Shown here: piece after piece, positions 1-64,000 of the stretch
Position numbering within the stretch: position 1 is the first letter of the stretch
Layout of the letters: each line of letters begins with the position of its first letter
Assembly: GCA_022647765.1 (NCBI GenBank)
Contig: JALCLH010000011.1
Span: 62,001 to 126,000 of the forward strand
Direction of reading: 5' to 3'
DNA from: Acidipropionibacterium sp.
GTDB taxonomy: Bacteria > Actinomycetota > Actinomycetes > Propionibacteriales > Propionibacteriaceae
Length of the DNA stretch: 64,000 bases
Translations under genes and position numbers: made by a program
Notes under the pieces: generated by a model
Told to the model about the DNA's origin: nothing
Database searches by the model: none
The model's input: only the letters and a program-made list of their open reading frames with translations

Positions 1-2202
1 CTACGACTGGGGAGTCGGCAGGACCATCCGGATCAACGGCGCCGACTACAAGGTGGCCGGCATCTCGCGCGCCGGAAGTTCGCCGCCGGTGCAGATCTGG
101 GTGGCCCCCGGCAGCCCGCTGGCAGCGGGCGGGGATCTCACCTGGTTCGGCACCGGGCGGGTGCCATCCTTCGCCCAGGCTGTTGCGCTCAACCGGCAGG
201 GTCTCGCCGTGATGGTCCAGAGGAACTATGCCGAGTGGGGGGTTGGCGGAGGCGACAACGCGTCCACCGTCGCTGCCACCTTCGGGGTGGGCGCCCTCGC
301 CGCCCTGGTCACCGCGACCATCGCCGGGGCGGCCTTCGCCATCGGTGCCCGTCAGCAGCGCCGGACCCTGGCTCTGCTCGGCGCGACCGGCGCCGACCGC
401 AGGGTGCTGAGACGCCTGGTCACCGGCCAGGGGGTGCTGCTTGGTTGCATCGGCGCCGTGCTCGGAGCCGCACTCGGGGTGGCCTACGGCGTCGGCATCA
501 TGTTCTGGCGGAATGCCGAGACGACGACCTATCCCGATGCGATCGAGGTGTCATGGGCGATGTCGGCCGGCGCGATCGTCATCGGCGTGATCGCCGCCAC
601 CGTCGCCGCCTGGGTCCCGGCCCGCGCCGTCGCGAAGCAGGACGTGCTGGCCGGGGTGCGCAGCGCCGAGACGGCGTCCCGGCCCCGCGCGGTTCCCGTG
701 GATCGGGCTGGCCCTGGTGGTGGCCGGGATCGGCATCGGGACGTGGGGAGCGGTGCGCTTCCGGCGTCTCCACATACACCCCGCGCTGGACGAACTCACC
801 GGAGCCCCGGTGACCCCCGACGATACGTCCCTCTACATCCCGATCGTCGCATGCATCGTGCTGCTCTTCGCCGGGATCGTGATCAGCCTGCCCTGGATCC
901 TCGGTGCGGTGGCCCGGCCCTCCGCCGGAGGACGCCTGTCGCCACGTTTCGCGCTGCGGGACCTGGCCCGCAACCGGGGCCGGGGAGTCGCCTGCGTCGC
1001 CGCCTCGATGGCCGTGATGGCGCTGTTCTCAGCGGTGCTGACGATGGTCGACGGCCAGTACCGGACGGATCTGAGGAACTACGCCCCTTCCCTTCCCGAA
1101 CATGTGGCGACCGCCGGTGTGGACGACTCTTCCCAGCGCCTGGTGAGCCCCGAGATGGCGGCAAGCGAGGTGAAGGCGGTCGAGAATGAGCTCGGGACGG
1201 TCGGGGGCTCCGCTCCAGAACGCACGCTGATGTGGTGCACGGATGCCACTGGGAACCTGCTGGGGCCCGGGAACGCTGTCTATCATCAGACCTCCTGCAA
1301 CAATGCGCTGGAAGTGGCTGTCCGGATGTCGGAGGCGGGTGCCCCCTCGGCGAGGAATGTCGAGGTTGGGGACACTTCCTCCTACGCCTTGGTACCGGTG
1401 GCGGTCGACGACGGTTCGCTGTACCGGGTGCTCACCGGAAAGGACCCGGACAAGAGGGTGCTGCAGGCCCTGGACAACGGCGTCGTCGTCTTCAACCAGC
1501 GGCTGGCTCCTGGCGGCAGGACGACGGTGCGCCTGTCGCGTTACACCCAGGCGAACGACCAGTTGACCGACAGCGACACCGGCGGTGCCCGCCATGGTCT
1601 CCTCGGAGGCATCGGGCAGCATGCTCCCGGCACTGATCGGCCGGTCGCAGGCCGCCCGGATCGCCGGCGCCGACTTCGACAAACTGGAGCTGCGCAGACA
1701 CGCGGACCTGGCTCCGGCTGCCGCCACCCCCACCCAGGCCCAGGCCGACCGGATCAACGCCGAGATCGCACGGGCGACCTCATTCCAGAACGCCTTCGTC
1801 TACGAGTCGGGCCATGATCGGACCTGGCTGCTGGTCCTGCGCTGGGGAGCGCTGGTGGCCGCGGTGCTCACCCTGACCGTGGCGGTCGTCGTGCTGGCGC
1901 TGAGCCTGTCGGACTCCCGCCCGGCGCGGGCGGCGCTCGCTTCGGTGGGCTCCTCGACCGGCACCCTCAGGTGGATCGCGGCGGTTCAGGCCACGATCAC
2001 CGTGGGCATCGGAAGCGTGATCGGCGCCCTGGTCGGAGCGGCCCCGATGGTGCTGGCGTCCTGGGGGTCCGGTCCCTCGACCGTGGTGGCCGTCCCGTGG
2101 GGATACCTCGCGGCCCTGGCGCTGGGGATTCCGCTGCTGGTCGGAGTGGGTGTGAGGATCTTCGTCCCGGCGGCGAAGCCGGTGCTGAGACGCAGGGACT
2201 GA
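1..2202 (+). CDS. ABC transporter permease, FtsX/MacB-like; reading frame broken at about 690-720 and about 1570-1600; 5' end outside window
   Basis: Successive ORFs 53..1189, 717..1817 and 1585..2202 in three frames together give a multi-TM permease (e.g. ATFGVGALAALVTATIAGAAFAIGARQQRRTLALLGATGADRRVL...; SPRFALRDLARNRGRGVACVAASMAVMALFS). Confidence 0.7.
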
Positions 2203-2298
2203 GCCGACCCGCTCCCGGACACTCCCGGGAGGTTCGGGGCGTGCTGCCGATCTCGAAGGACGGCATGCCGGAGGAACGGCGTCCCCCCTCCGGCTGCG

Positions 2299-4006
2299 CT
2301 ACCGCCCGGCCGTGTCGCGCCGTCCGCCCCGACGGCGTCGCGCCCGTCGCGGCACCCAGTCGCGGGGCACCGCCGCGCCGCGGAACCAGGATGCCAGCAC
2401 GGCGTGGCGCACCCCGTGGTCCTCGGGGATGGTGAGCGGCCGGGCGGCCAGCGCGCCCAGGCTCGACCCGGCCGCCAGCGCCACCCCGATCAGCACGGAC
2501 TGGGCCAGCACGCTGCCCCCCGACTCAGGCGCGGGGATGCCCAGCTGGCCCGCCATCAGCATGTACAGGCCGCGGTAGAGCATCATGCCGGGCATCAGCG
2601 GGACGACGGAGATGGTCACCAGCGCCACCTGCGGCACCTGCCAGTGCTTGGCAGCCATCGACGAGAGCAGGCCGACGAGGGCGGCGCCCAGACCCGAGGC
2701 GATGACCATCGAGCCGGTGAGCCACATGCCGGCCAGATATCCTCCCCAGCCGAGCGCTCCCAGCACCCCGCAGACCGCCAGGGTGCGCGGCCCCGGAGTG
2801 GGCGGTGGCGCCGAACCCGACCGCGGCGATCGCCGAGGCGAGGATCTGCACCCAGTCGGCGCTGGTCCAGGCCAGGGTCGGTGAGATATAGCCCGGCACG
2901 CCCAGTTTGAGGCCCGCCCACAGGGTCGCCATCACCCCGAAGATGATGCCGCCGGTCTGCATGATGACCTCGAGGAAGCGGCCCGAACTGGTGACGTAGT
3001 AGCCGTCCAGGGCGTCCTGGGCCGCCGAGACGGCGCCGGTGCCGGCCAGCAGGGAGATCATCCCGGCGGCCACCACCAGGGAGGGCGAGAGGTCCAGCTT
3101 CATCCCGGTCACCGAGGTGAGCAGCATCATCCCCAGCGCGACGGCGGTGGGGATCGCCCCGCCGACCGCCTGCGCGAAGAAATTCGCCACCCGGCGCCGG
3201 GCCAGCGCCTGCACTGCGACGTCGACCAGGCAGGTGGCCAGGAAGGCGATGATGACGTCCCACACCGAGGCGCCGTAGAGGGCCGCCATCGCGGCTCCCA
3301 TCACGCCCATGTTCACCGTGACGAACCACTTCCGGTACAGCCGCGGGGCGGTGACCAGGCTGTCGAGCCGCCCGCGGGCGTCGTCCAGCCCGATCGTGCG
3401 GCGGCTGATGTCGTCGACGAGCCGCTCCAGCCGCTCGAGGCGCTGGTAGTCCGGGGTGCGGGTGCGCACCACCCGCAGCGAGGTGATGGGGTCGTCGTCC
3501 AGGCTGCGGTGCTGGGTGACGATGACCGAGGTGTTGGTGATGTCGACGTGGACGTGGATGTCGTACGCGTCGGCGATGCGCAGCGCCATCGCGATCGACT
3601 CGGCCGAGGAGGCCCCCACCGACAGCGCGATCACGGCGACCCGCATGATGAGGTCGAAGACCCGGCGGGCCTCGGCAGCGGCCATCTCGTCGTCCCGGGC
3701 CGCCACCAGGTCGCGGTCGGGGGGAAGCGGCTCGGCGGCGCGCACATAGCGGGTGAACGGCGCTCGCCACAGGCTCCGGGCCTGGGTAGGCCGGTCCCTG
3801 GGAGCCGGTCTGTTCTCCCGGGGCTGTTCATCCGACTGTTTCCGCTGTTCCTGCCGCTCTGGCTGTCTCTGATGCTCCGGCTGTTCCTGATGCTCCGGCT
3901 TCCCCTGCCATCCCTGCTGCCCCTGGGCGGGCCCGTCTCCTCGCTTCTCACCGGGCGTGGATTCGTGCGTGGAGTCGTTCGTGGATTCGCCGCCCCGCTG
4001 AGTCAC
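2299..4006 (-). CDS. Threonine/serine exporter (ThrE)-family membrane protein, frameshifted near 2800
   Basis: ORFs 2525..4006 and 2299..2766 are contiguous halves; N-domain SVGASSAESIAMALRIADAYDIHVHVDITNTSVIV and multi-TM C-domain typical of the ThrE/DUF1212 family. Confidence 0.75.
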
Positions 4007-4128
4007 CGCCGCCGCCTCCTCTGCTCCTCGTCGCGCACCTCCGGACGGCGCTGCCTCCCGGCCAGGGACACTTCAGCACAGCGCGGCCGCCCGGCCCAAA
4101 CCGGGTCCGGGTGGCGGAGCAGGAGGAT

Positions 4129-4205
4129 GGTCCCGATCACTCCCGAAACGCCGTGTTTTTGCACTGGCGGTGTCGAAACACCCTCCGGCGGGAGTGATCG
4201 GGACC
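4129..4205. repeat. Palindromic repeat family B, copy 1 (GGTCCCGATCACTCCCGA...CGGGAGTGATCGGGACC)
   Basis: Inverted repeat; same arms recur at 26152, 53563 and 58340. Confidence 0.85.
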
Positions 4206-4263
4206 ATCGGCCTGGCCAAAGCGCGCGAAGCCGGGGCGCGGACCGGCTCGATATGGTGGGGCG

Positions 4264-5067
4264 GTGCTGATCGCCACTGATCTCGATGGAACGCTGGTCC
4301 GCCACGACAACACCATCTCGGACCGGGCGCGGGCCGCGATCCGGGCCGCCGAACAGGCCGGGATTCCGGTGGTGCCGACCACCGGGCGCCAGATCGGCGG
4401 GCTGCGGACGCTGCCGGACGCCTTCTCCCGCTACGCACTGGTCAACAACGGCTCGCTGGGCATCGATCTGGCCCACGACGAGGTGCTGTTCTGCGCCATG
4501 ACTCCGGCCGCCACCGTCTCCGCCTTCGTCGACGCCGTGCTGGAGTACGCGCCGGGCGCCCAGTTCGCCTCGGTCCGCGACGGCGGGCGGGTCTTCGCCG
4601 TCACCGAGCACTACCTCGAGCAGGTCCGGCCCGACGAGCTGGTGAAGGACCCGGCCGAGTTCGTCCCCGCCGATCGCGACGACATCCGACGCCACGACTG
4701 CCTCAAGATCATGGTGCGCAGCACCGATCTGCCGACCGAGGAGTTCGTCTCCCGGACCCTGGCCCTGGACGTCCCCGGCGGTCACACCTCCAACTCCGGT
4801 TTCCCGATGGTGGAGATGTGCGCCGCCGGGCTCACCAAGGCGGCCGGCCTCGACCGGCTCTGCGGGCTGCTCGGAATGACCAGCGCCGACGTGGTGGCCC
4901 TGGGCGACGGCGGCAATGACGCCGAGATGCTGGCCTGGGCGGGCCGCTCCTTCGCGATGGCCGACGGTCAGCAGCTCGCCAAGGACGCCGCCACCGACAT
5001 CGCCCCGCCGGCCGCCGAGGAGGGCTTCGCCCGGGTCGTCGAGTCGCTGCTGGAGGAGGTCGCCTGA
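4264..5067 (+). CDS. HAD-superfamily hydrolase, Cof-like
   Basis: MLIATDLDGTLVRHDNTIS motif I and GDGGNDAEMLAWAGRSFAM motif IV. Confidence 0.85.
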   Translation: MLIATDLDGTLVRHDNTISDRARAAIRAAEQAGIPVVPTTGRQIGGLRTLPDAFSRYALVNNGSLGIDLAHDEVLFCAMTPAATVSAFVDAVLEYAPGAQFASVRDGGRVFAVTEHYLEQVRPDELVKDPAEFVPADRDDIRRHDCLKIMVRSTDLPTEEFVSRTLALDVPGGHTSNSGFPMVEMCAAGLTKAAGLDRLCGLLGMTSADVVALGDGGNDAEMLAWAGRSFAMADGQQLAKDAATDIAPPAAEEGFARVVESLLEEVA

Positions 5068-5888
5068 TGCTCATCGCCACCGACCTGGACGGCACCCTGC
5101 TCTCGCCCCGGGGCACCATCACCGATCGCACCCGGGAGGCCGTCGCCGCGGCCGAGCGGGCCGGCGTCCCCGTCGTGCCGGTCACCGCCCGCCAGCTCTA
5201 CGGTCTCACCGACCTGCGCGAGGGGCTGGGCCGATGGGCGCTGTGCAGCAACGCCGCGATCTGCTGGGACCTGCACGCCGGCACGGTGCTGTTCCGCCGC
5301 ACCCTGCCCGCCCCGGTCTGCCGCCGGTTCGCCCGGGCGCTGTCCGCGGCGGCCCCCGGCACCGTCTTCGCCGCCATCCAGGACGACGGGCGGACCTTCG
5401 CCTCCCAGGAGGGTTACGCCGCGCTGTGCGTCTTCTCCGACCACCACCGCGACCCGGCGGCGATGCCCGCGCTGAGCCTCGACGAGGTGACCGGCTTCGA
5501 CTGCCTCAAGCTGGTGGCCCGGCACCCCCGTCTCTCGGTGGCCGAGCTCACCGCGATCGCCTCCGCGCTCCCGGAGGCCGATGCGGTGCATGTCACCAGC
5601 TCGGGGGCCGGAATGCTGGAGGTCAGCGCGGCCGGCGTCACCAAGGAGACCGGGGTCGCGATGCTGGCCGATCGCCTCGGGATGGGGCGCGCCGACGTGA
5701 TGGCCTTCGGGGACGGGGAGAACGACGTCGAGCTGCTGGCCTGGGCCGGACGCTCCTGGGCGATGGCCAATGCGGTGCCGGCCGCCATCGCCGCCGCCGA
5801 TGCTCTGGCCCCGTCGAACGCCGAGGACGGCGTCGCCCAGGTGATCGAGTCCCTGCTGGCCGAGAACCTCAGGCCGGCTCGACCGTGA
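5067..5888 (+). CDS. HAD-superfamily hydrolase, Cof-like (tandem paralog)
   Basis: MLIATDLDGTLLSPRGTITDRTREAV and GDGENDVELLAWAGRSWAMANA; start overlaps stop of preceding gene. Confidence 0.85.
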   Translation: MLIATDLDGTLLSPRGTITDRTREAVAAAERAGVPVVPVTARQLYGLTDLREGLGRWALCSNAAICWDLHAGTVLFRRTLPAPVCRRFARALSAAAPGTVFAAIQDDGRTFASQEGYAALCVFSDHHRDPAAMPALSLDEVTGFDCLKLVARHPRLSVAELTAIASALPEADAVHVTSSGAGMLEVSAAGVTKETGVAMLADRLGMGRADVMAFGDGENDVELLAWAGRSWAMANAVPAAIAAADALAPSNAEDGVAQVIESLLAENLRPARP

Positions 5889-6186
5889 GACGGAGCCGGT
5901 TGCCGGTGGCGTGAGCGATGCGATTCAGCGTTGCCACTGTCGGTGTACGTCCGCCACGTTCAATATCACTGATAAAAGGTTGGCGGGTGCCCATGCGGCG
6001 CGCCAGCTCGGCCTGACTGATGCCTGCTTCAGTGCGCATCTTGTAGACGAGTTCCGCCAACTCGATCTGGGTCTCCGCATCCGAGCCGGCATCTTCGTAC
6101 TCCTTGCGCTGCTCGGGAGTGTACGACGCATCCACCTCGGCTCTCAGATCGTCGAAATCGATGTAACCATCAGGTATAGTGCTCAT
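5869..6186 (-). CDS. XRE-family HTH antitoxin (HigA-like)
   Basis: GISQAELARRMGTRQPFISDIERGGRTPTVATLNRIAHATG HTH; overlaps upstream toxin gene by 4 bp. Confidence 0.8.
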   Translation of the reverse strand: MSTIPDGYIDFDDLRAEVDASYTPEQRKEYEDAGSDAETQIELAELVYKMRTEAGISQAELARRMGTRQPFISDIERGGRTPTVATLNRIAHATGNRLRLTVEPA

Positions 6187-6557
6187 GCTTCATGCCCTTC
6201 CTCAAAATCAATCTTTGCCCGCCTGGCACGGTGTACTTCTCGCCGTTCGTTGTTTCTCGCCTTTCGGAATGTCGTGAGTGTGATGATTCTCCGTTCCGGC
6301 TCGAACAGGTAGGTGATGCGTTGGGAGACGGTTGCTCGTTGGATCGAGAAACGCAGCTCGAAAAGCCCATCGCCCAAGGATCTGCTGTGGGGCATCCGGA
6401 GCTGGCTGCCCTCTGATCTGAGCATGTCGATCATCTTGTCCGCCATCCGACGGTCGGCTGGACGAAGAGATCGATACCAGTCCGAGACCTCAGGGGAGAT
6501 GACCACCCTCCAGAGTTCACCCATAGAGTCATGATACGCATCTGCGGATATACGCAC
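6183..6557 (-). CDS. RelE/HigB-like (phage Gp49-like) toxin
   Basis: LGDGLFELRFSIQRATVSQRITYLFEPERRIITLTTFRKARNN; toxin-first operon with an HTH antitoxin. Confidence 0.8.
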   Translation of the reverse strand: MRISADAYHDSMGELWRVVISPEVSDWYRSLRPADRRMADKMIDMLRSEGSQLRMPHSRSLGDGLFELRFSIQRATVSQRITYLFEPERRIITLTTFRKARNNERREVHRARRAKIDFEEGHEA

Positions 6558-6641
6558 AAGAGTATGTCAAGGGTATGTGTTGTGCGACGGCACACGACTG
6601 GGTCGAGGAAACCGGCGGTCAGCGTTCCTGCGCCTCGGAGC

Positions 6642-7031
6642 TCACTGCGGGGCCGCGACGGCCAGCCCGATCTCCCCGGCGGCTTCGGCCATCCGCTTGT
6701 CGTAGCTGATGAGTGCGTCCACGCCGAGCTGGAGGGCGACTGCCAGGTGAATGGCGTCCAAAGATCGCAGATCTGGCCCGGGCAGCAGCCCGGCCTGAGT
6801 GAAGACCGCCGCTGATGGAATGTACAGGTCGATCCGCTCCAACAGCTCGGTGGCCCGGCGCTGGGTGAGTGCCGGAATGCGGTGGGCGGCCCGGCGCATC
6901 TCGGTCTCCAGCAGGGAGCAGGACACCAACGAGGGACGGCTCGCGTTGACGGCGGCGATGAGGGCCCGGGACTCCGCCTCGTCGACGACGAGCTTGAGGG
7001 CCGCCGAGGTATCGAGATACCAGGCGGTCAT
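6642..7031 (-). CDS. PIN-domain ribonuclease toxin (VapC-like)
   Basis: MTAWYLDTSAALKLVVDEAESRAL ... SLDAIHLAVALQLGVDALISYDKRMAEAA (PIN acidic residues). Confidence 0.9.
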   Translation of the reverse strand: MTAWYLDTSAALKLVVDEAESRALIAAVNASRPSLVSCSLLETEMRRAAHRIPALTQRRATELLERIDLYIPSAAVFTQAGLLPGPDLRSLDAIHLAVALQLGVDALISYDKRMAEAAGEIGLAVAAPQ

Positions 7032-7292
7032 CGGTCCTCTCTCAACTCGTCAAGGACCCGGCTCGTCGGGATCGGCGAGCTCACCAGCTCGTCGGCCGAG
7101 AACAGTGCGGGCCTGCGGGCCGGGCGGTGCAACAGGGTGCCGCCACCCTGGGGACCGCCGCTTTCGACCAAGGGCACGATCCTGGCGGTGGGGACGCCGC
7201 GCCGAGTGATGATGAACTCTCGGCCCTGCCTCCACCTCGCGCAACACCCGGCCGCTCTCATTGCGCAGCTCGCGCTGACTGATCTTTGACAT
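7028..7292 (-). CDS. Phd/YefM-type (VapB-like) antitoxin, frameshifted near 7228
   Basis: MSKISQRELRNESGRVLREVEAG in one frame continues as REFIITRRGVPTARIVPLVE in another; single extra base in a GGG run. Confidence 0.7.
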
Positions 7293-7306
7293 GCTACAAG
7301 TGTAGC
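7293..7306. promoter_or_regulatory. Palindrome GCTACA-AG-TGTAGC abutting the antitoxin start codon; candidate toxin-antitoxin operator
   Basis: Perfect 6-bp inverted repeat immediately upstream of the antitoxin ATG. Confidence 0.5.
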
Positions 7307-7339
7307 GAGAACGTAGCAGGTGGAGCGCTCCCTTGACGC

Positions 7340-7613
7340 AGGTCGTATGATCTCTGCGTCGCACGGCGTCGATGGGGCCATCACCCCGGAGCCGCCGGAA
7401 GAACGGGCGCTCCACCGAGACAGACCGAGACACCTCGGAACATCCCGGGCGGGGGCCTCACTAGAACCGGCAGCGGCGTCAAGGAAGCGGCGTCTCCTCT
7501 CCCCGGCACCCCCGGTGCCCCCAGGGACAGGAAGGCGCAATGAGGGTGGTACCGCGGGTACCCCGGGAACTCTCCGGGAGCTCGTCCCTCGTCGAGATCG
7601 ACACGACGAAGGA
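7340..7613 (+). promoter_or_regulatory. T-box riboswitch leader of ileS, translational type, probable ultrashort Stem I
   Basis: T-box core AGGGTGGTACCGCGG at 7543-7557; GGGG-CCATCA-CCCC hairpin at 7374-7387 with Ile codon ATC in the loop; sequestrator hairpin 7585-7594/7604-7613 covering AAGGA. Confidence 0.85.
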
Positions 7614-7626
7614 CGCGACCATCGCG

Positions 7627-10600
7627 ATGAGCGACGCCACCAGCGCACAGCAGAGCCCCAGACCCGATCACCCGAACGGCTATCGCGCCGTCCCACCGCA
7701 GATCGACCTGCCCGCGATGGAGCACGAGATCATCGATCTGTGGGACCGCAACCACACCTTCCAGAAGTCCCTGGAGGCCACCAAGGACGGCGAGCCGTGG
7801 AACTTCTTCGAGGGGCCGCCGACCGCCAACGGCCAGCCCGGGACCCACCACATCGAGGCCCGCGTCTTCAAGGACGTCTTCCCCCGGTTCAAGTCCATGC
7901 AGGGCTACCACGTCGACCGCAAGGCCGGCTGGGACTGCCACGGGCTGCCCGTCGAGCTGGCCGTGGAGCGGGAGCTCGGCTTCTCCGGCAAGCCCGACAT
8001 CGAGAAGTACGGCGTCGAACCCTTCAACGCCAAGTGCCGCGAGTCGGTCTCCCGGCATGTCGACGCCTTCACCGAGCTCACCCGCCGGATGGGCTACTGG
8101 GTGAACATGGACGAGGCCTACTGGACGATGAATCCCCAGTATGTCGAGTCGGTGTGGTGGGGTCTCAAGCAGATCTTCGACAAGGGCCTGCTCGGCGAGG
8201 ACCACCGCGTCGCCCCCTACTGCCCGCGCTGCGGCACCACCCTGTCCGACCACGAGCTGGCCCAGGGCTACCAGGACGACCGCGACCCCTCGATCTACGT
8301 GCAGTTCCCGCTCACCTCCGGGCCGCTCGCCGGGCGGGCCAAGCTGCTGGTGTGGACCACCACCCCGTGGACCCTGGTCTCCAACACCGCGGTCGCCGTG
8401 CGCCCCGACGTCACCTATGTCGTCGCCCACCGCAACCCGGCCCCGCAGACCGATTCCGAGCACGAGACCACCGCCGAGGCCGGCCCCGGCGAGGACCTCG
8501 TCATCGCCGAGCCGCTCTTCGACGCCGTCCTGGGCGAGGAGTGGTCGCGCACCGGGGAGTCCTTCTCCGGCGCCGAGATGGAGTTCTGGACCTACCAGCG
8601 CCCCTACGAGTGGATCTCCTGGCCGGCCACCGACCACCGGACCGCCGACGGCCGCCGCACCCCCGCCGACGCCAACTTCGTCATCCTGGCCGACTACGTC
8701 ACCACCGAGGACGGCACCGGCCTGGTGCACCAGGCGCCCGCCTTCGGCGCCGACGACCTGGCCACCTGCCGGGCCTACGGGCTGCCGATGGTCAATCCGA
8801 TCCGCCCCGACGGCACCTTCGAGGCCGACATCCCGATGGTCGGCGGGATGTTCTTCAAGTCCGCCGACAAGCCGCTGAGCGAGGACCTCGAGCGCCGCGG
8901 AATCCTGTGGCGTCTGGAGATGCACTGGCACTCCTACCCGCACTGCTGGCGCTGCGACACCCCGCTCATCTACTACGCCCAGCCCTCCTGGTACATCCGC
9001 ACCACCCGGATGAAGGAGCAGCTGCTGGCCCAGAACGAGGCCACCACCTGGTACCCGGAGACCATCAAGCACGGCCGCTACGGCGACTGGCTGGAGAACA
9101 ACATCGACTGGGCGGTCTCCCGGACCCGCTACTGGGGGACGCCGTTGCCGCTGTGGCGCAACGACGACGACCGCGACGACGTCATCTGCGTCGGGTCGCT
9201 GGCGGAGTTGTCCGAATATGCCGGGCGCGACCTCACCGGGCTGGACCCGCACCGCCCGTTCATCGACGAGGTGACCTTCGAGCGCGACGGGCACACCTAT
9301 CACCGGGTGCCCGAGGTGGCCGACGCCTGGCTGGACTCCGGCTCGATGCCCTTCGCCCAGTGGGGATACCCGCACGTGCCCGGGTCCAAGGAGAAGTTCC
9401 TGGCCCACTTCCCGGCCGACTTCATCTGCGAGGCCATCGACCAGACCCGCGGCTGGTTCTACACCCTGATGGCGGTCGGCACCCTGGTCTTCGACCAGTC
9501 GCCCTATCGCAATGTGCTGTGCCTGGGTCACATCCTGGCCGCCGACGGCCGCAAGATGAGCAAGCACCTCGGCAACATCCTGCTGCCCATCCCGCTGATG
9601 GACAAGCACGGAGCCGACGGGGTGCGCTGGTTCATGGCCGCCGACGGGTCTCCGTGGAGCGCCCGGCGGGTGGGGGACGACACCATCCAGGAGACGGTGC
9701 GCAAGGTGCTGCTCACCTACTGGAACACGGTCTCGTTCCATGCCCTCTACGCTCGGGCGAATGGGTGGACGCCGTGCCAGGTTGCGGGGGCTGTGGCCAC
9801 GGCAGCCGAGGGTGACCAGGCAATCGACGACCCCCCGAGGGGGCTCGGGGGGGTCGTCCCCCCCGCCGTTTCAAACAGGCATGTGCTGGATCGGTGGCTG
9901 GTGTCGTCGACGAATGTGCTGGTGCGCGACGTCACCGCGGCGCTGGAGAGTTTCGACACCCAGCGCGCCGGGGGCCTGCTCCAGGAGTTCATCGACGAGT
10001 TGTCGAACTGGTACGTGCGTCGCTCCCGTCGCCGCTTCTGGGACGGCGACCCGAGTGCCCTGTGGACCCTCCATGAGACCCTCAATGTGCTCACCCGGCT
10101 GATGGCCCCGATCGCCCCGTTCATCACCGAGCGGGTCTGGCAGGACCTGTTCGCGGCGACCGACCCGCAGGGCCCTGCTTCGGTGCACCTGACCAGCTGG
10201 CCGGTGGCCGACGAGTCGGTCATCGACGAGGGCCTGGACGAGTCGATGGATCTGGCCCGGCGGGTCGTCGAGCTGGGCCGTGGCGCTCGCGCCGAGGCCC
10301 GGGTGAAGGTCCGTCAGCCGCTGAGCCGGGCTCTCATCTCCGGCACCGATCTGGCTCGTCTCGACGAGTCCCTGCAGGCCGAGATCCGGTCCGAGCTCAA
10401 CATCGTCTCCTGGAGTCCTTCGGCTCCTCGGGCGATCTGGTCGACCACACGGCGAAGGGCAATTTCCGCTCCCTGGGCAAGCGGTTCGCCAAGGCCACCC
10501 CCAAGGTGGCGGCCGCGATCGCCTCCTGCGACGCCTCGAAGCTGGCCGCCGATCTGGCCGCCGGCCGTCAGGTGACTCTCGATGTCCCGGAGGTCGAGGG

Positions 10601-10970
10601 CGGCAAGGCCACCATCGGGCCGGACGACGTCATCATCTCCGAGCGGCCGCGCCAGGGCTGGAGCGTCGTCAACGAGCAGGGCGAGACGGTGGCGCTGGAT
10701 CTGGAGATCACCCCGGAGCTGGCCCGCGCCGGGCTGTCCCGCGAGGCGGTCCGGTTCATCCAGGACACCCGCAAGCATGTGGGCCTGGAGGTCTCCGACC
10801 GGATCTCGCTGAGCTGGCACGCCGCCGGTCAGCTGGCCGAGGCGATCCGCGACCACGCCGGCGAGATCGCCGAGGAGGTGCTGGCCACCTCGATGGCCGA
10901 GGCCGAGCCCGGGGATGACTGGGCCACCGAGCCCGATCTGGGCCTGTCGATCCGGGTGGTCAAGGCCTGA
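7627..10970 (+). CDS. ileS: Isoleucyl-tRNA synthetase, frameshifted near 10420
   Basis: ORF 7540..10575 then 10506..10970; WNFFEGPPTANGQPGTHH (HIGH-like) and ADGRKMSKHLGN (KMSKS). Confidence 0.9.
9826..9858. repeat. GC-rich inverted repeat inside the ileS coding sequence
   Basis: GACGACCCCCCGAG-GGGG-CTCGGGGGGGTCGTC. Confidence 0.7.
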
Positions 10971-10981
10971 TCCGGGATGCA

Positions 10982-11061
10982 GGTGAACATTTCACTCGCG
11001 TAAGGGCCGACTCAGCGATTCCAGTGCGAGACCGGCGGCTTAGGCGAGTGAAATGTTCACC
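10982..11061. repeat. Palindromic repeat family A, copy 1 (uninterrupted IS110 target)
   Basis: GGTGAACATTTCACTCGCGTAAGG...CTTAGGCGAGTGAAATGTTCACC. Confidence 0.9.
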
Positions 11062-11113
11062 CGACGACCGGCAAGAGGCGGTGGAGGGCGCCGGAGATCC
11101 TCGCAGACCTGCA

Positions 11114-11184
11114 GGAGATCACTCCCGCCTCGCCGTAATCCAGCCCGATCAGGGCGTCGGGACGGCGAGGCGGGAGTGATCTCC
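11114..11184. repeat. Perfect 23-bp inverted repeat, related core to family B
   Basis: GGAGATCACTCCCGCCTCGCCGT...ACGGCGAGGCGGGAGTGATCTCC. Confidence 0.85.
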
Positions 11185-11263
11185 ACGGGGTGGGCCGGAT
11201 CGGGGACGCAATGTCACGGGGTGAGCTGGATCGGGGAGCCGAAATCTCAGGGGGAGACCCGGG

Positions 11264-11701
11264 TCAGTCGTCCTCGTCGCGCTTCTTCCGGTGGTCTGAT
11301 CTGTGGTGGCCCGAGTGACCGGTGAGCGCCGGCATCACGAAGATCGGGATGAGCATCACCCACCACCACTGCCACCCGGTGGCGAAGCAGAACACCAGGG
11401 CCGCGGGCCAGGTGAGCGCCGCCGCCACGTCCAGGGCCTTGCGCTGGGCGGGCGACAGCTGGCCGGACTGGCGCTTCTCGACGGCAGTGCTCGTGGTGGA
11501 GGACGCCGGGGCGGCCGGCGGGGGAGTCTCGGGCAGATCCTGGAAGAGCGCGTCGAGGTCGCCCTGGGTGTGTGCCGCCAGGGCGGTCTCCATCCGCTCG
11601 GAGAACTCCTCGGCGGTGAGTCGTCCGGCGACGTGGTGGTCGCGCAGCGCGCCGACGGCGGCGTCCCGTTCGGAGTCGCCGATGCGCATGTTCGGATCCA
11701 T
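11264..11701 (-). CDS. DUF1707 (SHOCT-like) domain membrane protein
   Basis: MRIGDSERDAAVGALRDHHVAGRLTAEEFSERMETALAAHTQGDLDALFQDLP N-terminal domain plus 2 TM. Confidence 0.75.
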   Translation of the reverse strand: MDPNMRIGDSERDAAVGALRDHHVAGRLTAEEFSERMETALAAHTQGDLDALFQDLPETPPPAAPASSTTSTAVEKRQSGQLSPAQRKALDVAAALTWPAALVFCFATGWQWWWVMLIPIFVMPALTGHSGHHRSDHRKKRDEDD

Positions 11702-11749
11702 GGACTCGAGGGTAGCCTCAGCGGGGCGCCTCTCGCCGTGATTGCCGGT

Positions 11750-11971
11750 GGAGTGGCCTGCGGTGCTGAGCGGGGTTGCGCGGTGCTGTCGCTACGGGGT
11801 TCAAGGGGTCATGGAGTGGAGCGGAGTGGCCTGCGACGCCGAGCGGGGTTGCGCTGTGCTGCCGCACGGGGATTCGAAGGGGTCGGCCCGCCGTGGAGCG
11901 GAGTGGCCTGCGACGCCGAGCTTGGGTTGCGCGGTGCTGTCGCTACGGGGTTCAAGGGGTCGTCCCTTTGC
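11750..11971. repeat. Three imperfect ~73-77 bp tandem repeats upstream of lysC
   Basis: GGAGTGGCCTGCG..GCYGAGC..GGGTTGCG..GTGCTG begins at 11750, 11823 and 11900. Confidence 0.8.
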
Positions 11972-12010
11972 CATGGATAGAATGCAGTGTCCGCAGCAAC
12001 GGGAGGGTTG

Positions 12011-13285
12011 ATGACGCGCGTCGTCCAGAAGTTCGGCGGCTCCTCGGTGGCCGATGCCGAGTCGATCAAGCGGGTGGCCCGCCGGATCGCCGCCACCAGG
12101 CAGGCCGGCAATGAGGTGGTCATCGTCATCTCGGCGATGGGCGACTCCACCGACGACCTGATGGACCTGGCCCTCAAGGTCTCCCCCCAGCCGGCCCCCC
12201 GTGAGCTCGACATGCTGCTCACCACGGGTGAGAGGCAGTCGGCCGCCCTGCTGGCGATGGCCCTGTCCGACCTCGGCGTCCCGGCCCGCAGCTACACCGG
12301 CTCCCAGGCCGGCGTCATCACCACCGCGGCGCACGGCAACGCGAGGATCATCGACATCACCCCCGGGCGGGTGGAGAAGTCGCTCAACGCCGGGAACGTC
12401 GTCATCGTCTGCGGCTTCCAGGGGGTCTCGCAGACCACCAAGGACGTCACCACCCTGGGCCGCGGCGCCTCCGACACGACCGCGGTGGCGCTGGCCAGCG
12501 CCCTGGGCGCCGAGTACTGCGAGATCTACTCCGACGTCGACGGGGTGTTCACCGCCGACCCGCGGATCGTTCCCGAGGCCCGGAGGATCCCGGAGATCAG
12601 CTACGAGGAGATGCTGGAGATGGCGGCCTGCGGCGCCAAGATCCTGCACCTGCGCTGCGTCGAGTACGCCCGCCGCGAGGACGTGCCGGTGCACGTCCGC
12701 TCGTCCTTCTCGGACAAGCCCGGCACCTGGGTCAAGGATCTCGCTGACATCACGAAGGGACCAGCCATGGAAGAGGCCATCATCTCCGGAGTCGCGCACG
12801 ACCGCTCCGAGGCGAAGATCACCATTGCGGGGATTCCCGACTCCATCGGCCGGGCCGCGCAGATCTTCGGGATCATCGCGGACGCCGGGATCAACATCGA
12901 CATGATCGTCCAGAACGCCTCCCGGGTGATGAACGGGCGCACCGACCTGTCCTTCACCCTGCCGATGTCCAACGGCCGCACCGCCGTCGAGGCGCTGCGC
13001 GCCGCGCAGGCGTCGATCGGCTTCGAGCAGCTGCTCTACGACGACCAGGTGGGCAAGGTCTCGGTGATCGGCGTGGGAATGCGCTCCCACCCCGGGGTCA
13101 CCAGCACCTTCTTCCAGGCCCTGGCCGAGGCGGGGATCAACCTCCAGATGATCTCAACCTCCGAGATCCGGATCTCGGTGGTCGTCTCCGTTGACCAGGT
13201 CGACCAGGCGGTGCGGGTCGCCCACACCGCCTTCGGGCTGGACGCCGAGGGCGAGGCCGTCGTCTACGCGGGGACGGGACGCTGA
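12011..13285 (+). CDS. lysC: Aspartate kinase
   Basis: [23 protein letters not shown]...[40 protein letters not shown] domains at C-terminus. Confidence 0.95.
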
Positions 13286-13482
13286 CCGGCCGTCGCGGCT
13301 CGAGCCAGCAACCCCCCGACCCGAGCTCACCGCCTCCCCGGCGTCCTCACCGGGGAGACGGCTCCGGCGCGCCGGCGGATGCCTCCGGTCCGGACGTCTA
13401 CGATCTGCTGAAGCTCCCCGAGGACCGGCCGGCGCCGTCCCCGACCTTCGACGTCTACGACTCCATCGACCCCGATGCGACG

Positions 13483-15418
13483 ATGCTCAGTTCCGGCATC
13501 GCGCAGCGGATCCAGGAGCTGGAGCGTCTGGAGCTCGAGCGCCGCGTCGACCAGCAGCGGCAGGCCCAGGAGCGTGCGGCCCGGGATCGTGCCGCTCGCG
13601 AGCGCGCGGCTCAGACTCAGGCTCAGGGCGAGGGGGCAGCGGGTCAGACAGGGTCGGACGCCGGGACGGGGGAGGCGCCCTCCCAGACTCCCCGTCGCAG
13701 CCAGCAGGAACCGCAGGCCCCCAGGCGGGCCGGGACGGCGTCGTCCCCCCAGCCGGCGTCGTCCCCGCAGTCTCCGGCAGTCGAGCCGAGCCCTGCCGAA
13801 GAACCCGCCGCCCGGGCCCGGGAGTCGGCGTCGCTGAGACGGGCCAGCGCGGTGATGGCCGCCGGCACCATGGTGTCGCGGATCCTGGGCCTGGTGCGCA
13901 GCTCCCTGCTCACCACCGCGATGCTGGGCACCTCGCTGGCGCTGGACACCTTCGAGGCCGCCAACACCCTGCCCAATGTCATCTTCAACCTGCTGTCGGC
14001 CGGCGTCCTCAACGCCATTCTCATTCCGCAGATCGTCAAGGCGATGAAGTGGAAGGACGGTGGACGGGAGTTCGTCGACCGGCTGCTGACCGTCTCCTTC
14101 GCCGCCGTGCTGATCGTGGCCGTGCTGGCCACCGCCACCTCGCCGTGGCTGCTGCACGCCTACTTCTCGGGGTCCGGGCCGGCCCGGGAACTCACCACCT
14201 TCTTCGGCTTCATCTGCATGCCGCAGATCCTCTTCTACGGCCTCTACGCGATTCTCGGCCAGGTGCTCAACGCCCGCGGGCCAGTTCGCCGCCTTCATGT
14301 GGAGCCCGGTGCTGGCCAATATCATCCAGATCAGCGGGCTGGTGTGGTTCCTGGTCCAGTTCGGCGCCCACGGCGACCCCGCGAAGTGGACCCCCCAGAT
14401 GGTGTGGGTGGTCGCCGGCACCACCACCCTGGGCATCGCCGTCCAGGGGCTGTTCCTCATCATCCCGCTGTGGCGGGGCGGATTCAGATGGCGCCCCCGC
14501 TGGGGGGTGCGCGGCTACGGGCTGGGCTCCGCGGCCCGGCTCACCGCGTGGACCTTCACCGCCCTGCTGATCGCCCAGCTGGTCGGGATGGCCACCAAGA
14601 AGATGCTGTCGTACATCCGGGTGCATCATCCCGAGGTCTCCTCGATCAGCGCCTACGACAACGCCTTCCTCATCTTCATGCTGCCGCACGGCCTCATCAC
14701 CGTCTCCATCCTCACCGCGCTCTTCCCGCGGATGAGTTCGGCCCACGCCGACGGCGACAACTCCGGCCTGAGAGCTCTGGTGCAGAAGGGTCTCACCGCC
14801 CCGGCGGTGGCCATCATCCCGTGCTCGATCGCGATGGTGGTGCTGTCGGTCCCCGGCGTCCAGACCATCTGGAGCCTGCAGCACGACCAGGTGCTGCCGC
14901 TGGCCGGAGCGGTGGCGATCATGGGGCTGGGGCTGTTGCCCTTCGGCATCTCGACCCTCCAGCAGCGCTACTGCTTCGCCCGCGAGGACGGACGCCAGAA
15001 CCTCGTCATGCAGTCCATCCTGTCGGGCTCCCAGCTGATCCTGGTGTGCCTGGTCTTCGTGGTGCCCGCCTCCACGGCGCTGTGGACCGTGGCCGCCGCG
15101 CAGACCGTGAGCAACGGGATCGTCGCCGTGGTGTGGATGGTCGTGGCCTCCCGTCAGATGGGCGGGCTGGGCATGGGCGAGGTCTCCGGCCTGTGGACGA
15201 AACTTCTGGCGGCCTCGGTGGTCGCCGGCATTCCGTCCGCCGCGGCGGTGTGGGCCTTCCATCCGCTGGGGGCCCGACGCCTGCACAGCCTGCTGACCCT
15301 GGGGGCCGGCGGGGTGGTCTTCGTGGTGGTGTTCGTGGTGGTGGCGAAGCTCCTGCGGATCGACGAGGTCTCGGGGCTCATCAATCCGGTGCTGAAAAAG
15401 CTCCACATAGTTCACTAG
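13483..15418 (+). CDS. murJ: MurJ/MviN-family lipid II flippase, frameshifted near 14280; start uncertain
   Basis: SLRRASAVMAAGTMVSRILGLVRSSLLTTAMLG...TLPNVIFNLLSAGVLNAILIPQIVKAM; continues in ORF 14297..15418. Confidence 0.85.
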
Positions 15419-15426
15419 ACGTTAAA

Positions 15427-15528
15427 GCGGGAGGCCGCGGCGCGAAGCTCGAGACCTCCCGCGGTCCACCACTGCCGGGGGAGGGCGCGGTGGACCCATC
15501 ATGGGATCTGGGGGAGTTCCCATGATGG
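15427..15528. terminator. Three consecutive hairpins between convergent genes, probable bidirectional termination region
   Basis: GCGGGAGG/CCTCCCGC (15427-15462), GGTCCACC/GGTGGACC (15463-15496), CCATCATGGGA/TCCCATGATGG (15496-15528). Confidence 0.6.
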
Positions 15529-15632
15529 AGTCCAGCCTAGGCTGCGTCCGCAGCCGGGTCAATACGCCCAATGACCCCATCGACAGACGGCGTCACACAG
15601 GGCTCGGCCCCGTCCGACCGCAGGCAGAGTCC

Positions 15633-17252
15633 TCAGCCCTTGCAGAGGTACCCGTCCTGGACCAGCGCGGTGGTGCGGCAGTAGCCGTGGGCGGTCTTCA
15701 CACCACCGGTGTTGAGGGTCAGTTCGGAGACCGTCACCAGCGCGTAGCCCTGCTGGGCGAGGGTGTCGACGATCTCCGGGACGGCGGTCACCGTGGAGGG
15801 CTGGATGTCGTGCAGCAGGATGATCGGCCCGGTGTAGATGGCGACGTCTGCGAAGATCTTCTTCTTGGTGGCCGCGGCGTTCTTGGTCTGCCAGTCCTGG
15901 GAGTCGACGATCCAGTTGATGATCGCCAGGTTGTTCGCCCCCGCCACCTCGTCGACCGACGAGTTGTGGTCCCCGTAGGGCGGTCGCAGCAGCATCGGGT
16001 TGCGTCCGATCAGCTTCTTGATCTTGGCGTTGTTGCCGGCGATCTCCCGCTGGGCGGTGTCGGCGCTGACGGTCGACAGGTCCACATGGCTGAGGGTGTG
16101 ATTGCCGACCTCGAACCCCGACGCCGCCGCCAGGACCGTGAACTGCGGGTGCTGGTCGATGGACTCGCCGAGCTGGAAGAAGGTGGCGGCCCCCTTCACC
16201 TTGGTGAAGGCGGCGATCACCTGGTCGGTCTGCGGGCCCGGGCCGTCGTCGAAGGTCAGCGCCACCGCCTTGGTGACGATGCAGTCGATGCCGACCGCGG
16301 TGCTCGGGTGCGGGATCGACTTCGGGCTGGGGGAGGAGGACGCCGATCCGGAGGCCGGCGTCGGGTTCTGGCTCTCATCGGGGGAGGCGGTCGAGTCGCC
16401 CGGCAGCGGATGCAGATTCGGCGAGGAGGACGGCTTGGGGCGGTCCTTCGGCGCCTTGTACCAGACGGCCGTCGTCGACGGCGTCCCGGTGAAGGCGCTC
16501 GGATGGAGGGACGCCCCCAGGGCCTTGGTGCCGTAGTCGGACAGCAGCGGGGTGACGACCTTGGCGTCGAGCACGACCTGAACCAGATCCGGGGCCAGCA
16601 CCGCCGGCGGGAAGGAGAGGATGAAGGTGTTGCCGCCGCCGAATCCCATCGCCGGGCCGGTGCCGTAGGGGGCTGCGCCGTCCTGCAGCGCGGCCCTCGC
16701 CTTGGCGGCGTCCAGCCCCTGCGCGGTGGCCTCCTGGGCGACCGCGCGGGCGAAGGCGTCCCAGCCCGGCCAGGAGATCAGCACCGAGGGGGAGAAGGTC
16801 TGCGAGAGGGTCGCGTCGTACCACAGCGTGGTCGGCGTGGTGGTGGTCTTCCCGCCGGTCTTGACCGCCGCGCGCACCTCGACGCCGATGACGTCGCTGG
16901 AGACCGCCAGGAACTGGCTGGTGATGGTGACGTCGCTCGCATTGGTCCAGTCGGCCCCGCGCAGGGTCCGTTCGCGGACCACCTCGAGGGCCTGGCTGAG
17001 GTTGCGCGCCAGCGGGATCTGCGGCACCTGGGCGTTGATGGTGCGCGGGGTGGTCACTGTGAGAGCGGTGGGTGTGACGCCCTTGACCAGGGAGCTGTCG
17101 GCCGAGGTGAATTTCGCCTCGGCGGCCGCTCGGGCAGCCTTGCTGGCCTGGGGATTCGACCCTGCTCCGTTGCTCCCGGAGCAGGCTGCCATGGACAGGG
17201 TTGTCACGAGACCGAGAGCTGTTCCGCAGAAGGCGCGCCGAGAGAATGTCAC
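15633..17252 (-). CDS. Polysaccharide deacetylase-family lipoprotein
   Basis: Lipobox-like signal LSMAACSGSNG; NodB motifs ALTFDDGPGPQTDQ, NHTLSHVDLS, LRPPYGDHN. Confidence 0.85.
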   Translation of the reverse strand: MTFSRRAFCGTALGLVTTLSMAACSGSNGAGSNPQASKAARAAAEAKFTSADSSLVKGVTPTALTVTTPRTINAQVPQIPLARNLSQALEVVRERTLRGADWTNASDVTITSQFLAVSSDVIGVEVRAAVKTGGKTTTTPTTLWYDATLSQTFSPSVLISWPGWDAFARAVAQEATAQGLDAAKARAALQDGAAPYGTGPAMGFGGGNTFILSFPPAVLAPDLVQVVLDAKVVTPLLSDYGTKALGASLHPSAFTGTPSTTAVWYKAPKDRPKPSSSPNLHPLPGDSTASPDESQNPTPASGSASSSPSPKSIPHPSTAVGIDCIVTKAVALTFDDGPGPQTDQVIAAFTKVKGAATFFQLGESIDQHPQFTVLAAASGFEVGNHTLSHVDLSTVSADTAQREIAGNNAKIKKLIGRNPMLLRPPYGDHNSSVDEVAGANNLAIINWIVDSQDWQTKNAAATKKKIFADVAIYTGPIILLHDIQPSTVTAVPEIVDTLAQQGYALVTVSELTLNTGGVKTAHGYCRTTALVQDGYLCKG

Positions 17253-17337
17253 GGCCCACAGGCTACATTCCCGGCCCCGAATGGCGGTCTGGAGACGCCG
17301 CCCCTACGGAACTTCTCAGGGTTCTCACTTCGCGCTC

Positions 17338-18408
17338 TCAGCTGCGTGTGCACGGCTCCTCGACCGCGTCGTCGGCCGGGTTGCCGGCCGGAACGGCGTC
17401 CTGCCCCTGCTCGGACGCCTGCTCCCGCCTGCGCTGTCGGCTGCTGGCGAACAGGGAGGTGACGACGGTGACCGTCAGCACGGACAGGATGACCAGCAGT
17501 GAGAGGTTCGTCGAGATCTCCGGGACGTGCACCGGATGGCCGCCGTTGATGAAGGGCACCGCATTCTCGTGCAGGGCGTGCAGCACCAGCTTGACGCCGA
17601 TGAAGCCGAGGATCACCGCCAGTCCGTAGGACAGGTGCACCAGGCGGTCCAGCAGCCCGTCCAGCAGGAAGTACAGCTGACGCAGGCCCAGCAGGGAGAA
17701 GGCGGTCGCGGTGAAGACGATGTAGGCGTTCTGGGTGAGCCCGAAGATCGCCGGGATCGAGTCGACGGCGAACAGGACGTCGGTGCCGGCGATCGCGACC
17801 ATCACGAGCAGCATCGGGGTCATCATCCGGCGTCCCTGCTCGACGGTGGTGAGCCGGTCGCCGTCGTAGCGGTCGGTGCTGGGCAGCACCTTGCCGAAGA
17901 GTCGCTGGGTGGCGCGCACCATGAAGTTGTCGACCTGGCCGTCATGCTCCTGCTGCTTGTCGTGGCCCCGCATCATGCTCGCCGCGGTGACCAGCAGAAT
18001 GGCGCCGAAGACGTAGAAGATCCAGGCGAAGGAATTCACCAGGGCGGCGCCGGCCAGAATGAGTCCGGTGCGGGCGATGAGGGAGAAGACGACGCCGAAC
18101 ATCAGCACTTTCTGCTGATTCTCCCGGGGCACCGCGAAACTGGTCATGATCACCAGGAACAGGAAGAGATTGTCGACGCTGAGCGCCTTCTCGGTGACAT
18201 ATCCGGCGAAGTACTCCTTGCCGAGCTCGGGACCCGCCGCGATCCACACGCCGACTCCGAAGATCAGGGCCACGCCGACGAAGATCGCCGACCAGATCGA
18301 CGCCTCTTTGAGGCTGGGGGCGTGGGGCTTGCGGATGTGAGTCATGAAGTCGACCGCGAGCAGTGCGATCAGACCGGCGATGGTGAGGGTCCAGACGAGA
18401 GGGCTCAT
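17338..18408 (-). CDS. TerC-family integral membrane protein
   Basis: EKALSVDNLFLFLVIMTSFAVP and DVLFAVDSIPAIFGLTQNAYIVFTATAFSLLGLRQLYF. Confidence 0.9.
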   Translation of the reverse strand: MSPLVWTLTIAGLIALLAVDFMTHIRKPHAPSLKEASIWSAIFVGVALIFGVGVWIAAGPELGKEYFAGYVTEKALSVDNLFLFLVIMTSFAVPRENQQKVLMFGVVFSLIARTGLILAGAALVNSFAWIFYVFGAILLVTAASMMRGHDKQQEHDGQVDNFMVRATQRLFGKVLPSTDRYDGDRLTTVEQGRRMMTPMLLVMVAIAGTDVLFAVDSIPAIFGLTQNAYIVFTATAFSLLGLRQLYFLLDGLLDRLVHLSYGLAVILGFIGVKLVLHALHENAVPFINGGHPVHVPEISTNLSLLVILSVLTVTVVTSLFASSRQRRREQASEQGQDAVPAGNPADDAVEEPCTRS

Positions 18409-18612
18409 GGGATTCCTTGATAGGCGTGGGCTCGGGGCTGGGGGTGCGCGCGGCACTCGGGGGTGGGACGCAGGGGGACGCCGATCGGTTCCCGCGGGTC
18501 CGGTGGTTCTTCGCTGCCGGTCTCTGCTGCTCAGGACCGGTCGTTGTGGCGTCTTCGCCTCCGGGCAGCGTCGCGGCAGCCCGCCCGGGCCGGCCGGACG
18601 GCGTCCCGCAGG

Positions 18613-19929
18613 TCAGGCCGCGACCCGGCGCGCCGACCGCGCGACCATCCCGGCCAGCAGGCAGCCGACCAGAACCAGCGCCAGCAGCCACATCATCAGC
18701 ATCGCCCAGCCGGCGGCGTGGAAGACATGACCCGACAGGTAGCCCAGCACCGAGGAGCCCAGGTAGTAGCAGGTGAGGTACATGCCGGACGCCTCGCCGC
18801 GGCTCTTCGGCGCCAGCGCGCCGACCCAGCCGGAGGCCACCGCGTGCACCGTGAAGAACCCGTAGGTGAGCGCCGCGACCCCTGGCAGCATCACCCACAG
18901 ATTGTTGACGGCCGCGATCGGCAGGCCCACCACGCAGGCAGCGGCGCCGACCAGGATCGCGGTGCCGCGACCGCGCTCGGCCGCCATCCGGCCGCCGCGT
19001 GCCGAGGCGACGGTGCCGAACAGGTAGAGCAGGAAGACCAGTCCGGCCAGCGAGGGGGGCAGTCCGAAGCGGTCGATGAGCCGGTATCCGAGGAAGTTGT
19101 AGAGGGAGACGAAGACCCCCATGAAGATGAAGCCGACGCCGAAGAGCCCGGCCAGCCGGGGGTCGCGCCACTGGCGTCCCATGGTTCTCAGCTCGGAGCG
19201 GAAGTGCAGGGCCTTGGGGACGAACCGGCGCTCCCTGGGCAGGATGACCACCATCACGACGCTGAAGGCCAGCGCCAGCCCCATGTCGACCGCCAGGGCG
19301 GTTCGCCAGCCGCTGAACTGCAGCAGACCGGAGGGCAGCAGTCGGCCGATCAGGCCGCCGACGGAGTTGCCCGCCACGTAGATCCCCATCGCCCGCGGGA
19401 GGTCCCGGGGATGGATCTCCTGAGCCAGCCAGGCCATCGCGGTGGCCGGGACGCCGGCCAGCAGCAGGCCCTGGAGTCCGCGTCCGACCACCAGCCAGCC
19501 GAGGCCGGGGGCCAGCGGCAGCAGCAGCCCGACGACCGTGGCGGCCAGCGCCGAGAAGACGATGAGCCGGCCGCGGCCGGTTCTTTCCGAGAGCACTGAG
19601 GCGGGCAGGATCGCCAGGGCCAGGATTCCTGTGGTGGCGCTGACGGTGAGTGCGGCCTGAGCCGGAGTGATGCGCATCGCCGCGGTGAGCGCGGGCATCA
19701 GGGCCTGGGTGCAGTACATCGCGTTGAAGGAGGCCAGCCCGGCGAAGAGCAGGGCCAGGGCCGCGCGATGGTAGGCGGGCTGGCCGTGCCGGAGGCCCTC
19801 GGGAAGTTCGGCGGTACTGACCGGATCTGCTGCTGGGGCACCGGTTTCGGAGGCGTTGGTCGGTGTCGCCTTGTCAGGTGTGGTCCGGGGGTTCTCGTCG
19901 GGGGTGGGCACCCGTCCACTGTGGAGCAT
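18613..19929 (-). CDS. MFS transporter (start uncertain)
   Basis: 12-TM hydrophobic pattern; LPASVLSERTGRGRLIVFSALAATVVG; divergent from a LysR gene. Confidence 0.85.
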   Translation of the reverse strand: MLHSGRVPTPDENPRTTPDKATPTNASETGAPAADPVSTAELPEGLRHGQPAYHRAALALLFAGLASFNAMYCTQALMPALTAAMRITPAQAALTVSATTGILALAILPASVLSERTGRGRLIVFSALAATVVGLLLPLAPGLGWLVVGRGLQGLLLAGVPATAMAWLAQEIHPRDLPRAMGIYVAGNSVGGLIGRLLPSGLLQFSGWRTALAVDMGLALAFSVVMVVILPRERRFVPKALHFRSELRTMGRQWRDPRLAGLFGVGFIFMGVFVSLYNFLGYRLIDRFGLPPSLAGLVFLLYLFGTVASARGGRMAAERGRGTAILVGAAACVVGLPIAAVNNLWVMLPGVAALTYGFFTVHAVASGWVGALAPKSRGEASGMYLTCYYLGSSVLGYLSGHVFHAAGWAMLMMWLLALVLVGCLLAGMVARSARRVAA

Positions 19930-19996
19930 CGTGTGGACGAATGGAAATGCATGGGATTGGTGCCCTTGATGCATGTACTGCATTAGGATTCGGGTC

Positions 19997-20875
19997 GTGC
20001 TGTCAGACGATCTGTCCTGGTTCCTCGCCCTCGCCGAGACCCAGCACGTCGGTGAGGCGGCCGCCGAGCTGCGCATTCCGCAGCCCACCCTGTCGCGGCG
20101 GCTGGCCCGTCTGGAGCGCCGGATGGGCACCACCCTGTTCGACCGGCACGGCCGGGCGCTGGCCCTCAATCCCCGGGGCGAGGCGCTCCGCCGCCGGATC
20201 CGGTCCGCCGTCACTCAGCTGGATCTCGGGGAGTCGGAGGTGCGGCGGCTGCTCGACCCGGAGACCGGTCTGGTCCGCTTCGACTTCATGCACTCGCTGG
20301 GCACCTGGCTCGCGCCCCGCCTCATCCACGGCTTCGTCCGCGCCCACCCGCGCGCCGAGATCCGGCTGCACCAGGGGATCGGCACCGAGCTGATCGAGCG
20401 GGTGGCCTCCGACGAGGCCGATCTCGCGCTCTGCTCCCCGCAGCCGAGAGACGAGGGATTGGCCTGGCTGGAGGTGCTGCGCCAGCCGCTGGCCCTGTGC
20501 GTGGCGGCCGACCACCCCCTGGCCAGGCGTGATGCCGTGAGCCTGGCGGATGCGGCGGGGGAGCGGTTCATCTCGACCCCGATCGGGCTGAACTCCCGCC
20601 AGCTGCTGGAGGAGGTCGCTCGGGATGAGGGGATCGATGTCGATGTCGCCTACGAGTCCGACGAGCTGTCCACCGTCGCCGGGCTGGTGGTGGCCGGCGT
20701 CGGGGTGGCCCTGCTGCCCGCCGACGACCCGTATCTGCATCTGGCCGGGACGGTCTTCCTGCCGCTGCGCACCCGGCGCACCCGCGAGGTCGGGCTGGTC
20801 TGGCGGGCCGACCAGGATCTGGACTCCACTCCCGGGCTGCTGCTGAGCGCGGCGCGCAGGGTGCTGGGCGGTTGA
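19997..20875 (+). CDS. LysR-family transcriptional regulator (GTG start proposed)
   Basis: N-terminal HTH FLALAETQHVGEAAAELRIPQPTLSRRLARLERRMGTTLFDRHGR. Confidence 0.9.
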   Translation: MLSDDLSWFLALAETQHVGEAAAELRIPQPTLSRRLARLERRMGTTLFDRHGRALALNPRGEALRRRIRSAVTQLDLGESEVRRLLDPETGLVRFDFMHSLGTWLAPRLIHGFVRAHPRAEIRLHQGIGTELIERVASDEADLALCSPQPRDEGLAWLEVLRQPLALCVAADHPLARRDAVSLADAAGERFISTPIGLNSRQLLEEVARDEGIDVDVAYESDELSTVAGLVVAGVGVALLPADDPYLHLAGTVFLPLRTRRTREVGLVWRADQDLDSTPGLLLSAARRVLGG

Positions 20876-20991
20876 GTGTGGGGGTGAGCGGGTGGGGAGC
20901 GCGAGGGATCGGTGAACATTTCACTCGCCCAAGGGGGGTCCGGAGCGATCTGGATCGCGTTCCGGGGCCTTACGCGATGCTTCTATGTTTG

Positions 20992-22092
20992 TCAAGCCGC
21001 TGCCACCACCCGTGCCGGCTCATCAGCGCAGACCGGGTGCGCACGATTCAACAACCTCCAGATACTGCGGGCCACGTACCGCTTCAAGCACCTCCAGATC
21101 TCGGTGCGAGTCCGACCCTGCCTGGTCCGCCGCTCCACATACTCCCGGGTCGCCTGATCCCCCCTGGCCCGAGTCATCACGATCCGGTACAACGCCGCAT
21201 TCAACCGCCGATCCCCACCCCGGTTCAACCGATACCGCACCGTCTTACCCGACGACGCCGCCACCGGAGACACCCCGGACAACGCGGCGAACCCCGCCTC
21301 ACTGCGGATCCGTCCCGGACGCGACCACGCCGAGATGATCACCGCGGCACTGACCGGGCCCACCCCGAACAGGCCCAACAGTTCGGGGGCCACCGCACCC
21401 ACCAGGTCCTCGATGGCGGCCAGGTTGGTCTGCAACTGCGCGTCGAGGTCGGTGACCCGCCTGGCCAGGCGCACGGCCTCGGCGCGCGCGGTCGCCTCCC
21501 CGATCCGGTCACCGGCACGCTCGCGCCACCGGGCCACCCCCGCGATCTGGGCGCGGGTCAACGTGTGGCGGGCATCGGCGCCCAGGTCGAAGCGGCGCAG
21601 CAGGCCGGTCAGGGTGCAGATCGCGGCACTGCGCTCGTGGTTCATCTGCTCGCGCGCGCAGGTGAGGACCTCCAGGCCCTGGCCGGTCTGGCCCGAGCGC
21701 CAGTCCCGCAACCGGGACATCCGGGTGGCCGCGGCACTGGCTGGCCGCCGCGACCGCGTCGATCGGGTCGGTCTTGGGGCCCCCGGCCCGACGCGGGGTG
21801 GGGGCCTCGGCGACCCGGTAGCCGGCCTCGGTGAGCCGGTCGGCGACGGTGGCCCCGTAGGAGCCGGTGCACTCGGCCGAGATCAGGACCTGGTCTGGTC
21901 CTGGGCGCTGGTGCGCCGCCCGATCCAGTCGAGGGCCCGGGCCAGTCCGGCCGGGTGTGTGGGCAAGGTCTGCTGGTCGGTGATGCGGCCGGTGGTGGTG
22001 TCCAGGATCGCGTAGGAGTGGGTGGCGGCGTGGGTGTCGATGCCCACGATCCACCGGTAGCGGTCTGCGGTGATGGGTTGCATACTGGGCAT
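20992..22092 (-). pseudogene. IS110-family transposase with two indels (about 21740 and about 21895)
   Basis: ORFs 21883..22092 (N-term) and 20992..21720 (C-term) match the intact copy at 40482..41579; indels +2 and +1, net +3. Confidence 0.85.
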
Positions 22093-22152
22093 TGGCGATG
22101 CTCCTCGACGTGTTGGGAACGGTGTCGCTGTCGGCGCCGGCTCGTACGGTGT

Positions 22153-22375
22153 GATCGCGGGGCAACTCTGTCATCGGTCACGCTCCCACCGGGTGTGGGG
22201 GTGGACGGGCTTCTATCAGGTCACCGCGGTCGGGCGGGCCGGTGCCGTCATCGGGGGCCTGGATGGACACATCGCGTAATGGGCACCCCATTGTTGTGTG
22301 GGGGCCGGAGTGATATGGGGTCACGTCCAGGCATCCGGTGACAACACCCAGCCTGCCAGTCGGTCCCAGACCGAC
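22153..22375 (-). ncRNA. Putative IS110 bridge RNA, copy 1
   Basis: Same guide segments as copy 2: TCGCGTAA at 22272-22279 and GAGTGATATG at 22308-22317 (+ strand). Confidence 0.75.
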
Positions 22376-22461
22376 CACCACCAGACTTACAGAGTGAAAT
22401 GTGCACCTGTGGTGGTCGTCGAGATTCCCAGACCGCGGAGAACCGGGTGGGGTGGCGCGAT

Positions 22462-23005
22462 TCAGCGGCGGTCCGGTGGGCCTGGAGCTGGCGGGCCTTG
22501 GGGGCCAGGAGGATTCGGGGGACTCTGGAGATTCGGGGGAGACGGGGGGATGGTGTCCAGCTCCGGCGTCTCCTCGGGCCAGATGAGTTCGACGGTGCAC
22601 GGCGCGTGATCGATGATGAACCGGGCGGCCCGGCCCAGGCTGCGCGGGCCGAGCCGGCTGCGGTCCCCATCGCGGGCCATCACGAACCAGTCTGCGCCGT
22701 CGGCCGCTTCGACGACGGCCCGCTCGGTGCGTCCGGTGAGGACGGCGGTGGCGGCTTCCCGCCCCAACCGAGCTGTCGCCCTCCCCAACAGACTCTCGGC
22801 CTGCTCGGTGGCCATCCGGGTGGTCTCGCCGGAGGGGCCGGCGGCGTCTTCCCCGGCCCATCAGCGAGCGGTCCATCCCAGGCGGTATCACCTCGGTGGG
22901 ATCGGCCGCGGCGATCAGCGAGATCTCGTCGTCGCCATGATGGTCGCGCAGGGCGTCGACGACCGCGGGCCAGGTGCCCGGGGCGATCCAGGCTGTGACT
23001 CTCAT
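22462..23005 (-). CDS. Universal stress protein (UspA-like), frameshifted near 22850
   Basis: MRVTAWIAPGTWPAVVDALRDHHGDDEISLIAAADP plus ORF 22462..22815 LLGRATARLGREAATAVLTGRTERAVVEAADGADWFVMARDGD. Confidence 0.6.
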
Positions 23006-24336
23006 CGGTTCGCTCCCATGAGTTCGGCTGCCGCCCACAATGCCACGGTGCAGGCCACCAGACAGGCCGGCACTGTGATGAGACCCAGCTTGGTGAACTC
23101 CGCGGTCTCGGCGTCATGATCGTGGGAGGCGACGATCCGGCGCCACAGCAGGGTGGCCAGGGAGCCCACGTACGGTGAGATTGGGTCCGACATTCACGCC
23201 GATGAGCACCGCGAGCACCGCCGTCGGCCCGGAGGCGGCGACCAGCGGCAGCATCACCAGCACGGCTGGCAGATTGTTGACCAGGTTGGCCAGCACGGCC
23301 GCCATCAGGGTGATGAGCAGCAGGCTGCCCAGGCCGTGGCCGTCCGGGATGACGGTGCGCATCGCCGCCGCCACGCCGTGATCGACGACCGTCGCGACGA
23401 TGATGCTGAGGCTCAGCACGAATGCCAGGAACCATGGATTGGCCGCCCGACCCAGGCTCCGCGAGTTCGTCGATCCGCTCCCGGCGTCCCGACCCTGGAG
23501 TCGGTGAGGAGCCGCTTGGCGCAGATCACCGCGACCCCGACCAGGGCGGCCCAGAAGGGCTCGGCCCCCAGCACCGACAGCACCACGAAGCCGGCCAGGG
23601 TGAGGGCCAGCACCACCAGGGAGAAGACCGGAACCGCGATTTTCTGGTCCTCGGCGCTCCGGTAGTCGGCGTCCCCCGTGCCCTCGGCGTCCTCGGGGCC
23701 GGAGGAGACCGACAGATCGGTGGCGAAGTAGCGGCGATGGGCGACGTACTCGATGAGGATGGCCACCAGCCAGGGGCCCGCCATCAGCGCGGCGAACCGC
23801 GGGAAGGTGATCCCGGCGGCGGTCAGCGCGAGGAGATTGGTGAGGTTGGAGACCGGCAGCAGCAGGGAGGCCGAGTTGGCCAGGTGGGCGGCGCCGTAGA
23901 CGTAGGGCTTCGGGCGTGCCCCGACCCGCGCGGCGGTGGTGAAGATCACCGGGGTGAGCAGCACGATGGTGGCGTCCAGGCTGAGCAGCGCGGTCGTCAC
24001 CGATGCCGTCACGAAGACCAGGGCCAACAGGCGCACCGGGCTGCCGCGCGATCCCCGGGCCATCAACCGGCCCGCCAGGTCGAACATGCCCTCGGCCTGG
24101 CACAGGTGGGCCAGCATCAGCACGCCGGCCAGGAAGAGGACGGTGGGGAGCATCTGGTCGATCTTCGACCAGGCCTCGGACCAGCTGATCGCCCCGAGGA
24201 CGCACAGCAGCAGAGCCCCCGGAACCGCCGGCACCGCCTCGGGCAGGTCCCGCGGCCGGATGACGGCGAACACCAGCACGATCGCGAGGATCGCGGCCGC
24301 GACCGCCTCGGCCGGCCAGGAGGTGAGCATCCCCAC
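23002..24336 (-). CDS. ArsB/SLC13-like ion transporter permease, frameshifted near 23460 and 23190
   Basis: MLPTVLFLAGVLMLAHLCQAEGMFDLAGRLMARGSRGSPVRLLALVFVTASVTTALLSLDATIVLLTPV; continues LMAAVLANLVNNLPAVLVMLPLVAASGP. Confidence 0.7.
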
Positions 24337-24425
24337 ACCCTATGCATCCGCGGGGCGGCCGGAGCGGGCCGGTGACGGAGACGGGCGGTCCCAGCCCGTC
24401 GGCGGATCGTGGGGTGGCCGGAAAG

Positions 24426-24504
24426 GGTGAACATTTCACTCGCATAAGGGGGCTGATCCGCGCTTCGCTGCGCTCCGCGTCTCCTTAGGCGAGTGAAATG
24501 TTCA
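24426..24504. repeat. Palindromic repeat family A, copy 3 (uninterrupted)
   Basis: GGTGAACATTTCACTCGCATAAGG...CCTTAGGCGAGTGAAATGTTCA. Confidence 0.9.
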
Positions 24505-24584
24505 GGTCACCTGCGGATCGCGCCCCTGGGACAGCCGGAGTGGGGCGTACCAGGGGCGCGGAATGCGTTTTCCGACGGCTCAGC

Positions 24585-25854
24585 TCACTCGGGGAGGCCG
24601 TAGGGCAGCTCGGGATGCTCGGCGGAGATCTCCATCAGCCGGTTGTACTTGGCCACCCGCTCGCCGCGCGCCGGGGCGCCGGTCTTGATGTGGCCGCAGC
24701 CAGTCGCCACCGCCAGATCGGCGATGAAGGTGTCCGGGGTCTCGCCGGAGCGGTGGGACATGAACTGCCGGTAGCCCGCGGCCGCGCAGGTGCGCTGGGC
24801 GTCCAGGGTCTCCGAGACGCTGCCGATCTGATTGAGTTTGATGAGCGAGGCATTCGCCACGCCCTTCTCGATGCCCCGGGAGATGATCGCCGGGTTGGTG
24901 CAGAAGATGTCGTCGCCGACCAGCTCGACCTTTCCGCCCAGCCTCTCGGTGAGGCGCTGCCAGCCCTCCCAGTCGTTCTCGGCCAGGCCGTCCTCCAGCA
25001 GCCACACTGGGAACTCGTCGATGATCTTCTCGTAGCGCTCGATCATCTGGTCGGAGCTGAAGCGCTCCCCGGCCACGACATAGGAGCCGTCGTCGGCCCG
25101 GAACTCCGAGGATGCCGGATCCATCGCGATGGCGACGCCTTCGCGTCCGGGTGTGTAGTCGGCCGCCTCGATGGCCGAGACGATGGTGGCCAGCACCTCC
25201 TCCGGCTGGGCGATGTCGGGGGCGAAGCCGCCCTCGTCGCCCAGACCGACCGGATGACCGGCCGCCGCCAGCTTCTTCTTCAGCGCCGCATAGATCTCCG
25301 AGCCGGCGCGCACCGCCTCGGCGATGGTCGGCAGCCCCAGCGGGCAGATCATGAACTCCTGGAAGTCCAGCGGGTTGGCGGCATGGACGCCGCCGTTGAG
25401 GACGTTGAAACACGGCACCGGCAGCCGCGGGGTCTGGGACCCGATCGGCCGGCAGGAACTCGAAGAGCTCCTTGCCCTGGGAGGCGGCGACCGCCCGGGT
25501 GAAGGCCATCGAGACGCCGAGGATCGCATTGGCGCCCAGCGTCGCCTTGTTCGGGGTGCCGTCCAGGTCGATGAGGGTGCGGTCGAGCTCCTCGACGGTC
25601 TCGAAGGGCTTGCCGACGACGGCTTTCGCGATCGGGCCGGTGACATTGCCGACCGCCTTGAGCACCCCCATGCCGGAGTAGCGTGCCGGATCGCCGTCTC
25701 GCAGTTCGACGGCCTCGCGAGCGCCGGTGGAGGCGCCGGAGGGGACCTGGGCCTCGGCACGGGTTCCGTCGTCCAGGGTGAGCTTGACCTTGACGGTCGG
25801 GCGGCTGCGCGAATCGAGAATCTCGAGGGCGCTGAGTGTGGTGATGGTGGGCAT
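24585..25854 (-). CDS. eno: Enolase, frameshifted near 25440
   Basis: MPTITTLSALEILDSRSRPTVKVKLTLDDG...; GLGDEGGFAPDIA; IKLNQIGSVSETLDA; FMSHRSGETPDTFIADLAVATG. Confidence 0.92.
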
Positions 25855-25904
25855 TGCTACTCCTCAACCGAATGTGCACGCGGTTCCTACACGTGCAACG
25901 ACGT

Positions 25905-25963
25905 GCAGGGACCATCAGCCATCTGGCGGTTCGGGAGAGCTCCCGGGCGGGTTCCATCGCCCC
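25905..25963 (-). promoter_or_regulatory. Fluoride riboswitch (crcB motif) upstream of eno
   Basis: Minus strand GGGGCGATGGAACCCGCCCGGGAGCTCTCCCGAACCGCCAGATGGCTGATGGTCCCTGC matches fluoride aptamer layout (GGCGATGG..CCCGCC..AACCGCC..GGCTGATGG). Confidence 0.9.
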
Positions 25964-26151
25964 ACTTGACAGTAGCAGGGGGACTACCCCCTTGCATCCC
26001 CCGAGCGGTACGAGCCTGCGTGAATCTTGGGGTTCGCCGATGGCTGGGTCTGGTGGTCGTGTCGGTGGGAAGGCGCCGTGCGCCAGGGGAGTACCCGTCG
26101 CGACCTCCTGCGGGGACTTTTGCGGGTGGAGGGGTCCGCCGCGCCGTCAAT

Positions 26152-26230
26152 GGTCCCGATCACTCCCGACACGCCTGCAGAAACGGCGCTCCCGATGCAG
26201 AAACACGGCGTATCGGGAGTGATCGGGACC
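26152..26230. repeat. Palindromic repeat family B, copy 2
   Basis: GGTCCCGATCACTCCCGACACGCC...TATCGGGAGTGATCGGGACC. Confidence 0.85.
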
Positions 26231-26330
26231 ACCTGGGCCGACGCCTTGCCACCCGCAGCGTCGCGTCTCACCTGCCGATCCACTCCGGCGTCTCGTATAG
26301 GCTGTTGCCGAGGACGCACCGAGGTGCGAC

Positions 26331-26412
26331 TTCATGGGCGATGGACCCCGCCCGTGCCCGCGCTATTGGGAGCCGGACACGAACCGCCAGATGGCTGATG
26401 GGCCCTGCCTCG
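26331..26412 (+). promoter_or_regulatory. Fluoride riboswitch (crcB motif) upstream of usp-crcB-crcB
   Basis: GGGCGATGGACCCCGCCC...GAACCGCCAGATGGCTGATGGGCCCTGCC, sharing the 21-nt 3' strand with the eno riboswitch. Confidence 0.88.
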
Positions 26413-26482
26413 TGGGAGGGCCGCGCCCGGCGCGGTCCCGCAGGAGGCGGGCGCCCGTGCTCGCCGGATGGTGAGGTTCCAG

Positions 26483-27030
26483 ATGGCTGATGTACCCCAG
26501 CCGGGGCTCGACAGATTGGTCGATTTCAGATCGGGGCCGGTACTGGCCGCCAGTCGTTCCCGGTCAGAATCCACTCATCGCGGTGACGGCGGCGCGACTG
26601 TCCGAAGGCGCTCGGGCACCCCTTCCTCCACCTCGCCTTCGTCGACACCACCCGCTACACGGTCGAGGAGTTCCCCGACGGCGCGGTGCGCCACGCGGCC
26701 ATCGATCCCGACGCCGACGCCGGGGACTGGCGACCGGTGCTCTCCGGCCTGGAGAATCAGGCCGCCAAGGCCCTTGAGGGAACCGGCGTCGACTGGAAGG
26801 TCTGGTATCTGGCCGGTCGGCCGGACCGGGCCCTGACCCACCTGGCGCGCGCCGTCGACGCCTCGGTGATCGTCGTCGGACCGCGTCCCCACAAGGGCGG
26901 ACGCCGGTTGCGCGAGCTCGCTGAGGGGTCTGTCGCAAACCATCTGGCACACCATCAGCACCGCCCGGTGCTCACCGTGCCGGTCGAGGTCGTCGACTGG
27001 AAGGACGAACGCGCACCGTGGAGACCGTGA
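26483..27030 (+). CDS. Universal stress protein (UspA-like), frameshifted in the first ~50 codons
   Basis: MADVPQPGLDRLVDF then HLAFVDTTRYTVEEF and ORF 26686..27030 ending LTHLARAVDASVIVVGPRPHKGGRRLRELAEGSVANHLAHHQHRPVLTVPVEV. Confidence 0.7.
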
Positions 27031-27536
27031 CTACTGAGGACGCCGCCGACCGCAAGCCCGGCAGACCCGCGCCGATGTGGGCCCTGGCGCTGCTGGTGGC
27101 GGCCGGCGGCTGCATCGGGACCCTGGCGCGGGCGCTGCTGGAGAGCACCTTCGCGACGCCGCACGGCCACCTCCCGGTGACCACGCTGCTGATCAACCTG
27201 GTCGGGTCGCTGATCCTGGGCATGCTGCTCGAGGGCCTGGCGCGCACCGGGGACGACGTCGGCGTCCGCAAGGCGGTCCGGCTCGGCGTGGGCACCGGAG
27301 TGATGGGCGGATTCACCACCTACTCGACCTTCATGGTGGAGATCGACCGGCTGATCGGCGGCGGGTCGGCCGCCCTCGGACTGATCTACGCCGTCGGCTC
27401 GGTGGTGGCCGGCGTGCTGTGCGCGGTCGCCGGGATCACGGTGGCCCGCCGGGCGGTCTCGCGGCTCGAACGGCGTCCCGAATCCTCCGGATCTGCCGGA
27501 TCTGCCGGATCCAAGGGTCAGGGGGCCCGCCGATGA
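27018..27536 (+). CDS. crcB: Fluoride channel CrcB/Fluc subunit 1
   Basis: AAGGCIGTLARALLESTF..TLLINLVGSLILGMLLEGL..GVMGGFTTYSTFMVE; downstream of fluoride riboswitch. Confidence 0.92.
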   Translation: METVTTEDAADRKPGRPAPMWALALLVAAGGCIGTLARALLESTFATPHGHLPVTTLLINLVGSLILGMLLEGLARTGDDVGVRKAVRLGVGTGVMGGFTTYSTFMVEIDRLIGGGSAALGLIYAVGSVVAGVLCAVAGITVARRAVSRLERRPESSGSAGSAGSKGQGARR

Positions 27537-27892
27537 TCTGGCTGTTCGTCTCGCTGGTCGGCGGACTCGGCTCGGCGACCCGATTCGTGGTCGATTCGTG
27601 GATCGCCCGGCACAATCGCCTCAACACCCCGATGGGGACCATCGTCATCAATGTGACGGCCAGTTTCGTGCTCGGCCTGGCCACCGGGATGGGGATCGAC
27701 CACACCATGACCAAGGCCTGGACATCGGTGATCGGCACCGGGTTCTGCGGCGGCTACTCGACTTTCAGCACGGCTTCGGTGGAGGGCGCCCGGCTCTTCC
27801 TGTCCGGGCGGACCCGGGCGGGCCTGCTGCACGGCGGCGGGATGCTGCTGCTCAGCACCCTCGCCGCCGGGCTGGGAATGGTCATCGGCTGA
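27533..27892 (+). CDS. crcB: Fluoride channel CrcB/Fluc subunit 2
   Basis: MIWLFVSLVGGLGSATRFVVDSWI..GTIVINVTASFVLGLATG..GTGFCGGYSTFSTASVE. Confidence 0.92.
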   Translation: MIWLFVSLVGGLGSATRFVVDSWIARHNRLNTPMGTIVINVTASFVLGLATGMGIDHTMTKAWTSVIGTGFCGGYSTFSTASVEGARLFLSGRTRAGLLHGGGMLLLSTLAAGLGMVIG

Positions 27893-27993
27893 TTCTCGGG
27901 TGGGCTCCGGGGTTGAGCTGGAACGGGGAGTGGGAGCCGGCCGGGAGAGCCGGCGTCACCGTCCGGCCTGGAGTCGGAGCCGACAGCCGACAC

Positions 27994-28854
27994 TCAGCCC
28001 AGAAGAGCCAGCTCGTCGGCGGTGAGCTCGAGATCGGCGGCCTTGAGGGAGTCCAGGATCGTGGCGCTGCGGTGCGACCCGGGGATCGGGATGACGTGCG
28101 GGCCCTTGGCCAGCTCCCAGGCCAGGATCACCTGGGCGCGGCTGATGCCACGGGCGTCCGCGACCTTCTGGAAGGGCTCGAACAGCGGCGCGTCGAGGGG
28201 CCTGCGATAGCCGCCCAGCGGGCTCCAGGCCACGAAGGCCAGGCCGAGCTCCCCGGTGACCTCGATCTCCGGCTCCGAGCTGCGGAAACCGGGGGAGAAC
28301 TGATTCTGGACGGCGATCAGCCTGTCGCCGAGAATCCGGTGGGCCAGCCGGATCTGCTCGGGGTCGGCGTTGGAGATCCCGACGGTGGCCGCGATCCCCT
28401 CCTCGAGCAGGTCCGCGAGGGCTCCGATGACCTTCTCATAGGGGACGTCGGGGGAGGGGCGGTGGGAGTAAAGAAGGTCGATGGTGTCGACGCCGAGCGC
28501 CCGGGCGGATTCGTGGGCGCGCTCCTTGAGATGGTCCGGCTCGTCGTCGATCCCCCAGGTCGGCTTGCCGTCGGTGAAGTTGCGGAAGTGCCCGACCTTG
28601 GTCGCGATGGTGATCTTCGACTGGTCCCCGGACCAGGTGCGCAGCGCCTCGGCGGCCAGCCCCTCGCCGTACTGCGGGGTGTCCCCGGAGGGGTAGTAGG
28701 CCCAGGCGGTGTCGATATGGGTGACGCCGGCGTCCAGGGCGTCGTGGATGACGCCGATCGCGGTGGACCGGTCGGGGCGTCCCTCGATCGCCAGCGGCAT
28801 GTTGCCGTAGGAGATGGCGCTGGCCTGGTAGGGGCCGAGCTTGCGGTACTTCAT
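27994..28854 (-). CDS. Aldo/keto reductase
   Basis: AKR layout: DALDAGVTHIDTAWAYYPSGDTPQYGEGLAAEAL, TKVGHFRNF, HVIPIPGSHRSATILDSL. Confidence 0.9.
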   Translation of the reverse strand: MKYRKLGPYQASAISYGNMPLAIEGRPDRSTAIGVIHDALDAGVTHIDTAWAYYPSGDTPQYGEGLAAEALRTWSGDQSKITIATKVGHFRNFTDGKPTWGIDDEPDHLKERAHESARALGVDTIDLLYSHRPSPDVPYEKVIGALADLLEEGIAATVGISNADPEQIRLAHRILGDRLIAVQNQFSPGFRSSEPEIEVTGELGLAFVAWSPLGGYRRPLDAPLFEPFQKVADARGISRAQVILAWELAKGPHVIPIPGSHRSATILDSLKAADLELTADELALLG

Positions 28855-28945
28855 CGGATCCTCCTGACAAATGGGAGACGCGGTCTGCGGCGTCCCCCCG
28901 ACCCTACGCGGCCACCGGTCGTGGAGCTGATGGAAAAATGACGAA

Positions 28946-28984
28946 ATCCCCTCCGGCTCAGTGTTTCACCTAGCCGGAGGGGAT
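28946..28984. terminator. Perfect 13-bp hairpin terminator (chromosomal terminator originally downstream of tRNA-Leu)
   Basis: ATCCCCTCCGGCT...AGCCGGAGGGGAT; directly abuts the 31-bp att repeat. Confidence 0.75.
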
Positions 28985-28985
28985 C

Positions 28986-29016
28986 TCCCTGCTGTGCGCG
29001 AGAGAGGAGTTGAACC
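28986..29016. repeat. att direct repeat distal to tRNA (31 bp, identical to 38222-38252)
   Basis: TCCCTGCTGTGCGCGAGAGAGGAGTTGAACC. Confidence 0.95.
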
Positions 29017-29066
29017 AAACGTGAAACCCGCTCCCACAAGGAAACGAACAGTCTCCAAGGTCAGAC

Positions 29067-29095
29067 GTGCCAGATACATGCCAGATGGAACCCCA
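29067..29095. repeat. Candidate integrase arm-type site (copy near distal att)
   Basis: GTGCCAGATACATGCCAGATGGAACCCCA; 27/29 identical to 38104-38132. Confidence 0.6.
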
Positions 29096-29207
29096 CAACA
29101 GAGGCACACCCCTTGGTACTCCGTGGGGTGGAGGGTGGGTGTCTGACGCCCACCGGGCCGGCCAGGCAGGTTGCTGCTACTCGAACAATGTTCCAGCACG
29201 TTCCAGT

Positions 29208-29357
29208 AGCCGGCCCGCGCGAGGTGGGGATCACCCATCGCAGCTGTGTCACATGACACACCTGCCAGGTCCGGCCCGCGCGAGGTGGGGATCACCACCT
29301 GCGTTGCAGGTTTTGAAGTGTCGGGCGCCGTCCGGCCCGCGCGAGGTGGGGTGCGCC
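29208..29357 (+). CRISPR. CRISPR-like mini-array: 3 repeats (28 nt), 2 spacers (33 nt), type I-E-like repeat, no cas genes nearby
   Basis: Repeats AGCCGGCCCGCGCGAGGTGGGGATCACC (29208-29235), GTCCGGCCCGCGCGAGGTGGGGATCACC (29269-29296), GTCCGGCCCGCGCGAGGTGGGGTGCGCC (29330-29357); exact 61-bp period; last repeat degenerate at 3' end. Confidence 0.72.
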
Positions 29358-29853
29358 AGGCGCAGGGCATCGGGGCCCTGGGGGGTTGACCCTGTCCGCC
29401 GGTGTCTCAGGTCGGCCCGGAGGCATTCGACGTCTCTCCGAAGCCCGATTTCCTCGTGAGGGTGAAAACCGGGCTGAAGCGAGCCTCCAGACGGAGGTTC
29501 GGGAAGGGTGCCAGCAGCCGCACCCAGGACCGTGCTGACCCGCTCCACGGGCCTATCGGCGGCGTATCCGACCGGTGACGTGCCAGGGTGGGGAGAATCC
29601 AACATTTCAGCACTCCGGACAGCGAGACACCTCGCGAGCGCTGTATCAGGCCTTGTCGGAGGCTCCTCCCCCACCCCGGCAGGTGGCGGCCCCGAGCTGC
29701 CCATCACCACTGGGGGTGGGTGCTCGGGGCCGTGTGACCGCTTCGGCGCTGGGGACTGTCGACGCCTAGGAAAGCCAGTCGCCCATCGGTCCCGGTCGGC
29801 CCATGCCTGATGCTGCCGGGTGGCGTTGACGCCGGAGCGGTGGTGTGAGGGGG

Positions 29854-30228
29854 TTAGGCGGGTGGTGCGCCTGTCGGGTTGATGGTGAAGGCTTGGGAGG
29901 CGTTGACCTCGGGGGTGAGGAGGTCGATGAGCTGGTCGGTGAGGATCAGGCCGGGGGCACTGTCGGTGTAGCGGCGTACCGAGGTGGCGTCGTCGATCGA
30001 GACCTGCACCGAGGTGGCGCCGTCGGCGGGGCGGGTCAGGCGGGTGGTGACCATCGCGGTGATGGCGTAGCCGAGGAGGTCGGGGTCGAGGCCGTCCAGG
30101 GTGCCGAAGTGCTTGGCGATGATGAGGGCGGATTGGGTGATCCATCGGGCCACCTGCTGGGCCTCGACCTGGGTGAGGTCTCGGCCCAGCTCGGTGGTGA
30201 TGTCATCCGGGGTGACGGGGTAGGTCAT
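29854..30228 (-). CDS. Putative phage head-tail connector/adaptor-like protein
   Basis: 124-aa ORF immediately downstream of the capsid gene: MTYPVTPDDITTELGRDLTQVEAQQVARWITQSALIIAKHFGTLDG. Confidence 0.5.
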   Translation of the reverse strand: MTYPVTPDDITTELGRDLTQVEAQQVARWITQSALIIAKHFGTLDGLDPDLLGYAITAMVTTRLTRPADGATSVQVSIDDATSVRRYTDSAPGLILTDQLIDLLTPEVNASQAFTINPTGAPPA

Positions 30229-30232
30229 TGGA

Positions 30233-31096
30233 TCAGGCGCTGAGGCTGATCTTCTGGATCGCGGCGGGGTGGGGGAACAGGGTGGTGATGCGCATGGTTG
30301 CGCGGACCATGACCTGATCGGAGGTGAACTTGACCGACTCGTCGCGGCGCACGTCGACGTCCTCGCGGATCACGCCGAGCACCAGGCCGTTGGCGGGGAT
30401 CGCCCACACGGTCCCGGTCGTTACTGCGGCCGAGCTGTAGAGCGGGACTCCGGCGATCACTCGGCGGGTCGGCTGGGTGGGGTCGGCGCCGAGGAGGGGA
30501 AGGTTGGAGTCCTTGGCGGACTTGAGCTTGGCGAGAGCCAGGGCGTCGGCGGGGTTGGCGACGAACGCGGCCAGGGTGGCTCCGACTCCCTCGGCGGCGT
30601 AGACCGCTGAGACGAACGGGTCGGAGTCGGCCCACACGGCCCCGGCGTCGATGGCGCCCACGCCGGTGATGTCGCCTAGGCCACGGGGCTGGTCGGTGTT
30701 CTGGCCTCGGGCCCCGAAGAACGCGGCGTCGATCTTGCGGGAGATGTCGCGGGCCAGACCGTTGCCGACCTGCTGGGCGGCGTCGGGATCGGAGTCGTTG
30801 GCGAGTTCGCGACTGACGGTGACCAGGCCGGCGAGCTTGTAGAAGCCGTCGGTCTCCTCAGCCAGAGCGCCTTCGGATGCGGGGATCTCTCCGCCTTCGG
30901 GGACCCATGCGGCTGTGGGGTCGGAGTTCCAGACGGGGACCCGGTAGTCGTGGACGCGCTGGGCGGTGGAGGCCAGGCCGCCACACCCAGACAGGATCGT
31001 GAAGGCGACGGAGTCGGCGGTGACGGGCTTGATGATGAGGTCCCCAGTCTCGTCAGGGAACCAGGTTGCGGGCTGTCCGCTGGTGATCATTGCCAT
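30233..31096 (-). CDS. HK97-family phage major capsid protein
   Basis: VPVWNSDPTAAWVPEGGEIPASEGALAEETDGFYKLAGLVTVSRELANDSDPDAAQQVGNGLARDISRKIDAAFF...GVIREDVDVRRDESVKFTSDQVMVRATMRITTLFPHPAAIQKI. Confidence 0.82.
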   Translation of the reverse strand: MAMITSGQPATWFPDETGDLIIKPVTADSVAFTILSGCGGLASTAQRVHDYRVPVWNSDPTAAWVPEGGEIPASEGALAEETDGFYKLAGLVTVSRELANDSDPDAAQQVGNGLARDISRKIDAAFFGARGQNTDQPRGLGDITGVGAIDAGAVWADSDPFVSAVYAAEGVGATLAAFVANPADALALAKLKSAKDSNLPLLGADPTQPTRRVIAGVPLYSSAAVTTGTVWAIPANGLVLGVIREDVDVRRDESVKFTSDQVMVRATMRITTLFPHPAAIQKISLSA

Positions 31097-31378
31097 GAGA
31101 TCTTCTCAATTCTGGCGACACAGAAATGGAGTCGCCAAGTAGGAATGTGTTTCCTGCTCGGCGGCTCCGTAACGGCCTGCCAGGGCTCCCCGGCACACGG
31201 GGTGACGTGCCGGCCGGTGGTGCTCCGTGACGGTCTCCGTGGCCGGCGGGTGGGGTCCGGGATCAGGGCTAGCCTCCTGTCCCGGACCTCCCCGGTTGCC
31301 GTCTCGGCATTGTCCGAAACGCGAGTGCGGGACGGCCTCAACAGCTAGTTGAATTGTATCAGATCGGACTGATAATCC

Positions 31379-32074
31379 TCAGTCATCAGAGCGCATGATG
31401 TCGGCCCAGCCGTCGATGGAGCCGGAGCTCGGAAAGTACTTGGCGTGATGGAACGTGTCCGACGTGATCATGTAGCCGTCCTTCCCGTACATCACATATC
31501 GGGTCTTTCCGTCGCCGACGAAGTAGTCCTCGGTCCGGTATCCGTCGCCCGCACCGCCGGACTTCGGGAGGATGGACCATCCGCAGATCTTCCCCGTGGT
31601 GGTGTCGACCAGGGGGACCCGATTCGTGATGACCCAGTAGTCGTTGTTCGGGATGGGCAGTCCGTACTTCGCTTTGAGCCGGTCGCACTCGACGCCGACG
31701 GCCTCGGTGTCCGGGGTGCCGTCCTCGCGGACCAGGCCGGTGATGTCGTCTCCGTGGAGCCTCCAGAACAGCTCTGGGTTGAACTCGGGGGTCAGCTGGA
31801 ACTCGATGACCTCGCGGAGTCGGGCGTCCCGGTCGGCTGTCATCTGGGCGAGTTGCTCGGTGAGCTGGGTGACCTGGGCTTCGGCGTCCTGGGCCCGCTG
31901 GCGCAGCGCCCGCTTGCCGTCGCGATGGTCCTCCTGGGCGTCCTCGATCTCGGCGTCCTGCTCCTCGACCTGGGGATCGGTGGGCTCGGTGGGAGTGTCG
32001 GGGGTCTCCTCGGTCAGGGCCTCCTCGGCCTGGGTGTCGGTGGTGGTTACGGTGATCTGCGGATCCTCGGGCAT
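31379..32074 (-). CDS. Putative scaffold-like phage protein upstream of capsid gene
   Basis: Acidic/coiled-coil N-terminus (TEPTDPQVEEQDAEIEDAQEDHRDGKRALRQRAQDAEAQVTQLTEQLAQM) in the position expected for a scaffold. Confidence 0.5.
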   Translation of the reverse strand: MPEDPQITVTTTDTQAEEALTEETPDTPTEPTDPQVEEQDAEIEDAQEDHRDGKRALRQRAQDAEAQVTQLTEQLAQMTADRDARLREVIEFQLTPEFNPELFWRLHGDDITGLVREDGTPDTEAVGVECDRLKAKYGLPIPNNDYWVITNRVPLVDTTTGKICGWSILPKSGGAGDGYRTEDYFVGDGKTRYVMYGKDGYMITSDTFHHAKYFPSSGSIDGWADIMRSDD

Positions 32075-32187
32075 GTTTCATTCCTCTGTTTGGTGGGTGG
32101 ATTTCTTCACGTGGGACCGGGATGGTTTCACGCGGTTCTTGTGGGACGGTTTCCGTCTGGTGCGTCCTCGGTGGTGCCGGTGTCGGC

Positions 32188-32355
32188 TCATGATTGTTTC
32201 CTCGGATCTGGTGGTGGTGTTTTCCGTAGAATGTATTCGATGGTTCCGTGGCCGGGTTCGGTGATGGTGACGCGGATTTCCCCGCCGCATTCAGGGCACA
32301 TATCTACACGGGGCGCGACTGTCCGGCCGCAGGTGTTGCAGCGACGACGGCTCAT
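32188..32355 (-). CDS. Small zinc-ribbon protein
   Basis: MSRRRCNTCGRTVAPRVDMCPECGGEIRVTI (CxxC...CxxC). Confidence 0.5.
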   Translation of the reverse strand: MSRRRCNTCGRTVAPRVDMCPECGGEIRVTITEPGHGTIEYILRKTPPPDPRKQS

Positions 32356-32585
32356 GATGCGGCCTCCTCGGGTGGGAAGCCGGGGCGGATGGCCACCAGG
32401 TCCGCAGCGATCTCGTAGGGCGCTTGAGCGTATTTCGCGCCGGGGACCATGAACTCTGGGGCGATACTCCCCTCCGAGTCGGTGCACCAACCGGCCAGCA
32501 GGGCGGGGGCGGTGTGGCCGTCGGCTCCCCGGAACACGCCGTGCATCGGGTAGGCGGCCGGGGTGAAGGCGAATGGGTTGGTCAT
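32352..32585 (-). CDS. Hypothetical protein of the satellite
   Basis: MTNPFAFTPAAYPMHGVFRGADGHTAPALLAGWCTDSEG; overlaps next start. Confidence 0.45.
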   Translation of the reverse strand: MTNPFAFTPAAYPMHGVFRGADGHTAPALLAGWCTDSEGSIAPEFMVPGAKYAQAPYEIAADLVAIRPGFPPEEAAS

Positions 32586-32737
32586 GAGGATGTCCTGTCT
32601 GTCGTGGTGTCGTCGGTCCGGGTGGTGGTCATGGGACGGAGCCCGGGAAGTTGTTCCCGCGTTCCCGTCTTGCCCCAGATTCAGGCCATATCCCCTTGTC
32701 AGATGCATGTTTCAATGACGGGAGTAGTGGTTTTCCG

Positions 32738-32845
32738 CGTTCCCGCGCTTTCCCGCGTTCCCGCGTTGTTCCCGCATTGCGGGAACGTGGCGTTCCCGCG
32801 TTCCAGCGTTCCCGCGTTGTTCCCGCGTTGTTCCCGCGCTCGTTT
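32738..32845. repeat. Cluster of short iterated repeats (GTTCCCGCG / GTTGTTCCCGCG), iteron-like
   Basis: About 9 copies in ~100 bp, one inverted, next to the ATPase/primase-like gene. Confidence 0.75.
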
Positions 32846-32852
32846 CCCCTAG

Positions 32853-34595
32853 TCATGCAGCGTTTCCACCCTCGAACGGGAACACGGGAACAACTTCCCG
32901 ACCTCCATCGGGTGACCCCTCTTCCGGTGGTCGGATGGTCCAGACGCTCGTATGGTCTCGTCCTCCCGGCTCGGTCTTGGTAATCTGCCAGCCGACCTTG
33001 CGCATGGACGGCGCGGCCTTCTTCAACCGGGCCGTCAAGCTCTTCGCGGTCGCCGGCCACTGCTTGCCGACGGTCAGGCTCATGTCATCCATGTAGTCGA
33101 GCAGCTCGGCTGACGTGCCCCTGAACTCGCCGTTGAGGCGCTTGCCCATCGCGGTGATGAACGGGTCGGCGGCGATCGTGTCGGCGGCCAGGTCGGCCAG
33201 CTGCGACAGGTACCGCTCCAGCGCCCTGCCCTTCGGCATCATCATGTCCAGGGCTGCCAGGATTACCGCGAAGTCCGCCATTCTCGGCTTCGACTCCAGC
33301 CGCACCCGGGGAAGCACGCTCATTATCTTCGACGTGATACTCAGCAGTGCGCCAAGAATCCTCGGTCGAGCGGCCTGCCAGGCCTCGGCCATCTCGGTAT
33401 CAGTCTTCCGCTTATCACCGGGAATTGTCTCCAGTTCGACCCTTAATAGTCGCTCGGCAAAGTCACCGCGCAGACCGCCGAGGTCAATCCCCGTCATCAG
33501 GATTGCCTTCTTGAGTTTGAACACCTCGGTCTCAGAGTCGGTGTACAGCTTGCGGCGCACGTCCGCGTCCCTGGTGACTGCCCGGCAGTACGTGTTGGAC
33601 CAGTCATCGGACAGGTGAGAAAGGTTGTCGAGAGCGACCACGCGGGAGGCGACTGCCGCCGTGATCCATGCGTCCTCACTGCTGGGGGGCTTGCGGACCT
33701 CCGCCGACGTCGGATCGACCAGCGACGCCAAGATCTTGCCCGCGCTGGTCTTCGCGGTGCCCTGTTCGCCGAACAGGCCAAGGATCGGGCACGGCCTGTT
33801 CACCAGCAGCCACGCCGATAACAGCCAGCCGAGCACTAACGGCTGATCTGGCTTGGAGATGTTCAGCAGCCGCCACAACTCAGTGATGCTCCCGGTCGGG
33901 TCGGGGTCGGGAAGCGGCAGGCCAACACCGGTCCGGTTGAACAGCACAGGCCCGTGATCGACCACCTTCCAGTCCTTGGCGTCGACGCGGATCACCCGCT
34001 CTGACTCGTCGCCCATATCGAGCCACAGGGCCCCGTCGACCTCGGCTACGCGAATATGCACGTCGACCGGGTCGGTGTGCATGGCCTTGGCCTCAATTAC
34101 CAGGAGGGCGTCGGCTAGCGCCTGGGCGCTGGCAACCCGGTGGTTGTCATCCCAGTAGCGGCCGGCCAGGTCCTTGCGCAGCGAGCCCGATCCGCGCAGC
34201 ATCCGGGCGACATGAGAGCCCATCGCGACACCGTAGGCATGGTCCTGGGCGGTCCGTCCGAACGTGTAGCTCTCCTCAGCCGTCTCGACCAGCTGGGAGG
34301 CGACCGACGGGCCCCGCTCCTTCTTCTCCTCGCCGGCCTCGGCGTCAGGTGGTTCCTGGGCCTCCCAGCCGGGTGCGGGAGCTTCCGGATCGGGGTTGGC
34401 CGGCAGGGTCTCGGGCTCAATTCCCTGGGCCTGCCGGTGCACCTGGGCGCACTCCTCGGTGCCCGGGGTGGTGAACACGTCGCCACCGCAGGCCACGCAG
34501 TTGCCCGCACCGTCGGAGAGGCCGGCCTTCGACAACTGTGTGCTGGTCTTCGCCTGCCGGACCAGCTCGGTCGGATCGATGCTCTCGGCGCTCAT
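32853..34595 (-). CDS. Replication-associated P-loop ATPase/primase-like protein with N-terminal zinc-binding segment
   Basis: Walker A LGLFGEQGTAKTSAGKILASLVDP; N-terminal CVACGGDVFTTPGTEEC; VVALDNLSHLSDDW. Confidence 0.65.
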   Translation of the reverse strand: MSAESIDPTELVRQAKTSTQLSKAGLSDGAGNCVACGGDVFTTPGTEECAQVHRQAQGIEPETLPANPDPEAPAPGWEAQEPPDAEAGEEKKERGPSVASQLVETAEESYTFGRTAQDHAYGVAMGSHVARMLRGSGSLRKDLAGRYWDDNHRVASAQALADALLVIEAKAMHTDPVDVHIRVAEVDGALWLDMGDESERVIRVDAKDWKVVDHGPVLFNRTGVGLPLPDPDPTGSITELWRLLNISKPDQPLVLGWLLSAWLLVNRPCPILGLFGEQGTAKTSAGKILASLVDPTSAEVRKPPSSEDAWITAAVASRVVALDNLSHLSDDWSNTYCRAVTRDADVRRKLYTDSETEVFKLKKAILMTGIDLGGLRGDFAERLLRVELETIPGDKRKTDTEMAEAWQAARPRILGALLSITSKIMSVLPRVRLESKPRMADFAVILAALDMMMPKGRALERYLSQLADLAADTIAADPFITAMGKRLNGEFRGTSAELLDYMDDMSLTVGKQWPATAKSLTARLKKAAPSMRKVGWQITKTEPGGRDHTSVWTIRPPEEGSPDGGREVVPVFPFEGGNAA

Positions 34596-34945
34596 GCGGC
34601 CCTCCTTCCTTCGGTGAGCAGTTGGTCGGTGAGGACCATGGAGAGGACGCCGGTCAACTCGGGGTCGCCGTACATGCGGACGGCCTCAGCCTTGTTGCGG
34701 CAGGCCTGGGCGGTCTCGGTGAGAGCCCGGTCGCGGGCGGCCATCGACTCCGGGGTTTCCTCGGAGCCGATGTACTCACCTGACTTGCGGCGGGCGTCCT
34801 CGAACTGCTGGGCGCGACGCTGCCAGTAGTGATGGTCGCCGTCCAAGAGGATGTCTTGCATGAGGCGGAGCGCGGACCAGTGGAGCTGGTCGGTGAAGGT
34901 GGTGAGCCGTCGCTCAGCGGACGGACTATAATGATGGGCAGTCAC
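34592..34945 (-). CDS. Hypothetical protein of the satellite (GTG start)
   Basis: VTAHHYSPSAERRLTTFTDQLHWSALRLMQDILLDGDHHYWQRRAQQFEDARR; stop overlaps next gene start. Confidence 0.5.
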   Translation of the reverse strand: MTAHHYSPSAERRLTTFTDQLHWSALRLMQDILLDGDHHYWQRRAQQFEDARRKSGEYIGSEETPESMAARDRALTETAQACRNKAEAVRMYGDPELTGVLSMVLTDQLLTEGRRAA

Positions 34946-35016
34946 TCTGTTTGTTCCCTTCTGGGGATGGGCCCCGGTCGTTGGTCTGCGACCGGGGCCC
35001 GACTGTGTGGTGGGGG

Positions 35017-35259
35017 TCAGCGAGGACCCACCTCGTGCTGCTGGACGATCTGCCAGTACTGCTCCTCGGTGACGGCCAGGCGGACCCCAGCGGCCCGCGA
35101 GTCCCACTCGAAGACCGCCGAGCAGATGGCAGTGATATCGAAGTCGCCGGCGAACTCACCGAGGGTGGTGGCGACCCACTGCTCGGCGCCGGAGCGCGTC
35201 TCGAAGACCACGGGGTCTCCGAAGTTGATGACGGCTTTCACGGCTGAGTCCTCGCGCAT
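35017..35259 (-). CDS. Hypothetical protein of the satellite
   Basis: MREDSAVKAVINFGDPVVFETRSGAEQWVATTLGEFAGDFDITAICSAVFEWD. Confidence 0.45.
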   Translation of the reverse strand: MREDSAVKAVINFGDPVVFETRSGAEQWVATTLGEFAGDFDITAICSAVFEWDSRAAGVRLAVTEEQYWQIVQQHEVGPR

Positions 35260-35558
35260 GCCTGGGCGGTGAGCAGGTGCAGTTCCGGGGTGAGGGTCCG
35301 GTAGGGCGTCCACACGGGATCGGCCCGCAGGATGGTCACGGTGCAGCCGTAGTAGCGCAGGAGCTTCGCCCGGTCAGTGGCTGCGGATCGGGACCGGTAG
35401 AGGCGGTCCGTCTTCGGCCAGTAGAACTTGGGGATCACGTCATCGGGTACGAACGTGTCGGGCACCCACTCGGGGTCGAGGACCGTCTCACCCCACTGAT
35501 TGACGGCGAGTGCTGCGGGCGGGAAGGTGACGGCCAGCCGATACAGGACGTTGCTCAT
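35238..35558 (-). CDS. Hypothetical protein of the satellite
   Basis: MSNVLYRLAVTFPPAALAVNQWGETVLDPEWVPDTFVPDDVIPKFYWPK; tightly packed same-strand ORF. Confidence 0.45.
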   Translation of the reverse strand: MSNVLYRLAVTFPPAALAVNQWGETVLDPEWVPDTFVPDDVIPKFYWPKTDRLYRSRSAATDRAKLLRYYGCTVTILRADPVWTPYRTLTPELHLLTAQACARTQP

Positions 35559-35755
35559 GCCCGGGCCTCCTCGCCGGTGAGCTGGGCATCACGCTGGTGG
35601 ATGGCTTCGGCCAGGTCGAACATGGTCTGTTCGGTGATCGTGTCGGTGCCGGGGTGGTGGCCGTGATCGAGGGCGTCGGTGAGGACGCCGGCCAGGCGCA
35701 GGACACGGGCGGTCGCGTCGTAGAGGATCGGGTCGGTGGAAGTAGAATCGGGCAT
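35555..35755 (-). CDS. Hypothetical protein of the satellite
   Basis: MPDSTSTDPILYDATARVLRLAGVLTDALDHGHHPGTDTITEQTMFDLAEAIHQRDAQL; overlaps next start. Confidence 0.45.
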   Translation of the reverse strand: MPDSTSTDPILYDATARVLRLAGVLTDALDHGHHPGTDTITEQTMFDLAEAIHQRDAQLTGEEARA

Positions 35756-35959
35756 GACAGCTCCTTGTGTTTGCAGGGTGGTTGTGGCCCCGGTGGCGTC
35801 CCGGTCTTGGCGGAAAGAGACGTTGCCGGGGTGGATCTTCGGGGTGGTGCCAGCGTGGGCACCATGGGGGCCGGCCAGTGCAGGCGGCCAGGAACACGAG
35901 CACCAGGGCGACCGCCACATAGAGCAGCAGGCCGCCGTTGGTGGCGGTGGGATAGGTAC

Positions 35960-36160
35960 TCATGCGACATCGTCGCCGTAGGCGGTGAACAGGTTGTCGA
36001 CGTCGTGGGGATCGAGCCGGATGACCCGGCTGTTGCGGAACATGCGCAGGGACCCGTCCGCTATCCGCTTGCGGATCCAGTCCTGTGACACGTTCCAGCG
36101 CTCGGCTGCCTCTGCGATGGTTTCCTTGGTGGGAACGGCCACGCTCTTCGTTTTCGGCAT
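35960..36160 (-). CDS. Excisionase/MerR-like HTH DNA-binding protein
   Basis: KETIAEAAERWNVSQDWIRKRIADGSLRMFRNSRVIRLDPHDVDNLF. Confidence 0.75.
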   Translation of the reverse strand: MPKTKSVAVPTKETIAEAAERWNVSQDWIRKRIADGSLRMFRNSRVIRLDPHDVDNLFTAYGDDVA

Positions 36161-36164
36161 CTCA

Positions 36165-36291
36165 TGCCCTCCTTAGCATCGATTGCATTGGGCTATAGCT
36201 CAACCCAACTGAAGCCGATGCTAGCACAACTGAGCATGCTCTATAGACCAGCTCAATTGAGGATGCCTCCAGGACGGTCCAAGATCGATGC
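36165..36291. promoter_or_regulatory. Divergent control region with repeated CTCAAYYSAACTGA/CTCAATTGAG and CTATAG motifs
   Basis: AT-rich relative to surroundings; CTATAGCTCAACCCAACTGA, ACAACTGAGC, CTATAGACCAGCTCAATTGAGG. Confidence 0.5.
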
Positions 36292-36948
36292 ATGACTGAG
36301 GAGAGGCCATGCAAGCCGGAGCCACTGGATGGGGTCGGGTGGATTCGGTTCCCCGAGCTGCCAGGAGTCGAACCTGTGCAAGTCACAGCACATCTGCGAG
36401 GCCCTGCCCGCTTCCGGGCACAGGTCGTGTATCAAGACATGTACCTGGTGACGATGGATCTAGTCGCCGCGAACGGGGCCTACGAGTTGCACCATCTGAG
36501 TTTCCAGTCACATCCAGGTGGTTCACCTCTGACCGCGACATCGGTCAACACATTCCCAGTCGCAACGCTCCAGAGAGACCTGAGTTGGATGTATCTCAGC
36601 GACGAGGCCAAGTGGGGAAGTATGAACTGGAGCGATGTCGATCTGGCTATCAAGGGCAAGCTCACTCCGGGCAAGCGGCCGCGCCCGACCGAGGACATGC
36701 TTGAGCTCGTTGCGGTCCACTACGAGTACTGCCAGATAACCGGGATGCCCGCGGTGAAAAGACTCCAGGCACTCCTCGGTATCCCCCAGAGCACAGCTGC
36801 ACACTGGATCCGTCTAGCGAAGAACAGCGGCCTCCTCGCGGAGGATGCCCAGAACCGGGGGGATTCCCGCATGACAATGGAGTTCAGGGCCCCCGACGAT
36901 CCTGAGCGCGTATTTGAGCAATGGGGGCTTGACGATCCGACCGCCTAG
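36292..36948 (+). CDS. Putative element regulator with C-terminal HTH
   Basis: GKRPRPTEDMLELVAVHYEYCQITGMPAVKRLQALLGIPQSTAAHWIRLAKNSGLL; only gene in the element on the + strand, divergent from the excisionase-like gene. Confidence 0.5.
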   Translation: MTEERPCKPEPLDGVGWIRFPELPGVEPVQVTAHLRGPARFRAQVVYQDMYLVTMDLVAANGAYELHHLSFQSHPGGSPLTATSVNTFPVATLQRDLSWMYLSDEAKWGSMNWSDVDLAIKGKLTPGKRPRPTEDMLELVAVHYEYCQITGMPAVKRLQALLGIPQSTAAHWIRLAKNSGLLAEDAQNRGDSRMTMEFRAPDDPERVFEQWGLDDPTA

Positions 36949-38093
36949 CCCTCCTGGGCAGCTTGCAGCGTCTCGTTGAACCGGTCCGCACGGGCCCTGT
37001 CCCGGTCGGCTGTCGGCTTCTGGTAGTGCAGGGCCATCGTTGCCGTGGTGTGGCCCAGCAGGCGTTGCAGCTCCGCTATCGTCGCCCCATCCTCGGCGGC
37101 CAGCGTCGCCACGGTCCGCCGAAGATCATGCAACTGGAGGTCCGGTTTCCCGATGGCAGCGGCAGCGTGCTTGTGGGGCCGGCGCAACGTCGAGTCGTTC
37201 ATGGGGGAGCGCCCATCACGGGCAGGGAAGACCAGCGCAGTCCCGGGCTGGGCGGGATGGCCCTCCAGCCACTCCTTGAGGATGGGAACGGCGATGTCGG
37301 GGATCGACACGTCACGGACCCCCGCGCCAGTCTTCGGGTCGCCGTACGTCCACACCGTCGGAGTGCCGGGCCCTCCAGGCTGCGAGCGGGTCACATTCTT
37401 TCGCACGTGCACCTCGCGGGCCTTCAGGTCGATGTCGCAGTGGCGCAGGGCGCGCACCTCCCCGGATCTCAGACCGCACATGCCTGAGATGAACAGCAGG
37501 GGCCTGTAATGGGCCGGGACGGCCTCCAGGTAGGCCAGCAGCTCGGCAGGGGACAGCGCCACACCCTCGCGGGCCGCCCTCGGCTTCCCAGCGCCCCGCA
37601 GGCGGCACGGGTTCCGGTCGATGAGTTCCTCGTCCACCGCGTCACGCAGAATCGACTTGAGCAGGTCGTAGGCCTTCCCGTTGCGGGTCCTCGGCCCCGG
37701 GTCCAGCGACGCGTGCCACTCGGAGATGTCGGCCCGGGTGATCTGGTCCAGGCGTATGTCCCCGAGTGCCGGCAGGATCACCGCCAGCAACTTGCGATAG
37801 TCCCCGAGTGTGGATGGCCGCAACGGCTTCTGGGTGCGCGTGGAACGGGCGGTCAGGACCCTCTCCGTGTACACGCGCAGAGTCGGCGTCTTCGTCTTCG
37901 CGGTGCGTTTCTCGGGTGCCGTCCACACGTCGTTGGAGATGAGCGACTCTTCCTTGTTCAGCCAGGCCTCGGCCGCGCTCTTCGTCAGGAAGGTGTGCGG
38001 TGCCTTGTGCTCGGCCTCGTCGGGGCCGATGTAGCGGGCCTGCCACTTGCCCGATGGAAGCTTGCGGATGCTGCCGAAACGTCGCTTGGGCAT
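36945..38093 (-). CDS. int: Tyrosine recombinase (phage integrase)
   Basis: MPKRRFGSIRKLPSGKWQARY; catalytic motifs SGMCGLRSGEVRALRHCDID, LHDLRRTVATLAAEDGATIAELQRLLGHTTATMALHYQK. Confidence 0.95.
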   Translation of the reverse strand: MPKRRFGSIRKLPSGKWQARYIGPDEAEHKAPHTFLTKSAAEAWLNKEESLISNDVWTAPEKRTAKTKTPTLRVYTERVLTARSTRTQKPLRPSTLGDYRKLLAVILPALGDIRLDQITRADISEWHASLDPGPRTRNGKAYDLLKSILRDAVDEELIDRNPCRLRGAGKPRAAREGVALSPAELLAYLEAVPAHYRPLLFISGMCGLRSGEVRALRHCDIDLKAREVHVRKNVTRSQPGGPGTPTVWTYGDPKTGAGVRDVSIPDIAVPILKEWLEGHPAQPGTALVFPARDGRSPMNDSTLRRPHKHAAAAIGKPDLQLHDLRRTVATLAAEDGATIAELQRLLGHTTATMALHYQKPTADRDRARADRFNETLQAAQEG

Positions 38094-38103
38094 GGTGTCT
38101 CCC

Positions 38104-38132
38104 GTGCCAGATACATGCCGGATGGGACCCCA
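38104..38132. repeat. Candidate integrase arm-type site (copy near tRNA-proximal att)
   Basis: GTGCCAGATACATGCCGGATGGGACCCCA. Confidence 0.6.
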
Positions 38133-38179
38133 TCTGAGCGGTATCCAGCCTAGCCAGGCATACCGACAGAACATGAGGA

Positions 38180-38219
38180 AACCCCGCCGACTAGGGGTTG
38201 CACACCTAGTCAGCGGGGT
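38180..38219 (-). terminator. Element-borne hairpin terminator downstream of tRNA-Leu
   Basis: ACCCCGCCGACTAGG...CCTAGTCAGCGGGGT with T-run on the minus strand. Confidence 0.7.
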
Positions 38220-38221
38220 AT

Positions 38222-38252
38222 TCCCTGCTGTGCGCGAGAGAGGAGTTGAACC
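38222..38252. repeat. att direct repeat overlapping tRNA-Leu 3' end
   Basis: TCCCTGCTGTGCGCGAGAGAGGAGTTGAACC. Confidence 0.95.
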
Positions 38253-38313
38253 TCCACGTCCCAAGGGACACTGGCACCTGAAGCCAGCGCGTCTGCCATT
38301 CCGCCACTCGCGC
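38231..38313 (-). tRNA. tRNA-Leu (CAG)
   Basis: Minus strand GCGCGAGTGGCGGAATGGCAGACGCGCTGGCTTCAGGTGCCAGTGTCCCTTGGGACGTGGAGGTTCAACTCCTCTCTCGCGCA; anticodon loop TTCAGGT; long variable arm. Confidence 0.95.
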
Positions 38314-38406
38314 AACGGGTCCGCCGTGCGAACCCAACCCGGGAAATATAGCACGGGGAGACGGGCGGCCAAAACCAGCGTCGGCCGAGTATGCAACAGT
38401 GACCCT

Positions 38407-39105
38407 GTGCTTGGTCTCCTCGCCCCGGCCTTCGCCCTCGGTATCGCAGGCTTCGATCCACTCGGTTCTGCGGTCCTTCTGGCCGCGCTCGGCCTCGGCG
38501 CCAGGCGCCGCGGGGTGCTCACCCTGGCCGTCTGCTCGGTGGGCACATCCCTGGTGCTGGCGCTGGCGTCGATCTTAGGCCTGAACGCGCTCGCGACAAC
38601 CATCGGCATCCATCCGCCGCACATCCCGCACGCGGTCTGGCTGGCGCTGGCCGCCGCGGTCGGTCTGGGATTGCTGATCTGGGCGCTGTTCCTGCTGTTC
38701 AGATCTCCGTCCGGTGATGAGGAACCGAAGGCGGGCGCGGCGAAACCGCGCTCGGCCAGCCCCGGGGCGCTGGCATTCAGCGGACTGCTGGTCGGGCTCT
38801 CCTCACTGGCCGATCCCGCATTCTGGGCGATGGTGGTCGACGCCTCCCGCTGGTCGAAGACCTCCTGGCGGATCATCGAGGCGCTCATCTGGGTGATCTG
38901 CAGCCATTCGCTGCTGATCGCGCTGACGGTGGCCTACTTCGCCGTCGGCGGGCAACGGGTCGAGCAGCTCGTCGAGAAGGTCGGTACTGGTCACAAAGTC
39001 GCCATTCGGCGCGGGATCGCCATCGTGGCCGGGGCGCTCGGCATCCTGTTCCTGGTCGACGCCGGCTACGCGCTCACCACCGGAAGGTGGCTGCTCAAGA
39101 TCTGA
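38407..39105 (+). CDS. LysE/GAP-like integral membrane protein (GTG start)
   Basis: VLGLLAPAFALGIAGFDPLGSAVLLAALGLGARRRGVLTLAVCSVGTSLVLAL; multi-TM. Confidence 0.6.
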   Translation: MLGLLAPAFALGIAGFDPLGSAVLLAALGLGARRRGVLTLAVCSVGTSLVLALASILGLNALATTIGIHPPHIPHAVWLALAAAVGLGLLIWALFLLFRSPSGDEEPKAGAAKPRSASPGALAFSGLLVGLSSLADPAFWAMVVDASRWSKTSWRIIEALIWVICSHSLLIALTVAYFAVGGQRVEQLVEKVGTGHKVAIRRGIAIVAGALGILFLVDAGYALTTGRWLLKI

Positions 39106-39127
39106 GGACGCCCCTCGAACCCCGGGC

Positions 39128-40366
39128 TCACTCCTTCTGATGGCGCGGCGACCCTGCGCGCCGCGCATGGCCCAGCACCCCGGTGGCGATCCCGATCGCC
39201 AGACCGGCCAGCCCGGCGCCGACGGCCACCAGGATCTGCGGACGCCCCCAGGCCGGTCTCGGCGTCCTCGTCGAGTCGAGCTGCTGGCCGTGCGGAACCG
39301 GGCGCCCCTGAGAGGCGGCCGCCGCGACGGTGTTCGCGCGTTTGGCGACGGCGTCCAGGGTGGCGGCGAGCAGCTGGGTGGTGTACTTCCGATGGGTCGG
39401 GAGTCCCTGCGCCAGCTCGGAGTCGAAGGTGGACTGCATGGTGAGGATCCGCGTCATCGCCGGGGTCGCGTCGCACACCGGATCCCCCGACAGGCAGACC
39501 GAGTAGGTGTTCGGATATGCGGTGGCCGGGATGAGCGCGTGGTGCTTGGTCACGGCGGCGCGCGCCTGGACCAGGTTGTAGGAGCCGTTGTGGATGTCGA
39601 TGGTGGTCTGGATGAGGGTCTTGACCTGGGTGTCCCGGTTCCCGCCGACCTGTTCGACCCGTCCCCGCAGGTAGTACAGCAGGGCCGACAGACCGATCGA
39701 GGTGAGCGGCGCCGTGCCGGAGAGCTCCTGGGCGTTCTGGCCGGGGTGATGGTCCGGGTTCCCGGCCAGTATCGCCCCGGCCAGGCGACTGCTGGTGTCG
39801 GTGCGGGCCAGCGCCTCGGTGATCGCCTGGGCTCCCTGGGAGAATCCGGCCAGCACCACCCACTCCTTCGGGCATCGCTTCGACTGGCCGGTGAGCAGGG
39901 CGGACAGTCTCTCGGCGCCGATCCTCGCGGAGTCGAAATAGGGGGTCGAGGGCATCGGGTCGTCGAGCAGCAAGGCGCTCATCGACGCCGACTTCAGGGT
40001 CAGCGGATCGGCCGCCGGATAGTCGAGCCAGACCTGACGGACGGTGCCCCTGCCGGCCCATCGGCTGGCCAGGCCGTCGCGGATCCCGGTGACGGTGGTC
40101 CCGTAGGGGGCCGTCTCGCCCGAGCCGCGCACCCCGACGAACATCAGGGAGGCGCAGGGCTGGCTGGAGGCATTCCCCGAGGCGACCGGCGCCGATCGCC
40201 AGCCGGAGCCTGGGTCCCCCGGGTCCGCCGCCGCGGCTGTCGGGGCGGCGAATGCCGGGACGCCGAGCAGAACCAGGGCCATCAGGAGACCGGCCAACCT
40301 GGCTCCCACCCTCCCGAGGCGATGTCGCGGGCAGACAGGAAGCCGGAAAACCATGTCCCCAGTCAA
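39128..40366 (-). CDS. Secreted cutinase-family serine hydrolase
   Basis: Signal peptide; PCASLMFVGVRGSGETAPYG; nucleophile elbow VVLAGFSQGAQAI; C-terminal TM. Confidence 0.85.
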   Translation of the reverse strand: MTGDMVFRLPVCPRHRLGRVGARLAGLLMALVLLGVPAFAAPTAAAADPGDPGSGWRSAPVASGNASSQPCASLMFVGVRGSGETAPYGTTVTGIRDGLASRWAGRGTVRQVWLDYPAADPLTLKSASMSALLLDDPMPSTPYFDSARIGAERLSALLTGQSKRCPKEWVVLAGFSQGAQAITEALARTDTSSRLAGAILAGNPDHHPGQNAQELSGTAPLTSIGLSALLYYLRGRVEQVGGNRDTQVKTLIQTTIDIHNGSYNLVQARAAVTKHHALIPATAYPNTYSVCLSGDPVCDATPAMTRILTMQSTFDSELAQGLPTHRKYTTQLLAATLDAVAKRANTVAAAASQGRPVPHGQQLDSTRTPRPAWGRPQILVAVGAGLAGLAIGIATGVLGHARRAGSPRHQKE

Positions 40367-40481
40367 CCAGCCAGACCCAGGGCTGCTCTCAGCACGGGGA
40401 AGGTGAACATTTCACTCGCATAAGGAAGCCGATCACAGGACGCAGCAGCGATCCGGTCCTTACGCGATGCTTCTATGTCTG

Positions 40482-41579
40482 TCAAGCCGCTGCCACCACC
40501 TGTGCCGGCTCATCAGCGCAGACCGGGTGTGCACGGTTCAACAACCTCCAGATACTGCGGGCCACATACCGCTTCAAGCACCTCCAGATCTCAGTACGAG
40601 TCCGACCCTGCCTGGTGCGCCGCTCCACATACTCCCGGGTCGCCTGATCCCCCCGGGCCCGAGTCATCACGATCCGGTACAACGCCGCATTCAACCGCCG
40701 ATCCCCACCCCGGTTCAACCGGTAGCGCACCGTCTTGCCCGAGGACGCCGCCACCGGAGAGACCCCGGCCAGCGCGGCGAACCCCGCCTCACTGCGGATC
40801 CGTCCCGGACGCGACCACGCCGAGATGATCACCGCGGCACTGACCGGGCCCACCCCGAACAGGTCCAACAGTTCGGGGGCCACCGCACCCACCAGGCCGT
40901 CGATGGCGGCCAGGTTGGTCTTCAACTGCGCGTCAAGGTCGGTGACCCGCCTGGCCAGGCGCACGGCCTCGGCGCGCGCGGTCGCCTCCCCGATCCGGTC
41001 ACCGGCACGCTCGCGCCAGCGGGCCACCTCCGCGATCTGGGTGCCGGTCAACGTGTGGCGGGCATCGGCGCCCAGGTCGAAGCGGCGCAGCAGGCCGGTC
41101 AGGGTGCAGATCGCGGCACTGCGCTCGTGGTTCATCTGCTCGCGGGCGCAGGTGAGGACCTCCAGGCCCTGGCCGGTCTGGCCCGAGCGCCAGTCCCGCA
41201 ACCGGGACATCCGGGTGGCCGCGGCACTGGAGGCTGCGGCGACCGCGTCGATCGGGTCGGTCTTGGGGCCCCCGGCCCGATGCGGGGTGGGGGCCTCGGT
41301 GACCCGGTAGCCGGCCCCGGTGAGCCGGTCGGCGATGGTGGCCCCGTAGGAGCCGGTGCACTCGGCCGAGATCAGGACCTGGTCTGGTCCGGTGCTGGTG
41401 CGCCGCCCGATCCAGTCGAGGGCCCGGGCCAGTCCGGCCGGGTGTGTGGGGAAGGTCTGCTGGTCGGTGATGCGGCCGGTGGTGGTGTCCAGGATCGCGT
41501 AGGAGTGGGTGGCGGCGTGGGTGTCGATGCCCACGATCCACCGGTAGCGGTCTGCGGTGAGGGGTTGCATACTGGGCAT
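40482..41579 (-). CDS. IS110-family (DEDD / Transposase_20) recombinase
   Basis: RYRWIVGIDTHAATHSYAILD; LISAECTGSYGATIADRL; DLFGVGPVSAAVIISAWSRPGRIRSEAGFAALAGVSPVAASSGKTVRYRLNRGGDRRLNAALYRIVMTRAR. Confidence 0.95.
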   Translation of the reverse strand: MPSMQPLTADRYRWIVGIDTHAATHSYAILDTTTGRITDQQTFPTHPAGLARALDWIGRRTSTGPDQVLISAECTGSYGATIADRLTGAGYRVTEAPTPHRAGGPKTDPIDAVAAASSAAATRMSRLRDWRSGQTGQGLEVLTCAREQMNHERSAAICTLTGLLRRFDLGADARHTLTGTQIAEVARWRERAGDRIGEATARAEAVRLARRVTDLDAQLKTNLAAIDGLVGAVAPELLDLFGVGPVSAAVIISAWSRPGRIRSEAGFAALAGVSPVAASSGKTVRYRLNRGGDRRLNAALYRIVMTRARGDQATREYVERRTRQGRTRTEIWRCLKRYVARSIWRLLNRAHPVCADEPAQVVAAA

Positions 41580-41639
41580 TGGCGATGCTCCTCGACGTGT
41601 TGGGAACGGTGTCGCTGTCGGCGCCGGCTCGTACGGTGT

Positions 41640-41862
41640 GATCGCGGGGCAACTCTGTCATCGGTCACGCTCCCACCGGGTGTGGGGGTGGACGGGCTTC
41701 TATCAGGTCACCGCGGTCGGGCGGGCCGGTGCCGTCATCGGGGGCCTGGATGGACACATCGCGTAATGGGCACCCCATTGTTGTGTGGGGGCCGGAGTGA
41801 TATGGGGTCACGTCCAGGCATCCGGTGACGACACCCAGCCTGCCAGTCGGTCCCAGACCGAC
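41640..41862 (-). ncRNA. Putative IS110 bridge RNA: 5' stem-loop, target-binding loop, donor-binding loop
   Basis: 5' hairpin GTCGGTC/GACCGAC (41846-41862); target loop closed by GCCTGGA/TCCAGGC (41744-41750/41813-41819) with guides at 41795-41804 and 41759-41766; donor loop closed by 41640-41647/41711-41718 with guides at 41696-41703 and 41654-41658. Confidence 0.85.
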
Positions 41863-41903
41863 CACCACCAGACTTACAGAGTGAAATGTTCACTCGCCAC
41901 CGA

Positions 41904-42365
41904 TCAGTCGACCTGGAAGGTTCCGGTGACCGAGGCCTGATCGAGCTCGGTGGTGTGGATGGCGAACCGCACCTGCACATTCGCGGCATCATCGGCGGCA
42001 TCCAGGTGTGCCGACGGCATCGCGTGCACGGTGTGGATGTAGCGGTGCGCCGGACCCGCTGGCGGGAACGGCCCGGAGTAGCCCGGCTCCTGGGCGTCAT
42101 TGACCCACTGACGCACCCCGGCCGGCAGCGGCCCGCCCTCGGGAATCTCGGTGACATCCGCCGGGATGTCGGCCAGGATCCAGTGCCAGAACCCCGAACC
42201 GGTCGGAGCATCGGGATCGTAGATGGTGATCGCATAGGACTTCGTGCTGGACGGGCCACGGGTCCAGGACAGCTGCGGGATGACATTGCGCCCGCCGACA
42301 CTGGCGTGGGCGTAGCTGAGGTCGATCGGCTCGCCCTCGGTGATGGAGGTGCTGGTGAGTTCCAT
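41904..42365 (-). CDS. YbhB/YbcL-family PEBP (Raf kinase inhibitor-like) protein
   Basis: IPQLSWTRGPSSTKSYAITIYDPDAPTGSGFWHWILADIPADV..GYSGPFPPAGPAHRYIHTVHAM. Confidence 0.9.
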   Translation of the reverse strand: MELTSTSITEGEPIDLSYAHASVGGRNVIPQLSWTRGPSSTKSYAITIYDPDAPTGSGFWHWILADIPADVTEIPEGGPLPAGVRQWVNDAQEPGYSGPFPPAGPAHRYIHTVHAMPSAHLDAADDAANVQVRFAIHTTELDQASVTGTFQVD

Positions 42366-42523
42366 GGCTCGTCCTTCCTCGATGCTGCTGATGGATGGTG
42401 CGCGAATGGTGCTGCGCTGAGCACTCTGTGCTCAACGATCCGTGCTCAACAATCTGTGCCTATCATGCCGCGCCCGATCCGGGAGACCGCGCCTGCGTCG
42501 CGCGACCACGGAGTTCGCAAAGG

Positions 42524-45118
42524 TCAGTCCATCCGGGCGAAGGCCCGGGTCCGCAGCACCAGATCGTCGGCCTCGTCGCACTCGTCCAGGTCGACGGTGG
42601 CGGCGATCGACCAGTCGTGGTTCCCCTCCGGATCGTCGATGATCTGGCGCACCAGCCAGATCCGCGAGCCGTCCCGGGAGGGCTCCTTCTCGATCATCAG
42701 CAGCGCCGGCGACCGGGCGTCGGGCCCGTCGTTGAGCTCCTCGTGCTCGTCCCAGTAGGCGCCCAGGGCGTCCTCCCAGTCGCGGGCCCGCATCCGCGAC
42801 CCCTCGGGCTCCAGTGCGGCCAGCCCCTCGAAGTCGTCGTCGGCGGCCAGGATCACCTTGCGGAACATCGCATTGCGCAGCGCCACCCTGAAGGCCCGTT
42901 GGTTGGAGCTGAAGGTCCGCACCGGGCGGACCTCCTCGGCCCCCTCCTCATCCACCGGATGGGTGAGCGCCTCCCACTCGTCGATGAGGGAGGAGTCGGT
43001 GGTGCGGACCACCTCGCCGAGCCAGGAGATGATGTCCTCCAGCTCCTCGGTCCGCTCGGCCTCCGGAACGGTCTGGCGCAGCGCACGGTAGGCGTCGGTG
43101 AGGTAGCGCAGCACCAGGCCCTCGGAGCGCTGCACCTTGTAGAAGGCGCAGAACTCGCCGAAGGTCATCGCCCGCTCGTACATGTCGCGGACGATCGACT
43201 TGGGCGACAGCGCGTCGGCCGGCACCCAGGGGTGGGCCGGGGAGAAGATCTCGAACAGGGCGTCGAGGGTCTCCTCCAGCGGCTTGGGCCATTCGACCTC
43301 GTCGAGGGCCTCCATCCGCTCCTCGTAGTCCAGCCCCTCGGCCTTCATCTCACCGATGGCCTCGCCGCGCGCCTCGTGCTGTTGGGCGAAGAGCACCGCC
43401 ATCGGATTGTCGAGGGTGGCCTCGATCACCGAGACGACGTCCAGGGCGTGCTCGGGGGACTCGGGATCCAGCGTCTCGATGGCCTCTGCGGCGAAGGAAC
43501 TCAGCGGCTGGTTGAGGGCGAAGTCCTCCTGCAGCTCCTCGCTCATCGCATAACGGCGCCCGCCCGCGGTCGGCCCGTCCAGCCGGTGCACCACCCCGGA
43601 TCTCAGCAGCGCATGACCCAGCTGGAGGGCCCGCTTGTAGAGCCGGCGCCGCTCCCGCGGATTGGCCGTGGCGCCGTCGACCAGGTGCTTCACCGCGACG
43701 ACGGTGTCCTCGTCGCGGGACAGCAGGTTGAGCAGCATCGCGTCGGTGATCCGCATCCGGGCGTGCAGGATCTCCGGCGTCGAGTCGATGAGTTTGCGGA
43801 AGGTCTCCTCGTCGTAGTTGACGAATCCCTCGGGGGCCTTGTGCTTCTGGATCCGGCGGGCCTTCTTGGCGTCCCCGCCGGCCTTGGCAAGGGCTTTCGC
43901 GTTGGCGACGGCGTGCTCGGGGGCCTGCCCGACGACATAGCCGACGGTGTCGAAGCCGGCCCGCCCGGCCCGCCCGGCGATCTGGTGGAACTCGCGGGAT
44001 TTCAGCACCCTCATCCGGGAGCCGTCGAACTTGGTGAGGGAGGTGAACATCACCGAGCGGATCGGCACATTGATCCCCACCCCGAGGGTGTCGGTGCCGC
44101 AGATCACCTTGAGCCGCCCCCGCTGGGCCAGGGTCTCCACCAGACGCCGGTACTTCGGCAGCATCCCGGCGTGGTGCACCCCGATCCCGGCGGTGATGAA
44201 TTTGCGCACCGTGGAGCCGAATCCCTTGGAGAATCGGAAGTCGGCGATCTCGGCGGCGATCTCGCGGCGCTCCCCGGTGCTCACCAGCTTCACCGAGGTG
44301 AGCGACTGGGCTCGCTCCAACGCCTGCTTCTGGGAGGGGTGGACGATGTAGACCGGCGCCTTGCCGTCGTCGACGAGGCTCGCGATGGTCTCGTGGTCGG
44401 GCTCCATCGACCACTCGTAGAGCAGCGGCACCGGGCGGGTGACGCCGGTGATCACCTCGGTGGGCCGGCCGGTGGCGTCGGTGAGGTTCTCGGCGAGCTG
44501 GGAGACGTCGCCCAGGGTGGCGCTCATGATGATCTGCTGGGCCTGGGGCAGCTCGGTGAGGGGGACCTGCCAGGCCCAGCCGCGGTCCGGGTCTCCGATG
44601 AAGTGGAACTCGTCCATCACCACCTGGTCGACCATCGCGTGCCGGCCCTCGCGCAGGGCGATATTGGCGAGGATCTCAGCGGTGCAGCAGATGATCGGGG
44701 CATCGGGATTGACCGAGGCGTCGCCGGTGACCATGCCCACCCGGGAGGCGCCGAAGATCTCGCACAGGGAGAAGAACTTCTCGCTCACCAGGGCCTTGAT
44801 CGGGGCGGTGTAGTAGGAGCGGCCGCCGCCGGCGACGCAGGCGAAGTGCGCCGCGGTGGCGATCAGAGACTTCCCGGAGCCGGTCGGGGTGGTGACGATG
44901 ACATGGGAGCCGGTGACGATGTCGAGCACCGCCTCCTCCTGGTGCTCGTACATCTCCAGGCCGTCGGCGGCGACCGCCCGCTCCAGATGGTCGATGGCCA
45001 TGTCCGGATCGATCGGCCGGGCGCCGGGGGAGTCCCAGCCGCGCGGGCGCTCCCCGCGGTCGGTCCCGACCGGCGGCCGGCCGTCGACCATGTCGTCCAG
45101 TGCCTCGGCCAGTCGCAC
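42524..45118 (-). CDS. DEAD/DEAH-box helicase with C-terminal DUF3516-like region
   Basis: VIVTTPTGSGKSLIA, VVMDEFHF, MSATLGD, HQIAGRAGRAGFD. Confidence 0.92.
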   Translation of the reverse strand: MRLAEALDDMVDGRPPVGTDRGERPRGWDSPGARPIDPDMAIDHLERAVAADGLEMYEHQEEAVLDIVTGSHVIVTTPTGSGKSLIATAAHFACVAGGGRSYYTAPIKALVSEKFFSLCEIFGASRVGMVTGDASVNPDAPIICCTAEILANIALREGRHAMVDQVVMDEFHFIGDPDRGWAWQVPLTELPQAQQIIMSATLGDVSQLAENLTDATGRPTEVITGVTRPVPLLYEWSMEPDHETIASLVDDGKAPVYIVHPSQKQALERAQSLTSVKLVSTGERREIAAEIADFRFSKGFGSTVRKFITAGIGVHHAGMLPKYRRLVETLAQRGRLKVICGTDTLGVGINVPIRSVMFTSLTKFDGSRMRVLKSREFHQIAGRAGRAGFDTVGYVVGQAPEHAVANAKALAKAGGDAKKARRIQKHKAPEGFVNYDEETFRKLIDSTPEILHARMRITDAMLLNLLSRDEDTVVAVKHLVDGATANPRERRRLYKRALQLGHALLRSGVVHRLDGPTAGGRRYAMSEELQEDFALNQPLSSFAAEAIETLDPESPEHALDVVSVIEATLDNPMAVLFAQQHEARGEAIGEMKAEGLDYEERMEALDEVEWPKPLEETLDALFEIFSPAHPWVPADALSPKSIVRDMYERAMTFGEFCAFYKVQRSEGLVLRYLTDAYRALRQTVPEAERTEELEDIISWLGEVVRTTDSSLIDEWEALTHPVDEEGAEEVRPVRTFSSNQRAFRVALRNAMFRKVILAADDDFEGLAALEPEGSRMRARDWEDALGAYWDEHEELNDGPDARSPALLMIEKEPSRDGSRIWLVRQIIDDPEGNHDWSIAATVDLDECDEADDLVLRTRAFARMD

Positions 45119-45172
45119 GATGTCTCCTCCAGGTTGCTCGTCGGGCCCACGCTATCCGACGTACTCCTAAAC

Positions 45173-45328
45173 CCGGCCATATGTGGGCCGGGGGCTGGAT
45201 AATCCACGCCGCGTCCGGAATATGGCCGGATTCAGGACGGCCGGCGCAATGGTCGTCCCGGAAACGGCCATATGTGGCCCGAGGTCTGGATTATCCACGC
45301 GGCGTCCGGTGGATGGCCGGATTCAGGA
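45173..45328. repeat. Two copies of a 64-bp element containing inverted CCGGCCATAT/ATATGGCCGG ends
   Basis: CGGCCATATGTGGGCCGGGGGCTGGATAATCCACGCCGCGTCCGGAATATGGCCGGATTCAGGA at 45174-45237; diverged copy at 45265-45328. Confidence 0.8.
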
Positions 45329-45375
45329 GTATGCCGGTTTGGGGCCCGGTTCGGCGGATGGGCATGATGGGGCCC

Positions 45376-46032
45376 ATGAGTTCTGAGCCGGCGTCCACGG
45401 ACGGGCGCCTTCCCCTCCCCGATCCGGTGCTGGCCTCGCGGATCATCGCGGTGCTGCCCGATGCCGCGGTCGGCGGCCTCTTCGCGCCCCTGGAGGTGAT
45501 GGTCGAGGAGGGTGTCAAGGCCTTCAGCGTGCCGGCCGGGGATACGGCGCGGTTCACCACTCTCACCACGGTCTTCGGCGCCCGCGCCACCTTCGGGGTC
45601 CACGGCCTCGTCGAGATCGACTCGATCGATGCCCTGGTGACCGCCGGAATGTCCTTCTGCCTGCCGGTCGCCGCCTCGGCGGAGCTGCTGGCGGCGCTGC
45701 GCGAGGCCGGCATCCCGGCGGCGCCGGACGCCCTCACCCCGACCGAGGTGCGCGGCGTCTGGGCCCGCGGGGCGGACGCCGTCCAGGTGGTTCCCGCCGA
45801 TCTGGGCGGGGCAAGCTACCCGGACCAGCTGGCCGAACTGGCCCCCGGGGCGGCCTGCGTGCCCCGCGGCGGGGTGGGCAGCTATGCGCTGCGCCAGTGG
45901 CTGAAGGCCGGCGCCCCGGCGGTCTGCCTGGACGAGACCCTGGTCGGCGATGCCTGCGACGGCGGCACGATGCCGGCTCTGCGCGAGCGGTGCCGTTCGA
46001 CTCTCGCGGTGGTCGCCGATCTGAGGGCCTGA
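45376..46032 (+). CDS. KDPG/KHG aldolase-like protein
   Basis: DPVLASRIIAVLPD..GLFAPLEVMVEEGVKAFSVPAG..ALVTAGMSFCLPVA..AVQVVPADLGGASYPDQLAEL. Confidence 0.6.
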   Translation: MSSEPASTDGRLPLPDPVLASRIIAVLPDAAVGGLFAPLEVMVEEGVKAFSVPAGDTARFTTLTTVFGARATFGVHGLVEIDSIDALVTAGMSFCLPVAASAELLAALREAGIPAAPDALTPTEVRGVWARGADAVQVVPADLGGASYPDQLAELAPGAACVPRGGVGSYALRQWLKAGAPAVCLDETLVGDACDGGTMPALRERCRSTLAVVADLRA

Positions 46033-46059
46033 GACGAGACGGTCCTGATCGCCTGAATC

Positions 46060-47046
46060 TCAGTCGAAGAGGTCGTTGGCCCCGTCCCTGGGGCCGGTGT
46101 CGGAGAGGCCGCCGTCGCGGCGACGTCGGATCCAGCGCGCGATCCCCCGGATCACCCAGCCGATCAGGGCCAGTGCGAGCAGCGAGCCCAGCACGATGAG
46201 AAAGGCCATCACCGCGGTGCGACCCCCGAGGGCGGCGACCAGCCCGGGCGGTCCCGGGGAGTTCTGCTGCTGGCCCGCGGCCAGGGGAGACGCCGATCCC
46301 GGGAGCTGGGGAAGGCCGGATTGGTCCGCGGAATCCTGCTGCTGAGCGGTGCCGCTGGTCCCGGAACCGAGCGCCCCGGGACTGACCGGCCCGGAACCCG
46401 CCGGCGTTGAGCCGGACGGCCCGGGCGAGTCTCCTGAGTTCTGCGCGGACGGCACCGGCGACCCGGCCGGGCCCACCACGGTGTAGCGCCAGGTCTGGGA
46501 GACGGGCCGGAACCGGGTGTCGCCGACCAGGCTCGCCCGGATCGTGACGGCTCCCGGGAGGGTGCCGGGCGGAACCTGGATCGCCGCGGTGAAGGCGCCC
46601 AACCGGTCAGTGGCGGAGAACGCCCGGGGGACGTCGTCGAAGGAGCCCTGGATCGCGATCGAGGCCCCGTCGACCGGCCCGCCACGGGAATCGGTGAGTG
46701 TGCCGGTGATCCGGATGATGCTCGTGGGAGCGCCCTGAGCCGGGGCCATCGAGGCAGTCAGGCGTGCCGCCGGCAGGGCCGAGGCAGCGGCGCCGGAGGG
46801 GTCCGGTCGAGTCGAGGCGCCGGAACGGGCAGTGCTGGCATGGGCCGAGGGGGAGGGCGCGGCATCGGCCGCATTCTGAGTCACCGCGGCGAGGGCCGTC
46901 GTGGCACCGATGAGTGCGGCGGCCGCGGCGGCCACCAGCCGCCGCACCAGCTCCCGCCCGCTGCCGCTCACCGAGCCTCCCCACACCCGTCCGAGTATTC
47001 CGACCGCGCCGAGTACCGCGACGCCGACGACCGTTCTCCAGGTCAC
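46060..47046 (-). CDS. Hypothetical secreted/membrane-anchored protein with Ala/Pro/Ser-rich region (GTG start)
   Basis: N-terminal hydrophobic signal, IIRITGTLTDSRGGPVDGASIAIQGSF (Ig/CNA-like), C-terminal TM and RRRR. Confidence 0.55.
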   Translation of the reverse strand: MTWRTVVGVAVLGAVGILGRVWGGSVSGSGRELVRRLVAAAAAALIGATTALAAVTQNAADAAPSPSAHASTARSGASTRPDPSGAAASALPAARLTASMAPAQGAPTSIIRITGTLTDSRGGPVDGASIAIQGSFDDVPRAFSATDRLGAFTAAIQVPPGTLPGAVTIRASLVGDTRFRPVSQTWRYTVVGPAGSPVPSAQNSGDSPGPSGSTPAGSGPVSPGALGSGTSGTAQQQDSADQSGLPQLPGSASPLAAGQQQNSPGPPGLVAALGGRTAVMAFLIVLGSLLALALIGWVIRGIARWIRRRRDGGLSDTGPRDGANDLFD

Positions 47047-47051
47047 CCTAG

Positions 47052-48312
47052 TAGCGTGTCGCGGCTTTTGGTCGTGGAAAGTATGTGAGGCTCGTGTGTG
47101 ACGGGCCTCCTTCCCCCCTCCGGCCCGTCGGAAGGCAGGCCTGTGATGGGTAGGACCAAGTCGCGGCATGTGACGTTGACGTCGGATGAGCGCGAGTATC
47201 TGACCAGACTCGTGCGTACCGGTTCGCACCCGGCGCAGCAGGTACGCCGGGCCCGGATTCTGTTGGAACTCGATGAGGACACCCCGGATCTGGCGGGCCC
47301 GGTACCGACCCAGACCGTGGTGGCCGAGCGTGCCGGGGTGAGCACGGATACTGTCGTGAAGGTCATGAAGGCGTACGCGGAGCGTGGCGGTGACGTGCGG
47401 GAGACCATCATGCGGAAGAAACGCCTGGCTCCGCCGGTCGAGCCGAAAGCCACCGGTGAGGTCGAGGCCCGGCTGATCGCGCTGTCGAAGACTGAACCGC
47501 CGGAAGGCTATGACCGGTGGAGTCTGCGCCTGCTGGAGCGCCATATCCTGCTCATGGACGACATGCCGGCGCTGGACCACTCCACGATCGGGCGGGTGTT
47601 TAAAAAAACAGGCTCAAGCCGCACCTGAGCGAGTACTGGACGATCCCGCCGAAAGCATCCGGGGAATTCGTTGCCCGGATGGAAGACATCCTCGACGTCT
47701 ACACCACACCCTACGATCCGAAACGGCCCGTCATCTGCATGGATGAGAAACCGTTGCAGCTGCTTGATGACATCCGTGACCCGATCCCGATGGACGTCGG
47801 GCGAGTGCGGAAAATCGACTCGGAGTACAAGCGGTGCGGGACGTGTTCGATCTTCGTGTTCGTCGAGCCCTTGAGAGGTTTCCGCCGGGTCAGTGCCCTC
47901 CCGCGACGGACCCGGGTTGACTGGGCTCACGAGGTGGAGCGCCTCCTGACCGTCGACTATCCCGATGCCGGGAAGATCGTGTTGGTCATGGACAACTTGA
48001 ACACGCACTCGCTGGGGTCCCTCTACGAGGCCTTCCAGCCGGCCAAGGCCCGCGCGCTGGCCGAGCGCCTCGAAATCCACTACACCCCGAAACATGGTTC
48101 GTGGCTCAACATCGCCGAGATCGAGCTATCCGCTCTGACTCGGCAATGCCTGAACCGGCGCATACCGGACCTGGACTTCCTCAACCGGGAACTGTCAGCC
48201 TGGGAGCAAGCGACGAACGCGAACCAGCGGCAGGTCCACTGGCAATTCACTACCAGCGACGCTCGCATCAAACTCCGCCACCTATACCCGGAATAATAGA
48301 CGCGACACACTA
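47052..48312 (+). mobile_element. IS630-family insertion sequence (1261 bp)
   Basis: Terminal inverted repeats TAGCGTGTCGCG / CGCGACACACTA; flanking CTAG at 47048-47051 and 48313-48316. Confidence 0.88.
47146..48296 (+). CDS. IS630-family transposase, two ORFs joined by probable programmed -1 frameshift at TTTAAAAAAA (47600-47609)
   Basis: [43 protein letters not shown]2 [53 protein letters not shown] (DDE). Confidence 0.88.
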
Positions 48313-48449
48313 CTAGTGGCGCGGCCGTTCCAGACGGTCTCCCGGCCGCTCGGGCCGACGAAGCGATTGCCGAATGCGGCCATTCGTCGTCGCGGAGTAG
48401 CGGAGTCGCGTCGCACGGAGACCCTGGCGCGCCGCATATGCTCGGGCGC

Positions 48450-49115
48450 ATGGGATCGAATGGGCGCCGGCGATGGCTCAGACGCGGCATTGTGACGGCT
48501 GCGGGCCTGGCCGGGGCGGCTCTCATCGGTTCCTGGGCACTGGCCGAGGGACGGTCGGTCGGCAGGATCCATGAGGTCGACGACACTCCCAAGGAGGATG
48601 TCGCCATCGTCTTCGGGGCCGCGGTCCGGCCCGACGGCACCCCCTCGGGCTACCTCCAGGGGCGGCTCGACGCCGCCGCCGATCTGTACCGGAACGGCAC
48701 GGTGCGCGCCATCCTGGTCTCCGGCGACAACGGCACCGAGCACTACAACGAGCCCGACAATATGAAGCGCTATCTGGTGGACGACCGCGGGGTGCCGTCG
48801 GTCAAGGTGGTCACCGACTACGCCGGCTTCGACACCTACGACACCTGCGTGCGGGCCCGCAAGATCTTCGGCGTGACCTCCGCCGTCGTCGTCACGCAGG
48901 ACTATCACCTCGCCCGGGCGGTGGCGACCTGCCGGATGACCGGTCTCGACGTCCAGGGGACGGCCGACCATCCGCCGCGCGGCCGGATCTGGTGGTACGG
49001 CTGGAGTCGCGAGTTCGGCGCCCGGCTCAAGATGATCGGGGATGTGGTCTCCCGGCGGGCGCCGGTCCTGGGAGCCCCCGAGGACGGCGTCGCCAAGGCC
49101 CTGTCGGCGCGCTGA
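48450..49115 (+). CDS. SanA/YdcF-like DUF218 protein
   Basis: EDVAIVFGAAVRPDGTPSGYLQGRLDAAADLYRNGTVRAILVSGDNG..VVVTQDYHLARAVATCRMTGLDVQGT. Confidence 0.88.
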   Translation: MGSNGRRRWLRRGIVTAAGLAGAALIGSWALAEGRSVGRIHEVDDTPKEDVAIVFGAAVRPDGTPSGYLQGRLDAAADLYRNGTVRAILVSGDNGTEHYNEPDNMKRYLVDDRGVPSVKVVTDYAGFDTYDTCVRARKIFGVTSAVVVTQDYHLARAVATCRMTGLDVQGTADHPPRGRIWWYGWSREFGARLKMIGDVVSRRAPVLGAPEDGVAKALSAR

Positions 49116-49369
49116 CGCGCTGATTCGCACGGTCATCACCACCAGATCACATGATCGGGTGTGAAATTCTCACGTCTCAATGATGCACAAGTGTGCATGA
49201 CGCCGGATCATCGGTTCCCAGATGCTCTGACAGGCGTAACTTGTCGTCCGTCGCACAGGTCAATGGGGACGTCCCTGTGACTAGCCCCCCGTGTCGCCGA
49301 TGTGTGCGCCAATGGCTGTGTTTCACCGTTTTCACCGCAGATACGACAGAAACAACAAGAAGGATTGAG

Positions 49370-50713
49370 ATGAGTACACAACAAGGTGGTGCAAGCCCAT
49401 CGTCGGGCTTCCTTGAACGACAGGGAATCGTGAAGTACCTGGCGTGGGGTTTCGTCGCCGTGATCCTGTTCCAGACCGGCAACGGCATGGAGCTCGGCTT
49501 CTACTCCAACTTCCTCCAGACCAGCAAGGGCCTGAGTTCGGGCCAGGTGGCCGCGATGACCGCGGCCTACGGAATCGTCATCGCCATCGCGTCCTGGTTC
49601 TCCGGGGCGCTGGCCGACGCCTGGGGGCCCCGGCGCGTCATGATCCTCGGCTTCATCGCCTGGCTGGTCTTCGAGCTGGTCTTCCTCGGCGGAGGCGTCA
49701 GCACCGGCACCTACTGGGTGATGGTGGTCGGCTACGCGCTGCGAGGCTTCGGCTACCCGCTGTTCTGCTACGGGTTCCTCGCCTGGGTGACGATGGACAC
49801 CCCGGAGGAGACGCTGGGCCGCGGCGTCGGCTGGTTCTGGTTCGCCCAGTCCTTGGGCATGGGGGCCCTGGCGGCCTACATCCCGAGCTTCTTCCTCATC
49901 TCGGCCGTCGGCGAGATGGGCACCCTGTGGATGTCCTTCGTCTTCGTCATCATCGGCGGGCTGATCGCCATCCTCTTCGTGCGTCGGCCCAAGGAGATGC
50001 AGACCGCCGCCGAGACCGGTTCGGCGCCCTCCCTCAGCGAGACCGCCGGCGGTCTGGTGCGCGGCGTCACCATCCTCAAGACGCACCCGAAGACCGGCGT
50101 CGGCGGCATCGTCCGCATCATCAACCAGTGCGCCTACTTTGGCATCCCGGTGTTCTTCGCCCCCTGGATCGTCAGCACGGTGGGCATTCCCCAGGCGAAA
50201 TGGCTCACCATCTGGGGCACCCTGAATCTGGCCAATGTGTTCGCCAACCTGGCCTTCGGCTACATCGGTGACGCCGTCGGCCGAGTGCGCACCGTCGCCT
50301 GGTTCGGCGGTCTCGGCTGCGGCATCTCGGTCTTCCTGATGTGGTGGTTCCCCCACCTGTGGGGCGCCAGCTTCGGCGCCGAGCTCTTCGCCGGCATCCT
50401 GTTCGGCATCTTCCTGGCCGCCTATGTGCCGCTGTCGGCGCTGATGCCGATGCTCGCTCCCGAGCAGAAGGGGTCGGCGGTGGCGATCCTCAACCTGGGC
50501 GCCGGGCTATCCAACTTCGTCGGGCCCGCCCTGGTGCCGCTGGCCGGACCGCTCGGCGTCGGCGGGCTGATGATCCTCTACGCCGCGCTGCATGTGGTCG
50601 GCGGTGGTCTGACCTACGGCCTCAAGCCCAGCAAGGACGGAGGCTCCAACGGGGCGGGCGCCGGCGGCGACCCGAAGACCGCTCCGGCAGATCCGAAGCC
50701 GGCCTCGGCATGA
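49370..50713 (+). CDS. MFS transporter, polyol-permease-like
   Basis: MSTQQGGASPSSGFLERQGIVKYLAWGFVAVILFQTGNGMELGFYSNFLQ; 12 TM. Confidence 0.85.
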   Translation: MSTQQGGASPSSGFLERQGIVKYLAWGFVAVILFQTGNGMELGFYSNFLQTSKGLSSGQVAAMTAAYGIVIAIASWFSGALADAWGPRRVMILGFIAWLVFELVFLGGGVSTGTYWVMVVGYALRGFGYPLFCYGFLAWVTMDTPEETLGRGVGWFWFAQSLGMGALAAYIPSFFLISAVGEMGTLWMSFVFVIIGGLIAILFVRRPKEMQTAAETGSAPSLSETAGGLVRGVTILKTHPKTGVGGIVRIINQCAYFGIPVFFAPWIVSTVGIPQAKWLTIWGTLNLANVFANLAFGYIGDAVGRVRTVAWFGGLGCGISVFLMWWFPHLWGASFGAELFAGILFGIFLAAYVPLSALMPMLAPEQKGSAVAILNLGAGLSNFVGPALVPLAGPLGVGGLMILYAALHVVGGGLTYGLKPSKDGGSNGAGAGGDPKTAPADPKPASA

Positions 50714-50761
50714 CGATGTAGCCCGTAGTGGCCTGCGAATCGGGCCCACAAGCTGGACGCC

Positions 50762-50805
50762 GCGCCCCGCCGCCGGTCCCCATCTGGGGGCCGACGGCGG
50801 GGCGC
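50762..50805. terminator. Hairpin between convergent genes
   Basis: GCGCCCCGCCGCCGG...CCGACGGCGGGGCGC. Confidence 0.6.
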
Positions 50806-50856
50806 TGTCGCATTTTCGTGGATTTCCTGGAGGTGTGCCCGGGCGTCTTCCCGGGA

Positions 50857-51669
50857 TCAGACCTCCAGCGGATCCCCGCCCAGCCGCGCCCCGGCGTCCA
50901 GCCCGTTGATCTGGGCCATCTGCTCGGGAGACAGCTGGAAGTCGAAGACGTCGAAGTTCGAGGCGATCCGCTCCGGCGTCACCGACTTCGGGATCACCAC
51001 GGTGCCGAGCTGGAGGTGCCAGCGGATGATCACCTGCGCCGGCGTCCTTCCGAGCTCGGTGGCGATGGCTGTGATCACCGGGTTGGCAAGGTCTTTCGAC
51101 ATCCCGAGCGGGCTCCACGCCTCCGGACGGATGCCCTGCTTCAACAGCGACTCCCGGTAGGCCGGCTGGGCGAAGGTCGGGTGCATCTCGATCTGGTTGA
51201 TCGCCGGGGTGGCGCCGTTGAGGGCGTCCAGATGCTCCTGGTTGAAGTTGGAGACGCCGATCGAGCGGACCAGGCCCTCGTACTTGAAGGTCTGCATGGC
51301 ATCCCAGGCCTCGACGAACTGGCCGGGGTGCTTCGTCGAGGGCCAGTGGATGAGGTAGAGGTCGACGTGGTCCAGGCCGAGCTTGGTGAGGCTGGTCTCC
51401 AGGGCCTGCCGGGCGTCGTCCTTGAGGTGCTTGTCGTTCCACAGCTTGGTGGTGACGAAGAGCTCATCGCGCGGGACCCCCGAGGCGGCGATGGCGCGGC
51501 CGACCCCCTTCTCGTTGCCGTAGATCGCGGCGGTGTCGATGTGCCGATAGCCGGTCTGCAGGGCGGTGGAGACGGATCTCTCCGCGACGTCGTCGGCGAC
51601 CTGCCAGGTCCCGAAGCCGAGCTGGGGGATGGTGGCGCCGTCATTGAGAGTGATGGTCGGGACTGTCAT
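50857..51669 (-). CDS. Aldo/keto reductase (2,5-diketo-D-gluconate reductase-like)
   Basis: MTVPTITLNDGATIPQLGFGTWQV..GYRHIDTAAIYGNEKGVGRAI..VDLYLIHWPSTKHPG..VVIPKSVTPERIASNFDVFDFQL. Confidence 0.92.
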   Translation of the reverse strand: MTVPTITLNDGATIPQLGFGTWQVADDVAERSVSTALQTGYRHIDTAAIYGNEKGVGRAIAASGVPRDELFVTTKLWNDKHLKDDARQALETSLTKLGLDHVDLYLIHWPSTKHPGQFVEAWDAMQTFKYEGLVRSIGVSNFNQEHLDALNGATPAINQIEMHPTFAQPAYRESLLKQGIRPEAWSPLGMSKDLANPVITAIATELGRTPAQVIIRWHLQLGTVVIPKSVTPERIASNFDVFDFQLSPEQMAQINGLDAGARLGGDPLEV

Positions 51670-51820
51670 CTGAAGCCTCCATGGGTTGATGTACTCAAGT
51701 CTTCTTGCTGCGTCTACCAGATGTCTTCTACAACCTCCTACAACGCCATCGCCGGGTGCCGGTGTTCCCTGTGACGGATCATCGACCAGGGCCCCGCAGC
51801 ACTGTGGGAGAATGCCGGTC

Positions 51821-53491
51821 ATGTCGTCTCTGCCCTCCCAACTGGCCGCCCGCATCGAGTCCGTCACCGGAGTCGACCCCGAGCTGCGCCCGGCCACCAA
51901 GCCCCAGTTCGGTCATTTCCAGTCCAATGTCGCGTTGCGCCTGGCGAAGTCGCAGGGCCGCCCGCCGCGCGAGGTCGCCGCCGACATCGTCGCGAAACTG
52001 GACGCCGCCGACCTGGTGGAGACCCCGGAGATCGCCGGCCCCGGATTCATCAACTTCCGGCTGCGCACCGATCTGCTGGCGAAGGTGGCCTCCGAGCTGG
52101 TCGCCGACCCGCACGCCGGGATCGTCCAGGCGGTGAACCCGCAGCGGGTCGTCATCGACTACTCGGCTCCCAATGTTGCCAAGCAGATGCACGTCGGCCA
52201 CCTGCGCTCGACCATCATCGGCGACTGCTTCAACCGGGTGCTCACCGCCCAGGGCCACACCGTCATCCCGCAGAACCACATCGGGGACTGGGGCACCCAG
52301 TTCGGGATGCTGGTGCAGTACATCGTCGAGCACGAGGTCGACGTGTCGGCGCTGGACCTGGCCGAGACCGAGCAGCTCTACAAGGACTCCAAGAAGGCCT
52401 TCGACGCCGACGCCGAGTTCGCCGACCGGGCCCGCAGGCGGGTCGTCATGCTGCAGGGCGGCGACCCCCAGACCAGGTCCATCTGGACCTCCCTCATCAC
52501 CGTCTCGCTGGCCGGGTTCAACGAGACCTACGACCGGCTCGGCGTCCTGCTCACCGACGACGACCTGGCCGGGGAGTCCACCTACAACGACGACCTGCCC
52601 CGGGTGGTCGACGAGCTCGAGGCCGACGGGCTGGCGCGCGAGGACGACGGCGCGCTGTGCGTCTTCGTCGACGGCGAGGACGCCCCAATGATCGTCCGCA
52701 AGAAGGACGGCGGCTACGGCTACGACGCCACCGACCTGGCCGCGATCCGCCGCCGGGTCGGCGCCCTGAAGGCCGACCGGATCATCTACGTGACCGATGT
52801 GCGCCAGCACCACCACTTCGTGATGGTCTTCACGGTGGCCCGGATGGCCGGCTTCCTGCCCGAGAACGTTTCGGCCGAGCACGTCGGATACGGCATGGTG
52901 CTGGGCCCCGACGGCCACCCCTTCAAGACCCGCGAGGGTGGCACGGTGTCGCTGGCCAGCCTGCTGGACGCCGCCGAGGAGCATGCCGCGCCGAATATCG
53001 CGCTGGCCGCGATCAAGTACGCCGACCTGTCGAACGGGCTGCAGAAGGACTACGTCTTCGACGCCGAGCGGATGGTCCAGACCACCGGCGACACCGGTCC
53101 GTATCTCCAGTATGCCCATGCCCGGGTCTCCCAGATCCTGCGCAGGGCGGCCGCCGAGGCCGATCCGGCGGTCGATCCGCAGGCCGACCTGGCGGGTCTG
53201 GACTGGGGCGCCGTGACGGTTCTCGAGGAGCCCGCCGAACAGCAGCTGGCCCTGCTGCTGTCCCGCTTCGGGGAGACCGTCGAGGTGGTCGCCGCCGACC
53301 TCACCCCGCACAAGCTCTGCACCTATCTCTACGAGCTGGCCGGGGCCTACTCCTCGTTCTACGAGAAGTGCCCGGTGCTCAAGTCCGAGGGCGAGGTCCG
53401 GGCCTCCCGGCTGGCGCTGTGCGCGGCGACCCGCCGGGTGCTGGGAGTCGGTCTGGGGCTGCTGGGGATCGACGCCCCCGACCGGATGTGA
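51821..53491 (+). CDS. argS: Arginyl-tRNA synthetase
   Basis: DYSAPNVAKQMHVGHLRSTIIGD (HIGH region); C-terminal anticodon-binding domain; ends GIDAPDRM. Confidence 0.95.
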   Translation: MSSLPSQLAARIESVTGVDPELRPATKPQFGHFQSNVALRLAKSQGRPPREVAADIVAKLDAADLVETPEIAGPGFINFRLRTDLLAKVASELVADPHAGIVQAVNPQRVVIDYSAPNVAKQMHVGHLRSTIIGDCFNRVLTAQGHTVIPQNHIGDWGTQFGMLVQYIVEHEVDVSALDLAETEQLYKDSKKAFDADAEFADRARRRVVMLQGGDPQTRSIWTSLITVSLAGFNETYDRLGVLLTDDDLAGESTYNDDLPRVVDELEADGLAREDDGALCVFVDGEDAPMIVRKKDGGYGYDATDLAAIRRRVGALKADRIIYVTDVRQHHHFVMVFTVARMAGFLPENVSAEHVGYGMVLGPDGHPFKTREGGTVSLASLLDAAEEHAAPNIALAAIKYADLSNGLQKDYVFDAERMVQTTGDTGPYLQYAHARVSQILRRAAAEADPAVDPQADLAGLDWGAVTVLEEPAEQQLALLLSRFGETVEVVAADLTPHKLCTYLYELAGAYSSFYEKCPVLKSEGEVRASRLALCAATRRVLGVGLGLLGIDAPDRM

Positions 53492-53562
53492 GCAGACGGC
53501 ATCCGGGGGCGGCCCCGGATGCCGGATTCCGGCCTTCCAGCAGCGGCATTGCGGAGATCAAT

Positions 53563-53639
53563 GGTCCCGATCACTCCCGACACGCCGTGAATCTGCGCTC
53601 GCGATGCAGAAACATGCCCTGTCGGGAGTGATCGGGACC
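53563..53639. repeat. Palindromic repeat family B, copy 3
   Basis: GGTCCCGATCACTCCCGACACGCCG...GTCGGGAGTGATCGGGACC. Confidence 0.85.
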
Positions 53640-53650
53640 AGATCCCTGGC

Positions 53651-54481
53651 TCAGTCCTCCCCGCCGGCGGCCCGGATGGCCTTCTCGGCGGTCTCGCGCG
53701 CGGTGTCTCGGTTGACCGAGTCCGGGTGCTCGATGCGCCAGTTGGCCTGCCAAGCCGCCCCGATGATGCCGGCCCGGTTGAACAGGGTGGCCGGGACGAT
53801 CGGCGTCTCCAGGTTGAGGTACTTGAAGAACTTCGCGTGATCCTTGCTCACCCCGCCGCCGACCACGAAGAGGTCGGGAGAGAAGAGCATCTCGACCACC
53901 TCGTAGTAGCGCTGCAGCCGCTTGGTGGCCCAGTCCTTGTAGGACATGTGCTTCTTGTCCTTCACCGAGGAGGCGGCGCGCTTCTCCGCGTCGTATCCGT
54001 CGATCTCCAGGTGGCCGATCTCGGTGTTGGGCAGCAGGATGCCGTCGTTGAGGATGGCGGTGCCGATGCCGGTGCCCAGGGTGGTGAGGATGACGACGCC
54101 GGGCACGCCCTTGGCGGCGCCGTAGTGCACCTCTCCGAGGCCGGCGGCGTCGGCGTCATTGACCATGGTGACGGCGTGACCGAGCTTGTCGGAGAGGTAG
54201 TCCTCGGCGTTCAGGCCGGCCCAGCCCTGGTCCAGGTTGGCGATGAAGCGGATGACGCCGTGGCGCGAGGGGGCCGGGAAGGACACCCCCACCGGGGAGT
54301 CGCCGATCGAGTCGGAGAAGTGCTCGATGATCTCCTTGATGACCGCGGCGACGTTCTTTGGGGAGGACTTCTGCGGCGTCGGGATGCGAAGTCGCGGCTC
54401 CGCGAAATCGCCCACCTCCAGGTCCACGGGAGCCCCTTTGATCCCTGATCCGCCGACGTCGATGCCCAGCACATTGTTCAT
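53651..54481 (-). CDS. ppgK: Polyphosphate glucokinase (ROK family)
   Basis: [60 protein letters not shown]. Confidence 0.92.
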
Positions 54482-54492
54482 GGTCGGTCACA

Positions 54493-56079
54493 TTACTGGA
54501 GGGGTCTCGGCGGCGTCCCGCCAATGTCGGGATTCGGCGCCGAGTTCGCACTCGGCGTCGGACGCAGTTCGGCGGAACGGGCGGCCCGGCACAGATCCAT
54601 CTCTCCCAGCAGCAGACGCCGCGCGTCGTCGGCGTCCAGCTGCCGGCACTTCAGGTAGACCGGCCCGGCCGGGAGGTGGAGCACCACATCGGCCAGCCGG
54701 AGCCGGCGCTGCAGCGGGCCCTGACGCAGGCCGATGGACTGCACCCGGGAGTGCGGCACCATTTCCGTGCGGCGCTGCAGCAGGCCGTGGCGGGCCACCA
54801 AGATCCGCTCGTCCAGGCCCCACGAGATGGTCTGGCGGTCCAGCCAGCGCAGCCATCGCGCCCGGCGGGGGATCGGGTGCAGGGCCACGGCGTCCAGGGC
54901 GACGCCGGGCCAGATCGCATCGATCGCCTCGCTCACCTGCGTCGCGGTGCCGACCGGGAGCAGGACCTGCGCCTCCATCTCGCCGTCCAGTTTCACTCCG
55001 CCCAGGACGGTCAGGCGGACCCGGTACAGCCCGGCCGCCCGCCAGAACAGCGGCTGGGCGATCTCGAGCCCCTGGATCCGGTGCCGGGGCACCGTCCGGG
55101 TGGCGAGGGTGGTGAGGCCGTGGACCATCTTGAGCCCGCCGTCGGCGCGCAGCAGGGTGAACCGCCAGTACTTCACCAGAAGGCCGGTCACCGCGCGGAT
55201 CGCCGTGAGCAGGGCCGCCAGCACCAGCGGAAGGGTGATCACCTCCAGGTGGAAGACGACCGGCAGGGCGATGCCGGCACCCGCCAGCAGCACCGACCAG
55301 ATGAATCCGCCGGAGATCAGGGTGCCGAGGACGATCTGGCGCGGGGCGACGTGGGTGATCTCCGGTTCGTCGAAGCGGCGGTCCTGCCAGCTGGACCCGT
55401 GCCTCTCCGGGACGCCGGGGTGCGGGTCCGGCAGCCTGTGCACTCCGGCGCTGGCCGGTGTGGTGGCCTGGTGACTCTGGCGGGCCCGGCCGACGAGGAA
55501 GTCCCGGAACCGGTAGGCGTCGGCCCGCGACAGGTACTCGATGGTGCGGGCGCTGGATCCGCCGACGTCGATCCGCAGCCGGGCCAGACCCAGCAGCCGG
55601 GCGGCCAGTGGCTGGACGACGTCCACCGACTGGATCTTCGACAGCGAGATCCGGTCGGAGTTGTGCTGGATGAAGCGGCGGTCGATGCGCACCTCCTCCT
55701 CGTCGATCCGGAAGGTGGTGGTGCGCCACTGGAAATAGCCGATCGCGGCCTGGACCAGGGTGAGTGCCAGCACCGCGCCGACCACGAGGAGGATCGCTCG
55801 GACCGGGGGCAGCCGCTGCCCGGGCTGCCAGCTGTCGAGGAGCTGCTTGAGAGTCCAGGCGATGACGCCGATCAGGATCACCCAGCCGCGGACGATCGGA
55901 GTGGCCCAGTGGGGCCGCTGTTCGCGGATCTCGGAGCCGGAGTGACCGGAGTGAATACCCTCCTTGGAGATGGGAGGAGCGGCGTCGGGTCCGGCCATGG
56001 CGGGATCCGGATCGGGATCTGAATCGGGATCGGGGGTGTCGGGAGGCGTCCGCAGCGGGCCGGACGGCGTCCCGGTCAT
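54493..56079 (-). CDS. Bacterial PH-domain (bPH2/YdbT-like) membrane protein
   Basis: Repeated DRISLSKIQSVDVVQPLAARLLGLARLRIDVGG / PRHRIQGLEIAQPLFWRAAGLYRVRLTVLGG / PHSRVQSIGLRQGPLQRRLRLADVVLHL. Confidence 0.85.
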   Translation of the reverse strand: MTGTPSGPLRTPPDTPDPDSDPDPDPAMAGPDAAPPISKEGIHSGHSGSEIREQRPHWATPIVRGWVILIGVIAWTLKQLLDSWQPGQRLPPVRAILLVVGAVLALTLVQAAIGYFQWRTTTFRIDEEEVRIDRRFIQHNSDRISLSKIQSVDVVQPLAARLLGLARLRIDVGGSSARTIEYLSRADAYRFRDFLVGRARQSHQATTPASAGVHRLPDPHPGVPERHGSSWQDRRFDEPEITHVAPRQIVLGTLISGGFIWSVLLAGAGIALPVVFHLEVITLPLVLAALLTAIRAVTGLLVKYWRFTLLRADGGLKMVHGLTTLATRTVPRHRIQGLEIAQPLFWRAAGLYRVRLTVLGGVKLDGEMEAQVLLPVGTATQVSEAIDAIWPGVALDAVALHPIPRRARWLRWLDRQTISWGLDERILVARHGLLQRRTEMVPHSRVQSIGLRQGPLQRRLRLADVVLHLPAGPVYLKCRQLDADDARRLLLGEMDLCRAARSAELRPTPSANSAPNPDIGGTPPRPLQ

Positions 56080-57061
56080 AGCCCGGCGTCCGCGGTCTCG
56101 GCGATGGCGGTGATCCGGCCGAGCCGAGGTAGCAGCCGACGATTGTGCGGGCCTCCCCGGTGAGGGCGGCCGGTGAGATCTCCGAGCGGGCGTCGGGATG
56201 CGGCAGGCCGACGGTGACCGTGATGCCCCCGGGGGCGGTGTAGAGCACGGCGTTCTCGAAGGCCTTGGGGTGGCCGGCGGCCTCGATGACGACGGGGGCC
56301 TTGAGGTGCTTGGCGAGGGCCTCGTCCGGAGTCAGGGTCTGGGTGGCTCCGAAGCTGCGGGCCTCGGTGAGCTTGGCCGGATTGGCGTCGACGGCGATCA
56401 CCTCGCCGGTTTCCTGGGCCGCGGCCGTCAGTACGGCGGACATCCCGACTCCGCCCAGGCCGACCACGACGATGTCGTCGCCCGGCTGCGGGCGTCCGGC
56501 GTTGATGACCGCCCCGCCTCCGGTGAGCACGGCGCAGCCGAGAACTGCGGCGATCTCGCGCGGGAGCTCGTCGGGAACCGGCACGACGGACTTGCGGTTG
56601 ACGACGGCGTGGTCGGCGAATCCGGAGACGCCGAGATGGTGCAGGACCGGCCGACCGTCGCGATGCAGTCTGATGCCGCCTCCCAGGAGGGTCCCCGCCG
56701 TGTTGGCCTCGGTGCCTGGAATACACGGAAGCTTGCCGTCGGTGAGGCATCCGGAGCAGGTGCCGCATCGGGGCAGGAAGGCGAGCGTGACGTGCTGCCC
56801 GATCTTCAGGTCGTCGACGCCGGGTCCGAGCTTCTCCACGACGCCGGTGGACTCGTGGCCCAGGAGCATGGGGACGGGACGGGGGCGGGCCCCGTTGAGC
56901 ACCGAAAGGTCGGAATGGCAGATTCCGGACGCCGTGATGCGCACCAGGACCTCGTCCTGCTGGGGGCCGTCCAGTTCGAGCGGGCTGATGCTGATCGGGG
57001 TGCTGGACGCGTAGGGGGTCTTGCGCCCGATCTCTTCGAGAACCGCTCCTGTGATCTTCAT
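56080..57061 (-). CDS. Zinc-dependent alcohol dehydrogenase, C-terminus truncated or frameshifted
   Basis: ASGICHSDLSVLNGARPRPVPMLLGHESTGVVEKLGPGV..CGTCSGC..VVVGLGGVGMSAVL; homology stops near VGCYLGSA. Confidence 0.75.
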
Positions 57062-57146
57062 GATTGAATCTCCTTCTCGGCGATGTGAGACGCCGAAGAT
57101 TTTCTGGATGAGCGCCGCCGAAGAATGGCCCGGTGTGGCTGTCAGG

Positions 57147-57842
57147 TCATGACTTTCCGAACCACCGGCGCAACTTCTTGGCGAAGGATCTGTGCTGGGG
57201 GCCGAGGACGCGGAGGTCTCCGAGGGCCATGAAGCCGGTGAGGGTGACCGTGGGGGCGTCGGCGGGCGGCGTCACCAGGCCCTGGAACTTGCTGTCGCCC
57301 AGGATCCGGCCGACCTGGTCGATGACCCGGATCCCCTCGGGTACCAGGAGGACGACGTCGCCCAGCCCGGATCGGATGTCGATCACCACGTCGTGGGCCG
57401 CCAGCGAGATGGAGGTGAGGTCGAGGCGGACGTCGCCGAGGCCGGAGACGATCTCGGTGTGGGCGGCCAGGGTGTATCCGGCCCCGCGGGTGGTGTCGCC
57501 CAGGACTGTGACGATCCGGTCCTCCTGGTCGCCGACGACGACCGGCGGGGCCGGGAATCTTGGGAGGTGGATCGGCAGGTTTCCCTGCCACGGGGCGGCT
57601 GGCGTGGGTGCCGAGGGCCCGACGAGGTCGGGCACCACCGACTCGAGGGGTGCCAGGTCGCGCACCAGCGGGGAGACGTCGGAGACCGTTCGGGCGCCAA
57701 GCGCGGCGGTCATCCGCTCCTGGTGCTCGTCGCGGTTCAGGCGCCCGTCGGCGTAGGCGTCGTCGAGGAGGTCCGCCAGACGGGCTCGATCGGCGTCCCC
57801 GATGCGCAGGTTCCGGTGACTGGCGTCCGAGGTGTCGGTCAT
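57147..57842 (-). CDS. DUF1707 + LiaF-like domain protein
   Basis: LRIGDADRARLADLLDDAYADGRLNRDEHQERMTAALGARTVSDVSPLVRDL; IVTVLGDTTRGAGYTL..GLGDVRLDLTSI. Confidence 0.8.
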   Translation of the reverse strand: MTDTSDASHRNLRIGDADRARLADLLDDAYADGRLNRDEHQERMTAALGARTVSDVSPLVRDLAPLESVVPDLVGPSAPTPAAPWQGNLPIHLPRFPAPPVVVGDQEDRIVTVLGDTTRGAGYTLAAHTEIVSGLGDVRLDLTSISLAAHDVVIDIRSGLGDVVLLVPEGIRVIDQVGRILGDSKFQGLVTPPADAPTVTLTGFMALGDLRVLGPQHRSFAKKLRRWFGKS

Positions 57843-57924
57843 GACTCCAGCCTAGAAGGTCGGGCGCCCTGGCGCGGTTCGTGCGGGTAGTCTGAGGCTC
57901 ATTCGGCGGCCGAAGGAGATCACG

Positions 57925-58161
57925 ATGGACACAATGAGGGCGCGCACCCGGTGGGCCGATCTGCCGAGGTCGGCGCAGATCGGGTTGGCAGTGGCCGGAA
58001 GTGTGGAAGCGCTGCTGAGGGTCTGGAGTCTGGTCGATCTGGCCCGGCGGCCGGCAAGTCAGGTCCGTGGGTCCAAGGCGGCGTGGGCGCTGAGCCTGAC
58101 GACGGTGAACTCGGTCGGGCTGCTGCCGCTGATCTACCTGACGCGGGGGCGGCGGGGCTGA
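57925..58161 (+). CDS. Small membrane protein
   Basis: MDTMRARTRWADLPRSAQIGLAVAGSVEALLRVWSLVDLARRPASQVRGSKAAWALSLTTVNSVGLLPLIYL. Confidence 0.55.
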   Translation: MDTMRARTRWADLPRSAQIGLAVAGSVEALLRVWSLVDLARRPASQVRGSKAAWALSLTTVNSVGLLPLIYLTRGRRG

Positions 58162-58339
58162 CTCGATCCGGTCTGGATGAAGTTCTCCCCCGGTCACTGC
58201 TCATCCCACAAGGAGCGCTTGGGCAGAGCTCTCCCCGGAACTCGGGGTCCCGGTTCAGGTGACCGTCACTCCGGTGATCTCCTCGGGCAGCTGGGAGCAG
58301 GGCCAGATCTGAAACTGAGTCCGGGGCGGGGATGGGGAT

Positions 58340-58415
58340 GGTCCCGATCACTCCCGATAGGGCGTGTTTCGGCCCGGCGAGCGCAGGTCTGCGGCGTGTC
58401 GGGAGCAATCGGGAC
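58340..58415. repeat. Palindromic repeat family B, copy 4 (right arm diverged)
   Basis: GGTCCCGATCACTCCCGATAGGGCGTG...GTCGGGAGCAATCGGGACA. Confidence 0.75.
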
Positions 58416-58450
58416 AGGCCATCTCGCGCACAGCTCTGCATCAGTACTGC

Positions 58451-59995
58451 TCACGCCACCAGGGCAGCTTGGGCGGAGTTCTCCCCGGGACCTGGGTTCG
58501 CCGTTCGAGCGGAGTCCTCCCCCAGATTCTCGGTTCCTGATCTCCTGATTCGGGCAGAGTTCACTCCCAAACTCACGGCGCCCGTTCTGCTGGCGACCAG
58601 CTCACCCGGGGATTTTGGCAGGTGTTTCTTGAGTCGTTCCGGCGGGAGCACCAGGGGTATTTTTGTGTCGGGGTCGACGACGATCCGCCATTGGTCTCTT
58701 GAGTGATATCTGTCGGGTTCCACCAGGGCGTGGTGATGGCGGCAGACGAGGCAAAGGTTGTCCAGGGAAGTCGGTCCTTCATTCCACCACGGACGGATGT
58801 GATGGGCCTGGCACAAATCCGCCGGAACCGTGCAGCCCGGGAATATGCATCCGCCGTCTCGGATTTCCAGGGCCCTGCGGATCGCACCGGTCACTAGGCG
58901 GCGCTCCTGACCCATATCCATCACCTGGGATTCCCCGCCCAGCACCACCGGCAGAATCCCGGCCTCGCAGCACATCCTGCGCAGGGATCCCGCGTCGACG
59001 GGAACCTCACCGGTGGCACCGTGGACGACACCGGCGGCGACCTTTCCCTCGAGGGCGTCGTGAAGCTGGTCGTAGTTGAGGGTGACGACCAGGCGGGGTG
59101 TTTGACCACCCGCACTGGGAACCTTGTCGAGGCTGCCCATCTGGGTGACCATGTCGATCAGGGCGTCGGCCATCCTCTGCGCGGTGGACCGGGCCTCGCG
59201 GTGCTCCAACTCGAGGCGGGCGGACAGGTACTGGGAGTCTGTGATGCGCCCCTCGGCGCGCTGGGTTCTCAACGCTTGGGCCTCGTCGCGTTCGGCGCGG
59301 CGTCCCTTCTCCCCGAAGGCCTGCAGGGTGCCGATCACCTGCTGGGCTTCCAGGTCGGGCAGTTGCCCGGAGAACCAGGTGGACCCCTCCCCATCCGATC
59401 CCCACACCAGCCGCCGATCCTTGACGGCCCTGCTCCGTTGCGCGGCAATCCGGGCGGCCTCGTCGCCGGGCAAAGGCGCCGCCTCCGGCGCGACCTCTTC
59501 CAGGATCTTCTTGGTGGCGCGCTTGAGTTGTCCGGGCGGTGTGGTCGCCGCCCGGTCCAGAAACAGTCCGGCAGCCCGGTCGACCTGTTCGGGGCTCAGC
59601 TGGTCTTGGGGGAGTTTGCCCAGCTCTTCGCCGATGGCCGTCGCATGATCGGGCGACACGTCACCGGCCAGGGCGGCATCGCGCACCCCGGGATGGTGAG
59701 CGAGCTTGGAGGCCCGTTTCACCACTCCGATCCCTTGACTGGGAGTCCGCCCTTCGGTCTTGGCCAGGAAATCAGGCAGCGGCGTCCCGGTGGTGTGATC
59801 GGTGGCATTCGCCCTGAAGGCCGCATCCGTGACCACAGCGGCACCGGCACTCATACGGTCGGCCAGTCTGCGAATGCGGGTCATGGCGGTGACCTTGTCG
59901 GCGTCGGACATGGCGGACAACGCGGTGTAGTCCAGGCGGTCGAGGTGTTCCTCGAGGGCCTGGACTCTCGTCCAGAAAGCCGATGTCGCGTCCAT
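58451..59995 (-). CDS. DUF222/13E12-type HNH endonuclease-domain protein
   Basis: GGCIFPGCTVPADLCQAHHIRPWWNEGPTSLDNLCLVCRHHHALV. Confidence 0.92.
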   Translation of the reverse strand: MDATSAFWTRVQALEEHLDRLDYTALSAMSDADKVTAMTRIRRLADRMSAGAAVVTDAAFRANATDHTTGTPLPDFLAKTEGRTPSQGIGVVKRASKLAHHPGVRDAALAGDVSPDHATAIGEELGKLPQDQLSPEQVDRAAGLFLDRAATTPPGQLKRATKKILEEVAPEAAPLPGDEAARIAAQRSRAVKDRRLVWGSDGEGSTWFSGQLPDLEAQQVIGTLQAFGEKGRRAERDEAQALRTQRAEGRITDSQYLSARLELEHREARSTAQRMADALIDMVTQMGSLDKVPSAGGQTPRLVVTLNYDQLHDALEGKVAAGVVHGATGEVPVDAGSLRRMCCEAGILPVVLGGESQVMDMGQERRLVTGAIRRALEIRDGGCIFPGCTVPADLCQAHHIRPWWNEGPTSLDNLCLVCRHHHALVEPDRYHSRDQWRIVVDPDTKIPLVLPPERLKKHLPKSPGELVASRTGAVSLGVNSARIRRSGTENLGEDSARTANPGPGENSAQAALVA

Positions 59996-60126
59996 AGATA
60001 AAGGCTACCCTGATCGGGGGTCTGATGCAAGGATCGAGCACGATTATTTTCCGGCGAATCGTGGGTGATCGCGTGACTCTATCCGAGACTACTGACAGTC
60101 GTAACTGTTCGGATGTTAGAGGCATT

Positions 60127-60178
60127 GGAAGTCTGACGGATTCTTGTTTGAGTTCAAACGACAATCCGTCAGACTTCC
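60127..60178. repeat. 52-nt near-perfect hairpin, low-GC relative to surroundings
   Basis: GGAAGTCTGACGGATT-cTTGTTTGA-gt-TCAAACGAc-AATCCGTCAGACTTCC. Confidence 0.8.
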
Positions 60179-60406
60179 CGAATCAGTGCGCTGGATTTCA
60201 ACGCTACGGCGCGACCCTTATCGCCCGGCAACCCGCGCCAGCATGTCGACGACGGTTTCCACCTCGTCCGGGCTAAGCACGGCCGGAAGGTACAGCAGGT
60301 CCTCCGGCCAGACGACGCCGGGAAGGTTCTCGGGCCGGTCCCAGTGGGTCGGCCCGTCAAGGCTTCGGAACAGCGCGGAGCCGCCGCGTGGCCTCCTGCC
60401 GAGTTT

Positions 60407-60703
60407 TCACTCGTCCTGGTTGCGCTGAACCTCCAGAGTGAGCCCGGAGACCGCGCCGGCGATAGCGCCGATCGCGGTCAGAACTGGGGCGGTGAGCGCC
60501 GCCGCTCCGCCGACGACCACTCCGGCATTGACGGGTATCGAGAGCAGACGCCGACCGTTCCGGCGCCGGATGACGATCCGGCGGACGTTGCCCTCCCGGA
60601 TCAGCGACTTCACCTTCGACAGCAGCTGATCGCCCGTCACGTTGATGGTCTCGGTGAAGGATCGGCCACCGCCCGGGTGCGGCCATCGGGAACTGCTCGG
60701 CAT
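60407..60703 (-). CDS. DUF4342-like protein
   Basis: TETINVTGDQLLSKVKSLIREGNVRRIVIRRRNGRRLLSIPVNAGVVVGGAAALTAPVLTAIGAIAGAV. Confidence 0.75.
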   Translation of the reverse strand: MPSSSRWPHPGGGRSFTETINVTGDQLLSKVKSLIREGNVRRIVIRRRNGRRLLSIPVNAGVVVGGAAALTAPVLTAIGAIAGAVSGLTLEVQRNQDE

Positions 60704-60944
60704 GGTCAGCCTCCTCGTCGTCGATGCCTCCAGTGTCCCGCAGCCTGCCCGAAAAAGAAGCGGGGCCGTCATCTGGCGGGCGCCGGACAGCTTCCAGACC
60801 CCGACTCGTTGACGGCCTGACGCCCTTCCCCGGCAGCCTGGTCCTGACAACCTGGTCCACCTGCCGACCCGGCGTCTCACACTCCGGCGCGGGGTTGTTG
60901 ACTGGGAAGGTCTGTATCCGCCTCACAGGATCTGGTGAACCCCG

Positions 60945-61877
60945 TTGGTCGTCATCGCCGAGAACGTCGCCGCCCTGGCCCTTGTCATCGCCATCGGATG
61001 GCTGCTGCGCAAGACCGGCGCCATCGGTCCGGCGGCCGGCCCGGTGCTGTCGGGCGTCGTCTACTGGGCGGCCGCCCCGGCACTGCTGTTCTACTCGATC
61101 GCGGAGACGCCGGTGCGCGAGGTCATCGGCCGACCGCTGGCCGTGGCGGCCATCTCGGGACTCCTCACGGCGATCCTGTTCGCCCTTGTCGCGAGGCTGT
61201 TCATGAAGGCCGACGCCGGTCAGGTGGTGCTCGGATCGATGTCGGCGTCCCTCAACAACGCCGCCTATATCGGGATCCCGATCGGCATCTACGTGCTGGG
61301 CCACGCCTCCTACGGCGTGCCGGTGATGATCTTCCAGCTGGGCTTCCTCACCCCGCTGTTCTACGTGCTCTCCGATCTGGTCGGCCACCACGTCCGCCCG
61401 ACCCTCGCCGGCGTCCTGAAGACGATCTTCACCAATCCGATGGTGATCGCCGCGATGCTCGGCTTCCTGGTCTCGGCGACCGGCGTCCATCCCCCCTCGC
61501 TGATCGACACCACCGCACACCTGGTGGGCGAGGCCGCTCCCGGCACGGTGCTGATCGCCCTCGGCGCCTCCCTGGTCGGCCAGACCTTCTCGCTGCACTC
61601 CCTGGACGGCCGGCTGGCCGAGATGGCCTGCGGGTTCAAACTCATCGTGCAGCCGCTGGTCGGGCTCGGCGCCGGGATCGCGCTCGGCCTGAGCGGGCAC
61701 GCCCTGATGGCGGTCACCATCATGGCCGGCCTGCCCACCGCGCAGAACGCCTTCATCGCCGCCACCCGGGCGAAGATCGGGGAGCGGATCGCCGAGGCGA
61801 CGGTCGTCATCACCACCGTCGCCTCGCTGCCGCTGACGGTGCTCATCGCGTCTCTGTTCCTCCATCTGGGGTACTGA
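60945..61877 (+). CDS. AEC (auxin efflux carrier)-family transporter
   Basis: LVIAIGWLLRKTGAIGPAAGPVLSGVVYWAAAPALLFYSIAETP..GIALGLSGHALMAVTIMAGLPTAQNAFIAA. Confidence 0.88.
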   Translation: MVVIAENVAALALVIAIGWLLRKTGAIGPAAGPVLSGVVYWAAAPALLFYSIAETPVREVIGRPLAVAAISGLLTAILFALVARLFMKADAGQVVLGSMSASLNNAAYIGIPIGIYVLGHASYGVPVMIFQLGFLTPLFYVLSDLVGHHVRPTLAGVLKTIFTNPMVIAAMLGFLVSATGVHPPSLIDTTAHLVGEAAPGTVLIALGASLVGQTFSLHSLDGRLAEMACGFKLIVQPLVGLGAGIALGLSGHALMAVTIMAGLPTAQNAFIAATRAKIGERIAEATVVITTVASLPLTVLIASLFLHLGY

Positions 61878-61907
61878 TTCGCTGACCGTGAGGCGCGCGG
61901 GGGCTCT

Positions 61908-63350
61908 ATGGTCGATGCCATGCCAGACGCCGTCGCACCCGCAGCCGGGCACGACCCGCGCCTGGACCGGCCGTGGCCCGCGATGTGGTCGATCCTGGTC
62001 GGCTTCTTCATGATGATGATCGACGCCAGCATCGTCACCGTCGCGCTGCCCAGGATGCAGAAGGACCTGGACGCCGACCTCACTCTGCTGGCCTGGGTCA
62101 CCAGCGCCTACCTGCTGCCCTACGCCGCTCTCATGCTCATCACCGGGCGGCTGGGCGACCGGATCGGCCTCAAGCGCGTCTACCTGACCGGGCTCGGCGT
62201 CTTCACCGTGGCCTCCCTGCTGTGCGGACTGTCGACGACGGCCGGGATGCTCATCGCCTCGCGGGCCCTCCAGGGGGTCGGTGCGGCGATCGTCTCCCCG
62301 CAGACCATGTCGATGGTGACCCGGATCTTCCCGCCCGACGGGAGGGGCCGGGCGATGGCCATCTGGGGCGCCACCGGCGGGGTGGCCAATATCATCGGCC
62401 CGCTGCTGGGCGGGCTGCTGGTCGACGGGCCGGGCTGGCAGTGGATCTTCTGGGTCAACCTGCCGGTCGGGGTGCTCGGTCTGTTCGCCGCCGCCCGGTT
62501 CATTCCGGCGCTGCCCGGCACCGCGAGCCGTCTCGACTGGTGGGGCTCGGTGCTCAGCGCCGTTGGGCTCCTGCTGCTCGTCCTGGGCATCCAGGAGGGG
62601 CAGCGCTACGACTGGGGAGCCATCGCCGGGCCGGTCACGGTGCCCGCGTTGATCGTGACCGGAGCCGTGCTGCTGGCTCTCTTCATCGTCTGGCAGGCCC
62701 GGATGGGGAGCGACGCGCTGGTCCCGCTGCGGCTCTTCGGCGACCGGAACTTCAGCGCGGCCGTGGTCGGCATCGCCGCGATGGGGGCCATCGTCTTCGC
62801 CCAGAACTATCCGCTCACCATGTTCCTGCAGAACGTCCGGATGCTGAGCCCGACCCAGGCGGCGCTGGTGACGACGCCGGCTGCTCTGATGTCGATCGCC
62901 CTGGCCCACCCGGTCGGGGTGTGGCTCGACGGCCACGACCCGAAGTGGCTTGCGGTGGGCGGGTTCGCCGCGATGATCATCGGGCTCGGCTGGCTGGCCC
63001 TGGCGATGTCCCCGCGCACCCCGATCGTCTCGATCCTGGCTGCGATGACGGTGATCGGGCTCGGCAACGCCGGCATCTGGTCGCCGCTGTCGGTGACCGC
63101 CACCAGCAACCTCAGCCCGAAGCTGGCTGGAGCCGGGGCCGGGGTCTACAGCGAGATCCAGCAGGTTGCGGCGGTGCTGGGGTCGGCCGGGATCGCGGCT
63201 CTGATGACCTGGCGCGCCGGCGTCCGCCCCGATCTCGCCTCGGCGATGGGCGACTCGATGCTGCTCTCGGTGGCGCTGGCGGTGGCCGGGCTGGTCGCCT
63301 GCCTCGCCTTCGCCCCGCCGACCAGGGCAGCGGACTGGAAGGGGGGCTGA
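61908..63350 (+). CDS. MFS transporter, DHA2 (EmrB/QacA) family
   Basis: SILVGFFMMMIDASIVTVALPRMQKDLDADLTLLAWVTSAYLLPYAALMLITGRLGDRIGLKRVYL. Confidence 0.92.
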   Translation: MVDAMPDAVAPAAGHDPRLDRPWPAMWSILVGFFMMMIDASIVTVALPRMQKDLDADLTLLAWVTSAYLLPYAALMLITGRLGDRIGLKRVYLTGLGVFTVASLLCGLSTTAGMLIASRALQGVGAAIVSPQTMSMVTRIFPPDGRGRAMAIWGATGGVANIIGPLLGGLLVDGPGWQWIFWVNLPVGVLGLFAAARFIPALPGTASRLDWWGSVLSAVGLLLLVLGIQEGQRYDWGAIAGPVTVPALIVTGAVLLALFIVWQARMGSDALVPLRLFGDRNFSAAVVGIAAMGAIVFAQNYPLTMFLQNVRMLSPTQAALVTTPAALMSIALAHPVGVWLDGHDPKWLAVGGFAAMIIGLGWLALAMSPRTPIVSILAAMTVIGLGNAGIWSPLSVTATSNLSPKLAGAGAGVYSEIQQVAAVLGSAGIAALMTWRAGVRPDLASAMGDSMLLSVALAVAGLVACLAFAPPTRAADWKGG

Positions 63351-63376
63351 GCGGGTCGGGCCTCGAGTGTTGGGGG

Positions 63377-64000
63377 TCAGCTCTGGCGTCGTCCTCGGGC
63401 CCTCGCCGCCATGGTGTTGAGCAGCGCGGCCCCCTGCGCGGCGTCGTCCACCTGTGACGACCAGGGAGCGTCCGCCGGTCTGCTCGACCAGCAGTCCCTC
63501 GCCGGAGCGCAGCACGATCCCGGTGCGCCCCCCGTCTGCTGACCCGCCAGCCCCAGCCGCCGAAGTCGAGGAAGGGGGAGACGCCGATCACGCCGGCCCG
63601 CTCGATCTCGCCGGCGGCGATGTGGGTGCGCGGCCATCCCAGCGCCGAGCGCACGGTGATCCCGTCATTGTCGACGCGCACCTGGAAGGAGAACATCGCC
63701 GCGAAGAGCAGGATCAGCACTGCTGCCAGGGCCAGCAGCGCAGGGGTTCGGAGGGTGATCGACAGCACCACCATCAACAGGATGGAGCCGATCGCGATCG
63801 CCACCCCGGGCCCGCCGGAGGTGCGGCGCAGCCAGACGGCGCGGGCCGACTCACCCAGAGGCACCTGCGGGGCGCCGAGCGGGATCTCGGCGGTGGCGGG
63901 TTGTGGCCGGTCCTTGGGGACCAGGAAGGCCGCGATGATCGACGGGACCACTGGGGCGACGAGGGCGACGGCGAGTGTCCAGCCCAGGTCGGGGGCCCGG
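63377..64000 (-). CDS. DUF1648/PH-like membrane protein, frameshifted near 63550 and 63440; 5' end outside window
   Basis: VPSIIAAFLVPKDRPQPATAEIPLG..ILLMVVLSITLRTPALLALAAVLILLFAAMFSFQVRVDNDGITVRSALGWPRTHIAAGEIERAGVIGV. Confidence 0.6.

What the first reader, a model, noticed from the sequence alone, without database searches (positions are those of the whole stretch)
41640..41880. Bridge RNA readable in an IS110-family element, with guide loops matching both target and donor
Seen directly: the ~300-nt region upstream of the IS110 transposase (minus strand, 41880 to 41580) folds into a 5' stem-loop (41862-41846), then a hairpin with a large internal loop (stems GCCUGGA/UCCAGGC and GGC-CCCC-A/U-GGGG-u-GCC), then a second such hairpin. 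In the first loop the 5' strand carries CAUAUCACUC, matching 9/10 of the target top strand CATTTCACTC. The 3' strand carries UUACGCGA, the exact complement of target TCGCGTAA. In the second loop the 5' strand carries AUAGAAGC, an 8/8 match to the right end of the element. The 3' strand carries ACAGA, the complement of left end TCTGT. Core dinucleotide TC is shared by both junctions. Established knowledge: IS110/IS621 recombinases use bridge RNAs of this architecture, with left guides equal to the top strand and right guides complementary to it. Inference: this element is an unannotated bridge-RNA recombinase whose specificity can be read from the sequence.
Basis: partly seen in the sequence, partly recalled or inferred. 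Interest (0 to 1): 0.92.

Follow-up and report, generated by a model that had tools for sequence, protein, structure and literature searches.

The report
RNA-guided jumping gene hitting genome repeats
This is a real bridge-RNA-guided IS110 insertion element whose RNA loops spell out both its own ends and the repeated palindromic DNA it jumps into; it is a new member of a class described in 2024, with hints that its branch uses a slightly different pairing rule at the crossover point.

Summary
An IS110-group element (window 41878-40466, minus strand) carries a roughly 230-nt bridge RNA upstream of a DEDD/Ser recombinase. Across 52 aligned relatives the predicted fold (5' stem-loop plus two hairpins with internal loops) is strongly supported: 36 of 49 pairs show compensatory change. 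In 54 elements with many different targets, the left target guide matches the element's own left flank at 8.0 of 9 bases (4.8 for other elements' flanks, z=21). The right guide matches the right flank at 4.7 of 6 (3.2, z=13). Donor guides follow the element's ends in 49/49 (left guide) and 54/57 (right guide). Five copies in the host genome include two right-guide alleles, each beside the matching target allele. The target is a REP-like inverted repeat with about 130 half-sites. Beyond the finding, related elements combine a fixed donor core TC with a variable target core NC, and their first core base and the base before it pair with incoming rather than resident DNA, resembling IS621's "handshake" pairing shifted by one position. 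The element is a new member of a known kind. No RNA or recombination was tested.

The parts
40466..41878 (-). IS110-group insertion element, 1413 bp from left-end TGTAAG to right-end ATC; target-derived core TC at 41880-41879, right core TC at 40467-40466
   Evidence: Boundaries from five copies in the same genome at different sites and from about 130 uninterrupted target half-sites
41879..41888 (-). left target flank CATTTCACTC including core TC
40458..40467 (-). core TC plus right target flank TCGCGTAAGG
41643..41878 (-). predicted bridge RNA region (5' stem-loop, target-binding loop, donor-binding loop)
   Evidence: RNAalifold consensus and compensatory changes on 52 sequences
41846..41862 (-). 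5' stem-loop GTCGGTCTGGGACCGAC
   Evidence: 99.8% of cells paired in helix 1, 3 pairs with changes on both sides
41744..41819 (-). target-binding hairpin with internal loop
41795..41803 (-). left target guide AUAUCACUC, 8/9 match to the left target
41759..41766 (-). right target guide UUACGCGA, exact complement of core plus right target; the allele in L003/L004 is UUAGGCGA beside TCGCCTAA
41757..41758 (-). handshake-like dinucleotide UG 3' of the right target guide, complementary to donor CA next to the right-end core
   Evidence: clade covariation 43/47 at the adjacent position
41643..41715 (-). donor-binding hairpin with internal loop
   Evidence: helices 7 and 8: 16 of 19 pairs with changes on both sides
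41696..41703 (-). left donor guide AUAGAAGC, identical to the right end
   Evidence: donor end and guide agree in 49/49 elements
41654..41662 (-). right donor guide GAUGACAGA; pairs TCTGT, mismatches the next base of its own left end
   Evidence: copies L003/L004 carry UUACAGA
40482..41579 (-). IS110 recombinase, 365 aa (D19, E73, D108, D111, S280)
   Evidence: PF01548 3e-14 and PF02371 1e-17; profile match to IS621 and ISCro4 in the PDB
40480..40485 (-). TTGACA in the right end, a candidate -35 box for a promoter made at the circle junction
   Evidence: within 14 nt upstream of the right-end motif in 46 of 50 relatives
20976..22391 (-). second copy of the same element in the window, transposase gene broken (frameshift and TGA), bridge RNA intact with identical guides
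40407..40424 (+). partner half-site of the REP-like repeat interrupted by the element
24431..24501 (.). uninterrupted REP-like target repeat (two inverted half-sites)
10987..11056 (.). uninterrupted REP-like target repeat (two inverted half-sites)
20916..20933 (+). partner half-site of the repeat interrupted by the second copy

Best explanation
The region upstream of the transposase gene encodes a bridge RNA. [quoted passage not shown] only a conserved TTGACA was seen). The recombinase binds the RNA. The first loop pairs with both strands of a target half-site in a REP-like repeat (CATTTCAC-TC-GCG/CTAA), and the second loop pairs with the joined ends (ATAGAAGCA-TC-TGTAAG). Top strands are cut just 3' of the core and exchanged, so the element inserts without a target duplication. 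Shown here: protein family, element ends, conserved RNA fold, guide-target and guide-donor covariation, and target repeats. Inferred from IS621: transcription, RNA binding, cleavage chemistry and the circular intermediate.
For: Both IS110 Pfam domains and a profile match to IS621 and ISCro4 structures with DEDD and Ser aligned. Five copies at different sites with the same ends. A consensus fold of 49 pairs, 36 with compensatory change, 94% of cells paired against 82% in shuffles and 37-45% when slid. Own-flank match 8.0/9 for the left guide (other flanks 4.8, z=20.8) and 4.7/6 for the right (3.2, z=13.1); 20 clearly different targets still give z=13.3. Donor guides match the ends in 49/49 (left) and 54/57 (right). 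Within this genome UUACGCGA sits beside TCGCGTAA three times and UUAGGCGA beside TCGCCTAA twice. The target motif occurs 130 times within 2 mismatches and never in the reversed control. Eleven held-out elements give 7.7/9 and 4.9/6.
Against: No transcript, binding or recombination data. The fold of this one sequence is not more stable than shuffles. One left target guide base mismatches all exact targets in the genome. The right donor guide of this copy mismatches its own left end at one position. Within-genome concordance of five copies alone is weak: about 0.03 by chance, given 23 G-type and 15 C-type sites among the exact matches.
Confidence: 0.94

Rival explanations
1. The structured leader is a cis-acting control element of transposase translation or transcription, and the matches to flanks and ends come from shared ancestry or capture of flanking DNA.
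For: The leader lies directly upstream of the transposase gene and is highly structured.
Against: Guides match flanks only in the internal loops, in opposite polarity on the two sides, and change with the target across dozens of unrelated sites. A leader control element would not track the insertion site.
Confidence: 0.03
2. The RNA is a genuine bridge RNA, but this copy is no longer autonomous because its right donor guide mismatches its left end; it moves, if at all, using RNA from copies such as L003 or L004.
For: The right donor guide predicts TGTCA while the left end is TGTAA in L001, L002 and L005; L003 and L004 match.
Against: Three copies at different sites share this guide, two of them with identical proteins, and one mismatch may be tolerated.
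Confidence: 0.2
3. The matches are chance similarities in a GC-rich leader.
For: Guides are short and the single-sequence fold is unremarkable.
Against: Permutation tests exclude it (z=20.8 and 13.1), as do the donor-guide tables.
Confidence: 0.01
4. It belongs to the IS1111/seekRNA group rather than the IS110 group.
For: Same DEDD transposase superfamily; both use guide RNAs (PMC11187229).
Against: The long non-coding region is upstream of the gene (299 nt) with only a 16-nt right end, as described for the IS110 type and opposite to IS1111.
Confidence: 0.02

Closest known systems
IS621 (IS110 family, Escherichia coli), Durrant et al. 2024 and Hiraizumi et al. 2024
   Same: Bridge RNA with 5' stem-loop and two internal loops; left guides equal the top strand, right guides complement it; core included in the guides; insertion in REP elements; upstream non-coding end; DEDD plus Ser recombinase
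   Different: Core is TC here instead of CT, and target cores in the clade are NC while the donor stays TC. Right target guide is about 8 nt instead of 4. Handshake-like covariation sits at position 7 and seemingly 8 rather than 6-7. Host is an actinobacterium and the REP-like repeat has a different sequence
ISCro4 recombinase (PDB 9T56)
   Same: Protein family by profile match
   Different: No guide comparison made here
IS1111 and IS110 seekRNAs (ISEc11, ISXne4, ISEc21), Siddiquee et al. 2024
   Same: Natural retargeting by changes in the guide segments of related elements
   Different: IS1111 RNAs lie downstream of the gene; here the RNA lies upstream and has the two-loop bridge layout
ISAar29, an IS110 element with a bridge RNA drawn in Durrant et al. 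2024
   Same: Named there among IS110 elements with predicted target and donor guides
   Different: Its sequence was not compared here; the relation is unknown

Membership tests
IS110 family, IS110 group | DEDD RuvC-like domain plus Transposase_20 domain with catalytic serine | tested here: met
   PF01548 and PF02371 above cut-off; D19, E73, D108, D111, S280 invariant in the alignment and aligned with IS621
IS110 family, IS110 group | Long non-coding region upstream of the gene | tested here: met
   299 nt upstream, 16 nt downstream
IS110 family, IS110 group | Site-specific insertion at a short core without longer target duplication | tested here: met
   Five junction pairs against uninterrupted repeats; Micropruina copies against 78 uninterrupted sites
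Bridge RNA | 5' stem-loop then two hairpins with internal loops | tested here: met
Bridge RNA | First loop guides pair with both strands of the target | tested here: met
Bridge RNA | Second loop guides pair with both strands of the RE-LE junction | tested here: met
   the window copy itself has one mismatch in the right donor guide
Bridge RNA | Expressed from a promoter formed at the RE-LE junction | tested here: inconclusive
   TTGACA conserved in the right end (46/50); no clear -10 box identified in the left end by eye
Bridge RNA | RNA bound by the recombinase and required for recombination | not testable with these tools
   Needs biochemistry
IS1111/seekRNA group | Non-coding region downstream of the gene | tested here: not met
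   16 nt downstream only
IS1111/seekRNA group | Subterminal inverted repeats | not tested
   Not searched for separately

The most novel reading that the evidence does not exclude
In this actinobacterial IS110 branch the target core and donor core need not match. Target core is NC and donor core is fixed TC. At the first core base the left guides read resident DNA, while the right target guide reads the incoming donor base and the right donor guide tends to read the incoming target base. Handshake pairing would thus cover positions 7-8 instead of 6-7, leaving only one shared C as obligatory homology and freeing target choice from the donor core.
Probability: 0.45. Interest if true: 0.58.

Novelty: new member of a known kind. 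Interest (0 to 1): 0.42.

Why it matters
It gives a well-bounded bridge-RNA element with its real genomic targets, several natural guide alleles and a set of about 65 relatives with readable guides. That makes targeting rules testable from nature alone. If cores need not match in this branch, it bears on how freely bridge recombinases can be aimed.

Tried and rejected
Single-sequence folding gave no significant signal. Rfam has no matching family, even at E up to 1. A scan of viral contigs found no relative. A RAYT (Y1) transposase that might explain the REP-like repeat was sought and not found in this 87% complete genome. A covariance model was not built: at about 260 positions calibration would probably exceed the limit, and the covariation tests were already decisive. 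The handshake idea came from the discovery set, so I tested it on 11 held-out elements. There the right target guide read donor T in 9/9 (target base T in only 2/9), position 7 agreed in 9/9 (expected 7.2, so little power), the donor-loop position 7 was modest (7/11, p=0.05), and the donor-loop position 8 was not confirmed (7/11 paired, expected 6.5). An alternative Micropruina target with core TC was looked for and is absent (0 sites, against 78 with GC).

Full report
WHAT IS THERE. The minus strand from 41878 to 40466 is a 1413-bp insertion element. Its gene (41579-40482, 365 aa) has both IS110-family domains, DEDD_Tnp_IS110 at 3e-14 and Transposase_20 at 1e-17. Its profile matches the solved IS621 and ISCro4 recombinases, with the catalytic D, E, D, D and S aligned to IS621. 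The non-coding region is upstream (299 nt) and the right end is 16 nt, the layout of the IS110 group (layout described in PMC11187229).

ENDS AND TARGET. The host genome holds five copies at different sites; one of them is a second copy inside this window (22391-20976) with a broken gene. All begin TGTAAGTCTGG and end ATAGAAGCATC. The left flank is CATTTCACTC (one copy differs further out), and the right flank continues the same repeat. The uninterrupted repeat ACATTTCACTCGCNTAAG occurs 130 times within two mismatches and never in the reversed control. It comes as inverted half-sites about 52 bp apart around a variable spacer, and its core TTTCACTCGCNTAAG is absent at zero mismatches from four congeners. 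The element therefore sits in a REP-like repeat, as IS621 does in E. coli, though the sequence is different. Joining the two flanks of the window copy gives a normal repeat unit, so insertion added only the element.

THE RNA FOLD. One sequence alone folds no better than shuffles (z -0.96), so the claim had to be tested comparatively. A scan of species genomes returned 80 relatives at about 45-59% protein identity, nearly all actinobacterial by record title. An alignment of 52 upstream regions gives, without being told, a 5' stem-loop, a stem, a hairpin with an internal loop, and a second hairpin with an internal loop. Of 49 pairs, 36 show changes on both sides that keep the pair; 94% of cells are paired, against 82% in shuffles and 37-45% when the partner strand is slid. 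Rfam 15 has no family that matches.

GUIDES READ TARGETS. Guides and flanks were extracted for 54-57 distinct elements. The left guide matches the last nine bases of the element's own left flank at 8.0/9 on average, against 4.8 for flanks of other elements (z=20.8). The right guide matches the six bases beyond the core at 4.7/6 against 3.2 (z=13.1). Keeping only 20 elements whose targets differ at four or more of nine bases still gives z=13.3 for the left guide. Eleven further elements found later give 7.7/9 and 4.9/6. Within the host genome the right-guide allele UUACGCGA lies beside TCGCGTAA in three copies, and UUAGGCGA beside TCGCCTAA in two. With 23 G-type and 15 C-type exact sites in the genome that concordance alone has a chance probability of about 0.03, so it illustrates rather than proves.

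GUIDES READ DONOR ENDS. The right-end motif AGAAGC, AGAAGA, AGAAGG or AGGAGA is repeated identically in the left donor guide in 49 of 49 readable elements. The left end TGTA, TGTG or TGTC is matched by the right donor guide in 54 of 57. The window copy is one of the exceptions: its right donor guide predicts TGTCA while its left end is TGTAA. Copies L003 and L004 match. The left target guide also has one mismatch (AUAU against ATTT) to every exact target site in the genome.

CORE AND HANDSHAKE. In the relatives the right junction ends in TC in nearly every element where the right end was found, but the left junction has NC with N = G, T, C or A (16, 12, 12, 6). The Micropruina glycogenica element shows that the target itself carries that base: its uninterrupted target CTCGACAAGCTCGACCA occurs 78 times, and a TC version never. 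So target core GC meets donor core TC; the left junction keeps GC and the right junction keeps TC. The left target guide follows the target base. The right target guide reads T, the donor base, in 47 of 48 and in 9 of 9 held-out elements. The next base of the target loop equals the donor's position 7 in 43/47 (19.7 expected) and avoids its own target's position 7 (3/47, 11.6 expected). The donor loop's position 7 equals the target's in 40/54 (16.6 expected) and avoids its own donor (4/47, 12.1 expected); its position 8 pairs with the target core base in 45/54 (25.0 expected). Among 20 distinct-target representatives these hold at p=0.00005 (target loop, position 7), 0.0009 (donor loop, position 7) and 0.004 (donor loop, position 8). 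In the held-out set the donor-loop position 8 is not confirmed (7/11 against 6.5). Handshake guides are known for IS621 at positions 6-7, with covariation at position 7 seen across hundreds of orthologues (PMC11208158). That paper also says the first core base is the less conserved one. The new element here is the apparent inclusion of the first core base in the handshake. These tests treat related elements as independent, apart from the representative sets, so significance is somewhat overstated.

PROMOTER. TTGACA lies just upstream of the right-end motif in 46 of 50 elements, overlapping the stop codon here (40485-40480). It could be the -35 box of a junction promoter, as for IS621; no convincing -10 box was recognised, so this stays an inference.

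MECHANISM AND STATUS. The best-supported account is a bridge-RNA-guided recombinase that inserts its circle into REP-like repeats. Shown: family, ends, fold, guide-target and guide-donor linkage, target repeats. Inferred from IS621: transcription, RNA binding, top-strand cleavage 3' of the core, strand exchange and circle formation. The kind is known (Durrant et al. 2024, PMC11208160; Hiraizumi et al. 2024, PMC11208158). This element is a new member whose nearest relatives found here, outside its own genome, share under 60% of protein residues; ISfinder could not be searched. The core-handshake pattern of its branch is the part a specialist might not expect.

Noticed in passing
window 10987-11056, 24431-24501, 40407-40424; about 130 half-sites in G000: A REP-like repeat family: conserved inverted ends (GTGAACATTTCACTCGCnTAAG) around a spacer that varies in sequence but is often self-complementary. 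Absent from four congeners at zero mismatches; no Y1/RAYT transposase found in the genome. Its origin is unexplained.
   Followed up: partly
window 28994-29015 and 38230-38251: The 22-nt 3' end of tRNA-Leu(CAG) is repeated exactly about 9.2 kb away, and a phage-type integrase gene lies next to the tRNA: the likely att borders of a small integrated element.
   Followed up: partly
window 25899-25970 and 24580-25854: A fluoride riboswitch (39 bits) sits directly upstream of an enolase-like reading frame that appears frameshifted; two CrcB-like frames follow at about 27018-27892. Domains were not searched; read from the translations.
   Followed up: no
L039, L040, L049, L067, L089 and similar loci: Many relatives share the target TGAA(T/C)CGCC|CCGGGTTTGATG, which looks like the end of another insertion sequence, so this subgroup may specialise in inserting at IS ends. 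Not tested.
   Followed up: no
L023, L178, L195, L196: Elements from separate loci share a target like CGAGCGGGTA...C|CTTTTCCCGG, suggesting a conserved site. Its identity was not determined.
   Followed up: no
L006 (G000:C14 end): A contig ends inside the left end of the element, so the genome probably has more copies than the five counted.
   Followed up: no
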